Below are positions 1-64,000 of a stretch of DNA of 64,000 bases, piece by piece (the first letter of the stretch is position 1; the number at the start of each line of letters is the position of its first letter). The notes below the pieces were generated by a model. That model was not told the origin of the DNA. It did no database searches and saw only the letters and a list, made by a program, of their open reading frames with translations. A program made the position numbers and the translations under genes. Source of the stretch: Nocardiopsis listeri NBRC 13360 (GTDB taxonomy: Bacteria > Actinomycetota > Actinomycetes > Streptosporangiales > Streptosporangiaceae); contig NZ_BCSH01000001.1 in the NCBI RefSeq assembly GCF_001570765.1, positions 62,001 to 126,000 of the forward strand, in the 5' to 3' direction.

Positions 1-999
1 GGCGCCCACCAGGAGTTCCCCGAGTCCGGGTTCGACTCGCTGACCGCCGTGGAACTGCGCAACCACCTCCAGGCGCTCACCGATCTGCGCCTGCCCGCCA
101 CCCTGGTGTTCCAGCACTCCACCCCGGTGGCCCTGGCCGAGCACCTCGACCGGGAGATGGGCGGACCCGCCCCGGGCACGGGTACGGGTACGACCGGGGG
201 GACCTCCGACAGCCTGGTCGGTCTCTTCCTGGACGCCTGCGTCGCGAACCGCCCCAAGGAGGCCGTCGACCTGGCCCTGGCCGCCTCGCGCACACGCGCG
301 GTCTTCACCGGGGCCTCACCCTCCTCCACCACCACCCTGGCCACGGGACCCGAGGAACCCGTCCTGATCTGCCACCCGTCCCTGGTCATGACCTCCGGCC
401 CGCACGAGTTCGCCCGGTTCGCCGGCCGGTGGCAGGGCCGCCGTGGAGTCCACGTGCTCTCCGCTCCGGGATACCTGGAGGGCGAGGAACTTCCCGCGGA
501 CCTGGACACCTTCGTGCGCTCCCAGGCCGACCAGGCGCTGGCCGTGGCCGACGGCCGCCCGTTCGTCCTGATCGGTCGTTCCTCGGGTGGTTGGACGGCA
601 CACGCCGTCGCCGAGGAACTCGCCGCCAGGGGGACCCCGCCCGCGAAGGCCGTCCTGCTCGACACGGTGGTGCCCGGCGACGACGAACTCCTGCCCATGG
701 TCACGGAGTTCGTCACCGAGCGCGCCAACGAGTTCGAGCTGATGGACACCGCCCGACTGACCGCGATGGGCGCCTACCTCGACCTGTTCGCCTCGTGGCG
801 GCCCTCCTCGTGGCGGGGCCCGACGGTACAGGTGCGACCGATCGAAGCGGTGGTCACCGCCGGTGGCGCCAAGCTCGGTCTGGACTGGAGTTGGCCCACC
901 GCGCACGACCGGTTCGAGGTGCCGGGGGACCACTTCACCATGATGGAGGAGCACGCCCCCCGGACCGCCGAGGCGGTGGACCGGAGCATTTTCGGGTGA
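1..999 (+). CDS. Modular polyketide synthase C-terminus (ACP + thioesterase), 5' truncated
   Basis: The frame is open from base 1, so this is the last 332 codons of a larger gene that starts before the window. Residues 1-50 are an acyl carrier protein end with [12 protein letters not shown], the phosphopantetheine serine being Ser13. After an Ala/Gly/Thr-rich linker comes an alpha/beta-hydrolase thioesterase: GRSSG puts the nucleophile at Ser194, and [10 protein letters not shown] gives the catalytic His at about 311. In type I PKSs such a domain releases the finished chain by hydrolysis or macrocyclisation, so this is probably the final module of an assembly line. The product cannot be inferred. 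A GC-rich hairpin follows the stop. Confidence 0.92.
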
Positions 1000-1014
1000 C
1001 CCTCCCGTCGGCGT

Positions 1015-1038
1015 GGTCGCGGTGGACCCACCGCGACC
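1015..1038 (+). terminator. Hairpin after PKS gene
   Basis: An 11-bp perfect inverted repeat (GGTCGCGGTGG / CCACCGCGACC) lies 16 bases after the PKS stop. It has no U-tract, as is common for actinobacterial terminators. Confidence 0.5.
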
Positions 1039-1052
1039 GCGCCGCGGTTCTG

Positions 1053-1058
1053 TATACC
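1053..1058 (+). promoter_or_regulatory. -10-like element before antitoxin gene
   Basis: TATACC lies 7 bases before ATG 1066. The spacing would place transcription initiation at or next to the start codon, so the mRNA would be leaderless. The overlapping GTATAC palindrome could also be an autoregulatory site, as is usual for Phd-type antitoxins. No clear -35 was identified. Confidence 0.35.
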
Positions 1059-1065
1059 TGTGTTC

Positions 1066-1368
1066 ATGGACCTTCTTCGGCACGGGCACGAGATCAGCGT
1101 CACTGATGCGACGCGAAGAGGAGTCGCCGGAATCGTCCATGACGCGGAGCAGGGGACGGAGCTCATCGTGACCAGGCGTCGCGAGCCCGTCGCCGCCGTG
1201 GTCGCCTATGAGCGGTTGACCGAGCTCGAACAGGCCGAGGCCGACCTCAGGGATCTGGCGTTGGTCCTCACCCGCGCCGCGACCGACAGCGGGCGGCGCA
1301 CTTCCCTGGACGACGTGCTGGCGGCCTTCGGGTACAGCCGAGCCACTCTCGAACTGCCGGAGGACTGA
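1066..1368 (+). CDS. Phd/YefM-family antitoxin
   Basis: About 100 residues with the Phd/YefM N-terminal DNA-binding fold (ISVTDATRRGVAGIVHDAEQ) followed by the typical strand (ELIVTRRREPVAAVVAYER) and a helical C-terminus that would wrap the toxin. ATG 1066 is preferred over GTG 1060 because a -10-like TATACC sits 7 bases before it. The stop overlaps the next ATG as TGATG, the usual antitoxin-toxin coupling, but the downstream toxin frame is broken. The protein is probably now an orphan antitoxin. Confidence 0.85.
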   Translation: MDLLRHGHEISVTDATRRGVAGIVHDAEQGTELIVTRRREPVAAVVAYERLTELEQAEADLRDLALVLTRAATDSGRRTSLDDVLAAFGYSRATLELPED

Positions 1369-1547
1369 TGGTCGAGAGCCTCTTCACCGATGCCGCCATC
1401 GATGAACTGCGGAGTCTCGGTCGTGTCCCCACTGAGCGGCGGCGGAACAATCCGTCTCGTCGGGGCGTTGGCGAGTGTGGTGCGCCCGGGACCCCGACCC
1501 GGCAGCCGCCCGCACCCCGCACCGACCCGGCCGGCCACGCCCGGTAA
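1368..1547 (+). pseudogene. Broken RelE/ParE-type toxin remnant
   Basis: An ATG overlaps the antitoxin stop (TGATG) and opens a 59-codon frame. The first residues (SLFTDAAIDELRSLG) resemble the N-terminus of RelE/ParE toxins partnered with Phd/YefM antitoxins. After about residue 18 the sequence becomes Arg/Pro-rich low complexity. In the next frame a toxin-like stretch, GRWRVWCARDPDP, is visible, which suggests an internal deletion plus a frameshift. Intact toxins of this kind are about 85-90 residues. Assignment rests on position and the short N-terminal match. Confidence 0.5.
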
Positions 1548-1581
1548 AACCGGTTGCGGGCCCTTCTAACCTTGAGTACTG

Positions 1582-4500
1582 ATGAGCACCACCACGCCCG
1601 CGCACGCGCGCAAACCCTCCTCCGACGCGGATCCGCTCCGCGCCCGGTTGCGCGGCCTCATGCCCGCCGACCGCCATCGGCTCCGTCGCCGCATCGACGG
1701 CCTCGCCAAGATCGGTGACGAGCGTCGCCGCGCCTCGGTGCGCGACCAGGTCGTCAAGGACGTCGAACGCGCCGAGACGCGCGTGGAACTGCGCCGTGAG
1801 GCCGTCCCCGAACTCTCCTATCCCGAAGAACTCCCGGTCAGCGCAAAACGCGACGACATCTCCGCGGCCATCCGCGACAACCAGGTCGTCATCGTCGCCG
1901 GTGAGACGGGTTCGGGTAAGACCACCCAGCTGCCAAAGATCTGCATGGAGCTGGGTCGTGGCGTCATGGGCACCATCGGCCACACCCAGCCGCGCCGGCT
2001 CGCCGCCCGCACGGTCGCCGAGCGCGTCGCCGACGAGATCGGCACCCCCCTGGGGGAGACGGTCGGCTACAAGGTCCGTTTCACCGACTCCTCCGGTGAC
2101 AACACCCTGGTCAAGCTGATGACCGACGGCATCCTGCTGGCCGAGATCCAGCACGACCGGATGCTGCGCCAGTACGACACGCTCATCATCGACGAGGCGC
2201 ACGAACGCAGCCTCAACGTCGACTTCCTGCTCGGATACCTCAGGCAGCTGCTGCCCAAACGGCCCGACCTGAAGGTCATCATCACCTCGGCCACCATCGA
2301 CCCCGAGCGTTTCTCCCGTCACTTCGACGACGCCCCCATCATCGAGGTGTCCGGGCGCACCTATCCGGTGGAGGTCCGCTACCGGCCCATCACCGACGAG
2401 ATCCTCGACCCGGAGGAGAAGAACCCGTCGGGCGGCACCGACAAGGATCAGACCCAGGCCATCCTGGAGGCCGTCGACGAGCTCTCCCGCGAGGCCCCCG
2501 GGGACGTCCTCGTCTTCCTCAGTGGTGAACGGGAGATCCGTGACACCGCCGAGGCCCTGGAGAAGAAGAAGCTCCGCGGCACCGAGGTCCTCCCGCTCTA
2601 CGCCCGCCTGTCGGTGGCCGAACAGAAACGCGTGTGGTCCCGGCACGGCGGTCGCCGCATCGTGCTCGCCACCAACGTCGCCGAGACCTCGCTGACGGTG
2701 CCCGGCATCAAGTACGTGATCGACCCCGGCACCGCCCGCATCTCCCGCTACTCGCACCGCACCAAGGTGCAGCGCCTGCCCATCGAGGCTGTCTCGCAGG
2801 CCTCCGCCAACCAGCGCAAGGGTCGCTGTGGCCGTGTCTCCGAGGGCATCTGTATCCGGCTGTACTCCGAAGAGGACTTCCTGTCCCGCCCCGAGTACAC
2901 CGACCCCGAGATCCTGCGCACCAACCTGGCCTCGGTCATCCTGCAGATGGCCGCCCTGGGACTGGGCGACGTCGCCGCGTTTCCGTTCGTGGACGGCCCC
3001 GACCACCGCCAGATCAAGGACGGCGTCAACCTCCTCACCGAGCTGGGCGCCCTGCACCCCGAACCCAAGGACGTCAAGGAGGGTCGGCGTCGCCTGACCC
3101 CGACCGGTCGCCGCCTGGCCCAGCTGCCCATCGACCCCCGTTTGGGGCGCATGGTCCTGGAGGCCCAGGAACGCGACTGCCTGCCCGAGGTCATGGTGAT
3201 CACCTCCGCGCTGTCCATCCAGGACCCGCGCGAACGTCCCACGGAGAAGCAGCAACAGGCCCAGCAGGCGCACGCCCGGTTCGCCGACAAGGAATCGGAC
3301 TTCCTGGCCTTCCTCAACCTGTGGAACCACCTGCGCGAGCAGCAGAAGGAACTGTCCGGCAACCGGTTCCGCAAGATGTGCCGCGAGGAGTTCCTCAACT
3401 ACCTGCGGGTACGCGAGTGGCAGGACATCCACGGCCAGCTCAAGCAGGTCCTGCGGCAGATGGACATCGAGGTGCCGCCGCTGCGCGAGGAGACCGCCGA
3501 CACCCGCGCCGTGCACATGTCGCTGTTGTCCGGCCTGCTCTCCCACGTGGGCCTCAAGGACCCCGACAAACACGAGTACCTGGGCGGTCGTGGGGCGCGC
3601 TTCGCGATCTTCCCCGGTTCGGCCCTGTTCAAGAAGCAACCGCGCTTCGTCATGGCCGCCGAACTGGTCGAGACCTCCAAACTGTGGGGTCGCATGGTCG
3701 CCAGGATCGAACCCGAGTGGGCCGAGGAACTGGCCGGCGACATCGTCAAGCGCAGCTACAGCGAACCGCACTGGGAACGCAAGCGCGGCGCCGTCATGGC
3801 CTATGAGCGGGTCACCCTGTACGGGGTGCCCATCGTCGTGCAGCGCAAGGTGTCCTACGGCCGGATCGACCCGCAGATGTCCCGGGAGCTGTTCATCCGC
3901 CGCGCCCTGGTCGAGGGCGACTGGGAGACCCGCCACCAGTTCTTCCACGACAACCGCGAACTCCTGGACGAGGTCGAGGACCTCGAACACCGGGCCCGCC
4001 GCCGCGACATCGTCGTGGACGACGACACCCTGTTCGACTTCTACGACCGTCGCGTGGACTCCTCCGCCGTGTCGGCCGCCCACTTCGACTCCTGGTGGAA
4101 GAAGGCACGCCGCACCGAACCCACGCTCTTGGACTTCACCCGCGAGGAGCTCATCAACGACGGTGTGGACGTGGTCAACGAGGACGACTACCCCGACGTG
4201 TGGCGTCAGGGACCCTTCGTCTTCCCGCTCACCTACCAGTTCGAACCGGGCAGCGACTCCGACGGCGTCACCGCGCACATCCCCGTCAAGTTCCTCAACC
4301 AGGTGGAGAACAACGGGTTCGACTGGCAGATCCCCGGACTGCGCGACGAGCTCGTCACGGCGTTGATCCGTTCGCTGCCCAAACCGCTGCGTCGCCACTT
4401 CGTACCGGTGCCCGACAACGCCGCCCGGGCCCGAGGCGCCCTGAACCCCTACGAGGGTTCGCTCACCGAGGCCCTGGCCGCCGAGCTCACCGTCATGGCC

Positions 4501-5565
4501 TACGGCGAACGCGTCCGGCCCGAGGACTTCCAGCTCGACAGGGTCCCCGACCACCTGCGCATCACCTTCCGTGCGGTGGACGACCGGGGACGCACGCTGG
4601 CCGAGTCCAAGGACCTCGAACAGCTGCGCGCCAAGCTCAAGCCGCGACTGCGCGAGGCGATCGCCACCGAGGCCAAGGGCGTGGAGAAGAAGGGCATCAC
4701 CTCCTGGGACTTCGGCCGGTTGGAGCAGACCCTGGAACGCAAGGCGCTGGGCCCGAAGGTGAAGGGCTACCCGGCGCTGGTGGACGAGGGCGACAGCGTC
4801 GCCATCCGCATCTTCGACACCGACGCCGAACAGCGCTCCGCCATGCGCGCGGGTGTGCGCCGACTCCTGCTGCTCACGATCCCGTCCCCGGCGACGGCGG
4901 TGAGCAAGGGCCTGAACAACCCGGACAAGCTCGCCCTGGCCGACAACCCGCACGGTTCGATCACGAAGATCCTCGCCGACGCCGAGTCCGCCGCCGTCGA
5001 CCACCTGCTGGCCCGTGAGGGCGGCCCGGTGTGGAACGGCGACGACTTCGCGAAGCTGCGCGATCGCGTGCGCGCCGACCTGGGCGACACCCTCGCCGAG
5101 GTCCTGGACAAGGCCGCCCGTGTCCTCGTGCTGTGGCGCAAGGTGTCCAAGAAGGTCAAGGGCACCACGTCCCTGGCGGTGCTGCCCTCGCTCAACGACG
5201 TTCAGGGTCAGCTGGGCGACCTGGTGGGGGATGGCTTCCTCACCAACGCCGGCCTGTCCCGTCTGGACGACGTGCACCGGTACCTGCGCGGCATCGAGTA
5301 CCGGCTGAACAAGCTGCCCGAGAACCCGCGCCGCGACCAGGTCAACATGTCCAAGGTCGAACAGATGCGCCAGGCCGTGCGGCGGATCCGGGGCGTGCTC
5401 AAGGCCGGCCGCGCCGACGACCCGGACGTGGTCGAACTGCGCTGGATGCTGGAGGAGTATCGGGTCAGTCTGTTCGCCCAGGAGCTGCGGACCGCCTATC
5501 CGGTCTCGGACAAACGCATCATGAAGGCGATCGAGGCGGTCAAGGCCGCCGACAAACAGAGATAG
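1582..5565 (+). CDS. hrpA: ATP-dependent RNA helicase HrpA (DEAH box)
   Basis: 1327 residues, the normal size for bacterial HrpA. Visible motifs: Walker A GETGSGKT (107-114), DEAH (204-207, in IIDEAHERS), SAT in ITSATID, and motif VI as QRKGRCGRV. These are followed by the helicase-associated and OB-like domains and the long C-terminal HrpA region (DUF3418-like). It unwinds RNA or RNA-protein complexes using ATP in the cytoplasm; E. coli HrpA acts on mRNA processing and collided ribosomes. It is a single gene followed by a strong bidirectional hairpin. Confidence 0.96.
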   Translation: MSTTTPAHARKPSSDADPLRARLRGLMPADRHRLRRRIDGLAKIGDERRRASVRDQVVKDVERAETRVELRREAVPELSYPEELPVSAKRDDISAAIRDNQVVIVAGETGSGKTTQLPKICMELGRGVMGTIGHTQPRRLAARTVAERVADEIGTPLGETVGYKVRFTDSSGDNTLVKLMTDGILLAEIQHDRMLRQYDTLIIDEAHERSLNVDFLLGYLRQLLPKRPDLKVIITSATIDPERFSRHFDDAPIIEVSGRTYPVEVRYRPITDEILDPEEKNPSGGTDKDQTQAILEAVDELSREAPGDVLVFLSGEREIRDTAEALEKKKLRGTEVLPLYARLSVAEQKRVWSRHGGRRIVLATNVAETSLTVPGIKYVIDPGTARISRYSHRTKVQRLPIEAVSQASANQRKGRCGRVSEGICIRLYSEEDFLSRPEYTDPEILRTNLASVILQMAALGLGDVAAFPFVDGPDHRQIKDGVNLLTELGALHPEPKDVKEGRRRLTPTGRRLAQLPIDPRLGRMVLEAQERDCLPEVMVITSALSIQDPRERPTEKQQQAQQAHARFADKESDFLAFLNLWNHLREQQKELSGNRFRKMCREEFLNYLRVREWQDIHGQLKQVLRQMDIEVPPLREETADTRAVHMSLLSGLLSHVGLKDPDKHEYLGGRGARFAIFPGSALFKKQPRFVMAAELVETSKLWGRMVARIEPEWAEELAGDIVKRSYSEPHWERKRGAVMAYERVTLYGVPIVVQRKVSYGRIDPQMSRELFIRRALVEGDWETRHQFFHDNRELLDEVEDLEHRARRRDIVVDDDTLFDFYDRRVDSSAVSAAHFDSWWKKARRTEPTLLDFTREELINDGVDVVNEDDYPDVWRQGPFVFPLTYQFEPGSDSDGVTAHIPVKFLNQVENNGFDWQIPGLRDELVTALIRSLPKPLRRHFVPVPDNAARARGALNPYEGSLTEALAAELTVMAYGERVRPEDFQLDRVPDHLRITFRAVDDRGRTLAESKDLEQLRAKLKPRLREAIATEAKGVEKKGITSWDFGRLEQTLERKALGPKVKGYPALVDEGDSVAIRIFDTDAEQRSAMRAGVRRLLLLTIPSPATAVSKGLNNPDKLALADNPHGSITKILADAESAAVDHLLAREGGPVWNGDDFAKLRDRVRADLGDTLAEVLDKAARVLVLWRKVSKKVKGTTSLAVLPSLNDVQGQLGDLVGDGFLTNAGLSRLDDVHRYLRGIEYRLNKLPENPRRDQVNMSKVEQMRQAVRRIRGVLKAGRADDPDVVELRWMLEEYRVSLFAQELRTAYPVSDKRIMKAIEAVKAADKQR

Positions 5566-5569
5566 TCGC

Positions 5570-5604
5570 GTCGCCCGCCCCGCCCCACAGGCGGGGCGGG
5601 CGAC
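5570..5604. terminator. Bidirectional terminator between hrpA and PPOX gene
   Basis: A perfect 15-bp GC stem (GTCGCCCGCCCCGCC / GGCGGGGCGGGCGAC) with a 5-base loop sits between two convergent genes and could stop transcription from both sides. Confidence 0.75.
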
Positions 5605-5613
5605 CCCCACCGC

Positions 5614-6264
5614 TTAGGAGCGTCCGACCCCCGCCGCCGTCCCTCTGCGGGCCTGGCCCTCCTCCTTGGCACCGAAGAAGTCACCGCCCTTGCGCAGCGT
5701 GTCGTCCGTGCCCCAGGATTCGCCGGCACCGACCCTGCGCAGGTGGGGGATGTGCTTACGGCAGTGGATGTAGGCCTCCTCGACCCGGACCACCATCCAC
5801 ATCAGCGCTCTTTGCCCCGGTACCTGGGGCAGGGGCAGTCGCGGGACGTGGGAACGCAGGCGTTCGTCCTCGGTGACCTTCACCCGGCCGTTGACGTGGA
5901 GGCCGATCCGGTCCCGTTCGAAGTCCAGGAACATCAGGCCGATGTGCGGGTTCTGGACCACGTTGCCCGCACTGGCGAACACCCCGTTGCCCCGGTACTC
6001 CGGGTAGGCCAGGGTGTGGTCGTCGATGACGTGCACGAAACCGGGCGGCCCACTCCGGAAACTGGAGTCGCACTCGCCCTGGGCGTCCGCCGTCGCGACG
6101 AAGAGCATCTCCTGGCGGGCGACGAACTCCTTCATCGCCGGGTTGAGGTGGTCCAGCATCTGGTCGCGGTAGAAGCGGTCGGCGCGTTCGGTGGTCCCCA
6201 TGACCGCTTGTACGTGGCGTTCTCCCCCGGATCCGGGCACGCTGTTGCTACTGCTCTGTGTCAT
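5614..6264 (-). CDS. Pyridoxamine 5'-phosphate oxidase-family flavin-binding protein
   Basis: 216 residues with the split-barrel PPOX fold. FVATADAQGECDSSFRSG and the following strand FVHVIDDHTLAYPEY match the nucleotide-binding face, and IGLMFLDFERDRIGLHVNGR the central barrel. Such proteins bind FMN, F420 or heme and reduce or sense small molecules; the true PNP-oxidase signature is absent, so vitamin B6 oxidation is unlikely. ATG 6264 is used; an internal ATG at 6201 (MGTTERADRF) is an alternative. Its neighbour upstream on the same strand is a globin, 64 bases away, so the two probably share a transcript and may act together in oxygen or NO chemistry (inference). Confidence 0.8.
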   Translation of the reverse strand: MTQSSSNSVPGSGGERHVQAVMGTTERADRFYRDQMLDHLNPAMKEFVARQEMLFVATADAQGECDSSFRSGPPGFVHVIDDHTLAYPEYRGNGVFASAGNVVQNPHIGLMFLDFERDRIGLHVNGRVKVTEDERLRSHVPRLPLPQVPGQRALMWMVVRVEEAYIHCRKHIPHLRRVGAGESWGTDDTLRKGGDFFGAKEEGQARRGTAAGVGRS

Positions 6265-6328
6265 CAAGGAAGGCTTTCGACTGGGTGCGATGTGGGGCGG
6301 AGACCGGGCGCTACCGCGCCCTTGCGCG

Positions 6329-6799
6329 TCAACGTGCTCCGTGGGACGAGGAGGACGCGGCGAGTTCGGCGCCGGCGAGCATGTGCGCGGTGACCCATTG
6401 GTAGACCAGCACCCACGCCGAGCTCATCGAGGAGGACCAGGTGGGGGAGACCTCGCTGACGGCACGGACCAGGGCGCGTCCCACGTGGGGGTAGTGCTCG
6501 GGGCGGACGCCCAGCTCTCGGTGGTGCTGCGATCCCAGCCGGCGCAGGTATCCCGCGAGCTCCTCGGGGGTGTCCAGGTGTTGGACCACGGACAGCAGGG
6601 CGTCGGCCATGCGTTGCTGCTGCGGCTTGAGATCGGCGGAGAACATCTCGCGCATCTCGGGGACCATGGTGAAGAGGTTGTCGTAGAAGGCCCTCGATAG
6701 GCGGGTCGAACCCTCGGGGATATCGGCGCACGACAGACGGACCTGTTCGATGGTCGCCGGATCGGGCAGCGGTACTTCGGATATGGAACGGAGGGCCAA
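6329..6799 (-). CDS. Single-domain globin (flavohemoglobin-type heme domain)
   Basis: 156 residues that align with the globin domain of flavohemoglobins. A B10 tyrosine is in AFYDNLF (Tyr39), and the F8 proximal His93 is in HHRELGVRPEHYPHVG, with the typical PEHY after it. No FAD/NAD reductase domain follows, so it needs a separate electron donor. The downstream PPOX-type flavoprotein on the same strand is a candidate partner (inference). Likely roles are NO dioxygenation or oxygen/NO sensing. The C-terminal tail is Ser-rich and probably disordered. Confidence 0.83.
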   Translation of the reverse strand: MALRSISEVPLPDPATIEQVRLSCADIPEGSTRLSRAFYDNLFTMVPEMREMFSADLKPQQQRMADALLSVVQHLDTPEELAGYLRRLGSQHHRELGVRPEHYPHVGRALVRAVSEVSPTWSSSMSSAWVLVYQWVTAHMLAGAELAASSSSHGAR

Positions 6800-7221
6800 T
6801 GGGGGTCCTGTTGTTCGGGTTCGGGGGCCACGGGTCGTGAGTACGCCGGGCCGGGCGCACCCTCCGAACCGAGGATGATCGAGTCTTTGACCTGGATCTT
6901 CGTATGCTTTTCGCGACCAAGGTCCCGAAGTGCCCTAATCTTCCGTGTTCTCGCGGAATCCGAGAGACTGAATCCGCCGAAAGCGCAGAGGACATGGGTT
7001 ATCGAGAGCGGTTCCGTCCTCCCAGGATCGGTCTTTCGAGGAGGAACTGTAACAGACGCGCTACACAGGGCAGAGGCTCCTTTTTTGTGAACAGTGAATA
7101 CTTTCGGGACTCAGGCGCATGTGACATGGGCGCCTCGCGAGAGGCCGGGCCCGGGGTGCTCACCCGAGGTCGGGGGCACCGACCGGTTCGGTCTTTTCCG
7201 ACCGCGCCCAGGGGCGATAGC
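6800..7221. other. Divergent intergenic region, no gene seen
   Basis: About 420 bases lie between the minus-strand globin and the plus-strand lactonase. The base composition is less GC-rich than the flanking genes. Open frames crossing it have no protein-like composition (Cys/Arg-rich). It should hold both divergent promoters, but no convincing -35/-10 pair with correct spacing was identified. Confidence 0.5.
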
Positions 7222-8481
7222 ATGCCGCCGGTGGTATGGACCACATCCCTGCCCCAAGCGACGGAAACGAGGCACCCTGTGGACGCACCACGACGGCTCC
7301 TGCTCGTGGGGACCTACACCCCCGACTCCGAACCGCCGGGGGAGGGGCGAGGCGTACACCGGATCTGGTTCGACCCCCGGACCGGCGAGATGACCGACGG
7401 CGGAATCGCCGCCCGCACCACCGGCCCCTCCTTCCTCGCCTACCGGCCCGAACCGCCCACGGTGTACGCGGTCAACGAGCGCGCCGAGGGCACCCTCACC
7501 GCCTTCCGGCCGCACGGTGACGCCTCCCTCACCGAGATCGGCTCCGTGCCCACCGGCGGCGGCTCCCCCTGCCACGTGCGCTACCTGGGCCCGCACCAGG
7601 TGGCCGTCACCAACTACGCCAACGGCGTGGTCACCCTCGTCGCCACCGCCGAGGACGGTGGCCCCACCGGCGACACCCTCGAATTCACCCATCAGGGCAC
7701 CGGCCCCGTCACCGAACGCCAGGAAGGTCCGCACGCGCACAGCAGCGCCGTGGCCCTGGACTCCTTCGAACCCGGCAACCGCTACCTGCTCGCCGCCGAC
7801 CTCGGCACGGACGAACTGCGCGTCTACCACTACAGCCCGGTCCCCGAACAGCTCACCGAAGAGGCCCCCGAGCCTGGCGAGAACGCCTTCCCGGGCGTGC
7901 CCCTGCCACCCGGCACCGGGCCCCGCCACATGGTGGTCAACGGCGACCACGTGTACGTCGCGGGCGAACTCGACTCCCGCGTGCACGTCGTCCGCTGGGA
8001 CGGGGTGTCCGGCAGCGGCGAACACCTGGGCTCGGTCACCGCCACCGCCCACGAGGCGGCCGGGAAGAACTTCCCCGCCGAGATCGCCCTGCACCGGCTC
8101 AAGGTCGAGGGTCGTGAGATCGCCGAGGGGGACGCGTTGCCCCCGACCAGCACCTACGAGGGGCGCGTGTACGTCTCCAACCGGGGCGCCGACGCCATCT
8201 CCACGTTCGCGGTCCGGGACGGAGGTGCCCGTCTGGAGCACCTCGCGGACACCCTCGTGGGGGCCTGGCCCCGCCACTTCACCGTGGTCAGAGGCCATCG
8301 CGACGAGCCCGACCACCTGGTCGCCGCCGCCCAGAACGGCGACGAGCTGATGTCGTTGCTCATCGACCCCGACACCGGCGTTCCCCAGGACACCGGCCAC
8401 CGCCTGGCCGTCTCGGCCCCCGTCTGCGTCCTGCCCATCCCCCTCAAGCGCATCCGCCGCGCCGAGTCCGGCCAGGCCTGA
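7222..8481 (+). CDS. Lactonase/YncE-type seven-bladed beta-propeller protein
   Basis: About 419 residues. The family pattern is clear: LLVGTYTPDSEPPGEGRGVH at the start, then PSFLAYRPEPPTVYAVNE, HAHSSAVALD, LLAADLGTDELRVY, GTGPRHMVVNGDHVYVAGEL and GRVYVSNRGADAISTFAV. These are the repeated blades of the 6-phosphogluconolactonase-like (Lactonase_7) family. Members hydrolyse lactones or have unknown roles. The start is uncertain: ATG 7222 has AGGGG 8 bases before it, GTG 7279 begins right at the domain, and the long upstream extension to 6904 is not protein-like. No signal peptide is seen, so it is probably cytoplasmic. Confidence 0.8.
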   Translation: MPPVVWTTSLPQATETRHPVDAPRRLLLVGTYTPDSEPPGEGRGVHRIWFDPRTGEMTDGGIAARTTGPSFLAYRPEPPTVYAVNERAEGTLTAFRPHGDASLTEIGSVPTGGGSPCHVRYLGPHQVAVTNYANGVVTLVATAEDGGPTGDTLEFTHQGTGPVTERQEGPHAHSSAVALDSFEPGNRYLLAADLGTDELRVYHYSPVPEQLTEEAPEPGENAFPGVPLPPGTGPRHMVVNGDHVYVAGELDSRVHVVRWDGVSGSGEHLGSVTATAHEAAGKNFPAEIALHRLKVEGREIAEGDALPPTSTYEGRVYVSNRGADAISTFAVRDGGARLEHLADTLVGAWPRHFTVVRGHRDEPDHLVAAAQNGDELMSLLIDPDTGVPQDTGHRLAVSAPVCVLPIPLKRIRRAESGQA

Positions 8482-8601
8482 GAACACGGCCCCGCGCCCC
8501 CATGACCCTCGCCGGGCACCGTGTCACTCGGTGGCCGGGGTCCGCTCCGTGGACCAGGGCATGGGGGCGCCGTGTCGCGCCGCCTTGAGCAGCGCGACCG
8601 C

Positions 8602-9582
8602 TCACACCTCGTTGACGGCTCTGCCTCGGTAACCGATGGGGCCCTCGCCGACCCGCTGGTAATAGCCGAGGAAGCCTGTCCGATCCTCCTCGAAGGCGAC
8701 CGAACCGGAGTTCTCCCGCTGGTCGCGCCAGGTGATCCGCTCCACCGGGGCGTCACCATCCTCGACCATCAGCCGCAGCTCCCCCGAGTTGTGCCAACGC
8801 TCGCCCCAGTGCTCTTCGGTGCGGAAGCGGTGCACGGTGGCCTCCTCCGTCCCCTCCGGGTAGGCCAGGCGCTGTTCCAGGTCACCCCGGTACTCGCTCA
8901 GCAGGCCATCGGCCGAGCGGTGGTAGCCGTGGAAGTCACCCAGTGCCGACTGGAAGCTGATCGCCGCCTCGGCTCCGTCGGCGTCGCGCCAGGAGAGCTG
9001 AGCGATCGGTGCCTTCTCACCCCGGTCGACGTACACCAGCAGCCGCTCGGCGGTTTCCCACTGTTGCTGTGGCCCCTGCGTGGAATGGACCCGCTTGCGG
9101 GTGGTGTAGCGAAGCACCGAGCGCCGGTCGGCGGCGGCGAGCATCGCGCGAACCGAGCGGTCGCGTTCGTCGATGGAGTCGACGCTGATCCGGTACAGCC
9201 ACAGCATCGTTCGAGCGTCCGTGCCGCTGCGCACCGTCACCACGTTGGGGCCGTCCGTTCGCAGCCACCCGCCGGGAACCGCGAAGTCGAGGTCCTGGGG
9301 CAGGTCGCCGCCGCCGGGGATGGTCAGGCGCGAGGCCACCGGTTCGCCGTTGACCAGCACGGTCAGCGGGGCATGCCCCGGGGAGCCCCCGTTCTTGGAG
9401 ACGAGCGCGGTCACCCGCAGGACGCCTTCGACGATCTGCTCGTCCAGGTAGAAGGTGAGATCGACCGAGCCTGCGGCGTCCAGCGTCATCTTGCTTCCGC
9501 CGAACCGGGCGTTCTCGCGGTCCACCTGAGCGTTGGCCACCCGGGCGGGACTGGCGGTGAGGTCGGCGTAGGTCGGTTCCAT
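8602..9582 (-). CDS. Beta-rich protein of unknown function with an internal duplication
   Basis: 326 residues, not confidently assigned. Residues 1-150 look like a beta-sandwich (LTVLVNGEPV, LDFAVPGGWL, NVVTVRSGTDART), as in galactose-binding-like or lyase-associated domains. Residues about 158-233 and 250-320 are two copies of one unit, each ending in a G-(D/F)-x-G-Y-(H/Y) strand and then YRG (GDFHGYHRSADGLLSEYRG versus TGFLGYYQRVGEGPIGYRG), with a shared (S/T)WRD in the middle. There is no signal peptide. GGAG precedes ATG 9582 at good spacing. It is convergent with the lactonase gene. Carbohydrate binding is a guess only. Confidence 0.7.
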   Translation of the reverse strand: MEPTYADLTASPARVANAQVDRENARFGGSKMTLDAAGSVDLTFYLDEQIVEGVLRVTALVSKNGGSPGHAPLTVLVNGEPVASRLTIPGGGDLPQDLDFAVPGGWLRTDGPNVVTVRSGTDARTMLWLYRISVDSIDERDRSVRAMLAAADRRSVLRYTTRKRVHSTQGPQQQWETAERLLVYVDRGEKAPIAQLSWRDADGAEAAISFQSALGDFHGYHRSADGLLSEYRGDLEQRLAYPEGTEEATVHRFRTEEHWGERWHNSGELRLMVEDGDAPVERITWRDQRENSGSVAFEEDRTGFLGYYQRVGEGPIGYRGRAVNEV

Positions 9583-9694
9583 GGGGACTCCTGGAGGAGG
9601 CCGCGGAGCTTCCCGGGAAGGGGGATGGGAGGAGATGGGGACGGGAAGCCCAACGGTGATGGTCGGAGGGTCACGCGGAGCGTACCGGAGGCAT

Positions 9695-10063
9695 ATGACA
9701 GACCCGACTTGCTCGAACGCCTCGAAGGGAACGATGGATCACTGCGCGAGGATCCCTCATACCGACGCACTGGTCGGCGCCATCCACATGGCCTCTTCGG
9801 ATATGGAGGCCCAGGTGGAGTGGCTGCGGGTCTCTGGTTCCCATTTTGATGAGTTCGACTTCCCCGAAGGTGTGGAGGAAGGAATCCTGGACGTCTTGGA
9901 GAGGGTGGACGAGTTGACGGAGGTGCACGGACTGGGACGTTTGGATGTTCCCCCGCCCTTTGCTCTTTCCTCCTCGGGGTGGGGCGAGGTCCGGGGTTCG
10001 GCGAAGGCCCTGCGCATGCTCATATGGGAATCGCAGTGGTCTGGCCTCGTGACCGATGGATGA
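9695..10063 (+). CDS. Hypothetical acidic protein, first of a two-gene unit
   Basis: 122 residues, not recognised. ATG 9695 is chosen because GGAGG lies four bases upstream; upstream in-frame starts give Gly-rich, non-protein-like sequence. The C-terminal half is acidic and helical (EEGILDVLERVDELTEV) and ends in a Trp-containing stretch (SGWGEVRGSAKALRMLIWES). The next gene starts 13 bases after its stop, so the two are probably co-transcribed. Small paired genes of this type beside a defence island may be immunity-like, but nothing here proves it. Confidence 0.6.
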   Translation: MTDPTCSNASKGTMDHCARIPHTDALVGAIHMASSDMEAQVEWLRVSGSHFDEFDFPEGVEEGILDVLERVDELTEVHGLGRLDVPPPFALSSSGWGEVRGSAKALRMLIWESQWSGLVTDG

Positions 10064-10075
10064 ATCGAGGAGGCC

Positions 10076-10465
10076 TTGAAGGTGGTACCGGGCCGCGTGG
10101 TAGGTCATGTCGTCCAGAAGATCGAGTACGCCTACGTGCTGATCGAGGCCGAGGGGGTCGGGGAGGAAGCGGATCACGGTGACTGGGACTCGGAAGTCAG
10201 TGCCGCGCATGCGATCGCGGGTTCTGTCGCCATCGCCGTCCGTGCCCCGATCGAGGGCGAGGTCGACGTGAGGGTCCTGCGTGCTGTTCCGCAGGAGGAA
10301 CTGCTGCCGCTGCTTGTGTTCGCGGGGAGATTGGAGAGCCCCGGCGGTGGATTCGTGATCTGCGACCCGCTGAACACCTTTCGGATCGAGTTCGTCTCTT
10401 CCGGGACATTCGAGGTCAGGGTGGACGACCACCAGGCCGCCGAGGTGCAGGTGTTGCTCGGATGA
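10076..10465 (+). CDS. Hypothetical protein, second of a two-gene unit
   Basis: 129 residues, not recognised. It begins with TTG 10076, preceded by a strong GAGGAGG at 10067. The protein alternates strands (VVQKIEYAYVLIEAEG, SVAIAVRAPIEGEVDVRVL, FRIEFVSSGTFEVRVDDHQA) and looks like a compact beta-rich domain with no membrane or signal segment. It follows the previous small gene by 12 bases. Function unknown. Confidence 0.6.
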   Translation: MKVVPGRVVGHVVQKIEYAYVLIEAEGVGEEADHGDWDSEVSAAHAIAGSVAIAVRAPIEGEVDVRVLRAVPQEELLPLLVFAGRLESPGGGFVICDPLNTFRIEFVSSGTFEVRVDDHQAAEVQVLLG

Positions 10466-10660
10466 AGGTGGTGCCCCTCGGCTGCGCGACCTCGGGTTTC
10501 GATCGCGCACTCCCGGGGTTCATGGTGCTTGCCGGCGAATCCGCCTGCCTGTGGCGTGGCGGGAAAGGTCGCTGCTGCGGTGCCCCCGTTGGAAGACCGC
10601 ACGCTTCTAAGGTGGTGAAACTCCCCAGGTCCTTACGGGCACAGGGATAGGATTTCGCCT

Positions 10661-12760
10661 ATGGCCACCCCCATTGCCGTTCGGCACGTCAAGAACGCCA
10701 TCCGCCGGTACTTCGCGGACTCGATCAACTTCAGTGACGCCCCTGGTAATTCCCTCCTGGATGAAGAACCCTCCTCCACTGCACTCACCAGAGGGCTGGC
10801 CGCGCTGGCCGTGGCGAAGCTCTCCGGCTGTGAACTGGACGAGGCCGGAGCCTCCGTTATCGATGGCACGGACGATGGCGGGATCGACGCCGTCCATGTC
10901 GACAGCAGCCGGAGCCGGTTGTGGTTGGTCCAGTCCAAGTGGAGGGCCAAGGGGAACGCCACGCTCAACTCCGAAGCCGTGTTGAAGTTCTGGGAGGGCG
11001 TCGGTCAGATCCTGTCCACCGAGGTGGTCGACTTCAACGAGCGCTTCCAGAAGAAGTGGCCCGACGTCCTCGACGCGATCGAGAACCCGTCGGTCAAGAT
11101 CACCGTCGTCATGGCACTCCTCGGTGATGATCCGGTCCACGAGAACATCAAGCGTAAGAACGACCAGCATGTCCACAAGCATGGTGTTGACACCATCGAC
11201 GTCGAATACCTGCACTTGAGCGACTTCCACCAGATCGTCAAGACCGGGATCGATCGTGCCCGGGTGGACCTGGACGTGATGGTCGACCGATGCAGCGAGT
11301 ACGAGGGCCCCTATCCCGCCTACTTCGGCATGGTCCCGGTCGGGCAGATCAAGGACTGGTACGAGGACCACGGTGATCGGCTCTTCGACCGCAACATCCG
11401 TCGATCGCTCGGCGTCACCGGGGTCAACCAGGAACTCATCGAGACCCTTAAATCCGAACCAGAACACTTCTGGTACTTCAACAACGGCATCACCGTGCTT
11501 GCGGACTCGGTACACAGGGGTGTGAAGTACAAGGGGGTCCCCGGAGGCAGCGGTCAATTGACGGTGGAGGGCGCCAGCATCGTCAACGGAGCCCAGACCG
11601 TCACCGCCATCCACCGTGCCGTCCGAGAGGACCCAAAGGTGGGGGAGCGCGCTCAGGTAGCGGTCCGTTTCATCTCCCTGGGTGAACAGGACGACGACTT
11701 CGGCGAGCGCGTCACCACCGCGACCAACACCCAGAACCAGGTGGAGCGACGCGACTTCGTGGCGCTGGACAAGGTCCAAGCCGAACTCCGGGACGACCTG
11801 GCGCTGACCCTGGGCAAGACCTACGCGCTCAAGCGGGGTGAGCAGATCATCCCCTCGCAGGACGTCGGTTGCACGGTTCGTGAGGCCACGCTGGCGCTCC
11901 TGTGCGCCGAGGCGCGCCCCGAATGGGTGGCCAGGGCCAAGGAGAACGAGGACGTTCTGTGGGGACCGGCGGCGGATCCCCTGTACAAGCGTCTCTTCGG
12001 CCCCGAACCCACCAGTGCGCGGGTTTGGAACAGTGTCCGCCTGTTCCGGGTGGCCCAAGAACGGTTGAAGTTCCTCGCCGATCAGCGGGAGGGGCGTGGC
12101 TCGGCCATCGCCGAACAAGGTCGGCTGTTCATCACCCACATGGTGTTCCAGAACACCGACACCAGCGAGATCGGTGACCTGGACTCGGACTGGGACACCG
12201 AGCTGGAGAATGCGGCCGAGTCCGTTGAACTTCTTCTGGACCTGACGATCCACTACGTGGACACGCTCTTCGGTAACACCAGCTATCCGCTCACCACCTT
12301 CAAGAACCCGGAGCGTTGCGAGCGGCTGAGTGAACACGTGCTCACCCACCTGGAGACCGGCCAGGCCGTGTCCCCAGAGGTACGAGCGGCCTACACTAAG
12401 CCTAAGAAGCAGCGCAAACCGCGCATGGTGAGCACTCTGGTAGACGCAGGCGCGATCGCGGAGGGCACCACCCTGGTGTTCGAGCCGCAGAGCGGGCCGC
12501 AGCGCAAGGGCATGCGCGCCTGGCTGGAGGAAGTGCCCGAACGGCGGTACGCCACGTGGGTCAATGACCGATCGCATCCGCTCTTGTGGGCCTGGGATGG
12601 TCAGCGGTACGCCCCGAGCACCCTGTCCTTGCGGATGATCCAGGAGGCCATGGGTAGCAAGGCACCCAAGGCCGTGCAGGGCCCCAAGCTCTGGTTCGTC
12701 CAGGGTGAGGGGTCCCTGGTGGAGTTGGCGGAGCAGGTTCTGCGCGGCGAGGCGGAGTAG
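10661..12760 (+). CDS. AIPR-family protein (abortive phage infection type)
   Basis: 699 residues with the AIPR signature: FDRNIRRSLGVTGVNQEL, then EHFWYFNNGITVLAD and GASIVNGAQTVTAIHRA. Near the N-terminus, DGGIDAVHVD followed by WLVQSKW gives the D...QxK pattern of PD-(D/E)XK (Mrr-like) nucleases. AIPR proteins are linked to phage abortive infection and restriction islands. It lies 160 bases upstream of hsdM on the same strand, so it is probably part of the restriction locus and may add a nuclease function (inference). No good ribosome binding site precedes ATG 10661. Confidence 0.85.
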   Translation: MATPIAVRHVKNAIRRYFADSINFSDAPGNSLLDEEPSSTALTRGLAALAVAKLSGCELDEAGASVIDGTDDGGIDAVHVDSSRSRLWLVQSKWRAKGNATLNSEAVLKFWEGVGQILSTEVVDFNERFQKKWPDVLDAIENPSVKITVVMALLGDDPVHENIKRKNDQHVHKHGVDTIDVEYLHLSDFHQIVKTGIDRARVDLDVMVDRCSEYEGPYPAYFGMVPVGQIKDWYEDHGDRLFDRNIRRSLGVTGVNQELIETLKSEPEHFWYFNNGITVLADSVHRGVKYKGVPGGSGQLTVEGASIVNGAQTVTAIHRAVREDPKVGERAQVAVRFISLGEQDDDFGERVTTATNTQNQVERRDFVALDKVQAELRDDLALTLGKTYALKRGEQIIPSQDVGCTVREATLALLCAEARPEWVARAKENEDVLWGPAADPLYKRLFGPEPTSARVWNSVRLFRVAQERLKFLADQREGRGSAIAEQGRLFITHMVFQNTDTSEIGDLDSDWDTELENAAESVELLLDLTIHYVDTLFGNTSYPLTTFKNPERCERLSEHVLTHLETGQAVSPEVRAAYTKPKKQRKPRMVSTLVDAGAIAEGTTLVFEPQSGPQRKGMRAWLEEVPERRYATWVNDRSHPLLWAWDGQRYAPSTLSLRMIQEAMGSKAPKAVQGPKLWFVQGEGSLVELAEQVLRGEAE

Positions 12761-12920
12761 CCGGGTTCCGACCGGCCGGCCCGGAGCCGAGGGGCGGGGA
12801 GGTCGTGGCCCGGCCTCCCCCGAAGCCGTTGATTCGGTCTTGTCCGAGCCCGCTCCTAAGCTGGGTTTCTCGCGTCGATGGGATCTGGAAACCAACGCGA
12901 ACACTTCAAGAGGGGACCCT

Positions 12921-15383
12921 GTGGTCACGCACGTCAAACTCACCTTGCCCCAGCTGGAACGGCACCTGTTCTCGGCGGCCGACATCCTGCGCGGGAGGAT
13001 GGACGCCTCCGAGTACAAGGAGTACATCTTCGGGATGTTGTTCCTGAAGCGTGCTTCGGACGAGTTCGTCGAACAGCAGGCCCAGGTGGTCCAAGAGCTC
13101 GTGGAGGATGGCCACACCCCTGAGGAGGCCGAGGAACTCAAGGAGGATCCCGTCTTCTACGACGGGGTGTTCTTCGTGCCGAAGGAGGCGCGCTGGGAGC
13201 GCCTTCGGAACAAGGTGCACACCAACGTCGGTAGCGAGCTGAACAAGGCGTTGGAGGCGTTGGAGGGCGCCAACCCCGAGCTGGAGGGCGTGGTCCAGCA
13301 CATCGACTTCAACGCCACCATCGGCAAGACCCGGCTGTCGGACCGCTCCCTCCGAGACCTGATCCAACACTTCAACAAGCACAGCCTGCGTGACGCCGAC
13401 TTCGAGTTCCCCGACCTGCTCGGCGCCGCCTACGAGTACCTCATCGGCCGGTTCGCCGACTCGGCGGGCAAGCGTGGTGGTGAGTTCTACACCCCGCGCC
13501 CGGTGGTGCGGATGATGGCTCAGCTCGTGGACCCGACCGAGGGTGAGAGCGTCTACGACCCGACCGCCGGTTCGGGCGGAATGCTCATCATGGCCAAGCA
13601 GCACATGGAGGAACAGGGTCGTAACCCCGACGACTTGAAGCTTGCCGGCCAGGAGCTCAACGGTGGTTCGTGGTCCATCTCCAAGATGAACCTGCTGCTG
13701 CACGGCATCCCCGACGCCGACCTGGAGAACGACGACACCCTCATCAACCCCCGACACGTCAGTGACGGCAAGCTGGACCGGTTCGAGGTGGTACTGGCCA
13801 ACCCTCCGTTCTCCCAGGTGTTCAAGGGGGAGGAAGCGCAGTTCGCCGACGCTCGGTATCGCTGGGGGAGGGTCAAGGACGACTCCAAGAAGGCCGACCT
13901 GATGTTCCTCCAGCATATGGTGGCGGTGCTGACCGAGGGGAGTGGCAGGGGCGCCACCGTCATGCCGCACGGTGTGCTTTTCCGGGGTGGTGAGGAACGC
14001 CAGATCCGCACCGAACTCGTGCGAGACGACTGCATCGAGGCGGTCATCGGTCTGGCGCCCAACCTGTTCTATGGGACGGGTATCCCGGCGTGCGTGATCG
14101 TCTTCCGGGCCCCGCGCAGCAAGCCGGCCCAGCGTAAGGACAAGGTGTTGTTCATCAACGCCGACCGGGAGTTCAAAGCGGGCAAGGCACAGAACCACCT
14201 GCTGCCCGAGCACACCGAAAAGGTCCTGTACGCCTACGAGAACTTCGCCGAGATCCCCGGATACTCGCGGGTGGTGGACCTGGAGGAGTTGAAGGATAAC
14301 GACTTCAACTTCAACATCCGCCGGTACGTGGACAACGCCCCGCCGCCGGAGCCACAGGACGTCTACGCCCACCTGCATGGTGGGGTGCCCGAAGCGGAGA
14401 TCGAGGCGAAGGCCGAGGACTTCGCGCGCATCGGCTTCAGCGTGGAGCACACGCTCATTCCACGTTCGGAAGGTAGCGATGGGGAACACGGGCCCTACCG
14501 GGACTTCGCGGCGGGATTGACCCGGGGGAATCTGGCCGCCCAGGTGTCCGGGGACATGGGTGTGCACGCCAAGCGCGCCGAGCTGTTCAAGGCCTTGGAT
14601 GAGTGGTGGCAGCGCCAGGGTGAGTTGGTAGTGGCATTGCCGGAGACCAAGCACCTGATGAAGGTGCGCCGGGAGCTGATCAACAGCTTCGTCGAAGCTC
14701 TGGAGCCGGTGGGATCGCTGGACCGGTTCGAGACCACTGGTGTGGTCGTGCGCTGGTGGGATGGGATCCAGTACGACATGCGGACCCTCGCGGCGAACGG
14801 GTTCGGTGGGGTGCTGGATGGCTGGATCACCAATATCGAGGATGGCCTGGAGGCGGCTCCGCCCAAGGATCCGGCCGAGCATCCGCTGGTGAAGGTGTTG
14901 CTTCCTGGGTACCTGGAGAAGCTGTCCGAAGCCGAGCAAGAGGCGTCGAAGCTGGACGCCCAGATCAAGGCCGCGACCCCAGAACCGGTCGAGAGTGATG
15001 ACGAGGCTGGGGACGAGGGAAGCGCAGGGGGAGGCGCGAAGAACTCGACGGCGGTGAGTGAGGCCGAGCTGAAGAACTTCAAGAAGCGGCGCACCGAAGC
15101 GAAAAAGAAGGTCAAGACCCTGCGTGAGGACTTGATCGCGGCGCTGAAGATGGAGCGTCAGGGGATGGGACACGAGAGGGAGCGTGCCTATGTTCTGGAC
15201 TTCGCCGAGCGGGAATTGGCGGGAGAGCTCCAAGAGTACTCCGACCAACAGCGGCGCGTGGTGGTGGGTGATTTGGAGAACTGGTGGGACAAATACCAGA
15301 CTTCACTGGAGCAGATCGAGGGTCGCCAGGAGAAGGCTGAGGCCAAGCTGAACGGTTTCCTAAAGGAGCTTGGGTATGTCTGA
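12921..15383 (+). CDS. hsdM: Type I restriction-modification methyltransferase subunit HsdM
   Basis: 820 residues. The N-terminal helical HsdM domain (QLERHLFSAADILRGRMD) is followed by the N6-adenine methyltransferase core: GGEFYTPRPVV, SAM motif DPTAGSGG (213-220) and catalytic NPPF (294-297). Classical HsdM is about 500-530 residues; this one carries a 300-residue C-terminal extension with acidic and coiled-coil segments, as in the long actinobacterial variants. GTG 12921 is chosen because AAGAGGGG precedes it; the upstream part of the open frame is not conserved-looking. Its stop overlaps the hsdS start by 8 bases. It methylates host DNA with HsdS and is required for restriction with HsdR. 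Confidence 0.95.
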   Translation: MVTHVKLTLPQLERHLFSAADILRGRMDASEYKEYIFGMLFLKRASDEFVEQQAQVVQELVEDGHTPEEAEELKEDPVFYDGVFFVPKEARWERLRNKVHTNVGSELNKALEALEGANPELEGVVQHIDFNATIGKTRLSDRSLRDLIQHFNKHSLRDADFEFPDLLGAAYEYLIGRFADSAGKRGGEFYTPRPVVRMMAQLVDPTEGESVYDPTAGSGGMLIMAKQHMEEQGRNPDDLKLAGQELNGGSWSISKMNLLLHGIPDADLENDDTLINPRHVSDGKLDRFEVVLANPPFSQVFKGEEAQFADARYRWGRVKDDSKKADLMFLQHMVAVLTEGSGRGATVMPHGVLFRGGEERQIRTELVRDDCIEAVIGLAPNLFYGTGIPACVIVFRAPRSKPAQRKDKVLFINADREFKAGKAQNHLLPEHTEKVLYAYENFAEIPGYSRVVDLEELKDNDFNFNIRRYVDNAPPPEPQDVYAHLHGGVPEAEIEAKAEDFARIGFSVEHTLIPRSEGSDGEHGPYRDFAAGLTRGNLAAQVSGDMGVHAKRAELFKALDEWWQRQGELVVALPETKHLMKVRRELINSFVEALEPVGSLDRFETTGVVVRWWDGIQYDMRTLAANGFGGVLDGWITNIEDGLEAAPPKDPAEHPLVKVLLPGYLEKLSEAEQEASKLDAQIKAATPEPVESDDEAGDEGSAGGGAKNSTAVSEAELKNFKKRRTEAKKKVKTLREDLIAALKMERQGMGHERERAYVLDFAERELAGELQEYSDQQRRVVVGDLENWWDKYQTSLEQIEGRQEKAEAKLNGFLKELGYV

Positions 15384-16578
15384 CTCTTTGAAATATGTTC
15401 CATTTTCTGAGCTGGCCCATGTCAATCCTGGTACTCAGCTTCCAGCTCGGGGGGAATGTACTTTCCTGAGTATGTCTGACGTTACAGATGATGGGAAAGT
15501 ATCGTCCTCTCAGGTGAGGGATGTTCGAGGGTCTGGTGGATATACTCCCTTTCGGGACCAGGATATTCTTTTCGCGAAAATCACCCCTTGTATGGAGAAC
15601 GGTAAGGGTGCTCTAGTAGAGAATCTGGTTTCCGGGTGTGGGTTTGGGAGTACAGAATTTCATGTCCTTCGAGCTGGTGGGCTCTCTGATAGTCGATTTA
15701 TTGCGCAGTGGGCGCAGTCTCGCCTGTTGAGGCAAAAAGCCGAAGCCTTCATGGTTGGATCTGCTGGGCAGCGGCGAGTTCCTTCAGCTTTCTTCTCGCA
15801 CTTCAATGTCCCATTCCTGAGCCTGGCAGAGCAGCGACGAATTGCTGATTTGCTTGATGCTATGGATGAGTCTATCGGTGCTTCTTCTGATTGTCTTAAA
15901 AAGCTCTCTCTGGCTAAAGATGGATTGGTGTCATATCTGTTCTTTGATGTTCTGGATGGCAGGCGTGGGCCTTTGATTGGAGTTGCCGATGTGGCCAGTG
16001 GTGTCACCTTAGGAGGGTCGATTGTAGGGGTGGGGGGAAAATTTCCATGTATCACAGTAGCCAACGTTCAAGATGGCCACTTGGACCTGAATGAAGTGAA
16101 GGAAATATTCCTTCCTGCCAGTGCTGCGGCGAGGTACACTCTTCGTCCTGGTGACTTTCTGATGACTGAAGGTGGTGATTTTGATAAGTTGGGTCGTGGT
16201 ACGGTTTGGCGGGGTGAAATTGAAGATTGCCTGTATCAGAATCACATTTTCAGGATCAGGTGTGATCAAAGTCGAATGCTTCCCGAATTTTTGTCGATAT
16301 ATTCTGCTTCCTGGTATGGGAAAAACTATTTCCGGCTAGCATCGAAGCAGAGTACAAACTTGGCTTCGATCAACTCGACCCAAGTTAAGTCCTTCCCTGT
16401 CCCGTTGGTCTCTCTAGAAGAACAGCGGCGCATCGTTTCGATCGTTCAGGCACACGATGAGCGGATCGCGGCGGAGAAGGCTCGGCTGGAGAAGCTGCGC
16501 AAGCTGAAGGCTGGGCTGATGGATGACCTGCTCACCGGGCGGGTGCGTGTGAACCAGCTTGACGAACTTCCCGTGTGA
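15376..16578 (+). CDS. hsdS: Type I restriction-modification specificity subunit HsdS
   Basis: 400 residues with two target-recognition domains separated by conserved helices: SLAEQRRIADLLDAMDESI at about 155 and its counterpart SLEEQRRIVSIVQAHDERI near the C-terminus, ending in KLKAGLMDDLLTGRV. ATG 15376 has GGAG at 15365 and overlaps the hsdM stop. The recognition domains are visibly AT-richer than all neighbours, as expected for rapidly exchanged specificity modules. The bipartite DNA target cannot be predicted. Confidence 0.94.
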   Translation: MSDSLKYVPFSELAHVNPGTQLPARGECTFLSMSDVTDDGKVSSSQVRDVRGSGGYTPFRDQDILFAKITPCMENGKGALVENLVSGCGFGSTEFHVLRAGGLSDSRFIAQWAQSRLLRQKAEAFMVGSAGQRRVPSAFFSHFNVPFLSLAEQRRIADLLDAMDESIGASSDCLKKLSLAKDGLVSYLFFDVLDGRRGPLIGVADVASGVTLGGSIVGVGGKFPCITVANVQDGHLDLNEVKEIFLPASAAARYTLRPGDFLMTEGGDFDKLGRGTVWRGEIEDCLYQNHIFRIRCDQSRMLPEFLSIYSASWYGKNYFRLASKQSTNLASINSTQVKSFPVPLVSLEEQRRIVSIVQAHDERIAAEKARLEKLRKLKAGLMDDLLTGRVRVNQLDELPV

Positions 16579-16602
16579 CTCCCAGGGTCGGGACACAGGG
16601 GC

Positions 16603-16629
16603 GTGGCCCGGGATGGGATCCCGGGCCAC
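16603..16629. terminator. Bidirectional terminator after hsdS
   Basis: A perfect 11-bp stem (GTGGCCCGGGA / TCCCGGGCCAC) with a TGGGA loop lies between hsdS and the convergent small gene. Confidence 0.72.
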
Positions 16630-16642
16630 GGTGGGTGTGTGG

Positions 16643-16927
16643 TCAGCGGAACGGGTTCATTCGGTGGGTGCGGTCAGGTCGTCGCCAGGGGGAGAAGCGC
16701 CGAGGGGTGGGCACCTTGGCCGGGTACCTGCTCGGCTGGATTCGTTCGATCTCCTTGGTCAGCGTCTGTGCGCTGTCGCCACTGACCAGCACCATCAGGC
16801 CCGTGTGCGCCGCCCAGTACTGGCCGGTGGAGTCTCCGTGCCAGATGGTCCAGCCCCGCTTTCGGAAGGTGGCCCGAAGCCGGCACAGGTGGTTCGCCAC
16901 GGGGACATCCAAAGTGTCCAGGGTCAT
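16643..16927 (-). CDS. Hypothetical 94-aa protein, third gene of minus-strand unit
   Basis: 94 residues, not recognised. N-terminal helix-strand region (NHLCRLRATFRKRGWTIWHG) followed by a strand pair (YWAAHTGLMVLVSGD) and an Arg/Pro-rich basic tail. ATG overlaps the previous stop as ATGA, which shows translational coupling and fixes the start. It belongs to a three-gene unit led by an anti-sigma-like ATPase, lodged between hsdS and hsdR. Function unknown. Confidence 0.7.
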   Translation of the reverse strand: MTLDTLDVPVANHLCRLRATFRKRGWTIWHGDSTGQYWAAHTGLMVLVSGDSAQTLTKEIERIQPSRYPAKVPTPRRFSPWRRPDRTHRMNPFR

Positions 16928-17178
16928 TTCCGACCACCGTCCTCACCCATGTGGGTCTCGTCCGTCGCGAGGATGGTGAGAGCTCGCCTCAACTCCTCCG
17001 GGCTCGCTGTCACGACCAGCTCGGGCCGGCCGTTGGCGTTGGTTCGGGTGCTGGTCGCGGTGAAGCAAGGCTTTCCGGGTTCCCCGCTCAACTCGCAGAT
17101 GAGGAAGTCGGGGAACTCCGCGCGCAGGCGCAGGACGGTTTCACTGGGCCGCAGGTGGTAGCCGGTCAAGGTGATCAC
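16924..17178 (-). CDS. Hypothetical 84-aa protein, middle gene of minus-strand unit
   Basis: 84 residues starting MITLTGYHLRPSETVLRLR. Short alpha/beta protein with PELVVTASPEELRRALTIL near the end; no recognised family. GTG 17178 is chosen because it overlaps the upstream gene's stop as GTGA and has GGGAG before it; the longer frame up to 17238 would run inside that gene. Its own stop overlaps the next ATG. It is probably co-translated with the ATPase and the 94-aa protein. Confidence 0.7.
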   Translation of the reverse strand: MITLTGYHLRPSETVLRLRAEFPDFLICELSGEPGKPCFTATSTRTNANGRPELVVTASPEELRRALTILATDETHMGEDGGRK

Positions 17179-17630
17179 CGCTCCCAACGGAGCTCGAAGA
17201 ACATGCCGGGGCCACGGCCCGACTCGAAGCGTCCCCACCGGGAGGCGAGGGCGTTCACCAGGAACAGCCCGCGTCCGTGTTCGGCGTCGGGGTCGGGGTC
17301 CGCTATATGGAACTTGGGGGAGCGGCCCTGTGCGTCTCGGACTTCCACGCGGAGGCGTTCGGGGGAGAAGAACACTCGGACGAAGTAGTCTCCGCCGGTG
17401 GTGTCGTGGGTCGGGTCCAGGGCGTGCAGTACCTGGTTGGTCGCCAGCTCCGAGAGCAGGAGCAGCGCGGTGTCGCTGATTTCCTCGGGAACACCGACGA
17501 TCTTCAGGCGTCGGCTGAGCCAGTCGCGGGCCTGGGTGACGCTTGAGTGCTCTCCGGAGAACCGGAAGGAGCAGCGGCGCAGCGGGATCCGCTGGCGCTT
17601 GGCAGCAATGGGAACGATACGGTTGACCAT
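17175..17630 (-). CDS. Anti-sigma-like ATP-binding protein (HATPase_c, RsbW-type)
   Basis: 151 residues with the GHKL ATPase N box (LLLLSELATNQVLHA), a G1-like box (LRVEVRDAQG) and the Gly-rich ATP lid (DAEHGRGLFLVNALASRWG). Actinomycetes have many such small proteins, related to RsbW/SpoIIAB, that bind sigma or anti-sigma antagonists or act as regulatory kinases. It heads a three-gene overlapping unit on the minus strand and is divergent from the XRE/DUF5753 and DUF397 genes, an arrangement common in these bacteria. The target is unknown. Confidence 0.85.
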   Translation of the reverse strand: MVNRIVPIAAKRQRIPLRRCSFRFSGEHSSVTQARDWLSRRLKIVGVPEEISDTALLLLSELATNQVLHALDPTHDTTGGDYFVRVFFSPERLRVEVRDAQGRSPKFHIADPDPDAEHGRGLFLVNALASRWGRFESGRGPGMFFELRWER

Positions 17631-17832
17631 GAGTCCTCGCCTGCTATCTCAGGTTGTGGGCTAAGGCCCTGGTTCGGTGTTAGCGCACCGGATCAGGGCC
17701 GTCTTTGTGTGGCGGCCGGCCTCACCTGGTCACGGTTGCACGCCCAATGCTTAAAAGTCTCGTTCGGCCAGCAGAAGTAGCGAGTTGTGGAAAAGTGCAG
17801 TATCGAGTGTTCGCTTGTGGTCAACTGTGGTC

Positions 17833-18669
17833 ATGGCGAGTGGCAAAAAGACGGTCTCTAGGTCCGCATTAGTCCGATTTGGTAGTGAATTGCAGAGGCT
17901 GCGCAAGACGGCAGATCTCTCTCAGCGTGAGTTGGCCAAGGCCACGCTGATCTCGCATCAGATGCTGGGTGCGGTTGAGCGTGCTGAACGTGTGCCACGA
18001 AAAGGTTTCGCTGCGAAGGCAGACGAGGTACTCAGCGCGCGCGGTGGACTCCTACGCCTATGGCCTGGTGACCAGGATGGGTACCCCCAGGGCTTCAAGG
18101 AGTATGTGGAGCTCGAACAAGACGCCGAAAGCATCCAAGACTTTCAGACTCAGGTCGTGCCCGGTTTCTTTCAAACTCCGGACTATGCGCGCGCAGTGAT
18201 CGGTGCGAGCTGGCCGCCGATCGCAGAGCAAGAACTGGAGCGGCTACTGGATACTCGGGTGAGTCGTCAGACCATGTTGGAGCGGGAACAGCCGACTTTG
18301 GTCTGGTCGGTCCTTGATGAGAGTGTGCTTCGGCGTCCAATGGGAGACCGAGAGATCATGGGTGGCCAACTGGATCGGTTGGTGGAACTGGCGAGTAAGT
18401 CGTACGTTCGTCTCCAAGTTCTACCCTTCGCGAAGGGGGCGCACGCGGCCCTGGATGGTGCGTTCACTGTCCTGGAGTTGGGTGATGGTGAACGGTGGGC
18501 TTACTCTGAGACGCCGGGTGCTGGTCGCGTGACCGCTGGCACTGCGGAAGTGGAACAATACGTTCTGCGATTCGGGGTTCTGCGTTCGCTGGCACTCTCG
18601 CCAGATGAATCTGTTGACTTCATTTCCCGCTACAAGGAGGCGCACAGCCATGGCATCAACCCCTTCTGA
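17833..18669 (+). CDS. XRE-family regulator with DUF5753 domain
   Basis: 278 residues. The N-terminal helix-turn-helix (LRKTADLSQRELAKATLISH, then GAVERAERVP) is followed by the DUF5753 domain with the typical QTQVVPGFFQTPDYARAVI and LVWSVLDESVLRRP. These regulators usually pair with a small DUF397 protein encoded next to them; in Streptomyces such pairs (WhiJ/BldB-like loci) affect development. ATG 17833 is chosen because the extra N-terminus of the longer frame precedes the HTH and is not conserved-looking. The DUF397 gene overlaps its end. The sequence here is less GC-rich than the hsd genes. Confidence 0.9.
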   Translation: MASGKKTVSRSALVRFGSELQRLRKTADLSQRELAKATLISHQMLGAVERAERVPRKGFAAKADEVLSARGGLLRLWPGDQDGYPQGFKEYVELEQDAESIQDFQTQVVPGFFQTPDYARAVIGASWPPIAEQELERLLDTRVSRQTMLEREQPTLVWSVLDESVLRRPMGDREIMGGQLDRLVELASKSYVRLQVLPFAKGAHAALDGAFTVLELGDGERWAYSETPGAGRVTAGTAEVEQYVLRFGVLRSLALSPDESVDFISRYKEAHSHGINPF

Positions 18670-18904
18670 CTGGAGTAGGTCCAGCTATAGCGGTAACCGG
18701 GGCGACTGCGTCGAGGTCGCCCTGAACTGGCGTAAGTCCAGCTACAGCGGTAACCAGGGAGGCCACTGCGTCGAGATCGCGGACACCTCACACCATGTCC
18801 ATGTTCGTGACACGCAGAACCGCTCCCTGGGTCACCTCACCTTCACCCCCTCCACCTGGACCACTCTCCTGAGTGCCCTGCGTGAAGGCTCAGCCACCCA
18901 GTAG
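18650..18904 (+). CDS. DUF397 protein with duplicated core motif
   Basis: 84 residues. Normal DUF397 proteins have one W-x-K-S-S-Y-S-G-N-x-G-x-x-C-V-E motif near the N-terminus. This one has it twice in tandem: WSRSSYSGNRGDCVEVA and then WRKSSYSGNQGGHCVEIA. The rest is the usual VHVRDTQNRSLGHLTFTP strand region and helical end. ATG 18650 follows AAGGAGG and lies within the upstream regulator gene (20-base overlap), so the two are translationally coupled. It is expected to interact with the XRE/DUF5753 protein (family knowledge). Confidence 0.88.
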   Translation: MASTPSDWSRSSYSGNRGDCVEVALNWRKSSYSGNQGGHCVEIADTSHHVHVRDTQNRSLGHLTFTPSTWTTLLSALREGSATQ

Positions 18905-18919
18905 TCTCTGGCTATCGAG

Positions 18920-18941
18920 TTCGGGCCCTCGAAAGCCCGAA
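18920..18941 (+). terminator. Hairpin after DUF397 gene
   Basis: TTCGGGC and GCCCGAA form a 7-bp stem 15 bases after the stop codon. It may separate this unit from hsdR. Confidence 0.45.
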
Positions 18942-19032
18942 ACGGCGGGCGTTTGTCGTCACCGTCCGGCAGAATCTGGGCAACATGGACATGTCGCCCG
19001 CACGCTGAGACGCCTGTGACGAAAGGTGCCCG

Positions 19033-22000
19033 ATGCACACCCCCGAGGGCCCATCCCCACACTCCTCCGGTCCGCAGCAGCCCGGAAGTCGCTCCGCCGG
19101 AGACCGACCAACCGGCAAGCAACCCACCGGACCCGAGTGGGAGCTGGCCGAGAAACCCCTCATCGACCAGCTCACCACCATGGGGTGGACCCTCGGGGAA
19201 AGCGACGCGCGCTCTTCCTTCACCCAGACACTCCTCGAACTCCCGCTCCGCGCCGCCCTGCGGCGGATCAACCTCGACGACAATGGCGACGAATGGCTCG
19301 ATGAGGGCCGCATCGATCAAGCCATCAGTTCGCTCAGCCGCCCCCAGGCGCGCACGCTCATCGAGATCAACGAGGAACTGACCGGCCGTCTCCTCGTCGG
19401 CACCCAGGTCGACGGGGTGGAAGGCTGGAACGGCGGTCGCCGGCAGACCGTCCGGTTCATCGACTTCGACGACGTCGACAACAACGACTTTCGCGTCGTG
19501 CGCGGCTTCGTCCTGGACGGCCCCGGTGCCCCCGGAACCGACCGGATCATTCCTGACCTGGTCCTCTTCGTCAACGGCGTCCCCCTGGTCGTCATCGAGG
19601 CCAAGTCCCCCAACGTCGCCAACCCCATGGCCACCGCCATCGATCAGCTGCGCCGCTACGCCAACCAGCGCGACGACGTTCGCGCGAGCGAAGGCAACGA
19701 GAAGCTCTTCCACACCAACCAGTTCGTCATCGCCGCGCACGGCACCAACGCCCGCGCGGCCGGGTTCACCGCCGGCCCCGAACACTTCATGGAGTGGAAG
19801 ACCACCGAACCCGCCACCCCCGAGCAGGTCGCCGCCGAACTCGACCTCACCGGCCCCGACGCCGCCAAGGACATCAACGGCCAACAGACCCTGGTCGCCG
19901 GGATGCTGCGCCCCTCGATCCTGCTCGACCTGGTCCGGCACTTCACCCTGTTCATGGAAACGGACACCAGCCGGGTCAAGGTCGTGGCCCGCTACCAGCA
20001 GTACCGGGCCGTCCACCGCGCCATCGAGCGCATGGCCACCCGACCCAACCGGCTCCAGCACGGCGAGATGGACCAGCGTGGCGGCATCGTCTGGCACACC
20101 CAGGGCTCCGGCAAGAGTCTGACCATGGTGTTCCTGGTCCGGGCCATGCGCTCACACCCCGCGCTGACCGCGTTCAAGATCATCGTGGTCACCGACCGCA
20201 CCCAGCTCCAGGACCAGCTGTCGGCGACCATGGCGCTCACCGGTGAGAGCACCGAGACCATCGCCAAGGTCAAGGAGCTCGAATCCACCCTGGCCATCCC
20301 CGGCAAGGGCCTGTACTTCGCGATGATCCACAAGTACCAGGCCAAGGCCACCGAGAACCCGGGCGGCGGTGTCTCCGACGGCGGTGTGTCCGAGGACGAG
20401 TCGGCCGAGGAAACCGACTCGACCAAGCCCAAGAAGGAGATCGTCCCCCAGCTGGACGTGGCCGACGACTCCAGCGAGGTCCTGGTCCTGGTCGACGAGG
20501 CACACCGTTCCCAGGGCTCCCAACTGCACGCCAACCTGATGGGCGCCCTGCCCAACGCCGTACGCGTCGGGTTCACCGGCACACCCATCATCCTGGGCGA
20601 CAAGGAACGCTTCACCAGCAAGATCTTCGGCGCCTTCATCGACTCCTACACGATCAAGCAGTCCGAAGCCGACGGCGCCACCGTGCCGATCCTCTATGAG
20701 GGCCGCACCACCAAGGCGCACGTGCGCGACGGCAACGACCTCGACGAACTGTTCCCCAGCATCATCGACGCCACCCCCGAACAGCTCGAAGAGATCAAAC
20801 GCCGCTACGCCACCAAGAACAACGTCCTGGAAGCCGAGGCGATGATCGCCGCCAAGGCCGCCAGCATGCTCCGGCACTACGTGGACGTTATCCTGCCCAA
20901 CGGCTTCAAGGCCCAGGTCGTGGCGGTCTCCCGCAAGGCGGCCGTCCGCTATCAGGCCGCGCTCATCGCCGCCCGCGACGCCCTGGTCGCCGAGATCGAC
21001 GCCCTGCCCGACGAACTGCGTACCCCCGAGGCCGCCGAGGACGCCGAAGCCCACGGGGCGGCCACGGCCCGACTCATCCGTGCCTTGCCCTATCGGGACC
21101 TCATCGCCCGGCTGGACGCCGCCGCCGTCATCTCCGGCGCTCACAACGACAGCGGTGACTGGAAGGAGGCGAGCAAGGACTGGACCAACGAGACCAAGCA
21201 CCGCAGCCGCATCCGTGAGTTCAAGAAATCCCTACCGCTCGGGACCGATCCCCACCCCGAGCGGACCAGCCCGCTCGCCTTCCTCGTGGTCAACTCCATG
21301 CTGCTGACCGGATTCGACGCACCCAACGAACAGATCCTCTACCTGGACCGGCACATCAAGGAGGCCGAACTCCTCCAAGCCATCGCCCGGGTCAACCGCA
21401 CCGCCAAGGGCAAGAGGGTCGGCTACGTCATCGACTACTACGGGGTCGCCGAACACCTCAAGACCGCGCTGGCCGCCTACGCCGCCGAGGACGTCGAGGG
21501 TGCCCTGAGCAGCGTCCGCAGCGAAGTGCCCCTCCTACGCGAGCGGCACGAGCGGGTGCGCAAGATCTTCACCATCCACGGGCTGGAGGAGTTCGACACC
21601 GAAGGGAAGCGGGAGAAGTGCGTCCAGCTCTTGGCGGACGAGTCTCGACGCCGTGAGTTCCGGGGTGCGCTCAAGGACTTCAACCGCAGCCTGGAGACGG
21701 TCCTGCCACGGCCCGAGGCCCGCGAGTTCGTCCCCGACGCCAAGTCCTTCGGGGCCATCGCGACCCTGGCCCGCGCCCGCTACCGGGAGGACGACGGGTT
21801 CGACCCCTCCCTGTACGGTGCCAAGGTCCGCGACCTCATCGACCAGTACATCCGCGTGCACGACATCCGGACCAAGATCCCGCCCACGGCCATCACCGCG
21901 AGCGACTTCGAGAGCAAGGTCGAGGCGTTGTCCTCGGACCGGGCCAAGGCCTCGGAGATGGAACACGCGCTACGCCACCACATCAGCCAGAACCTGGACC

Positions 22001-22455
22001 AGGACCCCGAGCACTACGGCAAGCTCTCCGAACGCCTCGACGAGATCCTCACCCGGCTGGACGGCAACTGGGCCGCGATGTACGAGGCGTTCCGGGACCT
22101 GCACACCGATGTGAAGGAGGGCCGGCAGGCCGACGACACCGGCCTGGACCCCAACACCGAAGCGCCCTTCTACGACCTGATCGTCACGACCATGCGGGAC
22201 GAGGAGACGGGAGAGCCCGCCGGGGACCTGCGCGAGGTGCTGGTCGACTTCAGCCGGCGGGCCAGTCGTGACATGCGGGCGGTCATCGCGCTCCGAGGCT
22301 ACGGCGACATCCCGGGTCAGCGGCTGCGTAAGAAGATGACCCGAGAGCTGATCAAGCTCAAGCTCAACGAGGTCTGGCTCTTCCCCAGGGAGGACGCCAA
22401 GAAACTCGGCCCCCGCCTGGTCGATCTCGCGGAGAAGAAGTTCGCCCACGGATGA
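19033..22455 (+). CDS. hsdR: Type I restriction endonuclease subunit HsdR
   Basis: 1140 residues. N-terminal nuclease domain with Asp175 in PDLVLF and Glu189-x-Lys191 in VVIEAKSP (PD-(D/E)XK). Then the translocase motor: Walker A TQGSGKS (356-362), DEAH at 488-491 in LVDEAHRSQGS, and GFTGTPI. A C-terminal helical region follows. It translocates DNA and cuts far from the recognition site, in complex with HsdM and HsdS. It lies 2.45 kb from hsdS because a regulatory block sits between them, so it has its own promoter region upstream of 19033. Convergent with the metallopeptidase gene. Confidence 0.95.
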   Translation: MHTPEGPSPHSSGPQQPGSRSAGDRPTGKQPTGPEWELAEKPLIDQLTTMGWTLGESDARSSFTQTLLELPLRAALRRINLDDNGDEWLDEGRIDQAISSLSRPQARTLIEINEELTGRLLVGTQVDGVEGWNGGRRQTVRFIDFDDVDNNDFRVVRGFVLDGPGAPGTDRIIPDLVLFVNGVPLVVIEAKSPNVANPMATAIDQLRRYANQRDDVRASEGNEKLFHTNQFVIAAHGTNARAAGFTAGPEHFMEWKTTEPATPEQVAAELDLTGPDAAKDINGQQTLVAGMLRPSILLDLVRHFTLFMETDTSRVKVVARYQQYRAVHRAIERMATRPNRLQHGEMDQRGGIVWHTQGSGKSLTMVFLVRAMRSHPALTAFKIIVVTDRTQLQDQLSATMALTGESTETIAKVKELESTLAIPGKGLYFAMIHKYQAKATENPGGGVSDGGVSEDESAEETDSTKPKKEIVPQLDVADDSSEVLVLVDEAHRSQGSQLHANLMGALPNAVRVGFTGTPIILGDKERFTSKIFGAFIDSYTIKQSEADGATVPILYEGRTTKAHVRDGNDLDELFPSIIDATPEQLEEIKRRYATKNNVLEAEAMIAAKAASMLRHYVDVILPNGFKAQVVAVSRKAAVRYQAALIAARDALVAEIDALPDELRTPEAAEDAEAHGAATARLIRALPYRDLIARLDAAAVISGAHNDSGDWKEASKDWTNETKHRSRIREFKKSLPLGTDPHPERTSPLAFLVVNSMLLTGFDAPNEQILYLDRHIKEAELLQAIARVNRTAKGKRVGYVIDYYGVAEHLKTALAAYAAEDVEGALSSVRSEVPLLRERHERVRKIFTIHGLEEFDTEGKREKCVQLLADESRRREFRGALKDFNRSLETVLPRPEAREFVPDAKSFGAIATLARARYREDDGFDPSLYGAKVRDLIDQYIRVHDIRTKIPPTAITASDFESKVEALSSDRAKASEMEHALRHHISQNLDQDPEHYGKLSERLDEILTRLDGNWAAMYEAFRDLHTDVKEGRQADDTGLDPNTEAPFYDLIVTTMRDEETGEPAGDLREVLVDFSRRASRDMRAVIALRGYGDIPGQRLRKKMTRELIKLKLNEVWLFPREDAKKLGPRLVDLAEKKFAHG

Positions 22456-22467
22456 CCGCGAGACGAA

Positions 22468-22512
22468 CCGTCCTGGGAGGTCAGCCCAACCAGGCCTGAC
22501 CTCCCAGGACGG
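22468..22512. terminator. Bidirectional terminator between hsdR and metallopeptidase
   Basis: A perfect 17-bp stem (CCGTCCTGGGAGGTCAG / CTGACCTCCCAGGACGG) with an 11-base loop. It overlaps the last codons of the minus-strand gene. Confidence 0.78.
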
Positions 22513-23206
22513 CGAGTCGCTCCCGCTGACGTTCGTAGTCGGGCATGACGGTGCGTACTCGGTCCCAGAACTCGGGGGAGTGGTCGGGTACCTCCATGTG
22601 GGCGAGTTCGTGCACCAGCACGTAGTCCACGATCGTGGGCGGCAATTGCATCAGCGCCCAGTGCAGGTTGAGCCTGCCACCCCTGCCCGCGGACCCCCAG
22701 CGGTGCCCCAGGTCGCGCACGCACACCTGCTCGGGGCGCAGACCCATACGCTCACACCAAGGCGTCAGCCGGGGGAGCACCCACCTCTCCGCCCGATCCC
22801 GGTACCAGGCCACCAGGGCGCCCGCCGGGTCCGGACCGTTCGCCACCGACGGGTTCATGCGGATCCGACCACCGTTGAAGTGCACGCCGGCGACCTGGTC
22901 GGTGACCTTCAACCGGTAGCGGCGGCCCAGGTAGTCGAAGCCCTCACCCGAGACGAACTCGCGCCGAGGTTGGCGTGAGATCAGCACGTCCTTGTCCGCC
23001 AACTTGTCCCGGACCCAGTGTCGTTTGCGTCGCACCCACTCCTGGACCCGTGCCCACTCGATGCCCTCGGGGACGTGCAGGATCAGGGATCCGTCCCGAT
23101 CCACGGTGATACCCGCCGTCTTGCGCCGTGAGGAGACCCGTACCGAGAAGACCAACTCCTCCAGGTGCAGCCGTTCGGGAGGGTGGGTGTTCAGGGTCGC
23201 GGGCAT
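22481..23206 (-). CDS. YgjP-like zinc metallopeptidase (DUF45, COG1451)
   Basis: 241 residues. The zinc site is VHELAHMEVPDHSPEFW, with HExxH at 199-203 and a further His209; the upstream LGHRWGSAGRGGRLNLHW is the family's hallmark. YgjP-type proteins are predicted metal-dependent hydrolases. The family occurs beside hsdR in many genomes, which fits its position here at the end of the type I restriction locus (knowledge plus context). Its exact substrate is unknown. No signal peptide. Confidence 0.85.
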   Translation of the reverse strand: MPATLNTHPPERLHLEELVFSVRVSSRRKTAGITVDRDGSLILHVPEGIEWARVQEWVRRKRHWVRDKLADKDVLISRQPRREFVSGEGFDYLGRRYRLKVTDQVAGVHFNGGRIRMNPSVANGPDPAGALVAWYRDRAERWVLPRLTPWCERMGLRPEQVCVRDLGHRWGSAGRGGRLNLHWALMQLPPTIVDYVLVHELAHMEVPDHSPEFWDRVRTVMPDYERQRERLAVLGGQAWLG

Positions 23207-23326
23207 GGTGACCAGGCTAGACCACCTCGGGTCACTCGGCGCGTCCTGCGGCCACCGCGTTCACCCTGACGGAGAATGTGCCCGATCTCCCCTTCTCGGG
23301 GGACGGACGCAAGAGAGGACTCGGTC

Positions 23327-24438
23327 ATGTCCGAAGCCAGGGCCGCGGTGGTCCATCCCGGTAGTGGCACCTTCACCTGGGAGGACGTCCGCCTGGAGGA
23401 ACCCCGTCGCGACGAGGTCCTGGTCCGCGTGGTGGGTGTCGGGATCTGCCACACCGACCTGGCCACCCGCGACGAGCACCTGCACACCCCCTGCCCGCCG
23501 TGCTCGGCCACGAGGGTTCCGGCGTGGTGGAGGCGGTGGGCGAGGGCGTCACCCACGTCTCGGCCGGCGACAAGGTCCTGCTCTCCTTCAGCTCCTGCGG
23601 GAAGTGCCGATCCTGCCGGCACGGACACCCCGCCTACTGCGTCGACTTCCTTTCCCTCAACTTCGACGGCAGGCGCCCCGACGGCACCACCCCGATCGGT
23701 TCCACCACGGGTGAGGCGATCGGTGGCCGCTTCTTCGGACAGTCCTCCTTCGCCACGTACTGCGTGGCCCACGCGCGCAGCGTCGTCCCGGTCGAGGCGG
23801 CCGACGAGGACGAACTCGCGATGCTGGCGCCGGTGGGTTGCGGGATCCAGACCGGCGTGGGGGCCGTGCTCCACGAACTCGACCCCGGCAGTGGGGACAC
23901 GGTCGCGATCTTCGGAGCCGGAGCCGTGGGCCTGTCCGCGGTCATGGGTGCCGCGCTCACCCCGGCCGCGAAGATCATCGCCATCGACATCGTGCCCTCC
24001 CGTCTGGAACTGGCCCGTGAACTGGGCGCCACCCACACCATCAACGGCAAGGAGGAGGACACCGTCACGCGCGTCGCCGAGATCACCGGCGGCCGGGGAC
24101 TCACCCACGCCCTGGAGAGCAGTGGGGTACCCGCGCTGCTTCGCCAGGCGGTCGACTCCCTGGCGGTGGGCGACGGTATGGCGGCCGTGGTCGGCGCGCC
24201 TCCCGTGGGCACCGACGGCACCTTCGACGTCAACTTCCTGCTCAACGGGCGCACCATTCGTGGGGTGACCGAGGGTGACAGCGACGTTTTCGACTTCATC
24301 CCGGAACTGGTCGGGTTGTACCGGGCCGGACGGTTGCCCTTCGACAAGATGGTCCGCCTCTACGACCCGGATCAGATCAACGAGGCCGCCACCGACGCCG
24401 CCGAGGGCCGCGTCCTGAAGCCGGTCCTGCGCCTGTGA
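23327..24438 (+). pseudogene. Zinc-dependent NAD(P) alcohol dehydrogenase, frameshifted
   Basis: The gene is read in two frames. Bases 23327-23491 encode the N-terminus (SEARAAVVHPGSG to ICHTDLATRDEHLHTP); from about 23491 the protein continues in another frame as LPAVLGHEGSGVVEAVGEGV to the stop at 24438. A C-run of five at 23487-23491 needs six to restore the frame. Catalytic zinc ligands (Cys in ICHTD, His in GHEGS) and the four structural-zinc cysteines (GKCRSCRHGHPAYC) are present, and the cofactor fold is VAIFGAGAVGLSAVMGA. It is otherwise a full-length aryl- or benzyl-alcohol-type dehydrogenase (about 370 residues). The shift may be a sequencing error or a recent mutation. Confidence 0.85.
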
Positions 24439-24713
24439 CGCCGACGCCCGTGTGAGCACACGGCGCGGAGCCGGCGACTCGGCGCACTGACGCACTGACG
24501 CACACCGGAGGGTGCGCTCGACGAGGTCGCGCGTCCCCCGGTCGCCAAGGTCACGGCGTACACCTTCGGCGGTCCGCCTGGATCGCCTCTTCATCACTAT
24601 CTCGCGCGAACACCTCGACCTCGGGGCCGGACCGGAGACGGGCACGCCGTTCGCCCGCTCACCGGGCGTCCGGGGCCTGCCGGTCCGGGGTTCGCCGGGT
24701 GAACGGGAGACCC

Positions 24714-26105
24714 ATGCAAGACTCGGTGGACGAATCGGTCCAGACCCTGATCATCCTGGGTGCGCAAGGCGACCTCACCCAACGTCTGCTCCTGCCCGGG
24801 TTGGGCACCCTGGTCGCCGCCGACGCACTGGGCGACCTCCTCCTCATCGGCAGCGGCCAAGGTGAGGGCACCGACGAACAGTGGCAAGAGACGGTGGCCC
24901 GCGCGTTCGCGGACGGGGGTGTGAGCGGGCCCGACGTCGACACCGTCGTACGCAACACGCGCTACGTCCAGGCCGACGCCACCGACGAATCCGACCTGCG
25001 TCGACTCCTCGCCCGAGCCCGCGGCCGCGTCACCCTCTACTTCGCGTTGCCGCCCGCCGTCGTGGTCGGGAGCTGCCGGACCCTGGAACGCATCGGCGTC
25101 CCCGAGGACACGCGCCTGGTCCTGGAGAAACCCTTCGGTACCGACATGGCCGACGCCGTCGCGCTCAACGAGCTACTCCACGCACTGGTGCCGGAGGAAC
25201 AGGTCCACCGGGTCGACCACTTCCTCGGTATGACGACGGTGCTCAACATCCTCGGTGTCCGGTTCGCCAACCGGGTGATCGAACCACTGCTCTCCTCCGA
25301 GCACGTGGAGTCCGTCGACATCCTCTTCGAGGAGTCCCTGGGACTGGAGGGACGGGCCGGTTTCTACGACGTCACCGGAGCCCTGCGCGACATGGTCCAG
25401 AGCCACCTGCTCCAGGTCCTGGCCATGGTGGCCATGGAACCACCCAGCACCCTGGACGCGCGCGACGAACGCGACGCCAAGGCCCGGATCCTGCGGGCCA
25501 CTCGCGTGTGGCGGGACGATCCGGAGCGGTTCAGCCACCGCGCCCGCTACACCGCCGGCGCCATCGAGGGTCGTTCGATGCCGGCCTACGTGGACGAGGA
25601 CGGTATCGACCCCGAACGCGGCACCGAGACCCTGTGCGAGGTCGTGTTCGCGGTCCACACCTGGCGGTGGCACGGTGTGCCGTTCCGGATCCGCACCGGC
25701 AAGGCGATCGGTTCGCCCCGTCAGGAGATCGTCTTCCGGTTCAAGGCCCCACAACACGTCCCCACCGGCCTCGTCGGTGACCTCGTCGAGAACCGGCTGC
25801 GCATCGGTCTGGGCTCTCGCCACATCGGGATGGACCTGAACGTGAACGGCCCGGGAGACCCCTACGACGTCTCACCGGTCACGTTGGCCACCGATTACGA
25901 TCCCGGTGAACTGCTCGAATACGGCGAGGTGCTCCGAGGAGTGCTCTCCGACGAGATGCCCCTGTCGGTGCGCGGCGACATGTCGGTGGAGTCGTGGCGC
26001 ATCGTCGAGCCGGTGCTGCGGGCGTGGAACGCCGGCCGGGTCCCCCTCCACCACTACCGGGCCGGAAGTATCGGCGCGGAGATCACGGAGAACCGGGAGC
26101 CATGA
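24714..26105 (+). CDS. Glucose-6-phosphate dehydrogenase-like protein with altered active site
   Basis: 463 residues, slightly shorter than typical G6PD (about 490-510). Clear family segments: LGAQGDLTQRLLLPGL (dinucleotide fold), EKPFGTDMADAVALNELL, VDHFLGMTTVLNIL, LRDMVQSHLLQVLAM and PFRIRTGKAIG. The usual substrate lysine in RIDHYLGKE is a methionine here, and the lysine after GASGDLA is also missing; the aspartate-histidine of DH and the later histidine in SHLLQ are kept. It may use another sugar phosphate or act slowly. ATG 24714 follows GGGAGA. Its stop overlaps the start of a sugar-porter gene (ATGA), so sugar uptake and oxidation appear coupled. Confidence 0.82.
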   Translation: MQDSVDESVQTLIILGAQGDLTQRLLLPGLGTLVAADALGDLLLIGSGQGEGTDEQWQETVARAFADGGVSGPDVDTVVRNTRYVQADATDESDLRRLLARARGRVTLYFALPPAVVVGSCRTLERIGVPEDTRLVLEKPFGTDMADAVALNELLHALVPEEQVHRVDHFLGMTTVLNILGVRFANRVIEPLLSSEHVESVDILFEESLGLEGRAGFYDVTGALRDMVQSHLLQVLAMVAMEPPSTLDARDERDAKARILRATRVWRDDPERFSHRARYTAGAIEGRSMPAYVDEDGIDPERGTETLCEVVFAVHTWRWHGVPFRIRTGKAIGSPRQEIVFRFKAPQHVPTGLVGDLVENRLRIGLGSRHIGMDLNVNGPGDPYDVSPVTLATDYDPGELLEYGEVLRGVLSDEMPLSVRGDMSVESWRIVEPVLRAWNAGRVPLHHYRAGSIGAEITENREP

Positions 26106-27511
26106 GTAGCCAACCGTTGAACACCCGTCCCAGGCAGCAGAGCCACTTCGTCGAGCTCACGCCCCAGGGACTCAGGACCGTCCGTAGATGGGCGATCGGG
26201 ATCACCCTGGGCAGCTTCCTGTTCGGCTTCGACACCGGCATCATCTCCGGAGCGCTGCTCTTCATCCAGGAGGACTTCGAACTCACGTCCTTCCAACAGA
26301 GCTCGGCCGTGAGCATCCTGTTGCTCGGTGCCGTCATCGGCGCCCTCGGCTGCGGACGTATCGCCGACCGCTACGGGCGTCGTCCTGTCATGGGCGCCAT
26401 CGGCGTCGTCTTCTTCGCCGGGATCATGGCCGCGGCTCTGGCCCCCGGCTACTGGGTGCTGTTGGCCGGCCGGTTCGTCATGGGCCTGGCCGTGGGCGGG
26501 GTGTCGGCCACGGTGCCGACCTATCTCGGTGAGATGGCGCCGGCGCAGATCCGAGGGCGCATCCTCGGCCTGAACCAGCTGTTCATCTCCGTGGGCCTGC
26601 TCGTCTCCTACCTGGTGAACTGGGCCCTGGCCGACGCCGGAATGTGGCGCCTGATGTTCGGGGTCGGCGCCATCCCCGCCGCGCTCCTGTTCATCGCGGC
26701 CGTGTGGTTGCCCGAATCGCCCACGTGGCTGATCCGCAACGGCAGGACACAGCGGGCGCGGGAGGTCGTGGACAGCGTCGCCGAACCGGGTGGGGCGGAC
26801 AAGGTGGTCGCCCGGGTCACCGAGGAACATCGCCAAGAGGAGGAGAGGGCCCGTAGGGGGTCGTCGAGTCTGTTCAAGGGCACGGCTCTGGCGGCGCTCC
26901 TGGTCGCCGTGGCCCTGGCCGCGCTCCAGCAGTTCGTGGGGATCAACACGATCCTCTACTACGCGCCGACGATCATGGGTCAGGCCGGGCTGTCGGCGTC
27001 GAACGCGATCTACTACTCGGTCTTCATCGGTGTGGTCAACGTCGTCATCACGCTGGTGGCGCTGCGGCTCGTCGACCGGATCGGCCGTCGCCCGCTGCTG
27101 CTCATCTCCCTGACCGGTATGTTCGTCTCCATCGGCCTGCTGGGACTGGCATTCAGCGTGGGCATGGCCCCGCTCTTCATGCTCGTGTTCATGATGGCCT
27201 ACATCCTCTCGTTCGGCGTCGGCATGGGCCCGATCTTCTGGATCCTGCTCGGGGAGCTCTTCCCTACCGACCACCAGGCGACCGGGTCCAGCGTGGGCGC
27301 GACGGTGAACTGGCTGGCCAACTTCCTGGTGAGCCTGCTGTTCCTGCCGGTCATCGAACTCATCGGGCAGGGCCCCACGTTCTGGATCTTCGCGGCCATC
27401 TGTCTGGTGGGTCTGATCTTCGTGGCCAGGTTCGTCCCGGAGACCCGGAATCGGGACACCGAAACGGTGAGCGCGGACCTGCGGAGGCGGTGGGGATTCT
27501 CGGACGGGTGA
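26102..27511 (+). CDS. MFS sugar porter (sugar:proton symporter)
   Basis: 469 residues, 12 predicted membrane segments. Sugar-porter signatures are present: GFDTGIISGALLFIQEDF in helix 1, GRIADRYGRRPVMG, PESPTWLIRNGR before the central loop, LQQFVGINTILYYAP in helix 7, RIGRRPLLL, and FVPETRNRDTE at the end. It probably imports a hexose or polyol by proton symport. The ATG overlaps the stop of the G6PD-like gene, so the two are translated together. Confidence 0.92.
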   Translation: MSSQPLNTRPRQQSHFVELTPQGLRTVRRWAIGITLGSFLFGFDTGIISGALLFIQEDFELTSFQQSSAVSILLLGAVIGALGCGRIADRYGRRPVMGAIGVVFFAGIMAAALAPGYWVLLAGRFVMGLAVGGVSATVPTYLGEMAPAQIRGRILGLNQLFISVGLLVSYLVNWALADAGMWRLMFGVGAIPAALLFIAAVWLPESPTWLIRNGRTQRAREVVDSVAEPGGADKVVARVTEEHRQEEERARRGSSSLFKGTALAALLVAVALAALQQFVGINTILYYAPTIMGQAGLSASNAIYYSVFIGVVNVVITLVALRLVDRIGRRPLLLISLTGMFVSIGLLGLAFSVGMAPLFMLVFMMAYILSFGVGMGPIFWILLGELFPTDHQATGSSVGATVNWLANFLVSLLFLPVIELIGQGPTFWIFAAICLVGLIFVARFVPETRNRDTETVSADLRRRWGFSDG

Positions 27512-27612
27512 ACCCGGTGGACCCCGGCCGTGCCTTCATGGGTGCTTCACACCCGGGTGCCTAGGGTGAGGCAGGTCGGGAACTGTTCCACGCGTGACCC
27601 CAGGAGGCGATG

Positions 27613-28102
27613 CGGCCGTGAGCGATGACTACACCACCGGGAAGGACCGAGGCGGGAGACCGTTCGTCGTCGACATCGAGGAGGCGAGCGTCGAGAACAG
27701 CCACTATCGACGCACGCTGTGGACCGGAGAGCACCTACAGCTCACCGTGATGAGCATCGCCGTGGGCGACGACGTCGGCTTGGAGGTCCATCCGGACAAC
27801 GATCAGTTCCTCCGGGTGGAGCAGGGGAGTGGACGCACCGAGATGGGGCCGGCCGAGGACGATCTGAACTTCGTTCGGGAGGTCGAGGACGACGACGTCA
27901 TCATGGTTCCGGCGGGGACCTGGCACAACGTCGTCAACACCGGTGACCGGCCGTTGAAGCTCTACGCGCTCTACGGTCCGCCGGACCACGAGCCCGGCAC
28001 CGTGCATCCGGCGCACAAGGACGCGGAGAAGGACCCCAACGAGGACTGATCGGGGCACGCCGGGGGCCGACCGGGTCGCCGAGCGCCGGGCCGCTCGCCC
28101 AT
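27613..28102 (+). repeat. 490-bp direct repeat, left copy (contains cupin gene)
   Basis: Bases 27613-28102 recur at 39305-39794 with the same length; I found two substitutions (in the 3' end of the gene and just after it). The repeat covers the whole cupin gene plus 53 bases after its stop and brackets the 11.2-kb accessory segment. Confidence 0.95.
27618..28049 (+). CDS. Cupin-domain protein, copy 1
   Basis: 143 residues, single cupin barrel. Motif 1 is VGLEVHPDNDQFLRVEQG and motif 2 PAGTWHNVVNTG, so a metal site with fewer than the usual histidines is likely. The C-terminal tail is hydrophilic (PAHKDAEKDPNED). The family includes mannose-6-phosphate isomerase-like and small metal-binding proteins of unknown role. 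GTG 27618 has GGAGG 10 bases before it. The protein sequence is identical in the second copy at 39310-39741. This copy keeps the native upstream region 106 bases after the sugar porter and is followed by a strong terminator. Confidence 0.88.
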   Translation: MSDDYTTGKDRGGRPFVVDIEEASVENSHYRRTLWTGEHLQLTVMSIAVGDDVGLEVHPDNDQFLRVEQGSGRTEMGPAEDDLNFVREVEDDDVIMVPAGTWHNVVNTGDRPLKLYALYGPPDHEPGTVHPAHKDAEKDPNED

Positions 28103-28116
28103 AGTGAGATTCCCTT

Positions 28117-28152
28117 GTTCGGCGGACCGCAGTCTCCGGCGGTCCGCCGAAC
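28117..28152. terminator. Bidirectional terminator after cupin copy 1
   Basis: A perfect 14-bp stem (GTTCGGCGGACCGC / GCGGTCCGCCGAAC) with an 8-base loop, between the cupin gene and the convergent lipoprotein gene. It lies just outside the duplicated segment, so cupin copy 2 lacks it. Confidence 0.78.
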
Positions 28153-28155
28153 GGC

Positions 28156-29487
28156 TCAGGTCAGACCCACGATCTTCCTGGTGGGTCCCTGCGAGGGATG
28201 ATCCCTGATCATCACCGCGCCGGGAACCGCTTCGAAGGTGCCGGGGCCTAGGGCCAGATCGCTTTGCGCGAATCCGGTCGTGTTCGAGTAAATGTCTATC
28301 TCCACAGGTAGGTTCAGCTCGGCTTCAGCGCCGGTCTCTCCCCAGTTGAACACGGAGATCACCGGACCCTCTTCCGTTTCGGAATCCGCAGTCAGCTTCA
28401 GAAACGCACCTTCCAAAGGGAGGAAATGGTGCAGTACCGCACCCACGTCCTCCGCATCGGCAGTGGTGACCTCCCTGATTTCGCCCCTGAACTCACGTGA
28501 CTCGTAATCCACCAGTGTGCCGCCTTCGGGTGAGTCGTACCGGCGAGCCGCCAGATAGCCGTCGGGAAGCACACGCAGAAAATCGTTGTCGAGTTCGTCG
28601 GGGACTTCCTCGGAGATGACTTCTCCTTCTGCGAGGTCGAATACGGTGGTACCACGCAGCGGAGCAAAGGTCTCGTGGACCGCCACCTCACCGGCGGCGG
28701 CGTAGCTGTACGATCCCTCGAACTCGAAGTCCTTGCCCGAGTCCAACCGCCAGAGCTCATCGCCGGTGTCCGGATCGAACCCTGTCAACGCCTCATGGCC
28801 TTCACCGCAGGAGTGAACAAGCACGACCCGGGTCGGGGTAACCAAGCCCTGCTCGATCTTTAAGAGTCCCTCCCCGGAAGGGCAGGCCGATGGTGTACTG
28901 CTCCAGCCATCCCCATGCCCCTCCCACGGCGTGAGTTCGACCGTGATATTCCCACTGTCCTCGGAAGCTGAGACCATGCCGATGTCGGTGACCAAACCGG
29001 CCTCTTCCAAGGTCAGGCTCTCTTCGCCGCCATTGCCATGCTCGAACACCTGCAGTTCCTCACCGCTGTCAGTGTCCAGAACTGTGGCCCAGTCGTTAGC
29101 GCTCACCACCGTGTGGGACCCGTCAGGGGAGATGGCGACATCGGCGACCGAACCGGCGACCCGGTAGCTCCACAGATGCTCTCCAGTGGCGGGATCGATC
29201 CTCGCCGCACCATCACTCAGATGCAGGACGGCCCCGGTAGGGGCGGACAAGATCTCTTCCACACTGCTGTCCTCGGGGGCATTCCAGGTCCAGGACACCT
29301 CGGAGACCGAGCTAGGGACCGGGAGCTCGGACAGGCGTCGGTCGGTCGTGTCCTGAACGATCTCGTTGCCGCCGAACGGTTCGCTCTCCACGGGATTGGA
29401 GCCAGAAGTGATCGCGCACCCTGACGTCATAAGTACAACCAGGGACACCAGGGCGACTGGCGCCCGAAAGTTGCTTGATCTCGTCAC
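28156..29487 (-). CDS. Beta-propeller (PQQ-like repeat) lipoprotein
   Basis: 443 residues. The signal peptide ends in a lipobox, LMTSGC, with the lipid-bearing Cys24. The mature part has repeated strand motifs of PQQ-like/WD-type propellers: ARIDPATGEHLWSYRVAG, TVLDTDSGEELQVFEHG, TGFDPDTGDELWRLDSG. No quinone-binding set or enzyme motif is evident, so a structural or binding role at the outer face of the membrane is likely. It is the last gene of a minus-strand set with the 831-aa and WXG100-sized proteins, with a 55-base gap before it, and could be that system's surface-anchored partner (inference). Confidence 0.78.
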   Translation of the reverse strand: MTRSSNFRAPVALVSLVVLMTSGCAITSGSNPVESEPFGGNEIVQDTTDRRLSELPVPSSVSEVSWTWNAPEDSSVEEILSAPTGAVLHLSDGAARIDPATGEHLWSYRVAGSVADVAISPDGSHTVVSANDWATVLDTDSGEELQVFEHGNGGEESLTLEEAGLVTDIGMVSASEDSGNITVELTPWEGHGDGWSSTPSACPSGEGLLKIEQGLVTPTRVVLVHSCGEGHEALTGFDPDTGDELWRLDSGKDFEFEGSYSYAAAGEVAVHETFAPLRGTTVFDLAEGEVISEEVPDELDNDFLRVLPDGYLAARRYDSPEGGTLVDYESREFRGEIREVTTADAEDVGAVLHHFLPLEGAFLKLTADSETEEGPVISVFNWGETGAEAELNLPVEIDIYSNTTGFAQSDLALGPGTFEAVPGAVMIRDHPSQGPTRKIVGLT

Positions 29488-29542
29488 TTTAGGAAGCTCA
29501 CAAACTTGGATCTATGTGGATTGGTCTGTTTGGTGACGCGAA

Positions 29543-32038
29543 TCATTCATTAATCTTTCTCCTGGCGTTATTATAAGCTTCCGTGTAATTCTCTTTTGCG
29601 CTTTCCGGCGAGGCCCCATCTGGAAGAGTTCCGTTTTCTTCGACAATTTGCCAGGAGTCGCGAAGTGTGTTTGCAATATCGCTGGATTTAACATCCCACT
29701 CATTTATGCTCGGTGGAATATAATCATTTCCGTTCGTGTCGGTTCTTACCATTCCAGGATTGACCTCCTTGAGTGACTCCATGACATCAGGATTACTTTC
29801 CGCCGATGCCCTTATCAGGCTCAGTTGTGTGGACTCGATGATTTCCCATTCACCAGTATTGTTGTTGACCTGCTGTTCCGCGGCGAAGGCCTCTACGTTG
29901 AATTCTTCCTTGCTGTAGATTTTTATAGCTTCTGCGGCGACGGAGCTTCCTGGGATCGGAATCTCCGAAAGCGTAGCTCCGAACATGTCGACACCGTATC
30001 CAGTGACCTTGTTCTGATAATTTGCGGCGTTTTCGCTGTTCCTTTCTCGGTGCGTGGCCTCCTGTTCGAGTGCCACGTCCACGAGGCCGCGCAGGACTCC
30101 AGATCTCGCTGCGCCATCGGTAGAGATTAGCCCGTCTTCAGATGCATTGTGCGAAAATTTCTCGAGGGTCTCATGCCCGTGCAGGAGTGTATCGGCGTAA
30201 ACCCGGGAAGCCGCGTCTCCGTCACCCATGATTTGTTGGACAAAACTCTGTCTGGAATTCATGTCCATTTGGAGCCCTTCCTCAGGGCTCCAGTAGCTAG
30301 GGTTGTCTTTGCCTGATTGGCTGGCAACGGGGATCGAGTGCTCGCTTCCAAATTCATCAATATAGGCGGAGAAGAGTTCTGACCATTCCCAAGCGATATC
30401 CGGATTAAGGTGGCCCGCGGATGCATCCTCCCATACCATGTTGACTGTATCGCCATTCTCGTCCACTACCTCGCCATCGACTGAGTGGCCGGTGGAAGAA
30501 ATTGAATTATTGAACGTGGGTTCAGCGAAGAGATCAACGAAACTTGCCATCGCCTCTGCTGCTTTCTTGCTTTCAAATTCGTCGCCGTCAGCCTGTTTCC
30601 ATATCCAGTCGGTCAGGCCCGAGGCGGCACTTCCATCGTCATCCCAGTCATGGGTGTACACGGCGCGGAAGGTCATCTCGGCATCCAACCCGTGGGTGGG
30701 ATGCTTGTAGGTTCCCTCTCCGGTGATGATCGAGTGGTTAGCGTCCTTATTGCGAGCGGAAACATCGATGAGGGTTTCGTGCTCGTTATTGAAGAAGAGG
30801 GGATGACCTCGGTAGTCGTCTTCATCGTCAGGGTCAATGTTCCAGATATCCAACTCGTTCGCGACGGTCTGAGTAAGGTTCACGGAGAACTGTTCACCAC
30901 CGTGCAGGGATGGATTAGCATGCCCGAACATGTTGGCGAGTGGAGTTACCTCCGGATACCAGTCACGACGATCGTATCCATTTTCTTCATTCGGCCCTTC
31001 GACTACTTTTCTTACACTCTCAGGGATATTGTCGTAGCCACCCAGAATGCTTTCGTCAGAAAGAGCAAGGAGGCCTTCACCCAAGGCTCCAAGAAGATCC
31101 TGTGATGTTTTGATATCGATATTTTCGTTCTCGGATAGGAGGTCGGAAACGCCGAGCACCCCGGGGAAGTCCGAACCTTCCCCACCAGCCTCCTCAAGAG
31201 CTTCATAGAAGCTGGTAAGGAAATCGAGTTCCTCAGACGTCATGGTGCCGCCGTTTTGCTGTCGGTCCGCCGCTAAGTAGCCAATGTTGGTGAGTAGAGC
31301 GATGGTCTCGCCAACATCACCATCGAATCCCTCGGGATCGTTCACGAGTTCAACCACTTCAGCAGCCATATCGTCGGGTTCCGCGTCAATTGGGATGGCC
31401 TCTACGTCCCCGCCAAGGTTGAAGTAGGACCAGTTTATTTGTCCCTTGTCAATCAGGCGCTGAACGGCCTCGGGCGTGGGTCCATCCTTCAGGTTCTTGC
31501 TTATATCTTCAGACTGAGAAAGCAATTCTTCATAGGCGGTTGCTTCCTCTATTACAAGCTCTGCCCTGAGTTCATTAAGAGCTTCTATCGCCTTCTCGGC
31601 GGGGGATTTTTGCCAGACGAAAAATCCATCCATCTTTTGAAGGTCATCTTCGTAAGCTGGTGCCTCTCCGTTCCAACGATTAATTATTCTACGCCTTTCC
31701 TGCTTGTAATCGCTGACGCAGTCGGCCCACTCCTCGGTGATCGCGGCGCAGAATCGAATGCTTGCCGATACTTCCATCCACACGGCGAGGTCCTCAGCGT
31801 TCACCATTGATATGTCCCACTTGATAACTTCGGTGAACTCCTTCGCTGCACTGTCGAATTCCTCATTCATTCCATCAGTGCGGCCGAGGATCCTTCTCTC
31901 GAGCATGTAGAGATCTTCAGCTCCCGTGCGAATCACTGAGACCTTCATATGGGGGTCATAATTCATCTCAAGAGCGACCGGTCCAACTTTTACTGCTTCA
32001 ATGGTTTCGCCATTGTAGGTTACATTGCTGGCGGACAA
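29543..32038 (-). CDS. 831-aa protein of unknown function, putative type VII-associated effector-like protein
   Basis: 831 residues, acidic and mostly helical, with no signal peptide or membrane segment. The N-terminus has a strand-rich start (VTYNGETIEAVKVGPVALEM) and helices resembling a WXG100-like coiled region (MVNAEDLAVWMEVSASIRFC); the middle has NEHETLIDVSARNKDANHSI, and the end is helical (RDSWQIVEENGTLPDG). It recalls large actinobacterial proteins encoded beside WXG100 proteins (DUF6571-like), but I cannot confirm the family or find a toxin active site. Codon use is AT-richer than the chromosome. The WXG100-sized gene lies 67 bases upstream on the same strand. Confidence 0.7.
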   Translation of the reverse strand: MSASNVTYNGETIEAVKVGPVALEMNYDPHMKVSVIRTGAEDLYMLERRILGRTDGMNEEFDSAAKEFTEVIKWDISMVNAEDLAVWMEVSASIRFCAAITEEWADCVSDYKQERRRIINRWNGEAPAYEDDLQKMDGFFVWQKSPAEKAIEALNELRAELVIEEATAYEELLSQSEDISKNLKDGPTPEAVQRLIDKGQINWSYFNLGGDVEAIPIDAEPDDMAAEVVELVNDPEGFDGDVGETIALLTNIGYLAADRQQNGGTMTSEELDFLTSFYEALEEAGGEGSDFPGVLGVSDLLSENENIDIKTSQDLLGALGEGLLALSDESILGGYDNIPESVRKVVEGPNEENGYDRRDWYPEVTPLANMFGHANPSLHGGEQFSVNLTQTVANELDIWNIDPDDEDDYRGHPLFFNNEHETLIDVSARNKDANHSIITGEGTYKHPTHGLDAEMTFRAVYTHDWDDDGSAASGLTDWIWKQADGDEFESKKAAEAMASFVDLFAEPTFNNSISSTGHSVDGEVVDENGDTVNMVWEDASAGHLNPDIAWEWSELFSAYIDEFGSEHSIPVASQSGKDNPSYWSPEEGLQMDMNSRQSFVQQIMGDGDAASRVYADTLLHGHETLEKFSHNASEDGLISTDGAARSGVLRGLVDVALEQEATHRERNSENAANYQNKVTGYGVDMFGATLSEIPIPGSSVAAEAIKIYSKEEFNVEAFAAEQQVNNNTGEWEIIESTQLSLIRASAESNPDVMESLKEVNPGMVRTDTNGNDYIPPSINEWDVKSSDIANTLRDSWQIVEENGTLPDGASPESAKENYTEAYNNARRKINE

Positions 32039-32105
32039 GGTAGAGAATCCTTCTCTGTCGAATTGGGAGATGATTGAATCTATGGTTTATCGTGGGTGAT
32101 GGTTC

Positions 32106-32429
32106 TCAGAAGTTGACCTCGGGCATCGATTTCCAGGACTCGCTGAATTCATCGCTTGCCTCATGGTCGTTTTCGGCGATATTGGAAGCTCCTGCCTGGA
32201 TATTGTTTGCCAGTGCTATTCCATTCTGTTGTACCTTTTGGATTTCAGGTTCAAGATCATTTTTGAAATGTACATAGCCGCTGGCGATCCACCCGGTGGA
32301 GGTTGAAAGATCATCCATTAGCAGAGAAAAAGTCTCCTCCAAGCCGACCATTGCCTCCGCCATGGCTTCCGCATGGGCACCTTTTTCCACGGCCGCCCAG
32401 GTGTTCGCTCCGGCTTCGTTCGTGCTCAT
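32106..32429 (-). CDS. WXG100-sized helical protein (ESAT-6-like)
   Basis: 107 residues, the right size for WXG100/ESAT-6-like type VII secretion substrates and predicted to be two long helices: AEAMAEAMVGLEETFSLLMD, then a central TGWIASG turn, then FKNDLEPEIQKVQQNGIALA. The turn is W-I-A rather than the exact W-x-G, and no secretion motif of the Y-x-x-x-D/E type is obvious. It leads a minus-strand set with the 831-aa protein, so the pair may form or export together. No EccC or other secretion component lies in the window. Assignment is from size, fold and context. Confidence 0.6.
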   Translation of the reverse strand: MSTNEAGANTWAAVEKGAHAEAMAEAMVGLEETFSLLMDDLSTSTGWIASGYVHFKNDLEPEIQKVQQNGIALANNIQAGASNIAENDHEASDEFSESWKSMPEVNF

Positions 32430-32760
32430 GGCTAATCCTTCTCGAAACTAACTGGTCGCCATGAGGCTGGCGACCATGGGAAAGGCCGATTGTATAAATG
32501 AAACCAGATAATCGCTCTGGTCTTGGGGTGGAGTGGCGCGAATCATGCTACCGACCCTGAGCCCGTGAGCAGGGGTAACTGGCTCGTCACTCCTCCTCAG
32601 GTTATCCTCATAAGATATACCAGTGGCGAGAGTGAGTCTTTTCCGCCCTGACGATGCTGGTCACAGCTGTGAAGCGGTCGCTCCCAACCATCCGTGACAG
32701 CAAGAATCCCTGCTGGGTCAGGACTGTTTCATTCTCAGTAAGCGGTGATGTTGACGCTGA
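32430..32760. other. Upstream region of the WXG100-like operon, no gene seen
   Basis: About 330 bases with no protein-like frame. It should contain the promoter for the minus-strand operon starting at 32429 and ends at the remnant of an ISAs1-type transposase. No clear promoter elements or repeats were recognised. Confidence 0.45.
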
Positions 32761-33304
32761 TCACAGCAACCCGATCACATCCAGCGGACGAGTGAACGCT
32801 TCATATGACACCCACCGGATCGCGTCGGGCACTGTGTCCTGCCCCAACCGGCGCAAGAACAACAAAGCGAAAGCGCAATACGGGCCATGCCCTGATTCTC
32901 GCTTCCTCCCGACACCTGTCGGGTTCAGCGTGTCCAAGATCCAGGGTCAAGGCCCGTCTGGGTGTGCAGAGCATCGGCGGTGATCACGACGCTGGCCAGG
33001 TCTACGCCCGCCAGCAGGACGGTCAGGGCCCGGTACGGCGAAACGTCGCCTCGTCAGCGGCTCCTCGGCCCATGCCCAGGGTGGTGAGTGTGTGGGTGGT
33101 GGTCTGGGCGTCCCATTGGCCGATCGCGGTGAACCCTTTGGCTCCGGCCAGGACTGCGCAGACCGCTACCGCGATCAGTGCGCTCAGCCGGTGGCGTCGT
33201 CCGCGGGGTTTGAGTGGGTCGGGCACACGTGTGAGGACGTGGAGAAGGTGGTCCTGGCGTGAGAGGGGTTCGATGATGAGTTCGCCGGGGTGGGACGATG
33301 GCAT
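32761..33304 (-). pseudogene. ISAs1-family transposase remnant
   Basis: Three pieces of one transposase read in different frames. The N-terminal part (MPSSHPGELIIEP to RGRRHRLSALIAVAVCAVL and ADEATFRRTG) ends at 33023. A middle piece LLAGVDLASVVITADALHTQ follows in another frame at about 32920-33010, and the C-terminal piece WVSYEAFTRPLDVIGLL ends at 32761. An intact ISAs1 transposase is about 370-400 residues, so large parts including most of the DDE core are deleted. It is inactive. Confidence 0.82.
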
Positions 33305-33613
33305 ACGCGTGCGTGTTCCTCGGAGAGATGGCAGCGTGAAGAACTTCCATCCAACCGGGTCGAGCACGCCCGCACCTGCTTGTCCCACCCACGAAGACGT
33401 AGGTTACATCCCCATCATCTGACTTTGCCGGGACCCTGGACCACGGCTCTACCCGCTGTCCAAGCACCCACGCCGGACCGGGCTTGTAGAGCACATACCG
33501 TGAGCCTTTGTCATCCTGCCTCTCGGAGCTGAAGGATGACTACACCTCGGGTGATCTGCCCAGCCCGATGCGTGCAGCATCGCAACCGGCGCAGGACGTG
33601 GCGGTGTCAATTT
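33305..33613. other. Non-coding spacer between IS remnants
   Basis: About 310 bases between the ISAs1 remnant and the left end of the IS3 element. It probably includes the damaged outer end of the ISAs1 element. No gene, long repeat or promoter could be supported. Confidence 0.4.
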
Positions 33614-33652
33614 GGTATGTACTGAGTTTGGTGGAGCCGTGTTTCTGGATTC

Positions 33653-33934
33653 TCAGGCCACGGTGCTCGGTTTCTTGTTCTCGAACTCTATGGGTGTCAG
33701 CCAGCCGATCGCTGAGTGTCGGCACTGTCGGTTGTGGAAGATCTCCAGGTACTCAAAAATCGCGTTGGCCAACTCTAATCGGGTCCGCCACCTGCGCCGG
33801 TCCAGCAGTTCGACCTGCATCCGCGACCAGAACGACTCGATGACCGCGTCGTCGTAACAATTCCCGATCGACCCCATCGAGGGCACCAACCCGGACTCCT
33901 TTGCCCGGCGAGTGAAGGCCCAGGAACCGAACTG
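33653..33934 (-). pseudogene. IS3 orfB C-terminal fragment
   Basis: The fragment begins at FGSWAFTRRAKESGLVPSMG and contains the second half of the IS3 DDE integrase: GSIGNCYDDAVIESFWSRMQ, with the catalytic Glu in VIESF, and IFEYLEIFHNRQCRHSAIGW. Its N-terminal half lies more than 4 kb away at 38338 onwards, separated by the IS30 insertion. Confidence 0.85.
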
Positions 33935-33941
33935 GGCGAGT

Positions 33942-34114
33942 TCAACCAGTCGTTGCGACACCGGGCTGTTGTAGTGAGCGTAGCTGCTCGGCGAAGACCT
34001 CGGCCGGAGTCCGCCATCCCAGGACCTTACGGGGCCGATTGTTCACCACCAGGGCAACAGCTTCGAGGTCCTCAAACGACCACCTGGACAGATCAGTGCC
34101 CTTCGGGAAGTACT
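33942..34114 (-). pseudogene. IS30 transposase C-terminal fragment
   Basis: Continues the transposase cut at 37030: YFPKGTDLSRWSFEDLEAVA and RPRKVLGWRTPAEVFAEQL, ending GVATTG. This is the normal end of IS30-type transposases after the catalytic Glu motif NENTNGLLRQ. Confidence 0.88.
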
Positions 34115-34703
34115 GAGGTGATCTCGTGTGTCCTGAACGTGGAGGTTGCTGATGTAGGTAAAGCATGCTGAAGCGGTGCTACGTGGAGGATGAAGGATCT
34201 TGGCCCTTCGGGACCGTCCGGCGGTGGATGGCTCCAAACCGCCTCATGCTGCGTTAGCTGAAGACTGTCGTGGTGAGCGATGAGGAAAAGGCGCACAAGA
34301 TGTGTCAGGTGGGGACCGGGAAGGCGAGCGCAAGCGAATCGTTGACGACGTGTCGAAACCTCATCAGTTGACATCAGAACCGGGGCGTGAGATTGGCTCC
34401 GGGATGAGTCTGGCGGGTGGTCCGCTTTCTGGCCAGATGGTGTCCGGCATATAGACGACGTGAGCCCGGTCTGCGGCCTCTGCGTGGAACAGGAGAAGGC
34501 GTGCCGCGATACAACCTCGAAGAGGCGAAAGGGAGAATCCCAAGCGGGTCACACCGTAAGGGACTGAGTACCGATTGCGCGGTGCGCTGGCGGACCGGCT
34601 TGTAGTAGCACGGAAGCCCCTGTAACGGGGGTGGAGCGAAGGGGCCGGGTCGTTCGTGGCTGTGTTCGTTCGATCAACCAGACAGTGGTCTGGGAGGAGT
34701 CGC

Positions 34704-35966
34704 GTGGGCGAGCTGAAATCACCGGACAAGCCGTTTGATATTCCAAAGCAGGCTGTCTGGGAGGCGTGGAAGAAAGTCAAGGCGAACCGGGGTGCGCCGG
34801 GGGCGGACGGGGTGTCGCTGGAGGAGTTCGAGTCCGATCTGAAGAATAATCTGTACAAGATCTGGAATCGGATGTCCTCAGGCAGCTACTTCCCACCGCC
34901 GGTGCGTGCAGTCGAAATCGGTAAATCCCATGGTGGAGGATCTCGAATCTTGGGGATCCCCACCGTGGCGGACCGGGTTGCGCAGACGGTGGTGGCCGAG
35001 GTGTTGGAGGTAAGAGCGGAACCGCTGTTCCATCCCGACTCCTATGGTTATCGCCCGCAGCGCGGAGCGCTGGATGCGGTGGCCACCTGTCGGCAGCGTT
35101 GTTGGAAGAGCGACTGGGTGATCGACTTGGATATCCAGAAGTTCTTTGACACTGTGCCGTGGGAACTGATGGTCAAAGCAGTTGGTGCGGTCTGTGATCT
35201 GCCGTGGGTGTTGCTGTATGTGAAGCGGTGGTTGGCCGCGCCTGTGGTGCAACCGGACGGTGGCGTGCAGCAGCGGAACCGGGGAACCCCGCAGGGGTCT
35301 TCGGTCTCTCCGATCCTGGCGAATCTGTTCTTGCACTTCGCGTTCGATGTGTGGATGGCGCGGGAGTTTACCGGCGTTCGATTCGAGCGCTATGTGGATG
35401 ATGTAGTAGTGCATTGTATCGACGAAAACCAGGCGTATCACGTGCTGGGTGCCGTCCAGGAACGGATGGGTCAGGTTGGGTTGGAACTGCATCCGGAGAA
35501 AACACGGATCGTTTATTGCAAGGACAGTAACAGGGCCGGTGAGTATGAGTGCACCGAGTTCACGTTCTTGGGGTACACGTTCCGGCCGCGTGGTGTGCGC
35601 CGGAGGGACGGGAAGATGTTCACCGGCTTCAATCCTGCGGTTAGTAAGGACGCCTTGAAAAAGATGAGTGAACGGGTGCGTTCCTGGCGTCTGCACAAGT
35701 GCACTCAATTTTCTGAAGCGGATCTCGCGCGATGGATCAATCCGATTGTGCGGGGTTGGATGGGATATTACGGTGCGTTCTACCGTTCGGCGCTCTATCC
35801 TCTCCTGGCGCGCATCAACGCCTATTTGATGCGGTGGCTGCGGAAGAAGCACAAGCGGTTGCGGGCCAGGAAAAAGGCTCATGAGGCATGGGTAAGGGCC
35901 GTGGCGCTACGCCGTGGATTCTTTGCTCAATGGCGATGGGTCACCTGGGTTCCGCGTGTTTGGTGA
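34704..35966 (+). CDS. ltrA: Group II intron-encoded reverse transcriptase/maturase
   Basis: 420 residues. Reverse transcriptase blocks are visible: GAPGADGVSLEEFESDL, ILGIPTVADRVAQTVV, PDSYGYRPQRGALDAV, VIDLDIQKFFDTVPW, GTPQGSSVSPILANL, then the active site YVDD (230-233) where most family members have YADD, and LELHPEKTRIVYCK. The maturase domain X is IVRGWMGYYGAFYRSALYPL. No C-terminal HNH endonuclease is seen. It aids intron splicing and retrohoming. GTG 34704 has GGGAGGAG at 34692; the frame extends upstream without a better signal. The intron core and ORF look intact. Confidence 0.93.
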   Translation: MGELKSPDKPFDIPKQAVWEAWKKVKANRGAPGADGVSLEEFESDLKNNLYKIWNRMSSGSYFPPPVRAVEIGKSHGGGSRILGIPTVADRVAQTVVAEVLEVRAEPLFHPDSYGYRPQRGALDAVATCRQRCWKSDWVIDLDIQKFFDTVPWELMVKAVGAVCDLPWVLLYVKRWLAAPVVQPDGGVQQRNRGTPQGSSVSPILANLFLHFAFDVWMAREFTGVRFERYVDDVVVHCIDENQAYHVLGAVQERMGQVGLELHPEKTRIVYCKDSNRAGEYECTEFTFLGYTFRPRGVRRRDGKMFTGFNPAVSKDALKKMSERVRSWRLHKCTQFSEADLARWINPIVRGWMGYYGAFYRSALYPLLARINAYLMRWLRKKHKRLRARKKAHEAWVRAVALRRGFFAQWRWVTWVPRVW

Positions 35967-35978
35967 TCAGAACGATAA

Positions 35979-36012
35979 GAGCCGTGTAACGGGAGACTGT
36001 TACGCACGGTTC
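35979..36012 (+). ncRNA. Group II intron domain V
   Basis: A 34-base hairpin starting GAGCCGTGTAACGG and ending GTTACGCACGGTTC. The AGC catalytic triad near the base, the GAGA-type loop and the length are typical of domain V, the catalytic heart of the intron. Confidence 0.93.
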
Positions 36013-36052
36013 TGTGAGGGCCGGAGGGGGAAGTTCCCTCCGGCTACTCGAC

Positions 36053-36872
36053 AGCGAGTTTGCTTCTCGATATTGGTCAGAGCCAACGCGGCTTGCACGA
36101 TCATCCCGATCTTGGACGGACTCATCGTGGTGTGGCGCAGCGCTCTCCACCGGCCGGTGAGTACCGCCATCGCGCGCTCGCCGATGCACCGCAGGCCGCG
36201 TAGGAGTCGGTTGTGGGCTCGGTTGTCGGCATGCCAGCGGCGCTCGTCGACCTCGGGCGGACGCTTGATCGGGGTGCGCACACCCACCCCGGCGCCCTCG
36301 TAGCCAGAATCGGCCAACACCACCAGCCCCTCGGTGGTGGCTTTGTGTACAAGCGGGAACACGTGTAGGCGTGCGGCGGTGATATCGGCCGTGGATCCGG
36401 GCTCGACCTCCGACACCCACAAAGGTTCTCCGCGAGCGTCGGACAGGAACTGGATGTTGCCGCCGTGGCGGTGTTTGTGGCCGCTGTACCAAAGGTCGCT
36501 CTCGCCGGTGGGGCCAGGCTCCGAACAACGGTCACAAGGAAACAGTTTTCCGTCCAGGATCAGGGGGTCTTCGGGGCTCAGACGGGCGTGTTCGAGGACC
36601 TCGTGCAGGTCGGGAGCCTGGTCGGCCAGCACGTCGACACCCTCGTCGACGTAGCGGTAGCCGGTGGCCCGGGAGATGTGGTTGTCCCTGGCCAGAGCGT
36701 CGATGGCCGTGGCATCGCGAAACCACCGCAAGATCAGGACCGCCTGCTTGTAGCAGGTCAGAGAGCGGGTGCCCGTACGGGTGCCGCGGCGCCGACGTTC
36801 GGTGTTCAGCAGGGCCGAAAGATGCCAAACGGTGGCCTGGTCCACGTCGAGGGTGGCAGTATAGGAAACCAC
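36053..36872 (-). CDS. IS5-family transposase (stop codon split by intron)
   Basis: 273 codons from ATG 36872 to the intron junction, with an HTH region and a DDE core: Asp107 in LILDGKLF, Asp188 in VLADSGYEG and Glu232 in IGERAMAVL. In the intron-less form the gene ends ALTNIEKQTR and TGA, the T at 36053 and the GA at 34125-34124. With the intron, translation would run on for about 17 codons into intron sequence. Otherwise it is intact and may still be functional, but the element's left end is split. Confidence 0.85.
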
Positions 36873-37029
36873 GTGGAGCCTTTCATGGTGGTCCGGTGCA
36901 GATTCGACACCTCGCCTTCTACCTGGGGCTCCACGCCTGTGTCAGGGGAACGAAAGTTCACCCATGGATGCACCCCTCGTCTTGATTGTCGGTTTCCTGC
37001 TGATTCCCAGTCACTGAGATCACCTCACT

Positions 37030-38290
37030 GGCGCAGAAGCCCGTTCGTGTTCTCGTTCGTCGGCCTCTGCCAAGGCGAATACGGATCGGCGAAGAACACT
37101 TTCGTCCCGCTCTCGAGCATGAACTGGGCGTGTGCGGACAGCTCCTTCCCACGATCCCAGGTGAGGGTCTTTCGGAGCTGCTCGGGCAGTTTCGCCATCG
37201 ACACCGTCAGCGCTGCGTTCATCGCGACGGCACCGTAGCCACCGAGCGAGGGACCGTTCTTCACCGTCGGTTTCTCACCCCAGCCCTCCAACCGGGGCAG
37301 GTGCACCAGCAGCGTGGATCGGCTGCTGCGCTCCACCAGCGTGCCGATCGCGGACCGGCCCGTCCCGATGATCAGATCCCCCTCCCAGTGCCCCGGGACC
37401 GCACGATCCGCAGCTTCGGCGGGGCGCTGCGAGAGGACGACATCGGCGGTGACATGTCCTTGCGGCTTGTTGCGTGCCCGCTCTCTGGGAACCCGCAGCG
37501 CTCGCCCGGTGCGCAAACACGCGACCAACTCACGCTTGAGCGCGCCGCGCCCCTCGATGAACAGGGACTGGTAGATCGCCTCATGGCTGATACGCATGGA
37601 CTCATCATCAGGGAAATCGAGCTTGAGCCGTTGGGAGATCTGCTGCGGGCTCCACGCCAAAGACCACCGCCGATCCTGCCGACACGGCTTGTTCAGCCCC
37701 CTCCACGTTGGTGCCTGGGGGCCGACGACGATCGTGCCGTCGGGCCGGCGGACGCTCCCGGCGAGCCGTTCCTGCACGTACTCGCGTAGCCGATCGTTGT
37801 CCATGAGCTTGGCTGTCTTGGGGCGCTTGCCTGCCTGCTGCGCCTTCCACTGCGCCACCAAGGCCCGGTACTCGGACTTCCCGCCCCTGGTCGCTGCGTT
37901 ACGGCGCAGCTCACGCGAGATCGTTCCCGCATCGCGTCCGATCCTGCGGGCGATCTCTCGCACGCCACATCCTTGGGCGCGCAACAGCGCGATCTCCTCG
38001 CGTTCGACGAACGACAGATAGCGGCCCGTGGGCTCGTCCAGGCTGATCGGCGGCATGCCGCCAGCGTGACGGAACCAACGGACCCCGACCGGCCATGACA
38101 CACCAACAGCCTGCGCGGCCTCTACCGTGGTCACGCCCGACGCGATACGCCGCCAGAAGTCCCGCTGCACCGTACGAGAGGGCTCTGGGCGGCCAGGTGA
38201 GCGCATCGGCGGCCGTAGTGCCCGATCCGCTGCCCACTGCCGCCGTGCTCCCGCAGGTACCTGGGGTATCTGCTTCTTCTTGAGTCCCAT
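37030..38290 (-). pseudogene. IS30-family transposase, N-terminal part
   Basis: About 420 residues from MGLKKKQIPQ. Helix-turn-helix regions (TTVEAAQAVGVSWPVGVRW and VREIARRIGRDAGTISRELR) are followed by the DDE core: GHWEGDLIIG, TWDRGKELSAH and the Glu region NENTNGLLRQ. The frame then stops in the inserted IS5 end. The last 55 or so residues lie at 33942-34114. The catalytic triad is complete but the C-terminus is missing. Confidence 0.88.
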
Positions 38291-38337
38291 CGCACACCTT
38301 TGCAATCAAGGTGTTGCGACGACCAGTTGAATCCGCC

Positions 38338-38931
38338 CTGGACGCCGTGATCGGAGTGGACCACCGTCCCCGGAGCCGGTTGGCGGTTATCAATGGCCAT
38401 GCCCAGCGCGTTCGTGGTCAAAGCCGCCGTGGGCGAGGAGTCGATCGCCACCCGACCACACGCCGCGAACACACATCCAACACCACCGTGCAATAGACCT
38501 TGCCCTCGCGGGTGGAGTGCTCAGTGATATCGGTAACCCAGAGTTGATCCAGGCCCTGACGGGCGCACTGGCGATCCACCAGGTCAGCCGAGACCAGGTC
38601 CGCACTCGCACACCGCCACTTCGGACGACCCGTAACACCTTTGAGGCCGGCCCGGGACATCAGCATCGCCACGGTCCCTGACAGAGCTTCATCCCTCGCC
38701 CGAGGGTGAGTTCAGTGTGCACCCGCCGCACCCCGTAGACGCTGTTGGAGGCGGCGTGGATCTGATGGATGGCATCGGTGGGCAAGCACGTGCCGGATCG
38801 AGCGGGCCGAGGGACCGCGGTCACGCCAGGCGTAGAACCCCGACTCCGATACGCCCAGTACCCGGACGGCGACCTGGACCGGCTGCCCCTCGGAGGCCAT
38901 CACCGCGATCGCCTCGAACCGTCTTTTGGGG
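38338..38931 (-). pseudogene. IS3 orfB N-terminal part, frameshifted
   Basis: Pieces in different frames: RFEAIAVMASEGQPVQVAVR and VLGVSESGFYAWRDRG at the start, LDQLWVTDITEHSTREGKVY with the first catalytic Asp, and VAIDSSPTAALTTNALGMA to HSDHGVQ, with the second Asp, at the IS30 junction. At least two frameshifts or small deletions separate them. Expression would need a -1 shift from orfA at the CCCCAAAAG run (38923-38931), the usual IS3 strategy. Confidence 0.8.
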
Positions 38932-39219
38932 CACCACCTTCCCTAACAGCTCACTGGCCCGGCGGTGGATCGCCAGTTCAGCCTCCAGCTCGGCAATGCG
39001 CTTATTCGCCGCTGCCAGCTCGGTCTTTTCGGTGCTGGTCAGGCCCAGGGCCAGACCTCGGTCGATGCGGTCCTGGCGACGCCAGGCGTAGATCGTCTCG
39101 CTGCTGATATCCAGATCGCGTGCCACGTCCGCGACGCTGCGTCCGGATTGGACCAGGTCCAAGACCTTGCGCCGGAACTGGGCAGGGTATCCACGACGTC
39201 CCACGATGCCCTCCTCCAA
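38821..39219 (-). CDS. IS3 orfA (transposase helix-turn-helix subunit)
   Basis: Up to 132 residues, the last part past the frameshift site probably not used. GYPAQFRRKVLDLVQSGRSV and DLDISSETIYAWRRQDRID form the helix-turn-helix, and KTELAAANKRIAELEAELAI the leucine-zipper-like coil before ASELLGKVV. TTG 39219 or a GTG a few codons later could be the start. It lies at the 5' end of the IS3 element. Confidence 0.82.
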   Translation of the reverse strand: MEEGIVGRRGYPAQFRRKVLDLVQSGRSVADVARDLDISSETIYAWRRQDRIDRGLALGLTSTEKTELAAANKRIAELEAELAIHRRASELLGKVVPQKTVRGDRGDGLRGAAGPGRRPGTGRIGVGVLRLA

Positions 39220-39304
39220 GGGTCACGTGGTCCCAGGATCCAAAACCGGCTCCGAAAAACGCGGGACACACCAGAGCCTCCATTACGCCCGGCACGAGAC
39301 GGTA

Positions 39305-39794
39305 CGGCCGTGAGCGATGACTACACCACCGGGAAGGACCGAGGCGGGAGACCGTTCGTCGTCGACATCGAGGAGGCGAGCGTCGAGAACAGCCACTATC
39401 GACGCACGCTGTGGACCGGAGAGCACCTACAGCTCACCGTGATGAGCATCGCCGTGGGCGACGACGTCGGCTTGGAGGTCCATCCGGACAACGATCAGTT
39501 CCTCCGGGTGGAGCAGGGGAGTGGACGCACCGAGATGGGGCCGGCCGAGGACGATCTGAACTTCGTTCGGGAGGTCGAGGACGACGACGTCATCATGGTT
39601 CCGGCGGGGACCTGGCACAACGTCGTCAACACCGGTGACCGGCCGTTGAAGCTCTACGCGCTCTACGGTCCGCCGGACCACGAGCCCGGCACCGTGCATC
39701 CGGCGCACAAGGACGCCGAGAAGGACCCCAACGAGGACTGATCGGGGCACGCCGGGGGTCGACCGGGTCGCCGAGCGCCGGGCCGCTCGCCCAT
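39305..39794 (+). repeat. 490-bp direct repeat, right copy (contains cupin gene)
   Basis: Second copy of 27613-28102, offset by exactly 11692 bases. It starts 32 bases outside the right end of the IS3 element. The identity begins at CGGCCGTGAGC, five bases before the start codon, and ends at GCTCGCCCAT. Confidence 0.95.
39310..39741 (+). CDS. Cupin-domain protein, copy 2
   Basis: Encodes the same 143-residue protein as 27618-28049; the one coding difference found is silent. The native ribosome binding site (GGAGG) of copy 1 is not part of the repeat, and here the start is preceded by ACGAGACGGTACGGCC and IS3 sequence, so expression is doubtful. It stands 120 bases from the convergent GntR gene. 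It may be the original or the extra copy; sequence alone does not decide. Confidence 0.8.
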   Translation: MSDDYTTGKDRGGRPFVVDIEEASVENSHYRRTLWTGEHLQLTVMSIAVGDDVGLEVHPDNDQFLRVEQGSGRTEMGPAEDDLNFVREVEDDDVIMVPAGTWHNVVNTGDRPLKLYALYGPPDHEPGTVHPAHKDAEKDPNED

Positions 39795-39861
39795 GGGGGT
39801 GGGGGACCCGGCGTTCCAGGGTTCGGACGACCCATGCCGATCGAGCGTCGATCGAGCCGGG

Positions 39862-40536
39862 TCACTCCGAGAAGGCTCGGACGAGTTCGGGCACCTCCTG
39901 GAGGTGCACGTTGAGGATCCTCGTGCTGAGGGAGGCATCGTGTGCGTTGAGCGCGGCCTCCAGTTCACGGTGTTCGCGCTCGATGGTGGGGAAGCGTTCG
40001 GGGCCCTGCGTGATGGTGCGTACCGCCAGACGCACCTGTCGTGGTCGTAGGGAGTCGTACATCTGGGCCAGGACCGCGTTGCCCTGATGTTGAACGATGC
40101 AGGAGTGGAATCGCTGGTCGAGTTGGGCGAACTCGTTCCAGTCCTGGTTCCGGCCGGCGGTCTCCAGTGCTTCGATGAGCTCCGGGGCTTCGGGGGGAGC
40201 GCCCAGACGGCGATCACAGATCTTGCCGATGGCGTTGGCCTCGATGACGAAACGGGCCTGGTAGATCTGGCGCATCTCCGTGGCGGTGACGACCCGGACC
40301 TGCGCGCCACGTCGAGGCACGAGGTCGACGAAGCGCTCGGCCTGGAGCCGGTGGAGCGCTTCACGCACCGGTGTCCGAGAGGTGCCGACCTCCCTGGCCA
40401 GGACGGCCTCGTCGAGGAATTCGCCCTCGGCGAACGTGCCGGCCAGGATGGCGGCCCCGATCATCTCGTATGCGCGCTCCCGTGCGGACTGTCGAGGTTT
40501 GCTACCCCCGGTTGCGATGCTGTTTTGGTGTGACAC
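39862..40536 (-). CDS. GntR-family transcriptional regulator (FadR/FCD subfamily)
   Basis: 224 residues. Winged helix at the N-terminus (FLDEAVLAREVGTSRTPVREALHRL) and an all-helical FCD ligand domain with metal-site histidines (LDQRFHSCIVQHQGN, IEREHRELEAALNAHD, ILNVHLQE). It is divergent from the aldolase/TRAP operon and probably represses it until an organic acid binds. GTG 40536 is chosen because the longer frame to 40617 crosses the operator; GGGTGGG lies upstream. The perfect TGTATACA palindrome between the genes is a good operator candidate. Confidence 0.9.
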   Translation of the reverse strand: MSHQNSIATGGSKPRQSARERAYEMIGAAILAGTFAEGEFLDEAVLAREVGTSRTPVREALHRLQAERFVDLVPRRGAQVRVVTATEMRQIYQARFVIEANAIGKICDRRLGAPPEAPELIEALETAGRNQDWNEFAQLDQRFHSCIVQHQGNAVLAQMYDSLRPRQVRLAVRTITQGPERFPTIEREHRELEAALNAHDASLSTRILNVHLQEVPELVRAFSE

Positions 40537-40572
40537 AAAGCCCACCCTACCTTTACACAGCCTGGATGCTCC

Positions 40573-40582
40573 GTGTATACAA
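40573..40582. promoter_or_regulatory. Probable GntR operator
   Basis: GTGTATACAA contains the perfect palindrome TGTATACA, matching the TTGTATACAA-type sites of FadR/VanR-like GntR regulators. It lies between the divergent GntR gene (starts 40536) and the aldolase gene (starts 40638). Confidence 0.6.
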
Positions 40583-40637
40583 GGTGTCCACACCAGATAT
40601 TTAGCGGTGTGCGTCACATCCTTCGAAGGGAAGCACC

Positions 40638-41396
40638 TTGAGCGCGCAAGTGGACAAGCGGCATGCGGTCTGGCTCTCCGAGCCCTCCGCGGCGGCGGTG
40701 GAGATGGCCGATCTCGCCGGCTACGGCACCGTCGTACTCGACATCGAGCACGGCACGTTCGACCTGGCGGCCCTGGACTGGATCATGCCGCTCATCCGTT
40801 CCAAGGGCATGGACGTCATCGCGAAGGTGTTGGGACCGGAGCGGGGCCCGATCCAGCAGGCCCTGGACCTGGGAGCCAACATCGTGGCCATCCCGCACGT
40901 GGAGTCGGCCGCCCACGCCAAGGAGGTCTGCGGATTCGCGAAGTTCCCCCCGTTGGGCGACCGGTCCTTCGCGGGCGGTCGGACCTCCGACTTCCGGGGC
41001 TTCACCGACGACTGGGTCACCCGGCAGGACACCGGGACACGCTGCTACCCCATGATCGAGGACGCCTCCGCGCTGGAGGAGATCGATGAGATCCTCGCCC
41101 TGCCCATGGTCGACGGCATCTTCATCGGTCCCTCGGACCTGTCGCTGCGTCGTGACCGTGGCGCCTACACCGCCGGCGAGGAGGACCTGGTGGACTTGCG
41201 CCACCTGGCCCGCGCGGCCCAGGCCGCCGGCAAGACGTGGGTCCTGCCCGCCTGGAGCGACGCGGAAAAACGTCTCGCGGTCGAGGAGAACGCCGAGACC
41301 ATCGTGACCACCATGCAGTACGGAGCGCTGCTGTCCGGGTTCACCGGAGCGCTCGACACCCTGCGAAGCATCGAGAACGAGCTGAGGAGCCGTTGA
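40638..41396 (+). CDS. HpcH/HpaI-family aldolase (class II, metal-dependent)
   Basis: 252 residues. The DIEHGTFDL motif holds the catalytic histidine, PMIEDASALEEIDEI and FIGPSDLSLR the metal-binding Glu and Asp. Family enzymes cleave 4-hydroxy-2-oxo acids to pyruvate (or related oxo acid) and an aldehyde. The usual VRVP arginine position reads AKVLG, so the substrate pocket may differ. TTG 40638 is preceded by GAAGGGAAG. Its stop overlaps the next gene's ATG (TGATG). First gene of the TRAP operon. Confidence 0.88.
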   Translation: MSAQVDKRHAVWLSEPSAAAVEMADLAGYGTVVLDIEHGTFDLAALDWIMPLIRSKGMDVIAKVLGPERGPIQQALDLGANIVAIPHVESAAHAKEVCGFAKFPPLGDRSFAGGRTSDFRGFTDDWVTRQDTGTRCYPMIEDASALEEIDEILALPMVDGIFIGPSDLSLRRDRGAYTAGEEDLVDLRHLARAAQAAGKTWVLPAWSDAEKRLAVEENAETIVTTMQYGALLSGFTGALDTLRSIENELRSR

Positions 41397-42196
41397 TGTC
41401 CCTGAACGTTGCAGTCGTGCAGTTCGCGCCCGCCGAGGACAAGGCCGAGAACCTGGCCGAGATCGAGCGGATGCTGCGTGAGGCCGCCACCGGTGGCGTG
41501 CGCCTGGCCGTGCTGCCGGAGTACGCGGTGTTCACCGCACCCGCGATGGACGATCGGTTCGTCGACAGCGCCGAGCCGCTCGACGGTCCGGCGGTCTCGC
41601 GCCTGCGCGCCCTCAGCACCGAACTCGACCTCTCCATCATCGCCGGCGTGAACGAGACGGCCACCGGCGGCCGTATCCACAACACCCTCGTCGGCATCCA
41701 GGACGGCGAGGTCAAGACGGTCTACCGCAAGGTCCACCTCTACGACGCGTTCGGCTACAAGGAGTCCGACCGTGTCCTGGCCGCCGACCCGCAGGAGCCG
41801 CAGATCCTGGAGGTCGACGGTTTCAAGGTGGGCATGCAGACCTGCTACGACCTGCGCTTCCCGGAGGTCTCGCGGATCCTCGTGGACGCCGGCGCGGACA
41901 TCATCGCCCTGCCCGCCGAATGGGTTCCCGGTCCTTTGAAGGAGTACCACTGGAACACCCTGGTGCGGGCCCGGGCGATCGAGAACACCGTCTACGTCCT
42001 GGCCGCCGACCAGAGCGCCCCCACAGGTGCCGGCAACAGCGCCGTCGTGGACCCGATGGGGATCGCCATCGCCACCGTCGGTGAGGCCCCGGGCATCGGC
42101 AAGGCCGTCGTCGAACGTGACCGGCTCGACCACGTCCGCAAGGTCAACCCCGCCCTGACCCTTCGTCGCTACCGCGTGGCCCCAACAGGAGCGTGA
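41396..42196 (+). CDS. Carbon-nitrogen hydrolase (nitrilase superfamily amidohydrolase)
   Basis: 266 residues with the complete Glu-Lys-Cys triad: Glu42 in LPEYAVF, Lys112 in YRKVHLYDAFG and Cys150 in MQTCYDLRFPEV. The pattern matches the omega-amidase/deaminated glutathione amidase-type branch, which hydrolyses amides of small carboxylic acids. ATG 41396 overlaps the aldolase stop as TGATG, fixing the start although the frame is open further up. In this operon it could convert an imported amide acid to the free acid before aldol cleavage (inference). Confidence 0.9.
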   Translation: MSLNVAVVQFAPAEDKAENLAEIERMLREAATGGVRLAVLPEYAVFTAPAMDDRFVDSAEPLDGPAVSRLRALSTELDLSIIAGVNETATGGRIHNTLVGIQDGEVKTVYRKVHLYDAFGYKESDRVLAADPQEPQILEVDGFKVGMQTCYDLRFPEVSRILVDAGADIIALPAEWVPGPLKEYHWNTLVRARAIENTVYVLAADQSAPTGAGNSAVVDPMGIAIATVGEAPGIGKAVVERDRLDHVRKVNPALTLRRYRVAPTGA

Positions 42197-42199
42197 GAC

Positions 42200-43318
42200 A
42201 TGAACGCAGGCGCAAGACGTGCCCGAGCCGGTGGTTCGGTATCCCGTACCACCGGACTCCTGGCCTCGGGCGCGGCCCTGGCGGTACTGACCGCGTGTAG
42301 CGGTACCGCTCTGGGCGACGACACCTACGTGTTGCACTACACGACCTATTCCAACGCCACGTCGGACCAGTCGCGTACGGCGCAGCGGTGGGCGGAACAG
42401 GTCGAGGAACTCACCGACGGTGGTGTCACCGTTCGGCTCCACTACTCGGAGAGCCTCGTCGGCGCGGACGAATCGGCCCAGGCGACCCTGGACGGCCGTG
42501 CCGACATGGCTCAGGTCGGGTCCATCTACGCGGCTTCGGACCTGTCCATGTACACGGTCATCGAACTGCCGTTCGAGACCGACAACCCCGAGGTGCAGAT
42601 GACCGCGATCAAGCGGCTGTACGAGGAGAACGAGACCTACCGGGAGGACTTCGATCGTCAGGGTGTCCGGCCGCTCTTCCCGATTCCGCTCGGTATCGCG
42701 GCCATCGGGTTGAAGGAGGAGGCCGAGAGCCTCGACGACCTGAGGGGAAGGAGCATCCGGGCCGGTGGCCTGACCTCGGACGTGATGCTCGCGGCCGGCG
42801 TCAACCCCATCGGCATGACGGCCAACGACATCTACGAGTCGATGAGCCGTGGCGTCGTGGACGGCTACACCTCGCTGGCCCTGGCGAACCTGCCCACCTT
42901 CGGGCTCTCGCAGGCCACGCCCTACCTCATGGACCCCGGCATCGGTGCGTACGCCTCCTCGATCGCGGTCATCAACGAGGAGCTGTTCCAAGGCATGCCC
43001 GAGGAATACCGGGAGGCGCTGTTGGAGGCCTCCGCCCAGGGCATCTCCATCGGTTTGGAGGAGATGGACGCGCTCGGTGAGGTCTCCTGCCAGGAGATGA
43101 CCGAGGGCGGGACGGAGTTCCTCTCCCTTCCGGAGGAGGAGACCTCCCAGTGGAAGGAGGAGTCGGGCGTCGCGGAGAGCTGGGTGTCGCGCTACGAGGA
43201 CCGCGGCTATGACGCGCAGTCCGTGCTCGACGACTACCGGCGGATCATCGAGGAGGAGACCCGGGTCTCCGACTACGTCAGCCCGCTCGCCGCTTGCATG
43301 GAAGGACGGCAAGAGTGA
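42200..43318 (+). CDS. TRAP transporter substrate-binding lipoprotein (DctP family)
   Basis: 372 residues. A twin-Arg-containing N-terminal signal ends in the lipobox LTAC (Cys33), so the protein is anchored outside the membrane. Family regions: VRLHYSESLVGADESAQATL, GRADMAQVGSIYAAS, LRGRSIRAGGLTSDVM and SMSRGVVDGYTSLAL. It binds an organic acid and passes it to the QM membrane pair. It starts four bases after the amidohydrolase stop; its own stop overlaps the Q-subunit GTG. Confidence 0.92.
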   Translation: MNAGARRARAGGSVSRTTGLLASGAALAVLTACSGTALGDDTYVLHYTTYSNATSDQSRTAQRWAEQVEELTDGGVTVRLHYSESLVGADESAQATLDGRADMAQVGSIYAASDLSMYTVIELPFETDNPEVQMTAIKRLYEENETYREDFDRQGVRPLFPIPLGIAAIGLKEEAESLDDLRGRSIRAGGLTSDVMLAAGVNPIGMTANDIYESMSRGVVDGYTSLALANLPTFGLSQATPYLMDPGIGAYASSIAVINEELFQGMPEEYREALLEASAQGISIGLEEMDALGEVSCQEMTEGGTEFLSLPEEETSQWKEESGVAESWVSRYEDRGYDAQSVLDDYRRIIEEETRVSDYVSPLAACMEGRQE

Positions 43319-43896
43319 GCCGCATCAGCTTTCCACGGCCGGTGAGAGGGACCGCCACCGCGTTCAACCTCGCCGCCGGACTCCTCCTCCTGGCCCTGAT
43401 GTTCCTGACCGTCGCCGACGTGGTCGGACGCGGTGTGTTCGGTCAGTCGGTCCTGGGGACGGTGGACATCTCGACACTGCTCCTGGTGACCATCGCCTTC
43501 CTCGGGTTGGCCTCCGCCGAGATCGACGGAAAGCACGTCTCCGTCACCCTCGTCGAGGCGCGCCTCGGTTTCAAAACGCGCACGGTCCTCTCCGGGATCA
43601 GGGTGGTCCTGCTGCTGGTCCTGGGCGTCCTCATCGTCTGGGGGATGGGCGAGGTCCTGCTCAGCGCCTATGAGCGTGGGGAGACGACCAACGACATCCT
43701 GCGGTTGGCCACGTGGCCGGCCAAGCTCGTGCTCTTCCTTTCCTTCCTCCTGTTCTTCGTCATGGCGGTCTGGAAGGAAGTCCTCGAGTTCCGCGCGTTC
43801 CGTTCCGGTGAGGTGCCGGAGAGCAACGAGGTGGACGCCGCCATCGAACAGGCCCACTCCGCCGCACAACACAAGGACAGCGAGGGCACCCCATGA
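43315..43896 (+). CDS. TRAP transporter small membrane subunit (DctQ family)
   Basis: 193 residues with four predicted membrane helices (FNLAAGLLLLALMFLTVADV, ISTLLLVTIAFLGLASAEID, VVLLLVLGVLIVWGMGEVLL, LVLFLSFLLFFVMAVWKEVL). The DISTLLLVTIAFLGLA and KHVSVTLVEAR regions are typical of DctQ. GTG 43315 overlaps the previous stop (GTGA) and is used instead of the longer frame. The next gene overlaps by ATGA. Confidence 0.9.
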   Translation: MSRISFPRPVRGTATAFNLAAGLLLLALMFLTVADVVGRGVFGQSVLGTVDISTLLLVTIAFLGLASAEIDGKHVSVTLVEARLGFKTRTVLSGIRVVLLLVLGVLIVWGMGEVLLSAYERGETTNDILRLATWPAKLVLFLSFLLFFVMAVWKEVLEFRAFRSGEVPESNEVDAAIEQAHSAAQHKDSEGTP

Positions 43897-45308
43897 CCGC
43901 TGCGACACTCTTCATCGTCATCGCGGTCCTGGTGCTCTTCCTCGGGCTGCTCGCGATCCGGTTCCACGTGGGACTCTCCCTCATGGTGGCTGGCCTGGTC
44001 GGTGTCGTCCTCATGCGTGGGACCGACGCCGCGGTCAGCACGGCGGCCAACCAGCCGTTCTCGACCTCGGCCGACTACTCCCTGACGATCATCCCGCTGT
44101 TCATCCTCATGGGCGTGTTCGCAGTCCACGCCCGCCTGGCCCAGGCGGGGTTCGACCTCGCCTCACGGGTGCTGCGCCGGTTCCCGGGAGGCGCCGCGCT
44201 CGCGTCGCTGTCCGGATCGGGGCTGTTCGCCGCGGTCACCGGATCCAGTGTCGCGACCGTGGCGACCATGGCCCGGGTGTCCACCGACGCGATTGTCAAG
44301 GCCGGACACGGGATCCGTCTCGCGGCCGGAGTCGTCTGTGCCGGCGGCACCCTGGGCGTGCTCATCCCGCCGTCCATCGTGCTCGTCCTGTACGGCGTCG
44401 TCACCGGGGAGAGCATCGGGGAGTTGCTCCTGGCGGGCATCGGCCCCGGACTGCTGACGATCCTCCTCTACGGGATCACCATCGTGCTGATGGTCCTGGC
44501 CGCCCGCCGCAAGCGGGACCGCGTCAACGCCTCGAAGGAGAGGGAACCGGCGATGGCCGGTGGGTCGTCGGCGTCGGCGACGACCACTTCGGAGCCCACC
44601 GGGTCCGCTGGGGAGAAGGCCACCGGTGAGGGCGTCCCGGAGCCCGAACTGGACCTGTTCGGGTTCATGCTCCTCGTGGTCATCTTCATGGTCTCGATCG
44701 GCACGATCTACCTCGGTCTGGCCACCGCCACCGAGGCGGCCTCCTTCGGTGCGGTGTCCGCGTTCGTCATCCTGCTCATCCGCACCAGGCCGCCCCGCTG
44801 GATGAGCGCGATCAAGGAGTCGGTCACCGAGGCCGTCGGACTGACCGCCATGACGTTCCTGCTCATGGCCGGTGCCGGGGTGTTCACCTACTTCCTCGCC
44901 CTGTCCGGGGCGAGCACGGCGGTGGTGGACGCGGTCCTGGCCGCCGACCTGGAACCCTACGTCGTGCTGGTGCTGTGCCTGCTGCTGTTGCTGCCGCTGG
45001 GCATGTTCCTCGACGGGATCTCGATGATCCTCGTCGCGGCGCCCCTGCTGCACCCGATCCTGAGCGGATACGGCTTCGAGGGCCTCTGGCTGGGCGTCCT
45101 CATCGTGAAGGTCGCCGAAATGGCGCTGATCACGCCGCCGGTCGGGATGAACGCGTTCGTCTACTCGGGCGCGGTCCCCGAAGCGGGTCTGGGACGGATC
45201 TTCCGCGGCATCGTGCCGTTCATCATCGCCGACCTGGTGGTCGTGGCCATCCTCATCATGGTGCCCGACATCGTCACCTTCATCCCCGAGCTTTCGAGCG
45301 CGAAGTGA
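43893..45308 (+). CDS. TRAP transporter large membrane subunit (DctM family)
   Basis: 471 residues, about 12 membrane segments. DctM features include SLTIIPLFILMGVFAVHA, LSGSGLFAAVTGSSVATVA, GGTLGVLIPPSIVLVLYGV and LITPPVGMNAFVYSG. A longer hydrophilic loop (about residues 205-245, Ser/Thr/Glu-rich) in the middle is unusual. With the P and Q subunits it forms a sodium-driven, binding-protein-dependent importer for an organic acid. Confidence 0.92.
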   Translation: MTAATLFIVIAVLVLFLGLLAIRFHVGLSLMVAGLVGVVLMRGTDAAVSTAANQPFSTSADYSLTIIPLFILMGVFAVHARLAQAGFDLASRVLRRFPGGAALASLSGSGLFAAVTGSSVATVATMARVSTDAIVKAGHGIRLAAGVVCAGGTLGVLIPPSIVLVLYGVVTGESIGELLLAGIGPGLLTILLYGITIVLMVLAARRKRDRVNASKEREPAMAGGSSASATTTSEPTGSAGEKATGEGVPEPELDLFGFMLLVVIFMVSIGTIYLGLATATEAASFGAVSAFVILLIRTRPPRWMSAIKESVTEAVGLTAMTFLLMAGAGVFTYFLALSGASTAVVDAVLAADLEPYVVLVLCLLLLLPLGMFLDGISMILVAAPLLHPILSGYGFEGLWLGVLIVKVAEMALITPPVGMNAFVYSGAVPEAGLGRIFRGIVPFIIADLVVVAILIMVPDIVTFIPELSSAK

Positions 45309-45359
45309 GCCATCGCTCCTCGAAACCCTTGAACCAAGCACTCTGAGAAAGGAACAGTC

Positions 45360-46007
45360 GTGTTCGTCGTCAACGACATGCCCGAACAGATCGATGGTCG
45401 GATCGTCACCGAACTTGAAAAAACGTGCGTCTCGACCCTCGGCCACCTGCGTGACCACGGCTTCGCTCTCGGTCTACAGCCGAACAGGCGTCCGCTCAAG
45501 TTCGTCGGTACGGCGGTCACGGTGCGGATCCCGCACCTGGACTCCACCGCCGTCCACATGGCGGTCGACATGCTGCGTCCCGGTGACGTGCTGGTCGTGG
45601 ACCAGTCCGGTGACCGACAGCGCTCGTGCTTCGGCGGACTGGTCTCCTACACGGCCAAGGCCCGAGGCGCGGTGGGAGCGGTGATCGACGGGTCGATCAA
45701 CGACCACGACGAGACCCTGGCCTACGACTTCCCGGTGATCTCGCGTGGGTTCAGCCCGCTGACCACCCGCATCGGCGGGATCGAGGGCGCGATCAACGTG
45801 CCGGTCACCATCGCGGGCGCGGTCGTGCACCCGGGCGACGTCGTCTTCGCGGACTCCGACGGCGCCGCCTTCCTCTCACCCGAGGAGGCGGTGGGCCTGG
45901 GCGACCTGTTGAAGGCCAAGGAGGACGCCGAGATTCCGGCGCGGGAGTCGATCTCGGCCGGTGGCTCCCTCGCGGAGTTCTCCGGGGCGGCCGCCTACCT
46001 TCCCTGA
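45360..46007 (+). CDS. RraA-like aldolase (HMG/CHA aldolase or oxaloacetate decarboxylase family)
   Basis: 215 residues. RraA fold motifs: DMLRPGDVLVVDQSGD, FGGLVSYTAKARGAVGAVID, GSINDHDETLAYDFPVISRG and VHPGDVVFADSDGAAFLSPE. Family enzymes cleave 4-hydroxy-4-methyl-2-oxoglutarate or similar compounds, or decarboxylate oxaloacetate, with a divalent metal; some act as RNase E inhibitors. Here, as the last gene of the TRAP operon, an aldolase role is favoured. GTG 45360 follows GAGAAAGGA. Confidence 0.87.
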   Translation: MFVVNDMPEQIDGRIVTELEKTCVSTLGHLRDHGFALGLQPNRRPLKFVGTAVTVRIPHLDSTAVHMAVDMLRPGDVLVVDQSGDRQRSCFGGLVSYTAKARGAVGAVIDGSINDHDETLAYDFPVISRGFSPLTTRIGGIEGAINVPVTIAGAVVHPGDVVFADSDGAAFLSPEEAVGLGDLLKAKEDAEIPARESISAGGSLAEFSGAAAYLP

Positions 46008-46243
46008 GGCACGCTCCCACCGGAGCCCTCACCCGGGCCCCGGGCACGGGCGGTTCACACACCGTCGCGTGGCCGGGGCCCTCGTCATGTCCTCCGGGCC
46101 GGCTCACCGGGTGGCCCGCGACGTTGACGGAAGTCCACAACACCTCCGCCCGGCTTCTGTGCACCCCGGCCACTGTCTCGGAGGAGCCGGTATCGGACAA
46201 TGGGGGACGACCACCTCCCACCACCTCCCCGAGGGGATCCACC

Positions 46244-46876
46244 ATGCCCGACATCGGGACCAGGAAGCACGTCCGTCACCGCGGTCTGACCGCTCGCGAC
46301 CTGGCGCTCATCGCGATCTTCGCGGCGCTCATCGCCGCGATGAGCGTCACCGTCGCCATTCCGTTGCCGTTCTCCCCGGTACCGATCACCCTCCAGACCC
46401 TGGGCATCATGCTCGCCCCGAGCCTCCTGGGCTGGAAGCGCGGAACCCTCGCCGTGGTCGCCTTCCTCGCCCTGGGCCTGGCCGGTCTCCCCCTCTTCGC
46501 GGGTGGTCGTGGCGGACTCGCGGTCCTGGTCGGACCCTCCGCCGGGTTCATCGTGAGCTGGGTGTTCGCGGCCCTGGTCATCGGCCTGCTCACCGACCTC
46601 ATGGTCCGCAGCGGCAGGTACCGTTTCTGGCAGGGTCTGCTGATCAACGCCCTGGGCGGCATCGTCGTCATCTACGCCATCGGCGTCCCGTGGATGGGGG
46701 TCGTCCTGGGTGACGGCGTCCTGGCCACCGGCGCGGCCATGATCGCGTTCCTGCCCGGTGACGTCGTCAAGGCCGTGGTGACCGCGCTCATCGCCGCCAC
46801 CGTGTTCCGCGCCTACCCCATCCCACCGGCCGGTCGCCCGGTCACCTCCACTACGGAGACGGGGAAGAACACCTGA
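46244..46876 (+). CDS. bioY: Biotin transporter substrate-binding subunit BioY
   Basis: 210 residues with six predicted membrane helices. BioY motifs: AIPLPFSPVPITLQTLGIML (the biotin S-component signature), FLALGLAGLPLFAGG and GPSAGFIVSWVFAALVIGL. It binds biotin with high affinity in an ECF transporter. ATG 46244 is chosen; the open frame upstream to 45626 lies over the RraA gene in another frame and is not real. Its stop overlaps the ATPase start (TGATG). Confidence 0.95.
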   Translation: MPDIGTRKHVRHRGLTARDLALIAIFAALIAAMSVTVAIPLPFSPVPITLQTLGIMLAPSLLGWKRGTLAVVAFLALGLAGLPLFAGGRGGLAVLVGPSAGFIVSWVFAALVIGLLTDLMVRSGRYRFWQGLLINALGGIVVIYAIGVPWMGVVLGDGVLATGAAMIAFLPGDVVKAVVTALIAATVFRAYPIPPAGRPVTSTTETGKNT

Positions 46877-47577
46877 TGCTCCGCATCGAGGGGGTCTCCC
46901 ACTCCTACGACGACCGCGCGGTCCTGCGCGGAATCACCCTGGACCTGGCCGAACATCGCATCGGCGTGATCGGGGCCAACGGATCGGGCAAGTCCACGCT
47001 CGCCCGCACCCTCAACGGACTCGTCCTGCCCGACGAGGGCCGTGTGTCGCTGGGGGAGTGGGACACCCGCCGGCACGCCAAGCACATCCGGCGCCGCGTC
47101 GGCTTCGTGTTCTCCGACGCCGCCAACCAGATCATCATGCCGACGGTCGTCGAGGACGTGGAGATCGGACTGCGGCCCCTGCGCCTGGGCCGTGTGGAGA
47201 CCACGCGCCGGGTCGAGGAGATCCTCCTCCGACACGGCCTCGACGGCCACCGCGACCACCCCGGACACCTGCTCTCCGGTGGCCAGAAGCAGCTGTTGGC
47301 GTTGGCGTCGGTACTGGTCACCGAGCCGGACGTGCTGGTGTGCGACGAGCCCACCACCCTGCTGGACCTGCGCAACACCCGGATGGTGCACCGGACCCTG
47401 GACGGTCTTGCGCAGCAGGTCGTCCTGTTCACGCACGACCTCGACCTGCTCGCCGACTTCGACCGGGTCCTGGTCATGGACGAGGGACGGGTCGTCTTCG
47501 ACGGTGTGCCGGCGGACGCCATCGCCTTCTACACCAAGCTCATGGACGACGGGCCGACGACGGGACGGGCCTCGTGA
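46876..47577 (+). CDS. bioM: Biotin ECF transporter ATPase BioM
   Basis: 233 residues. Walker A GANGSGKST near the N-terminus, signature LSGGQKQ, Walker B VLVCDEPT and switch histidine in LFTHDLDLL. It powers biotin uptake as the ATP-binding A-component. Start overlaps bioY (TGATG); stop overlaps bioN (GTGA). Confidence 0.95.
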   Translation: MLRIEGVSHSYDDRAVLRGITLDLAEHRIGVIGANGSGKSTLARTLNGLVLPDEGRVSLGEWDTRRHAKHIRRRVGFVFSDAANQIIMPTVVEDVEIGLRPLRLGRVETTRRVEEILLRHGLDGHRDHPGHLLSGGQKQLLALASVLVTEPDVLVCDEPTTLLDLRNTRMVHRTLDGLAQQVVLFTHDLDLLADFDRVLVMDEGRVVFDGVPADAIAFYTKLMDDGPTTGRAS

Positions 47578-48200
47578 GCGTGGTCGGGCTGTACGTCCCC
47601 GGCAGCGGTCCGCTGCACCGGGTTCCGGCCGGCCCGAAGCTGCTCGCCCTGCTCGTGCTGGGCGTGGTGCTCATCGTCGCCGCGAACCTGTGGGCGGCCC
47701 TGACCACCCTGCTCCTGGCCCTGCTGCTCTACCCGGCCGCCCGGCTGGGTCCGCGCCGGGCACTGGCCGTGCTGCGCGCGCTGTGGCCGTTCCTGCTGGC
47801 CATCGGTGTGTTCCAGGCGTTGTTCGTGGACGAGTGGACCGAAGGGGTGCGATTGTGCGCCCAGCTCGCCGGACTCGTCCTGCTCGCCAACGCGATCACC
47901 CTGTCCACCCGGGTCAAGGAGATGCTCGACCTGTTCGAACGCCTGTCCCGGCCGCTGCGCCACGTCGGGGTGGCCCCGGACCGGGTGGCGTTGGTGCTGG
48001 CGTTGACGATCCGGTCCATCCCCATGGTCGCGACCGCCTGGGCCGCGGCTCGGGACGGTTACCGCGCACGTGGCCTGCGAGGACGGCCCTACCTCCTGGT
48101 GGTGCCGGTGATCGTGCACCTGCTGCGGATGGCCGAGGCTACGGGAGAGGCGCTGGTGGCGCGGGGGATCGACGAGGACGCCCGAACCGGACACTTCTGA
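47574..48200 (+). CDS. bioN: Biotin ECF transporter transmembrane subunit BioN
   Basis: 208 residues, T-component with about five membrane helices (LLALLVLGVVLIVAANLWAA, VLRALWPFLLAIGVFQALFV). The AAARDGYRARGLRG motif matches the ARG coupling motif that contacts the ATPase; a second appears as ARGIDED at the end. GTG 47574 overlaps the bioM stop. The order Y-M-N is the usual actinobacterial arrangement. Confidence 0.93.
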   Translation: MSVVGLYVPGSGPLHRVPAGPKLLALLVLGVVLIVAANLWAALTTLLLALLLYPAARLGPRRALAVLRALWPFLLAIGVFQALFVDEWTEGVRLCAQLAGLVLLANAITLSTRVKEMLDLFERLSRPLRHVGVAPDRVALVLALTIRSIPMVATAWAAARDGYRARGLRGRPYLLVVPVIVHLLRMAEATGEALVARGIDEDARTGHF

Positions 48201-48328
48201 GGGGACTCCGTACCGATTCAATATCGGGTGGGTGATTTCTCCTCGCGGGCTGTGGATAATAATCCGAACGGCCCGTCTCGCCGGGTCGATGCCCCCACAT
48301 CCCCTAGGCGCAACGAACCGGTGATCGC

Positions 48329-49315
48329 GTGCTCCGGCGTCTCCTCGCCGAAAGACGAACCCGGCCCCTGGCCGCGTCCGTCCCGCTCGCCCTCTGCATC
48401 GAGCTGCTCCTGCCCGCAGCGACTCCGGCCGGAGCCGTCCCCGCGCTCCCCGCGAACGCGGTGCCGGCCCCACTGGTCGTGGACTCCCGGGTGCCGCTCG
48501 TGCCCTTCGCGCCCCTCGCCGCACCGACCACCGGCGGCTCCGCCCTGCCCCCGAAGACCCGCGCCGCCCTCGACGACCGTGTCGCGGCCCTGGGGGAGGG
48601 CGTCGACTTCGGCATCGCCGTCCAGGACCTGCGCACCGGGACGACCTACAGCCACAACGGACGAGATCGCTTCCCCTCGGCGAGCGTGGCGAAGCTGACC
48701 GTGCTGACCATGCTGCACCTGAGCGCGGACGAGGAGGGGCGGGACCTCACCGCGACCGAGCTCGCCCAGGTCGAACAGATGATCCGCTTCAGCGACAACG
48801 AGGTCACCGACGGTCTCTACCTGCGCCTGGGGTTCACCGACGGGTTCCTGCGCCACGCCGAATCCCTGGGGTTCACCGGAACCGAACCCCACCCGGGCGG
48901 CTCCTGGGGTTCCACCATGACCACCCCTTCCGACCAGATCCGCTTGCTGCGCGCCCTGTACACCGACGAAGGGCCGCTCACCGAGGAGGATCGAGCGCAC
49001 GTCCGGGAGCTCATGGAATCGGTCGGCCCCGAACAGGCATGGGGTGTTTCGGCCGTCGCCACCGGCGGCGACACCGTCGGACTCAAGAACGGGTGGGCCC
49101 CGCGCGAGTCCAACGGGGGGCTGTGGACCATGAACAGCGTCGGCTACGTTTCCGGGCCCGGCCACGAGTACCTGATCGCGGTGATGTCGGACCACAACAC
49201 CGACTACGCCACCGGGATCACCCTCCTGGAGGACCTGGTCACCGAGGTGGTCGAGGCCATCGAGGGTCCCGGCGCCCACGACGACCACATCGTCGTCGGG
49301 GCCAAGCCCCACTGA
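48329..49315 (+). CDS. Serine hydrolase, class A beta-lactamase-like
   Basis: 328 residues with a signal sequence (PLALCIELLLPAATPAGA) and probable secretion. Active-site elements: Ser119-V-A-Lys122 in PSASVAKL, Ser155-Asp-Asn157 in RFSDNEV and Lys253-Asn-Gly in GLKNGW (the KTG equivalent). The omega-loop glutamate of true penicillinases is not obvious, so it may be a beta-lactamase or a penicillin-recognising carboxypeptidase/esterase. GTG 48329 gives the complete signal peptide. It is a single gene before the convergent TetR gene. Confidence 0.85.
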   Translation: MLRRLLAERRTRPLAASVPLALCIELLLPAATPAGAVPALPANAVPAPLVVDSRVPLVPFAPLAAPTTGGSALPPKTRAALDDRVAALGEGVDFGIAVQDLRTGTTYSHNGRDRFPSASVAKLTVLTMLHLSADEEGRDLTATELAQVEQMIRFSDNEVTDGLYLRLGFTDGFLRHAESLGFTGTEPHPGGSWGSTMTTPSDQIRLLRALYTDEGPLTEEDRAHVRELMESVGPEQAWGVSAVATGGDTVGLKNGWAPRESNGGLWTMNSVGYVSGPGHEYLIAVMSDHNTDYATGITLLEDLVTEVVEAIEGPGAHDDHIVVGAKPH

Positions 49316-49368
49316 GGAACGGTCACTCCTGCCGAGAGGAGAGCACACAGAACTCGGTGCCCTCGTGA

Positions 49369-49968
49369 TCAGCGGGCGTTCAGGGCCCGAAGGAGGTACG
49401 TGACCAGGGCGTTCAGGTAGTCGGGATCGACCTCGGCCCGGAGAATGTTCAAGCGCCAGTACAGGGGCGCGGCCATCAGGTCCAGGGCCAGGGGCACGTG
49501 GGTGTCCTCGGGGAGTTCCCCACGCTCGATGGCCCGACGCAGAGTGGCCTCCCCGAGCGCGCGGCGACGCACGCCGATGGCGCTCTCGATCGCCTGGACC
49601 AGCTCCGGATCGCGCCCCGCCTCGGCGGCCAGGTCGGGCAGGATCGCCGCGAACCGCGGATGGGTGAGCCACACGTGTACCGCCTCCAACGTGGCGCGCA
49701 GGTCGCCCTCGAAGGACCCGGTGTCGGCGATCTCGGCCGGCGGCACGCTGAATTCGGTCAAAGCCGAGATGACCATCCCTTGTTTGGACGACCACCTGCG
49801 GTACAGGGAGCTCTTTCCCGTCCCGGCGCGTTTGGCCACTCCCTCCATCGACAGGCGCCCGTATCCGCGCTCGGCGAGTTCGTCCAGTACGGCCTCGGAG
49901 ATGGCCGAGGTGACGTGGGGACGCAGGACGGCGGCCCCGGTGGGTGTGCGTCGGGTGTGGTCGTTCAT
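49369..49968 (-). CDS. TetR-family transcriptional regulator
   Basis: 199 residues. The HTH region is LSMEGVAKRAGTGKSSLYRRW, typical of the TetR fold, followed by a helical ligand domain (TetR_C_11-like: EGDLRATLEAVHVWLTHPRF, LPEDTHVPLALDLMAAPLYW). ATG 49968 has GAGGG upstream; the longer frame to 50172 runs through the operators and the neighbouring gene. It is divergent from the SnoaL-like gene and two palindromes lie between them, so it likely represses both. Confidence 0.92.
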   Translation of the reverse strand: MNDHTRRTPTGAAVLRPHVTSAISEAVLDELAERGYGRLSMEGVAKRAGTGKSSLYRRWSSKQGMVISALTEFSVPPAEIADTGSFEGDLRATLEAVHVWLTHPRFAAILPDLAAEAGRDPELVQAIESAIGVRRRALGEATLRRAIERGELPEDTHVPLALDLMAAPLYWRLNILRAEVDPDYLNALVTYLLRALNAR

Positions 49969-49992
49969 GCCCTCATCATACGTGTGGACGAT

Positions 49993-50007
49993 ACGGGACC
50001 GTCCCGT
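49993..50007. promoter_or_regulatory. Palindromic operator 1 (TetR/SnoaL intergenic)
   Basis: ACGGGAC-C-GTCCCGT is a perfect 15-bp palindrome 25 bases before the TetR start codon. Confidence 0.75.
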
Positions 50008-50021
50008 GTAGGGTCGCGGCG

Positions 50022-50040
50022 GGACGGTACCGTACCGTCC
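50022..50040. promoter_or_regulatory. Palindromic operator 2 (TetR/SnoaL intergenic)
   Basis: GGACGGTAC-C-GTACCGTCC is a perfect 19-bp palindrome 22 bases before the SnoaL-like gene. It resembles operator 1 (GGGAC/GTCCC arms), consistent with one TetR protein binding both. Confidence 0.75.
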
Positions 50041-50062
50041 ACATGGAAGAAGGGTGCCTGCC

Positions 50063-50521
50063 ATGGGAACACCGCTCAAGGACGCCTCCGCCCTCATCGA
50101 CGAGGGCCTGAGGCTGATTCTGGCCAAGGACATGCTCGGTTTCGCCGACCTGTGGGCCGAAGGGGGGACCATGGAGCTGCCGTTCGCGCCACCCGGCGCA
50201 CCCCGGTGGTTCGAGGGACGCGCGGCGGTGCGGGAGTACCTGCGCCACTACACCGACCACTTGGACGTGCGGGCGGTCCACCGGCACGCCGTACACGTCA
50301 CCACCGACCCGAACGTGGCCATCGCCGAGCTCGAAGTGGAGGGTGTGGCCAAGGGGACCGGACGTGACTACCGGATGCGCTACATCGCGGTCGTGATCGC
50401 ACGCGACGGGGAGATCATCGAGTACCGCGACTACTGGGACCCGCTGGCCGCCCAGGAGAACACGGGCGAATCCGCAGCCGAGGCGAACCCCTTCCCCGAG
50501 CGCGTCGGCCACTCCGCCTGA
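50063..50521 (+). CDS. SnoaL/NTF2-like protein
   Basis: 152 residues of the NTF2-like cone fold: KDMLGFADLWAEGGTMELPF, FEGRAAVREYLRHYTDHLD and RYIAVVIARDGEIIEYRDYW. Members are cyclases, isomerases or small-molecule hydrolases; the active site residues are not diagnostic. It is probably the main target of the divergent TetR. ATG 50063 is used; GTG 50054 is possible. A hairpin follows. Confidence 0.85.
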   Translation: MGTPLKDASALIDEGLRLILAKDMLGFADLWAEGGTMELPFAPPGAPRWFEGRAAVREYLRHYTDHLDVRAVHRHAVHVTTDPNVAIAELEVEGVAKGTGRDYRMRYIAVVIARDGEIIEYRDYWDPLAAQENTGESAAEANPFPERVGHSA

Positions 50522-50540
50522 GTGCTCGTCCACGACGACA

Positions 50541-50570
50541 GTGCCCCACCGGACGTCGCCGGTGGGGCAC
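50541..50570. terminator. Bidirectional terminator
   Basis: A perfect 12-bp stem (GTGCCCCACCGG / CCGGTGGGGCAC) with loop ACGTCG between the convergent SnoaL-like and SDR genes. Confidence 0.75.
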
Positions 50571-50585
50571 GTGTTCTCCCGGCGG

Positions 50586-51344
50586 TCAGTCCAGGGGGCC
50601 GCCGGCGACGTACAGGACCTGGCCGGACACGAAGCCCGCGTCCTCGCCGGTGAAGAAGGCCACCGCGTTGGCGATGTCCTCGGGCAGGCCCACGCGCTGC
50701 ACGGGGATCTCGGCCTGCTTGAAGGCCTTCATGTCGTCGTACTTGATCCCGATCCGCTCGGCGGTGGCACGGGTCATCGCGGTCTCGATGAAACCGGGGG
50801 CCACCGCGTTGCAGGTGACGCCGAACTTGCCCAGCTCGATGGCGAGGGTCTTGGTGAAGCCCTGTAGGCCGGCCTTGGCCGCCGAGTAGTTGGCCTGGCC
50901 GCGGTTGCCCAGCGCCGAGGAGCTGGACAGGTTCACGATCCGGCCCCACTTCTGGGCGGTCATGTGGGTCTGGGCGGCCTTGCTCATCAGGAACGAACCC
51001 CGCAGGTGCACGTTCAGGACGGTGTCCCAGTCGTCGGGGGACATCTTGAACAGCAGGTTGTCGCGGAGCACCCCGGCGTTGTTGACCAGGATCGTGGGAG
51101 GGCCGAGCCGCTCGGCGACGGTGTCGACGGCGGCGGTCACCTGGTCGGCGTCGGAGACGTCGCAGCCCACCGCGATGGCCTGGCCACCGTCGGCGGTGAT
51201 CCTGTCCACGACCTCCTGGGCGTCGGACTCCTTCAGGTCCACAACGGCGACGGAGCGACCTTCACGGGCGAGGCGCTCGGCGGTGCCGGCGCCGATGCCG
51301 CGGGCCGCGCCGGTCACGATCGCCACACGAGGCGTTGGGGACAT
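50586..51344 (-). CDS. Short-chain dehydrogenase/reductase (FabG-like)
   Basis: 252 residues of the classical SDR fold. Cofactor motif TGAARGIG, Asp in the acidic position VVDLKES suggesting NAD preference, NNAG in ILVNNAGVL, catalytic Ser in VNLSSSSALG and YSAAK (Tyr-x-x-x-Lys). It ends FVSGQVLYVAGG, as FabG-type 3-oxoacyl-ACP reductases do. The substrate could be a 3-oxoacyl thioester or a polyketide. ATG 51344 has GGAGGTAAC before it and is chosen over the longer frame. Confidence 0.9.
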   Translation of the reverse strand: MSPTPRVAIVTGAARGIGAGTAERLAREGRSVAVVDLKESDAQEVVDRITADGGQAIAVGCDVSDADQVTAAVDTVAERLGPPTILVNNAGVLRDNLLFKMSPDDWDTVLNVHLRGSFLMSKAAQTHMTAQKWGRIVNLSSSSALGNRGQANYSAAKAGLQGFTKTLAIELGKFGVTCNAVAPGFIETAMTRATAERIGIKYDDMKAFKQAEIPVQRVGLPEDIANAVAFFTGEDAGFVSGQVLYVAGGPLD

Positions 51345-51573
51345 GGTGTTACCTCCATTGTTCACGTGGTGGGCGCGGAGGAATCATATCCGCATGCCTA
51401 CTGGTCGGTACGTGCCCGGGTGCCCCTTTCCGTTCTGCGGGAAACCGGTGTTCCGCGACTTCTTCAGTCGTCCGTAATGGTGTTGACCTGCGCCGCCGCA
51501 AAGCTTTTCGGTTGGTGCCGCCGTTTGCCTGCGCGTGATCGGGCCGTGGCTTACGATGTCATCCAAGACTGAG

Positions 51574-51585
51574 ATGCACGTGCAT
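51574..51585. promoter_or_regulatory. Shared palindrome ATGCACGTGCAT, site 1
   Basis: The 12-bp palindrome ATGCACGTGCAT followed by TCG lies 77 bases before the anti-sigma-like gene at 51663. The same 15 bases occur before the DUF397 gene at 53726, oriented the same way relative to the gene. TGCA and AGCACG follow at similar spacing in both. Confidence 0.65.
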
Positions 51586-51662
51586 TCGGCCCGTGCAACA
51601 GCACGAGCTTCACACCCATTCGGTGGTCTGGGGCGCGGCGCGTCAGTGAGGAGTTGAAGGGC

Positions 51663-52160
51663 ATGGAGTGTGCGGAGGCGGTGGCGGAGCCTGCCGACGC
51701 ATGGTGGCTCAGGGTCCTGACCCACGGGTCCCCACGCTGGAACACGCCGGTGTGCGGTGATCGGCACGACGCCGTCACATGGACTTTCGAGCCCCGCCCG
51801 CGGACGGTCGGCGCGGCCAGGGAGATTTCCGACGCCCTGCTCCTGGAATGGGGCATGGAGTACTTGTCGAGCGATGTCTCGGTCGTTGTTTCGGAATTGG
51901 TCACCAATGCGGTACGGCATGGCGGCCCGATCGCCTTGACCGAGCGGGGCCGATCGGGTATTCAACTCTCCCTCATGCGCAGCGGTAGTGAATTCATCTG
52001 TGCGGTTCGTGACGGTGGAGATCACTTGCCGCACAGAAGGGAAGCGATCTCCGGGGTCGAGGGTGGCAGAGGGCTTGCCCTGGTGAGTGCTTTCGCGCGA
52101 GAGTGGGGAGTGATTCCCACGCCGCCCGGTGGAAAGTTCGTTTGGGCGCAATTCGTGTGA
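51663..52160 (+). CDS. Anti-sigma-like ATP-binding protein (HATPase_c)
   Basis: 165 residues with VSVVVSELVTNAVRHGGPIA (N box), FICAVRDGGDHLP (G1) and GVEGGRGLALVSAFAREWGV (ATP lid). Same family as 17175-17630 and 63163-63747. ATG 51663 is used, with AAGGG just before it and GAGGAG further up. A shared palindrome sits upstream. The XRE/DUF5753 gene follows on the same strand after 214 bases. Confidence 0.85.
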   Translation: MECAEAVAEPADAWWLRVLTHGSPRWNTPVCGDRHDAVTWTFEPRPRTVGAAREISDALLLEWGMEYLSSDVSVVVSELVTNAVRHGGPIALTERGRSGIQLSLMRSGSEFICAVRDGGDHLPHRREAISGVEGGRGLALVSAFAREWGVIPTPPGGKFVWAQFV

Positions 52161-52374
52161 GTCGATGACACGGGGCTCGTTGTCGGGCGTCCCGCCGCGC
52201 GAGACGGGACCGGCGGCCGGGTGGGCCCGCTTCGGGAGGGGGCGGGTGAGGGGGCGTCGGCGAGGGTGGAACGGGACGCCGTCGATACCGTGGAGGTGTA
52301 GTGTCCCGGTCGCACGGCAAAGGGGACCGGGTGAACCGATACTCTTGTTCGGAGAAAGAAGAGAGGCGGCGAAC

Positions 52375-53259
52375 GTGGATATCGCTCATTTGCGTCAGGG
52401 GAGTGGCCCCACCGTGCGCCGCATGCTCCTGGGAGAGCAGCTCCGACGGTACCGGCAACTACGTGGCATCTCCCGTGAGGAAGCGGGAGAGAGGATTCGA
52501 GCCTCCGCTTCCAAGATCAGCCGTATGGAACTGGGGCGGGTCGGATTCAAGCCTCGGGATATCGAGGACCTCCTCAAGATGTACGGGGTCACCGACCGCA
52601 AGCTCCTGAGGGAATTCAAGGAACTGGCCCTCGAATCCAACAAACCGGGTTGGTGGAAGGAGTACGGCGACGCCCTCCACAAGTGGTTCACCCGCTACGT
52701 GGGCTTCGAGGAGGCGGCCGACCAGATCCGTGTCTATGAGTCCCAGTTCGTGCCGGGTCTGTTGCAGACCGAGGACTACGCCCGCGAGGTCATCTCCGGT
52801 GGTGTGGACACCGACACCCTCTCCGAGCAGCGCATCCAGGCCAGACTCAAGAGACAGGAACACCTCAACAGCGGCAAGAAGATGTGGATCATCCTCGACG
52901 AGGCGGCGGTACGTCGGCCCATCGGGGGCCGCGAGCGCGGCAAGGAGATCATGTGCGGTCAGCTGCGCCACCTGATCGACATCTGTGAGAACCGGGACAA
53001 CATCACCCTGCAGATCATCCCGTTCGAGGTGGGTGCGCACGCCGCCGAGGCCGGGTCCTTCACGCTGCTGCGCTTCTCCGACTTCGAACTGTCCGACGTC
53101 TTGTACCTGGAGCACCTGACCGACGGCGACATCGTGGACAAGCGGTCCACGGTCGAGGCCTACACCAAGGCGATGACCAAGCTCAGCGTCTCGGCGGCCA
53201 CCCCTGACGAGACGGTCTCGATGCTCAAGGACATGCTCAAGGACCTCGACGAGGCCTGA
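52375..53259 (+). CDS. XRE-family regulator with DUF5753 domain
   Basis: 294 residues. HTH region LRRYRQLRGISREEAGERIR followed by ASASKISRMELG; then DUF5753 with FVPGLLQTEDYAREVI and WIILDEAAVRRPIGG, and GAHAAEAGSFTLLRF. GTG 52375 follows GAGAGG and gives the typical MDIAHLRQGSGPTVRRM start of this family in related bacteria. A DUF397 gene on the opposite strand lies 230 bases downstream; such pairs act together in regulation. The sequence resembles 17833-18669 in organisation. Confidence 0.9.
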   Translation: MDIAHLRQGSGPTVRRMLLGEQLRRYRQLRGISREEAGERIRASASKISRMELGRVGFKPRDIEDLLKMYGVTDRKLLREFKELALESNKPGWWKEYGDALHKWFTRYVGFEEAADQIRVYESQFVPGLLQTEDYAREVISGGVDTDTLSEQRIQARLKRQEHLNSGKKMWIILDEAAVRRPIGGRERGKEIMCGQLRHLIDICENRDNITLQIIPFEVGAHAAEAGSFTLLRFSDFELSDVLYLEHLTDGDIVDKRSTVEAYTKAMTKLSVSAATPDETVSMLKDMLKDLDEA

Positions 53260-53322
53260 GCCCCTTCCAGCCCACGCCCCCTGCTGGAGAACCTCTTCGC
53301 CCCGGTGGGTGGGGCAAGAGAA

Positions 53323-53343
53323 GGCTCCGTCCGCGACGGAGCC
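53323..53343. terminator. Terminator after XRE gene
   Basis: GGCTCCGTC-CGC-GACGGAGCC forms a 9-bp stem with a 3-base loop after the XRE stop, within A/G-rich flanks. Confidence 0.6.
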
Positions 53344-53492
53344 CCCTCTTCGCGCTGGAGCCCGTAGCCCGGGTGACCCTGGAGAGAGCAAGGGGTGGCT
53401 TCACCGGGTCGGCACGCACACCACTCCACGGTGTGCCACGCCGTCGTGTCACGAGATACGGGTGGGCCCTTCCGTTCCGCTCGTAGGCCGCC

Positions 53493-53726
53493 CTAGCCGA
53501 GTAGGTTGTCGAAGTCGCCGTCCTTGGTGCCCAGGATCAGGCAGTCGATCTCCTCCTGCGTGTAGACCAGGGCCGGCCCACTGGGGAAGCGCGAGTTGCG
53601 GACGGCGATGGATCCGTCGTGGAGACGTGCCATCTCGACGCAGGCCCCTTGTGAGTTGCTGCGCTTGGCCTTCTGCCAGGAGGCCTCGGTCAGATCGGTC
53701 GCGCGGATACCGTTGTGTGCGGTCAT
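53493..53726 (-). CDS. DUF397 protein
   Basis: 77 residues: single core motif SWQKAKRSNSQGACVEMA, then DGSIAVRNSRFPSGPALVYT and a helical end ending GDFDNLLG. Unlike the copy at 18650, the motif is not duplicated. It is convergent with the XRE/DUF5753 gene and probably its partner. The upstream region carries the shared palindrome. Confidence 0.88.
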   Translation of the reverse strand: MTAHNGIRATDLTEASWQKAKRSNSQGACVEMARLHDGSIAVRNSRFPSGPALVYTQEEIDCLILGTKDGDFDNLLG

Positions 53727-53786
53727 GTTCCTGTCGCTCCTTGCGTCTTCGACTGAGGGGAAACGTGCGTGCTAATGCATTAACGA

Positions 53787-53798
53787 ATGCACGTGCAT
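53787..53798. promoter_or_regulatory. Shared palindrome ATGCACGTGCAT, site 2
   Basis: The second copy of the palindrome, 60 bases before the DUF397 start codon. A further TAATGCATTA palindrome lies at 53773-53782, towards the gene. About 310 bases separate DUF397 from znuA; apart from these sites and the znuA terminator no feature was found in that gap. Confidence 0.65.
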
Positions 53799-53992
53799 CA
53801 GCACCATCACTCTCACGAGCATAGCGTGATGCTCGCCACTTGTCCGTGGGTTTGGTCGGATGTAAGCGCTATGTAATCGTGTTTTCGCCGACAAGGTGTT
53901 CAATCATGGCGTCTTCGCTGGTCATGAGCCTGGGGGTTGCTTTGGGGACCTTGGTCTGAAAAGTGGCGCGTATGGACGCTCGGTAACGCGCG

Positions 53993-54022
53993 AAGGCCCC
54001 GCCGAAGTGTCGACGGGGCCTT
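53993..54022 (-). terminator. Terminator after znuA
   Basis: AAGGCCCCG and CGGGGCCTT form a 9-bp stem with a 12-base loop, 15 bases beyond the znuA stop on the minus strand. Confidence 0.7.
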
Positions 54023-54036
54023 GCGGGTGCCTGTGG

Positions 54037-55047
54037 CTATTCGCAGGAGAGCGCCGTGGTCAGCGCTTCCAGGTTCCCGCGCATGATCGAGGGGTAGTCG
54101 TCGCCGGGCGACTGATCGGTCACGCCTTCCAGCGGGTCGAGCACCTCCACCTGAGCGTCGGTCTCGGCCGCGATGGTGTCCGCGGTCTCGGCGGGCATGA
54201 GTGGTTCGGTGAAGATCGTGGAGATGTCGCGCTCGTTGACGATGTCGGCGATGTCGGCGATCTGCGAGGGGGAGGGCTCGTTCTCCGGGTCGACCCCGCT
54301 GACACCGATCTGCTCCAGGTCGTACCGGTCGGTCAGGTAGCTGAAGGCCGTGTGTCCGACGACGACCTCGCGGTGTTGGCAGGAGGCCAGGCCCTCCTCG
54401 TACTCCTCGCCGATGGCGGCCAGTTCGCCGGCGACCCGCTCGGCCCCCCGGCGATAGGTGTCGGCGCCCTCGGGGTTCGCCTCTCCCATGCGTTCGGCCA
54501 GCGCCTCGGCGGTCTCGGCCATCAGGTCCACGTCCAGCCAGAAGTGGGGGTCGTACTCGCCGTGGTCGTGCCCGTCCTCCTCTTCGTGGGCGTGGTCGTC
54601 CTCGCCCTCGTGGTCGTGGTCGTGACCATGGTCGTGATCGTGGTCCTCGTCCTCACCGCCGCCGGCGGGGCGCAGCGACACGAGGTCGGCGACGTCGAGC
54701 GAGGTGTCCTCGCCCTCCTGGGCGGCGGCCTCGTCCACGGCGGGCTGGAGGCCGCCCACGTGGAACACGATGTCGGCCTCGCTCACCTCGGCGATCTGGC
54801 GGCCGGTGAGCTCCAGGTCGTGCGGTTCGGCGCCGGGCTCGGTCAGTTGGACGACGGCGGTGGTGTCCCCGCCGATCTCCTGGGCCAGCCATTCGAGCGG
54901 GTAGACCCCGGTGACGACGGTGAGGTCGGCGTCGGCGGGGGAGACCCCGTCGCCACCGGTGTCACCGCCCTCGCTTCCGCAGCCGGTGATGATCATGGCG
55001 ATGGCGGCGCCGAGGGCGGCGGCGCGCACGGAGGTCCTGGTTCTCAT
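54037..55047 (-). CDS. znuA: Zinc ABC transporter substrate-binding lipoprotein ZnuA
   Basis: 336 residues. Lipobox IITGC with Cys23. Cluster A-I metal-binding fold: His76 in EPHDLEL, a His/Asp/Glu-rich loop at about 122-155 that is the hallmark of zinc-specific members, His158 in DPHFWLD, and a later His in VVVGHTAFSYL. It captures zinc outside the membrane. No znuB or znuC lies beside it, so the permease is elsewhere. ATG 55047 gives the signal peptide; a Zur-like box is just upstream. Confidence 0.93.
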   Translation of the reverse strand: MRTRTSVRAAALGAAIAMIITGCGSEGGDTGGDGVSPADADLTVVTGVYPLEWLAQEIGGDTTAVVQLTEPGAEPHDLELTGRQIAEVSEADIVFHVGGLQPAVDEAAAQEGEDTSLDVADLVSLRPAGGGEDEDHDHDHGHDHDHEGEDDHAHEEEDGHDHGEYDPHFWLDVDLMAETAEALAERMGEANPEGADTYRRGAERVAGELAAIGEEYEEGLASCQHREVVVGHTAFSYLTDRYDLEQIGVSGVDPENEPSPSQIADIADIVNERDISTIFTEPLMPAETADTIAAETDAQVEVLDPLEGVTDQSPGDDYPSIMRGNLEALTTALSCE

Positions 55048-55060
55048 GGGACTATTTTCG

Positions 55061-55082
55061 GGAAAATGAAAACGGTTGTCAA
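55061..55082 (-). promoter_or_regulatory. Probable Zur box upstream of znuA
   Basis: On the minus strand the site reads GACAACCGTTTTCATTTTC, close to actinobacterial Zur sites (TGACAATCATTTTCA-type). It lies 14-35 bases before the start codon, where binding in high zinc would block transcription. Confidence 0.65.
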
Positions 55083-55160
55083 TTTGCCTGCTTTGCTCGG
55101 GCTTCCCGGCGTGTGTCCCGATGGGTCGACGTCCTCCGAGGTCACCCGTTTCCGCCCGAG

Positions 55161-55832
55161 TCACCTGCTCTCGGCGAAGCGCTCCACGTCCTGGTTGCGG
55201 CCCGCCACCAGGATCACGTCGCCCTTGTGCAGCACCGTCTCCTCCGTCGTGTAGGTGAAGGAGGAACCCACCCGCTTGACCGCCACCACCGTGATGCCGA
55301 ACTTCTGTCGAACCCGCGTCTGGCGCAGGGTCCGGCCCAACATCGACTCCGGAGCCCGGGTCTTGCCCACGGCGAACCCCTGCTCGACCTCCTTGTAGTC
55401 GAGCATCCGACCCGACAACAGGTGCGCCACCCGCTCACCCATGTCGTGCTCGGGCAACACCACGTGATCCGCACCCACCTGCTCCAGGATGCGCCCGTGC
55501 CGCCGGCTGGTGGCCTTGGCCCAGATGCCGGCCACCTCCAGGTCGACCAGCAACGAGGTGGTGAGGATGCTCTCCTCCAGGTGGCTGCCGATCGCCACCA
55601 CCGCCCGGTTGAACTGGGGCGCGCCCACCTGCCGCAGGGTCTCCTCGTCGGTGGCGTCGCCGATGACGGTGTGTGTGAGCGCGTCGGCGTAGGTCTGCAC
55701 CAGACGCGGGTTGGAGTCCATGCCCAGCACCTCCCAGCCGTGTCTGACCAGTTCCAGGGCGAGCGAACTGCCGAACCGGCCCAGGCCGATCACCAGGACG
55801 CGCTTGTCGTCGATCCGATCGCGGTGGGGCAT
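55161..55832 (-). CDS. trkA: Potassium uptake regulatory subunit TrkA/KtrA
   Basis: 223 residues: an RCK N domain with the NAD fold (VLVIGLGRFGSSLALEL, TVIGDATDEETL, VVAIGSHLEES) and a C-terminal RCK_C domain (ITVVAVKRVGSSFTY, GDVILVAGRNQDVERF). It forms a ring under the TrkH channel and gates it in response to nucleotides. It lies 36 bases downstream of trkH in the same operon. Confidence 0.93.
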   Translation of the reverse strand: MPHRDRIDDKRVLVIGLGRFGSSLALELVRHGWEVLGMDSNPRLVQTYADALTHTVIGDATDEETLRQVGAPQFNRAVVAIGSHLEESILTTSLLVDLEVAGIWAKATSRRHGRILEQVGADHVVLPEHDMGERVAHLLSGRMLDYKEVEQGFAVGKTRAPESMLGRTLRQTRVRQKFGITVVAVKRVGSSFTYTTEETVLHKGDVILVAGRNQDVERFAESR

Positions 55833-55868
55833 GGTCTGTCTCCTCGGTGCTTCGGTTCGTGGTCGAAC

Positions 55869-57284
55869 TCAGCCGATGATCGGCCGGGCCTCGGCCAGGG
55901 TGTAACGACGCTGTCGGTCCCGGAAGGCCAACGCGGTGACGAACGTGATGGGTCCGACCCGGCCGGCCACCATGAGGATCGCCAAAAGGTACTGGTTCCA
56001 CGCGGCCAGGTCCGGGGTGATCCCCACGGACAGGCCCACCACGCCGAAGGCCGACACCACCTCGAACAACACCTGGAGGAGCGTGAAGTCGGTGGCCCAC
56101 AGCATCAGCAAGGTGGTGCCGGCCACCGCGGTGGCGGACAGGAACGCCAGGCTCAGGGATTGCCGCACCACTTCCGTGGGCAGTTGCCGTCCGAAGACGT
56201 GCACTTGGTCGTGGGCGCGCACCTCGGCCCTGACCACCAGGAAGATCACCGCGAGGGTGGCGACCTTGATGCCGCCCGCCGTCCCGGCGCTGCCGTTGCC
56301 GACGAACATCAGCATGATCGTCACCAGCAGGGTGGAGTCCTGCATCTCACCGATGGGCACGGCGTTGAACCCGCCGCTGCGCGGCATCACCCCGGTGAAG
56401 AAGCCGTCGGTGATCCTCGCCCACCAGTGCAGTCCGCCCAGGGTGTTGGGATTGCTCCACTCCATGGCGGTGATCAGCAGGACCCCGGCGGCGAACAGGA
56501 TGCCCGTGGTGGTGACCGTGAGCTTGGTGTGCAGGGACCACCGGTGAAGCCGCCCCAGCCGCCGACGCAGTTCGATGAGCACGGGGAAGCCGATTCCGCC
56601 CAGGATCATCGCGAACGCCACGGGGAACAGGATGAACCCGTCACCGGAGAAGCGGGTGAAGCTTTCGTCGTACAGCGACAGGCCGGCGTTGTTGAACGCC
56701 ATGATCGAGTGGAAGAACCCCGAGTACAGGGCCTGCGGAAGCGTGAGGTCGTAGGCCGACCACATGCGCGGGGTGATGAGCACGAAGGTCAGGCCCTGCA
56801 ACACCAGGAAGATGGTCAGCACCCGACCGACCAGTTCGCGCACGTCGCCGACCCACAGGGTGCGAACCTCGGCCTGGACGGTGAGCTGCATGCGCAGCCC
56901 GAAGCGGTGGATGACGGCGGTGCCCAACAGGGAGGCCAGCGTCATGATGCCCATGCCGCCGCCCTGGACCAGGGCCAGCACCACGCCCTGACCGAAGCCG
57001 CTGAGCTCCCTGCCCAGGGAGACCACGCTGAGTCCGCACACGGCCAGTGCCGAGGTCGCGGTGAAGAAGGCCTCGTGGAAGGGCAATCCCCGCCCGTCGA
57101 CGGTGGCCAAGGGGGTGGTGAGCAGCAGGGCGCCGATCAGGTCGACGCTCACGAAGATCAGCAGGAACATGCGCGCGGGCTTGTGCCACGGTTTGGTCTC
57201 GCGTGTGCCGTGGGGGTTCGAGCGTTCCGGACGGGGGTTTCGGATGGAGAACCGGGCACGCCTTCGGGGTGACGGCCGGCTCAC
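55869..57284 (-). CDS. trkH: Potassium transporter TrkH/KtrB
   Basis: 471 residues with repeated membrane-pore-membrane units: FHEAFFTATSALAVCGLSVV, FFHSIMAFNNAGLSLYDESF, TDGFFTGVMPRSGGFNAVPI and VLFEVVSAFGVVGLSVGITP are the four selectivity-filter regions. RVGPITFVTALAFRDRQRRY is the usual C-terminus. GTG 57284 is the best start seen, though it has no ribosome site of its own. It overlaps the stop of a 12-codon leader with a good site, so translation is probably coupled. Confidence 0.92.
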   Translation of the reverse strand: MSRPSPRRRARFSIRNPRPERSNPHGTRETKPWHKPARMFLLIFVSVDLIGALLLTTPLATVDGRGLPFHEAFFTATSALAVCGLSVVSLGRELSGFGQGVVLALVQGGGMGIMTLASLLGTAVIHRFGLRMQLTVQAEVRTLWVGDVRELVGRVLTIFLVLQGLTFVLITPRMWSAYDLTLPQALYSGFFHSIMAFNNAGLSLYDESFTRFSGDGFILFPVAFAMILGGIGFPVLIELRRRLGRLHRWSLHTKLTVTTTGILFAAGVLLITAMEWSNPNTLGGLHWWARITDGFFTGVMPRSGGFNAVPIGEMQDSTLLVTIMLMFVGNGSAGTAGGIKVATLAVIFLVVRAEVRAHDQVHVFGRQLPTEVVRQSLSLAFLSATAVAGTTLLMLWATDFTLLQVLFEVVSAFGVVGLSVGITPDLAAWNQYLLAILMVAGRVGPITFVTALAFRDRQRRYTLAEARPIIG

Positions 57285-57319
57285 CGGGGTGCCGGCCGAT
57301 GGTCGGGTGCGATGTCCAC
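57281..57319 (-). CDS. 12-codon leader peptide upstream of trkH
   Basis: GTG 57319, with AAGGAG 5 bases upstream, opens 12 codons (MDIAPDHRPAPR) whose TGA overlaps the trkH GTG as GTGA. trkH itself has no ribosome binding site, so ribosomes finishing the leader could restart on trkH. Nothing known matches the peptide. An alternative is that trkH starts at a later codon. Confidence 0.5.
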   Translation of the reverse strand: MDIAPDHRPAPR

Positions 57320-57505
57320 GGATACTCCTTGCTCGGGAACCCGAACGATTCTGCCAAACCTCCCGGTCACGGGGCACACAGGCTCGGCCGGTGAAACCGA
57401 CGCGGCATCTCGCCCGGCCGGCCGGCCCGGCTCCGGGGAGAGCCGGGCCGGGTCGATTCCGTACGCCCCTGAGCCGCCGCGCCGCCGGCTCGTTCCCGCC
57501 CGTCC

Positions 57506-58417
57506 TCAGTCGTGGCGGGCGCCCTCGTGGTCGGCGTGGCCCGGCGGCTCCAATTGCAGTGTCGAGTGGTCCACGTCGAAGTGTCCGCTCAGACACTCGT
57601 GCAGTTCGTCGAGCATCCGGCCGGTGTCGTGCAGGTCCTCCTCGGCCACCACCACGTGCGCGGACATCACCGGGACCCCGGAGGTGATGGTCCACACGTG
57701 CAGGTCGTGCACGTCGATGACGGCGGGGTGGCCCATCAGGTGCGAGCGAAGGTCGGCCAGGTCCACGCCCTTGGGCGCGGCCTCCAGCAGGATGTGCACG
57801 GCCTCCTTCAGCAGCGACCACGCGCGGGGCACGATGATCGCGGCGATGGCGAGAGAGACCAGGGTGTCGGCCTGCCGCCATCCCGTGAACAGCACGATGA
57901 GACCGCCGATGATCACGCCCACGGAGGCGAGCGCGTCGCTCATCACCTCCAGATAGGCGCCCTTGACGTTGAGGCTCTCCTTCGCACCCGACCTCAGCAC
58001 GAACATCGCCACGATGTTCATCACCAGACCGAACCCGGCGACCACGATCATGCCGAGCCCGGACACCTGTGCGGGTTCGCGGAACCGGTCGACCGCCTCC
58101 ACCACGATGAAGCCGCACAGGACGAACAACACGATCGCGTTGACGGCCGCGGCGAGGATCTCGGCGCGTTGGAGCCCGAAGGTACGCCTGCCCGTGGCCG
58201 GCCGGCCGGCGATCCACACGGCCACCAACGCCAAGGCCACTCCGAAGGAGTCGGTGACGGTGTGTCCGGCGTCGGCCAGCAGGGCGAGACTGCCGCTGAG
58301 TGCGGCCCCGGTGACCTGGACCACCGCCACGGTGAGCATCAGCCCCAGAACCACGGCGAGCCTGCGCCTGTTGGCGGCCCCGGCCGTGATCGGCCCGTGG
58401 TCGTGTCCCACGCCCAT
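57506..58417 (-). CDS. Cation diffusion facilitator (zinc/cadmium efflux)
   Basis: 303 residues, six membrane helices. Metal-binding pairs in helices 2 and 5 are LLADAGHTVTDSFGVAL and GAYLEVMSDALASVGV; TFGLQRAEILAAAVNA is typical of CzcD-like members. A cytoplasmic domain follows (VIDVHDLHVWTITSGVPVMS). The N-terminus and tail carry a few histidines. It exports Zn2+ or Cd2+ by proton exchange. ATG 58417 has GGAGGAA before it. It is divergent from a CmtR-like sensor. Confidence 0.92.
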   Translation of the reverse strand: MGVGHDHGPITAGAANRRRLAVVLGLMLTVAVVQVTGAALSGSLALLADAGHTVTDSFGVALALVAVWIAGRPATGRRTFGLQRAEILAAAVNAIVLFVLCGFIVVEAVDRFREPAQVSGLGMIVVAGFGLVMNIVAMFVLRSGAKESLNVKGAYLEVMSDALASVGVIIGGLIVLFTGWRQADTLVSLAIAAIIVPRAWSLLKEAVHILLEAAPKGVDLADLRSHLMGHPAVIDVHDLHVWTITSGVPVMSAHVVVAEEDLHDTGRMLDELHECLSGHFDVDHSTLQLEPPGHADHEGARHD

Positions 58418-58454
58418 TGTTCCTCCGTCCTCAGAACCGTTAGTACACTCAAGA

Positions 58455-58484
58455 CTGTTTATACAGCCTGTACTGTCGATACAG
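58455..58484. promoter_or_regulatory. Probable ArsR/CmtR operator region
   Basis: CTGTTTATACAG (near-palindrome) is followed by CTGTA-N7-TACAG in the 89-base divergent gap. The AT-rich repeats stand out from the GC-rich surroundings and lie next to the sensor's start. Confidence 0.6.
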
Positions 58485-58506
58485 CAAAAAATGTACAATG
58501 GTTTTC

Positions 58507-58848
58507 ATGTTGACCTCAGAGCAACGCCTCTCCGCGATCCAGCGCCTCGGGCGCGCGCTGTCCGACCCCACGCGGTGCCGTCTGCTGTTGGCCCTCCTGG
58601 AGGGGCCCGACTACCCCGCCGGGCTCGCCGATCGACTCGGGCTCACCCGACAGAACGTCTCGAACCACCTGGACTGCCTGCGCGACTGCGGACTCGTGCA
58701 CACGCACGCCCAGGGCCGGCAGGTCAGCTACGAACTGGTCGACGAATCCCTCGCCCACGCCTTGGACGACCTCCTTCGGGTGGTCTGGGGCACCACCCAG
58801 CCCCACGAGGCGCTCACCCCCTCAGAGGAACAGCCCAGGGCCGTCTGA
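58507..58848 (+). CDS. ArsR-family metal sensor, CmtR-like
   Basis: 113 residues that align closely with Mycobacterium tuberculosis CmtR (cadmium/lead sensor): LGRALSDPTRCRLLLALLEG, GLTRQNVSNHLDCLRDCGLV. The two metal-binding cysteines of helix 4 fall at the same positions, Cys57 and Cys61. The third ligand, Cys102 of CmtR in QPC, is replaced by His100 (TQPHEAL). It probably represses itself and the divergent CDF pump until Cd, Pb or Zn binds. ATG 58507 is used; GTG 58498 is possible. Confidence 0.9.
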   Translation: MLTSEQRLSAIQRLGRALSDPTRCRLLLALLEGPDYPAGLADRLGLTRQNVSNHLDCLRDCGLVHTHAQGRQVSYELVDESLAHALDDLLRVVWGTTQPHEALTPSEEQPRAV

Positions 58849-59421
58849 GCCATCCCGCCGCGCCGTCGCCGCGCACCCGACGCATGCGTACGGGTGCGCA
58901 TCGTGTGTACTCCCCGTGCTCGCTTCCGGATGACCGAAATCGGTCACCATGATGTCTGTTACGCCTTCGGGAGGCGCCCCGGTCGGTGTGAAGATCCACT
59001 TCGTGCCAGGGGAGCCCCGTCACCCGGTGAGTGTCCCTAACTTTGGTCGGTGCCGACCCTGACGGAAGACTGACATCTCCCTGATAGTTCCCTGAACTCT
59101 CCGGAGTCGGCGCAACTTCCGATATAACGCGACGTAGGGTGAGCGTGCGCCCGGCGGATGCGGGGCCCGACGACGGATCGACCCGAGCGGGCGTCCCGCC
59201 CCGGACGAAACGAACACCCGCATCCCCCATCACACGACTCGCGGATCGGCCCGTGACCCCGGTCGCCCGTTCGACCATGGACGGGCGCGCCCCGGTCCGG
59301 GACCGTCCCACCACCCGGCGAGCTAGGAGCGAACACCTCTCATGTCCAGAACGGCCATCACGGCACACGGCGAGCGGTCCCCGGACGGACCCACCGCCCC
59401 CCACGCGGAAGGAACGCGCGC
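58849..59421 (+). other. Upstream region of the RND pump, no gene seen
   Basis: About 570 bases without a plausible gene. A perfect palindrome, TGACCGAAATCGGTCA at 58931-58946, may be a repressor site or a terminator for the sensor gene. A TATAAC at 59123 could be a -10 element for the pump gene, but no fitting -35 was found. The rest shows no recognisable feature. Confidence 0.45.
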
Positions 59422-62400
59422 GTGAACCGCCTTTCGGTCATATCGCTCGGCAACCGGGCGCTGGTCCTTCTCATCACGCTGGCCGTGCTGCTCTTCGGCG
59501 CCTTCGCCGCACTCTCGGCCAAGCGCGAACTCTTCCCCGAGATGACCCTGCCGATGGTGATGGTCTCCGGCCAGTACCAGGGCGCGACCCCCCAGGTCGT
59601 CGAGGGACAGGTCACCGAGCCCCTCGAACAGGCGTTGCAGGGCGTGGAGGGGATCGCCACGATCACCTCCACCTCCAGCACCGGTTCGGCGCAGATCATG
59701 GCGGAGTTCGACTACGGCCGCGACCAGGACGCCCTGGTCCGCGAGACCCAGGTCGCCGTCGACCAGATCGCCGGCATGCTCCCCGACGACGTCGACACCT
59801 CCGTCATGGCCATGAGCATGGACATGATGCCGGTGATGCTGTTGGCCGCCGCCTCCGAGAACGGCGACGAGCAGGCGATGGCGTCCACCATCGAGAACGT
59901 GCTCATCCCCGAACTGGAATCGGTGCCCGGCGTCCGTTCGGCGAACCTCACCGGTCTACCGGATGAACGCGTCGAGATCACCCCCGACGAGGACGAACTC
60001 GCCGACGCGGGCGTGAGCGTCCAGGACCTGTCCAACGCGTTGGAGTCCAGCGGCCTGCTCATGGCCGGTGGCTCCATCGACGAGGACGGTCGCAGCCTCA
60101 GCGTCACCACCGGCGACCAGTACACCGACCTCGAAGCGATCGAGGACCTGTGGGTGCAGCCCTCCGCGGGCGCCGCCGACGAGTCCGCCGCCATGCCCGG
60201 CGCCCCGCCGGCCGCGGCGCCCTCCGCGGTGCGGGTCTCCGAGGTCGCCGACGTCGAGATGGTGACCGAGGACGCCTCCTCCATCGCCCGACTCGACGGC
60301 GACCCCAGCATCGCCCTCATGATCATGGCGACCCCCGACGGCAACACCGTCGAGGTCTCCGACGGCGTCCAGGAAGTGCTCGAGGAGCAGTCCGACCTTC
60401 TCGGTGACGACGTCGAACTCGCCGTCGTCTTCGACCAGGCGCCCTTCATCAACGACTCGATCACCGACATGTTCGAGGCCGGCGGTTACGGTCTCGTCGC
60501 CTCGGTCATCGTGATCCTGGTCTTCATGCTGTCCATCCGCTCCACCCTGGTGGTGGCGGTGTCCATTCCGGTGTCGGTCCTGGCGGCCTTCGTCGGCATG
60601 CAGGCCTTCGGCTTCACCCTGAACATGCTCACCCTGGCCGCGATCACCATCGCGATCGGCCGGGTGGTGGACGACTCCATCGTCGTCTTGGAGAACATCC
60701 GTAGACACATGGACTACGGCAAGGAACGGATGTCGGCCGTCAAGGACGGCGTCCGCGAGGTCGCCACGGCCGTGGCCTCCTCCTCCTTCGCCACCATCGC
60801 CGTGTTCCTGCCCCTGGCCTTCGTCGGCGGCATGGTCGGCGAGATCTTCATGCCGTTCGCGGTCACCAGCAGCCTTGCCCTGGCCGGTTCGCTCCTGGTC
60901 GCGCTGACGATCACGCCGGTGCTGTGCTACTGGTTCCTGCGGCCCGCCGAGGTCGGGGACACCCCGCGAGAGGAGATCGAGCGCAAGGCGCACGAGCGCG
61001 AGATGCGCACCCTGCTGCAACGCGCCTATCTGCCGATCATTCGCTGGATCACCACCAAGCGCAAGACCGCCACCGCGGTCACCCTCGCGGCCAGCGTCGC
61101 GATCCTGGCCGGCACCGTCGCCCTGGCGGCCACCTCCGAGACCGACTGGCTCGGGCAGGCCGAGGAGAACAGCTACACCGCCATCCAGGAGCTCGAACCG
61201 GGCACCTCCCTGGAGGCCGCCGACGCCGAGGCCGCCAAGGTCGAGGAAGCGCTCGCCGGAATGGCCTGGATCGACACCTACCAGGTCAACGTGGGTGGCA
61301 ACCCGATGATGGGTGGTGGGGCCGCCGACCAGATCGACTACACGATCACCGCCGACCCCGACACCGACCAGTTGCGCAACCGCGAGGTCCTGCGCGACAC
61401 CTTCGCCGATCTGGACACCGAGCACGAACCGCGCCTGGACTCCACGGGCGGCATGGGCGGCTCCGGCATCGAGGTGCGGGTCACGGCCGATGACCAGGCG
61501 ACCCTGGCCGAGGCCGCCGAGCTGGTGGAGGACGAGCTGCGCGCCATCGACGGCGCCGAAGACGTCACCAGCGGTGTCTCCGAGTCGCAGCCCTCCCTGG
61601 AGGTGCGCGTCGACGGGGAAGAGGCCGTCGAGCAGGGGTTGAGCGAGGCCGCGGTCGGCCAGACCATCGCCGCCGCCTTCAATGGCCAAAACGTCGGTAC
61701 CGCCACCATCGACGACATCCGTCGCGACGTGGTCGTCCTGGTCCAGGACGCGCCGCAGACCGTGGCCGAGCTCGAGGAACTGCCGATCGCCACGCCCACC
61801 GGGCAACTGATCGAGCTCGCCGACGTGGCCGAGGTCGTCGAGGTCCAGCAGCCGCCGGAACTCACCCGCATCGACGGTGTCACCAGCACCACGGTGTCGG
61901 CCAACCCGAGCGCCTCCGACCTGGGCGCGGTCAGCGCCGAGATCACCCAGGCCTTGGACGGGCTCAACCTGCCCTCCGGCGCCACCGCCGACCTGGGCGG
62001 TGTCAGCCAGGACCAGACCGAGGGTTTCGCCCAGCTGGGCCTGGCCCTGCTCGCCGCGATCGTCATCTGTTACCTGATCATGGTCGCGACGTTCAAGAGT
62101 CTGATGCAGCCGCTCATGCTGCTGATCTCGGTCCCGTTCGCCGCCACCGGTTCGCTGGGGCTGCTGTGGCTGACCGGAACCCCGATCGGCGCCGCCGCCC
62201 TGATCGGCATGCTGATGCTCATCGGCATCGTCATCACCAACGCCATCGTGTTGATGGACCTGATCAACCAGAACCGCGACAAGGGCATGGAACTGGGCGA
62301 GGCCATCGTCGAGGGCTCGCGTCACCGTCTGCGGCCCATCCTGATGACCGCGGTCGGCACCATCGCCGCGCTCATTCCGATGGCCGTGGGTCTGGCCGGT

Positions 62401-62706
62401 GGCGGAGCGTTCGTGTCCGCACCCGTCGCCCTCGTGGTGATCGGTGGTCTGATCACCTCGACGCTGCTCACCCTGATCCTGGTGCCGGTCCTCTACCAGC
62501 TGGTGGAGGTACGCCGGATGAAGCGTGAGGCCAAGGCGCAGGCTCGTTACGAGCGTCGCCGCGCCAAGGCCCGTGCCAAGGCGGGGGTCGCCGTCACCGG
62601 CGACGCCTTCTACAACGCCGAGAGCAACGGCGGCACCGCCACGGGCGAGGCCGGCCGGGTGCCCGAGGAGACCTCCTCCCAGGAGCACTCTGGCCAGGGC
62701 CGCTGA
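59422..62706 (+). CDS. RND-family efflux pump (HAE1/SwrC-like)
   Basis: 1094 residues with the AcrB-like layout: helix 1 (ALVLLITLAVLLFGAFAAL), a large porter domain with two halves (VMVSGQYQGATPQVVEGQV, LEQALQGVEGIATITS), six helices with the proton-relay Asp pair in GRVVDDSIVVLENI, a second porter domain, then final helices. A Met-rich segment VMAMSMDMMPVMLL lies in the first porter domain. In Gram-positive bacteria such pumps (SwrC in Bacillus) export surfactants or lipophilic drugs and need no outer-membrane channel. No membrane-fusion protein or regulator gene is adjacent. The C-terminus is a long basic then acidic tail. Confidence 0.93.
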   Translation: MNRLSVISLGNRALVLLITLAVLLFGAFAALSAKRELFPEMTLPMVMVSGQYQGATPQVVEGQVTEPLEQALQGVEGIATITSTSSTGSAQIMAEFDYGRDQDALVRETQVAVDQIAGMLPDDVDTSVMAMSMDMMPVMLLAAASENGDEQAMASTIENVLIPELESVPGVRSANLTGLPDERVEITPDEDELADAGVSVQDLSNALESSGLLMAGGSIDEDGRSLSVTTGDQYTDLEAIEDLWVQPSAGAADESAAMPGAPPAAAPSAVRVSEVADVEMVTEDASSIARLDGDPSIALMIMATPDGNTVEVSDGVQEVLEEQSDLLGDDVELAVVFDQAPFINDSITDMFEAGGYGLVASVIVILVFMLSIRSTLVVAVSIPVSVLAAFVGMQAFGFTLNMLTLAAITIAIGRVVDDSIVVLENIRRHMDYGKERMSAVKDGVREVATAVASSSFATIAVFLPLAFVGGMVGEIFMPFAVTSSLALAGSLLVALTITPVLCYWFLRPAEVGDTPREEIERKAHEREMRTLLQRAYLPIIRWITTKRKTATAVTLAASVAILAGTVALAATSETDWLGQAEENSYTAIQELEPGTSLEAADAEAAKVEEALAGMAWIDTYQVNVGGNPMMGGGAADQIDYTITADPDTDQLRNREVLRDTFADLDTEHEPRLDSTGGMGGSGIEVRVTADDQATLAEAAELVEDELRAIDGAEDVTSGVSESQPSLEVRVDGEEAVEQGLSEAAVGQTIAAAFNGQNVGTATIDDIRRDVVVLVQDAPQTVAELEELPIATPTGQLIELADVAEVVEVQQPPELTRIDGVTSTTVSANPSASDLGAVSAEITQALDGLNLPSGATADLGGVSQDQTEGFAQLGLALLAAIVICYLIMVATFKSLMQPLMLLISVPFAATGSLGLLWLTGTPIGAAALIGMLMLIGIVITNAIVLMDLINQNRDKGMELGEAIVEGSRHRLRPILMTAVGTIAALIPMAVGLAGGGAFVSAPVALVVIGGLITSTLLTLILVPVLYQLVEVRRMKREAKAQARYERRRAKARAKAGVAVTGDAFYNAESNGGTATGEAGRVPEETSSQEHSGQGR

Positions 62707-62753
62707 CCCGAGCGCGACCGCAAGGACGCGACCGTAGAGACGCGACCGTAGAG

Positions 62754-62793
62754 AAAGGGGCGGCCCGCACACACCACGTGCGGGCCGCCCCTT
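62754..62793 (+). terminator. Terminator after RND pump gene
   Basis: AAGGGGCGGCCCGCAC and GTGCGGGCCGCCCCTT form a perfect 16-bp stem with loop ACACCAC. Just before it the bases GACGCGACCGTAGAGA are repeated in tandem. Confidence 0.82.
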
Positions 62794-62954
62794 CGTCGTC
62801 AGTGCCCGTAGCGGTGACATCGTCGCGACACGCCCGGAAGCGGGGGTGGGCCAAAGCCCGGAAACCCCTGCGAATCAGGGCATCTGGGACGCTCCCTCTC
62901 TGTCACCGGTATGTCGATTTGTGCTATCCGCGCACTCCAGGCAGGCTGCCCCAC

Positions 62955-63149
62955 ATGGATGACGCCAAGAAGAACCTCGAAGACCTGCTGCGCGACGAGC
63001 TCGGGGACGAGCCCTCGCAGGAGGCCAAGGACTACGCCCGCGAACTGTACGAGCGCTTCAAGCTCCCCGCCACCGACCCCGCCCCCGCGAACCCGGCCCC
63101 GGCCGCCTCCGCGACCCCGACCGAATCCGCCTCCGGCTCGGAGGACTGA
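62955..63149 (+). CDS. Small acidic hypothetical protein
   Basis: 64 residues. N-terminal helix (KKNLEDLLRDELGDEPSQEA, then KDYARELYERFKLP) followed by a Pro/Ala/Ser/Thr-rich disordered tail ending SGSED. ATG 62955 starts right at the helix and is used over a longer frame. It could be a coiled, interaction-type protein; no family is recognised. It is convergent with the anti-sigma-like gene. Confidence 0.55.
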   Translation: MDDAKKNLEDLLRDELGDEPSQEAKDYARELYERFKLPATDPAPANPAPAASATPTESASGSED

Positions 63150-63162
63150 GAACCCAGATCTT

Positions 63163-63747
63163 CTAGGGCCGGCCGTCGCCGTCCCATTCGAGTTCGAACC
63201 ACACCTGGCGGCCTCGGCCGTCAAGTCGTGGCTCGGTGCCCCATTTGCTGGCGAGCGCCTCCACCAGGTCGAGCCCGCGGCCGTGTTCGGCCGTGTCGTA
63301 GGGGTCCCGATGCTGGGGCAGGGGCGCTTCCGTCGTGCTGCCCAGGTCGCGCACCTCCACGCGGGCCCAACCCGGCGCCAGCCGCACGCACACCTCGAAC
63401 TTGCCGGTGTCGCACCCCGAAGCGCTGTGTCTGATGGCGTTGGTGGCGAGCTCACTGGTCAACAGTGTCGCCGTGGTCAGTTCCGGTGACTCGGCCATTT
63501 GCCTGGCCACGAATCTGCGAGCGTAGGAGATCTGGCTCGGCAGACCGGGAAAGCGTCTGCGGGCCGGTCTGGGAATGGACCCCGTACGGGCGGAGCGTCG
63601 ATCGCCGCCGTCCTGTCGGGTGGTGGTGTTCTGGGTGCTTCTGGACTCTGCCATGGGTCTCGCCGGGCGTTGGGAACGGTGGAGAGGGATCGAAGCCGAG
63701 TGGTCGTGGTCCGAGGGCGCGGAACGAGGGATGGCGGTCTCACACAT
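63163..63747 (-). CDS. Anti-sigma-like ATP-binding protein (HATPase_c)
   Basis: 194 residues from ATG 63747, where GGGGAG lies 9 bases upstream; ATG 63654 (MAESRSTQ) is an alternative that drops a Ser/Arg-rich segment. Core motifs: TATLLTSELATNAIRHSASG (N box), WARVEVRDLGSTTE (G1) and DTAEHGRGLDLVEALASKWG (ATP lid). Third such gene in the window. The N-terminal 75 residues are low complexity. It is alone, without an XRE/DUF397 partner nearby. Confidence 0.85.
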   Translation of the reverse strand: MCETAIPRSAPSDHDHSASIPLHRSQRPARPMAESRSTQNTTTRQDGGDRRSARTGSIPRPARRRFPGLPSQISYARRFVARQMAESPELTTATLLTSELATNAIRHSASGCDTGKFEVCVRLAPGWARVEVRDLGSTTEAPLPQHRDPYDTAEHGRGLDLVEALASKWGTEPRLDGRGRQVWFELEWDGDGRP

Positions 63748-64000
63748 GTGGGTTCACTCCCCGGGAATGTGTGTGCGCGGGCAGGGCTGATGGGAAGCCT
63801 GGCCCTCGGAGCGTCCATGCCCTTTGTGGGTCACGGCGCGTGGACACACGGGGCGAAGCCCCCTGGGTCAGGGAGGGAAGTGACTCGGTATCGCCGAGAG
63901 TGCGGTACGAGGGCGGCGACATGTGTCGGCGGCGAAGCCGCGGGGCTTCACGTCGTGTGGTGGTGGGGCCTGCGGGCAGCCCATGGGCGATGGTCATGTC

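Follow-up and report, generated by a model that had tools for sequence, protein, structure and literature searches.

A four-level nest of mobile elements in Nocardiopsis listeri and the recurrent insertion site of its IS30-family layer

The 64,000-nt window of Nocardiopsis listeri NBRC 13360 analyzed here (GCF_001570765.1, contig NZ_BCSH01000001.1, positions 62,001-126,000; all coordinates below are positions in this window) contains four mobile elements lodged one within another: from inner to outer, a group II intron (34126-36052), an IS5-family element (34115-37026), an IS30-family element (33935-38337) and an IS3-family element (33614-39272). The nest itself is confirmed, and we consider it highly probable (roughly 0.88) that it is one in which at least two junctions arose by directed targeting.

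Structure of the nest

Profile matches, target duplications, rejoined reading frames and uninterrupted relatives agree on the four levels and their boundaries, as a sequence-only reading had proposed. Once the inner layers are removed, the TGA stop of the IS5 transposase is restored, a single IS30 transposase frame runs through NGLLRQYFPKG, and the IS3 frame reads HSDHGVQFGSWAF. That reading had named empty sites and intact second copies as checks: uninterrupted relatives were found for all three inner junctions, and a search across the 154-contig assembly turned up no further close copy of any element of the nest. Its description of the target duplications as intact holds for the two inner insertion sequence junctions (ACT and CTG) and fails for the outermost IS3 element, which has none. 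It had overlooked the junctions that look target-directed, and also the larger insertion in which the nest lies.

Judging from its transposase profile and aligned relatives, the outer element is an IS3 derivative. The left part (33614..33934, minus strand; IS3 profile match and four relatives) encodes the C-terminal half of orfB, which reads FGSWAF..., and the right part (38341..39272, minus strand; profile matches and relatives) encodes orfA and the N-terminal half of orfB, ending in HSDHGV. The HSDHGV codons (38341..38358, minus strand), which we take to contain the second catalytic Asp, abut the IS30 insertion, and relatives share this boundary. The orfA/orfB arrangement includes an rve domain and the HSDxGxQ motif, and profile NF033516 matches all four IS3 fragments, each below the full-length cut-off. 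Without the IS30 insertion, the element is represented by L156-L159, at 87-90% identity over its whole length with no gap at the junction; these four relatives align uninterrupted to positions 1-1253 of the rejoined element. The IS3 element is a decayed copy, with several frameshifts in orfB and five indels absent from the four aligned relatives.

IS3-family insertions duplicate 3-5 bp of target, and no such duplication was found at 33614/39272, possibly because neighboring DNA was deleted or rearranged. If TG..CA is taken as its ends, the element would span 33613-39273. A 28-bp sequence beside its right end (39273..39300) is also present in loci L125, L126 and L166, where by eye it adjoins the start of another transposase-like reading frame, and it may be the end of a different IS3-type element. 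We rejected 39273-39300 as the true IS3 end, given that the relatives align to exactly 33614-39272 and that L156 lacks the 28-mer on both sides; it is a recurrent neighbor.

The IS30-family layer comprises a left part (33935..34114, minus strand) with the C-terminal end of the transposase and the left terminal repeat, delimited by the rejoined frame and the alignment of a relative, and a right part (37030..38337, minus strand) with the transposase start at 38305 and the right terminal repeat, delimited by NF033563 and locus L127. The transposase scores 190.9 bits against NF033563 (cut-off 80) and matches Pfam HTH_38. Outside the terminal inverted repeats (GGCGAGTTCAACCAG.../GGCGGATTCAACTGG...), CTG flanks both sides: the left copy (33932..33934) is the Q codon (CAG on the minus strand) of HSDHGVQ/F, the slash marking the insertion point, and the right copy (38338..38340) lies at the IS30-IS3 junction. 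Target duplications of 2-3 bp are usual in the IS30 family. L127 represents this element without IS5, with 93.3% identity over 1488 of 1488 aligned positions and no gap.

Of the IS5-family element, the intron severs the first 11 nt of the left terminal repeat GAGGTGATCTC (34115..34125, by sequence comparison), a repeat present at both element ends. The remainder (36053..37026, minus strand) carries the transposase, starting at 36872, and the right terminal repeat, as placed by Pfam DDE_Tnp_4 and the empty sites. The transposase is above the cut-off for DDE_Tnp_4 and reaches 92.7 bits for NCBIfam IS5_4, below the cut-off of 140. Intron-free relatives (L090, L092, L093, L103) align at 89-92% across the whole element, and five partial IS5-like matches at 66-80% occur in the genome. 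The ACT duplication occupies both IS5-IS30 junctions (34112..34114 and 37027..37029); three of the relatives have AGT, ATT and ACT, and L103 has none. Short inverted repeats with an ANT duplication characterize the ISL2 subgroup of the IS5 family. In the few relatives read, this ANT duplication appears to be the sole specificity of the IS5-in-IS30 step.

A group II intron at the end of the IS5-family element

The earlier view of the intron as whole is borne out as far as apparent completeness goes: on the plus strand (34126..36052), antisense to the IS5 transposase, Rfam models match near both ends (group-II-D1D4-2, RF01999, at 34192-34310 with 92.1 bits; Intron_gpII, RF00029, at 35977-36052 with 62.5 bits), and the ends, GTGYG... 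and ...CGAC, are both common to most relatives. The intron encodes a reverse transcriptase/maturase (IEP) of 436 aa (34656..35966, plus strand; TIGR04416, 395 bits, cut-off 300) in which YVDD is present; a profile search of this 436-aa protein gave no match to an endonuclease domain.

The intron's exon-binding sequences pair completely with the adjoining exon. EBS2 (ACCTCA, 34358..34363, plus strand) pairs 6/6 with exon positions -12 to -7 (TGAGGT), and EBS1 (GAGATT, 34389..34394, plus strand) pairs 6/6, with one G-U, with positions -6 to -1 (GATCTC). Across the group, EBS1 forms on average 5.13 of 6 pairs with IBS1 (67 introns) versus 2.42 ± 0.16 with shuffled exons, and EBS2 pairing averages 3.59 pairs in 69 introns versus 2.22 ± 0.12. 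The 12-nt EBS2-EBS1 guide matches in full TGAGGTGATCTC, which consists of the 11-nt IS5 end and a single target-duplication base. We propose that the intron entered IS5 by RNA-guided reverse splicing, through pairing of this guide with the IS5 end; by breaking the terminal repeat, it would immobilize its host.

An intron that came to lie at an IS5 end by chance, with no special tie to such ends, is a serious alternative to which we give somewhat less than even odds. The intron is known from a single copy in the genome, and 49 of the 53 group introns fall below 16 nt of repeat match, that is, without a detectable inverted repeat. Against chance stand the 12/12 match of the guide to the IS boundary, the rarity of the 12-mer, which also lies at the other IS5 end and, apart from these two ends of the nest's IS5, occurs once more in the 5.69-Mb genome (three occurrences in all), and the position of L178, the best DNA relative of the intron, which lies within an inverted repeat next to an IS3-family transposase gene. 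Besides the window's own, three introns of the group sit in inverted repeats flanking IS3-, ISL3- and IS701-family transposase genes. Repeat matches of at least 16 nt occur at 4/53 intron sites (3/52 without the window) versus 98/7950 random positions, a modest excess in which some sites share an end (L004, L045). Repeated homing of the intron group into the nest's IS5 was considered and found unsupported, with that element in 0 of 80 fetched intron relatives.

Order of insertion and the surrounding 11.2-kb insertion

The claim that the order of insertion is known proved too strong, as a host element could have moved when it already contained the inner one. Outside-in insertion is the simplest, if unproven, order because the transposase genes of IS30 and IS3 are interrupted by the layers inside them. 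Among the fetched loci, we saw neither an intron inside an IS5 copy like that of the window nor an IS5 inside an IS30 copy. IS30-type elements do occupy this site of IS3-type elements in other loci (L160, 83%/87%; L132, 70%/67-73%), and that pair could therefore, in principle, have arrived in the nest together. Calling the inner layers probably recent was likewise an overstatement; they may be recent, and the best near-full-length DNA relatives show identities of about 93% for IS5, 93% for IS30, 90% for IS3 and 75% for the intron.

The nest is held in an 11.2-kb insertion (28103..39304) that is absent from relative G122 (L108 alignment), in which both flanks are joined by a single cupin region. 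In the window, this cupin gene region forms a 490-bp direct duplication (left copy 27613..28102, right copy 39305..39794, both plus strand). The assembly is a draft of 154 contigs and the two copies are identical apart from 2 of 490 positions, and a short-read assembler might have used this repeat to join a separate molecule that is not integrated here. We regard such a misassembly as improbable, since paired reads could span 490 bp and no replication or transfer gene was recognized among the larger frames of the insertion. The nest itself is independent of this question.

A recurrent codon boundary as the probable target of the IS30 clade

The IS30-family element belongs to a clade in which landing position, codon duplication and recurrence are observed directly. 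With ends placed by fit to the known terminal repeat and loci with identical 40-nt flanks counted once, 48 distinct loci offer a readable end (window included); in 40 of them the motif HSDxGxQ/[FY]xS lies at one or more ends, and complementary halves flank both sides in 18 of the 48. The hosts at this boundary are mostly IS3-type transposases. A 3-bp duplication accompanies 27 of 37 two-ended loci, and the motif background at 200,000 random positions is 0.05% for the HSD side and 0.10% for the other. An initial generic inverted-repeat search (24/43) was dropped because several ends were misplaced, with odd element lengths, and mixed into the count.

Of 26 scanned HSD-side flanks (from 28, with the window and L246 left out), 20 give a hit to the IS3 transposase profile at E 1e-5, and the six IS3 matches with end positions read (one at E 2e-5) all run out at position 285 or 286 of the 369 in the profile. 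As a supporting observation only, 12 alignments extend to the IS edge, and 10 of these begin at one position of a two-sequence IS3 profile, a poor one with a row in the wrong frame. The motif patterns were written after the family loci had been seen, and the named-plasmid loci, hand-picked from the listed matches for taxonomic spread, are the only fresh test. Of 17 such loci scored, 14 carry the motif, the misses being both loci at ~40% protein identity and one at 81%; the count is thus 14/15 at 59% identity or above, in Actinomycetota and Proteobacteria, and 0/2 at ~40%. On these counts, the specificity would have arisen somewhere between about 40% and 59% identity.

Eight of the 48 loci lack the motif (L127, L141, L144, L146, L152, L238, L245, L251). 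Clean 3-bp duplications at L144, L146 and L251 indicate that off-target insertions occur; at L127, which is the nearest relative at DNA level (93%), a duplication is absent and the QY side is partial. In L141, the motif is visible by eye, out of register. Conversely, L231, L237 and L242 have an HSD-type string with no IS3 match in the flank, which favors DNA recognition and disfavors an exclusively transposase target.

We suggest that the clade prefers DNA coding for HSDxGxQ/[FY]xS, the segment of IS3-type transposases that surrounds the second catalytic Asp. At such sites its members insert exactly after the Q codon, which becomes the 3-bp target duplication, and the host transposase is split between the catalytic residues D2 and E. 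Recognition would be exerted by the IS30 transposase at the DNA level. The payoff may be a dispensable, mobile and often multi-copy host with an active-site target that cannot drift.

An ordinary pile-up, in which insertions into essential genes are lost and survivors gather in dispensable mobile DNA with no target choice, would fit the transposase families being the most frequent domains beside the introns of the group (101 flanks at 51 sites) and the lack of specificity in the IS5-in-IS30 step. However, survivor bias cannot explain why different transposases are hit at one and the same codon boundary: among 78 IS30-clade ends, 27 match the HSD side at the exact offset and none at other offsets within 9 nt, and 0 of 146 control ends (15 IS5, 28 IS3, 103 intron) carry the motif. 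One insertion of the clade (L237) lies, moreover, in a SPASM-domain gene, not a transposase, and we hold the pile-up to be very unlikely. It is hardly credible that the IS30-in-IS3 recurrence is one old composite copied many times: some copies do travel or multiply together with their host (G479 loci L232, L247 and L250 have identical flanks), and in L160 a related IS3 (87%) carries, at this very site, the end of a related IS30 (83% over 106 bp), but the hosts that remain after identical 40-nt flanks are counted once are diverse (31% mean column identity), insertions are found in both orientations, and their 3-bp duplications vary (CAG, CAA, GAA, AAC and others).

Relation to known systems

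The report on ISLxc3 (similar to ISLxx5), an IS30-family element of Leifsonia xyli, describes an NTG duplication at two copies and states that no conserved target site was detected (PMC2516522). Its terminal repeats (GGCGGATTCTAGTGGTCGTTGCAACA), judged as printed, closely resemble those of the nest's IS30; for the clade of the latter, by contrast, the target is the HSDxGxQ/[FY]xS coding stretch of IS3-type transposases. The IS1202 family also has a fixed target, at pdif/dif sites (PMC10132070); that target is a recombination site, whereas the nest IS30's is the catalytic motif of a rival transposase. Searches of the open-licence literature on IS30 targets, introns and nests turned up no description of an IS30 element that targets IS3 transposases.

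For the intron, the precedent is RmInt2, which sits in the inverted repeats of ISRm17 in Sinorhizobium, where RmInt1 targets the transposase gene of ISRm2011-2 and, per a review, blocks the spread of that element (PMC5894124 and PMC4238363). Like the nest's IEP, in which no endonuclease domain was matched, the RmInt1 protein lacks one. Unlike either system, the nest intron is actinobacterial, occupies an IS5-family host and has a guide that includes one target-duplication base, and its relatives lie in repeats around IS3-, ISL3- and IS701-family genes. It would extend the RmInt2/ISRm17 idea to a second bacterial phylum.

Biological meaning

We think it likely that this IS30 clade of Actinomycetota and Proteobacteria is a dedicated transposon hunter, homing on the DNA for the second catalytic Asp of IS3-type transposases and disabling its hosts, and that, together with introns guided to insertion sequence ends, it makes such nests a food chain. 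Nested insertion sequences are commonly taken as random pile-ups; if our reading is true, genomic nests would be a food chain with predictable links, and the target would be proof against drift, for a mutation there would kill the enzyme of the prey. The IS30 landing site, lying in the sequence for a rival transposase's active site, would be predictable to the codon across phyla. Conserved active-site sequences are also favored by inteins and group I introns, and the same homing logic would here operate in a DDE insertion sequence. The codon boundary offers a target rule for annotating split transposases, the clade may serve as a testable model for site specificity in a small DDE transposase, and its targeting could be a natural control on IS3 numbers.

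Organization of the nest

The sequence-only reading described a four-level nest, and it is present in the window: a group II intron (34126-36052) lies within an IS5-family element (34115-37026), itself inside an IS30 element (33935-38337) that interrupts an IS3 element (33614-39272). The intron layer has two Rfam matches and a full-length reverse transcriptase/maturase, with end sequences common to most relatives. Its excision in silico restores the whole IS5-family element, including the transposase TGA stop; removing that element with one ACT makes the IS30 transposase frame continuous, and removing the IS30 element with one CTG rejoins HSDHGVQFGSWAF in IS3 orfB. Among the fetched loci carrying relatives of these elements (L-numbers), empty sites confirm the junctions: L090, L092, L093 and L103 align straight across the intron junction, L127 aligns gap-free over 1488 of 1488 positions at the IS5 site, and L156-L159 align straight across the IS30 junction.

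The proposal that the target duplications are intact holds for ACT (IS5) and CTG (IS30) and fails for the outer IS3, which has none; because it also carries five indels that are private relative to four aligned relatives, this element is a decayed copy. Searches of this assembly gave no second close copy for any of the layers, and the best near-full-length relatives reach about 93% identity at most, so the suggestion that the inner layers are probably recent was an overstatement.

To regard the order of insertion as known from the nesting was too strong, since an element with its passenger can move as a unit. The simplest order is outside-in, because the inner insertions disrupt the IS30 and IS3 transposase genes. 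IS30-in-IS3 pairs occur at the same site in L160 and L132 and, by partial matches, in L129 and L137; no fetched locus has an intron within an IS5 copy like the window's, or an IS5 within an IS30 copy. Fragments do lie near one another in L095, L099 and L188. In L188 (357-2616), some 200 nt separate a related intron (70%) from an IS5-like fragment (75%).

Target site of the IS30 element

The sites of IS30 relatives were taken from the fetched loci of a family search and a phylum search. Their flanks recur, with HSDxGxQ codons on one side and [QEN][FY]xS codons on the other, the two sides of a single motif that surrounds the second catalytic Asp in IS3-type transposases. Scoring on the HSD side was strict: H-[STA]-D, with F allowed for H, had to begin precisely 21 nt ahead of the IS end. 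The other side was judged on a pattern over the first seven codons; the set of distinct loci includes the window, drops L076 and counts repeated flanks once. Among the 48 distinct loci in which an end could be read, 40 carry the motif at one or both ends: 18 show complementary halves on both sides, 10 the HSD side only and 12 the other side only. Background rates at 200,000 random positions in the fetched loci were 0.05% (HSD side) and 0.10% (other side). The HSD string stood at the right offset at 27 of 78 ends and at none of the 78 for every shift of 1-9 nt either way, and was absent from the control ends of IS5 (0 of 15), IS3 (0 of 28) and introns (0 of 103).

Of the 37 loci with both ends, 27 have a 3-bp duplication, which at motif sites corresponds to the Q codon or a substitute (e.g. 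CAG, CAA, GAA, AAC). Read as protein, 20 of 26 HSD-side flanks match the NCBIfam IS3 transposase profile and 13 an IS481 profile (E 1e-5); the six IS3 profile matches whose end positions were read all end at 285 or 286 of 369, and the alignment of the 26 flanks terminates at HSDRGxQ. A separate IS30-in-IS3 nest in L132 (490-3082), with IS30 about 70% and IS3 about 67-73% identical to those of the window, uses the same codon boundary, without a clean duplication. In L127, the closest DNA relative of the IS30 element, there is no duplication and the QY side is only partial.

Because the scoring patterns were written after the family loci had been seen, plasmid loci served as a fresh test. Eighteen named loci, chosen by hand among 70 listed rows to give a wide spread, were fetched and 17 scored, L264 being left out; 14 have the motif, one of them (L253, Rhodococcus koreensis) at the DNA level alone, its frame being interrupted by a stop. 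At 59% protein identity or more the motif occurs in 14 of 15 loci, spanning Streptomyces, Rhodococcus, Gordonia, Glutamicibacter, Cupriavidus, Massilia, Caballeronia and Bradyrhizobium, the sole miss being Mycolicibacterium rufum (81%), whereas neither of the two loci at about 40% (Mesorhizobium, Lichenicola) has it. The specificity therefore appears to be a property of this IS30 clade rather than of IS30-like elements generally, and it extends across phyla.

The preference is not absolute, since L144, L146 and L251 show clean duplications at non-motif sites; 8 of the 48 distinct loci lack the motif, L127 among them. In L231, L237 and L242 an HSD-type string lies outside IS3 transposases (no IS3 profile match in any; the L237 insertion is within a SPASM-domain gene), which points to recognition of DNA and not of some property of the host element.

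Probable guided insertion of the intron

Exon bases -6 to -1 pair with one intron position at a mean of 5.13 of 6 (n=67 introns), against 2.42 ± 0.16 after exon shuffling, and this position is the best of all columns tested; bases -12 to -7 pair with a second position (3.59 vs 2.22 ± 0.12 shuffled, n=69). In the window, both guide stretches pair at 6 of 6 positions: EBS1 (34389-34394), GAGATT with GATCTC, and EBS2 (34358-34363), ACCTCA with TGAGGT. On these pairings, insertion of the intron was probably guided. Its 12-nt target is made up of the IS5 end and one further base, the T of the IS5 target duplication; duplications reading ANT provide that T at both IS5 ends, and two of the three exact 12-mers in the genome are at this IS5.

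At 4 of 53 intron sites (window, L178, L035, L040) the junction recurs nearby in inverted form over at least 16 nt, compared with 98 of 7950 random positions; with the window removed (3 of 52) the excess is modest, about 0.03 by a hand-made Poisson estimate, and a few of the sites have an end in common. Between the inverted copies in L178, L035 and L040 lies an IS3-, ISL3- or IS701-family transposase gene. The principle of introns at IS inverted repeats is already known, since RmInt2 uses both inverted repeats of ISRm17, according to a review (PMC5894124). In L040 (1990-7362, Streptomyces sp. NBC_01549), two different group II introns occupy inverted repeats flanking one IS701-family transposase gene. 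Group II introns also lie apparently within other group II introns in L004 (3518-5565) and L045 (854-4831), at similar internal sequence (CAAACCGC).

Surroundings of the outer IS3

The 28 bp at 39273-39300 adjoin the IS3 right end. In a set of 30 distinct IS3 ends, the window's two among them, 12 have this sequence alongside; further loci are L124, L157, L158, L159, L167, L170 and L176. Read by eye, another transposase-like frame begins ahead of these 28 bp in L125, L126 and L166, and one L176 end has the apparent inner side of this terminus. The sequence has the look of a terminus belonging to a different IS3-type element. Because it recurs and adjoins another transposase-like frame, the IS3 too seems to prefer an IS end as its site, a possible further targeted link. 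Where both ends of a 28-mer-associated IS3 copy were read by eye, no target duplication was seen.

A cupin gene region occurs twice in direct orientation (27613-28102 and 39305-39794; 2 mismatches in 490). Since the flanks meet at a single cupin copy in a relative's genome (G122, locus L108), 28103-39304 is best read as an 11.2-kb insertion. It includes the nest, a lipoprotein-like gene (read by eye), a transposase remnant and, in 29543-32429, an EspA-like TPR protein (831 aa, Pfam TPR_23) beside a small protein of WXG100-like size (107 aa, no Pfam match). Contig 25 of this genome contains a distant match to part of 29543-32429.

Likely mechanism and significance

The position of the insertions, their duplication and their recurrence are observed directly, and from them we infer how the element binds and benefits. 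The IS30 transposase most likely recognises DNA on both sides of the Q codon, where it would cut with a 3-bp stagger. Such a target could not drift, because it encodes an active site; it would also recur in many IS copies and could be lost at little cost to the cell. Our literature search on IS30 targets returned no report of an IS30 clade targeting IS3 transposases; the nearest paper, on an IS30 element whose ends are similar, states that a conserved target was not found (PMC2516522).

By itself, the nest would count as a pile-up, uncommon but of an ordinary kind. What gives it value is the IS30 clade that it reveals, whose specific target is the coding sequence of the IS3 transposase active site.
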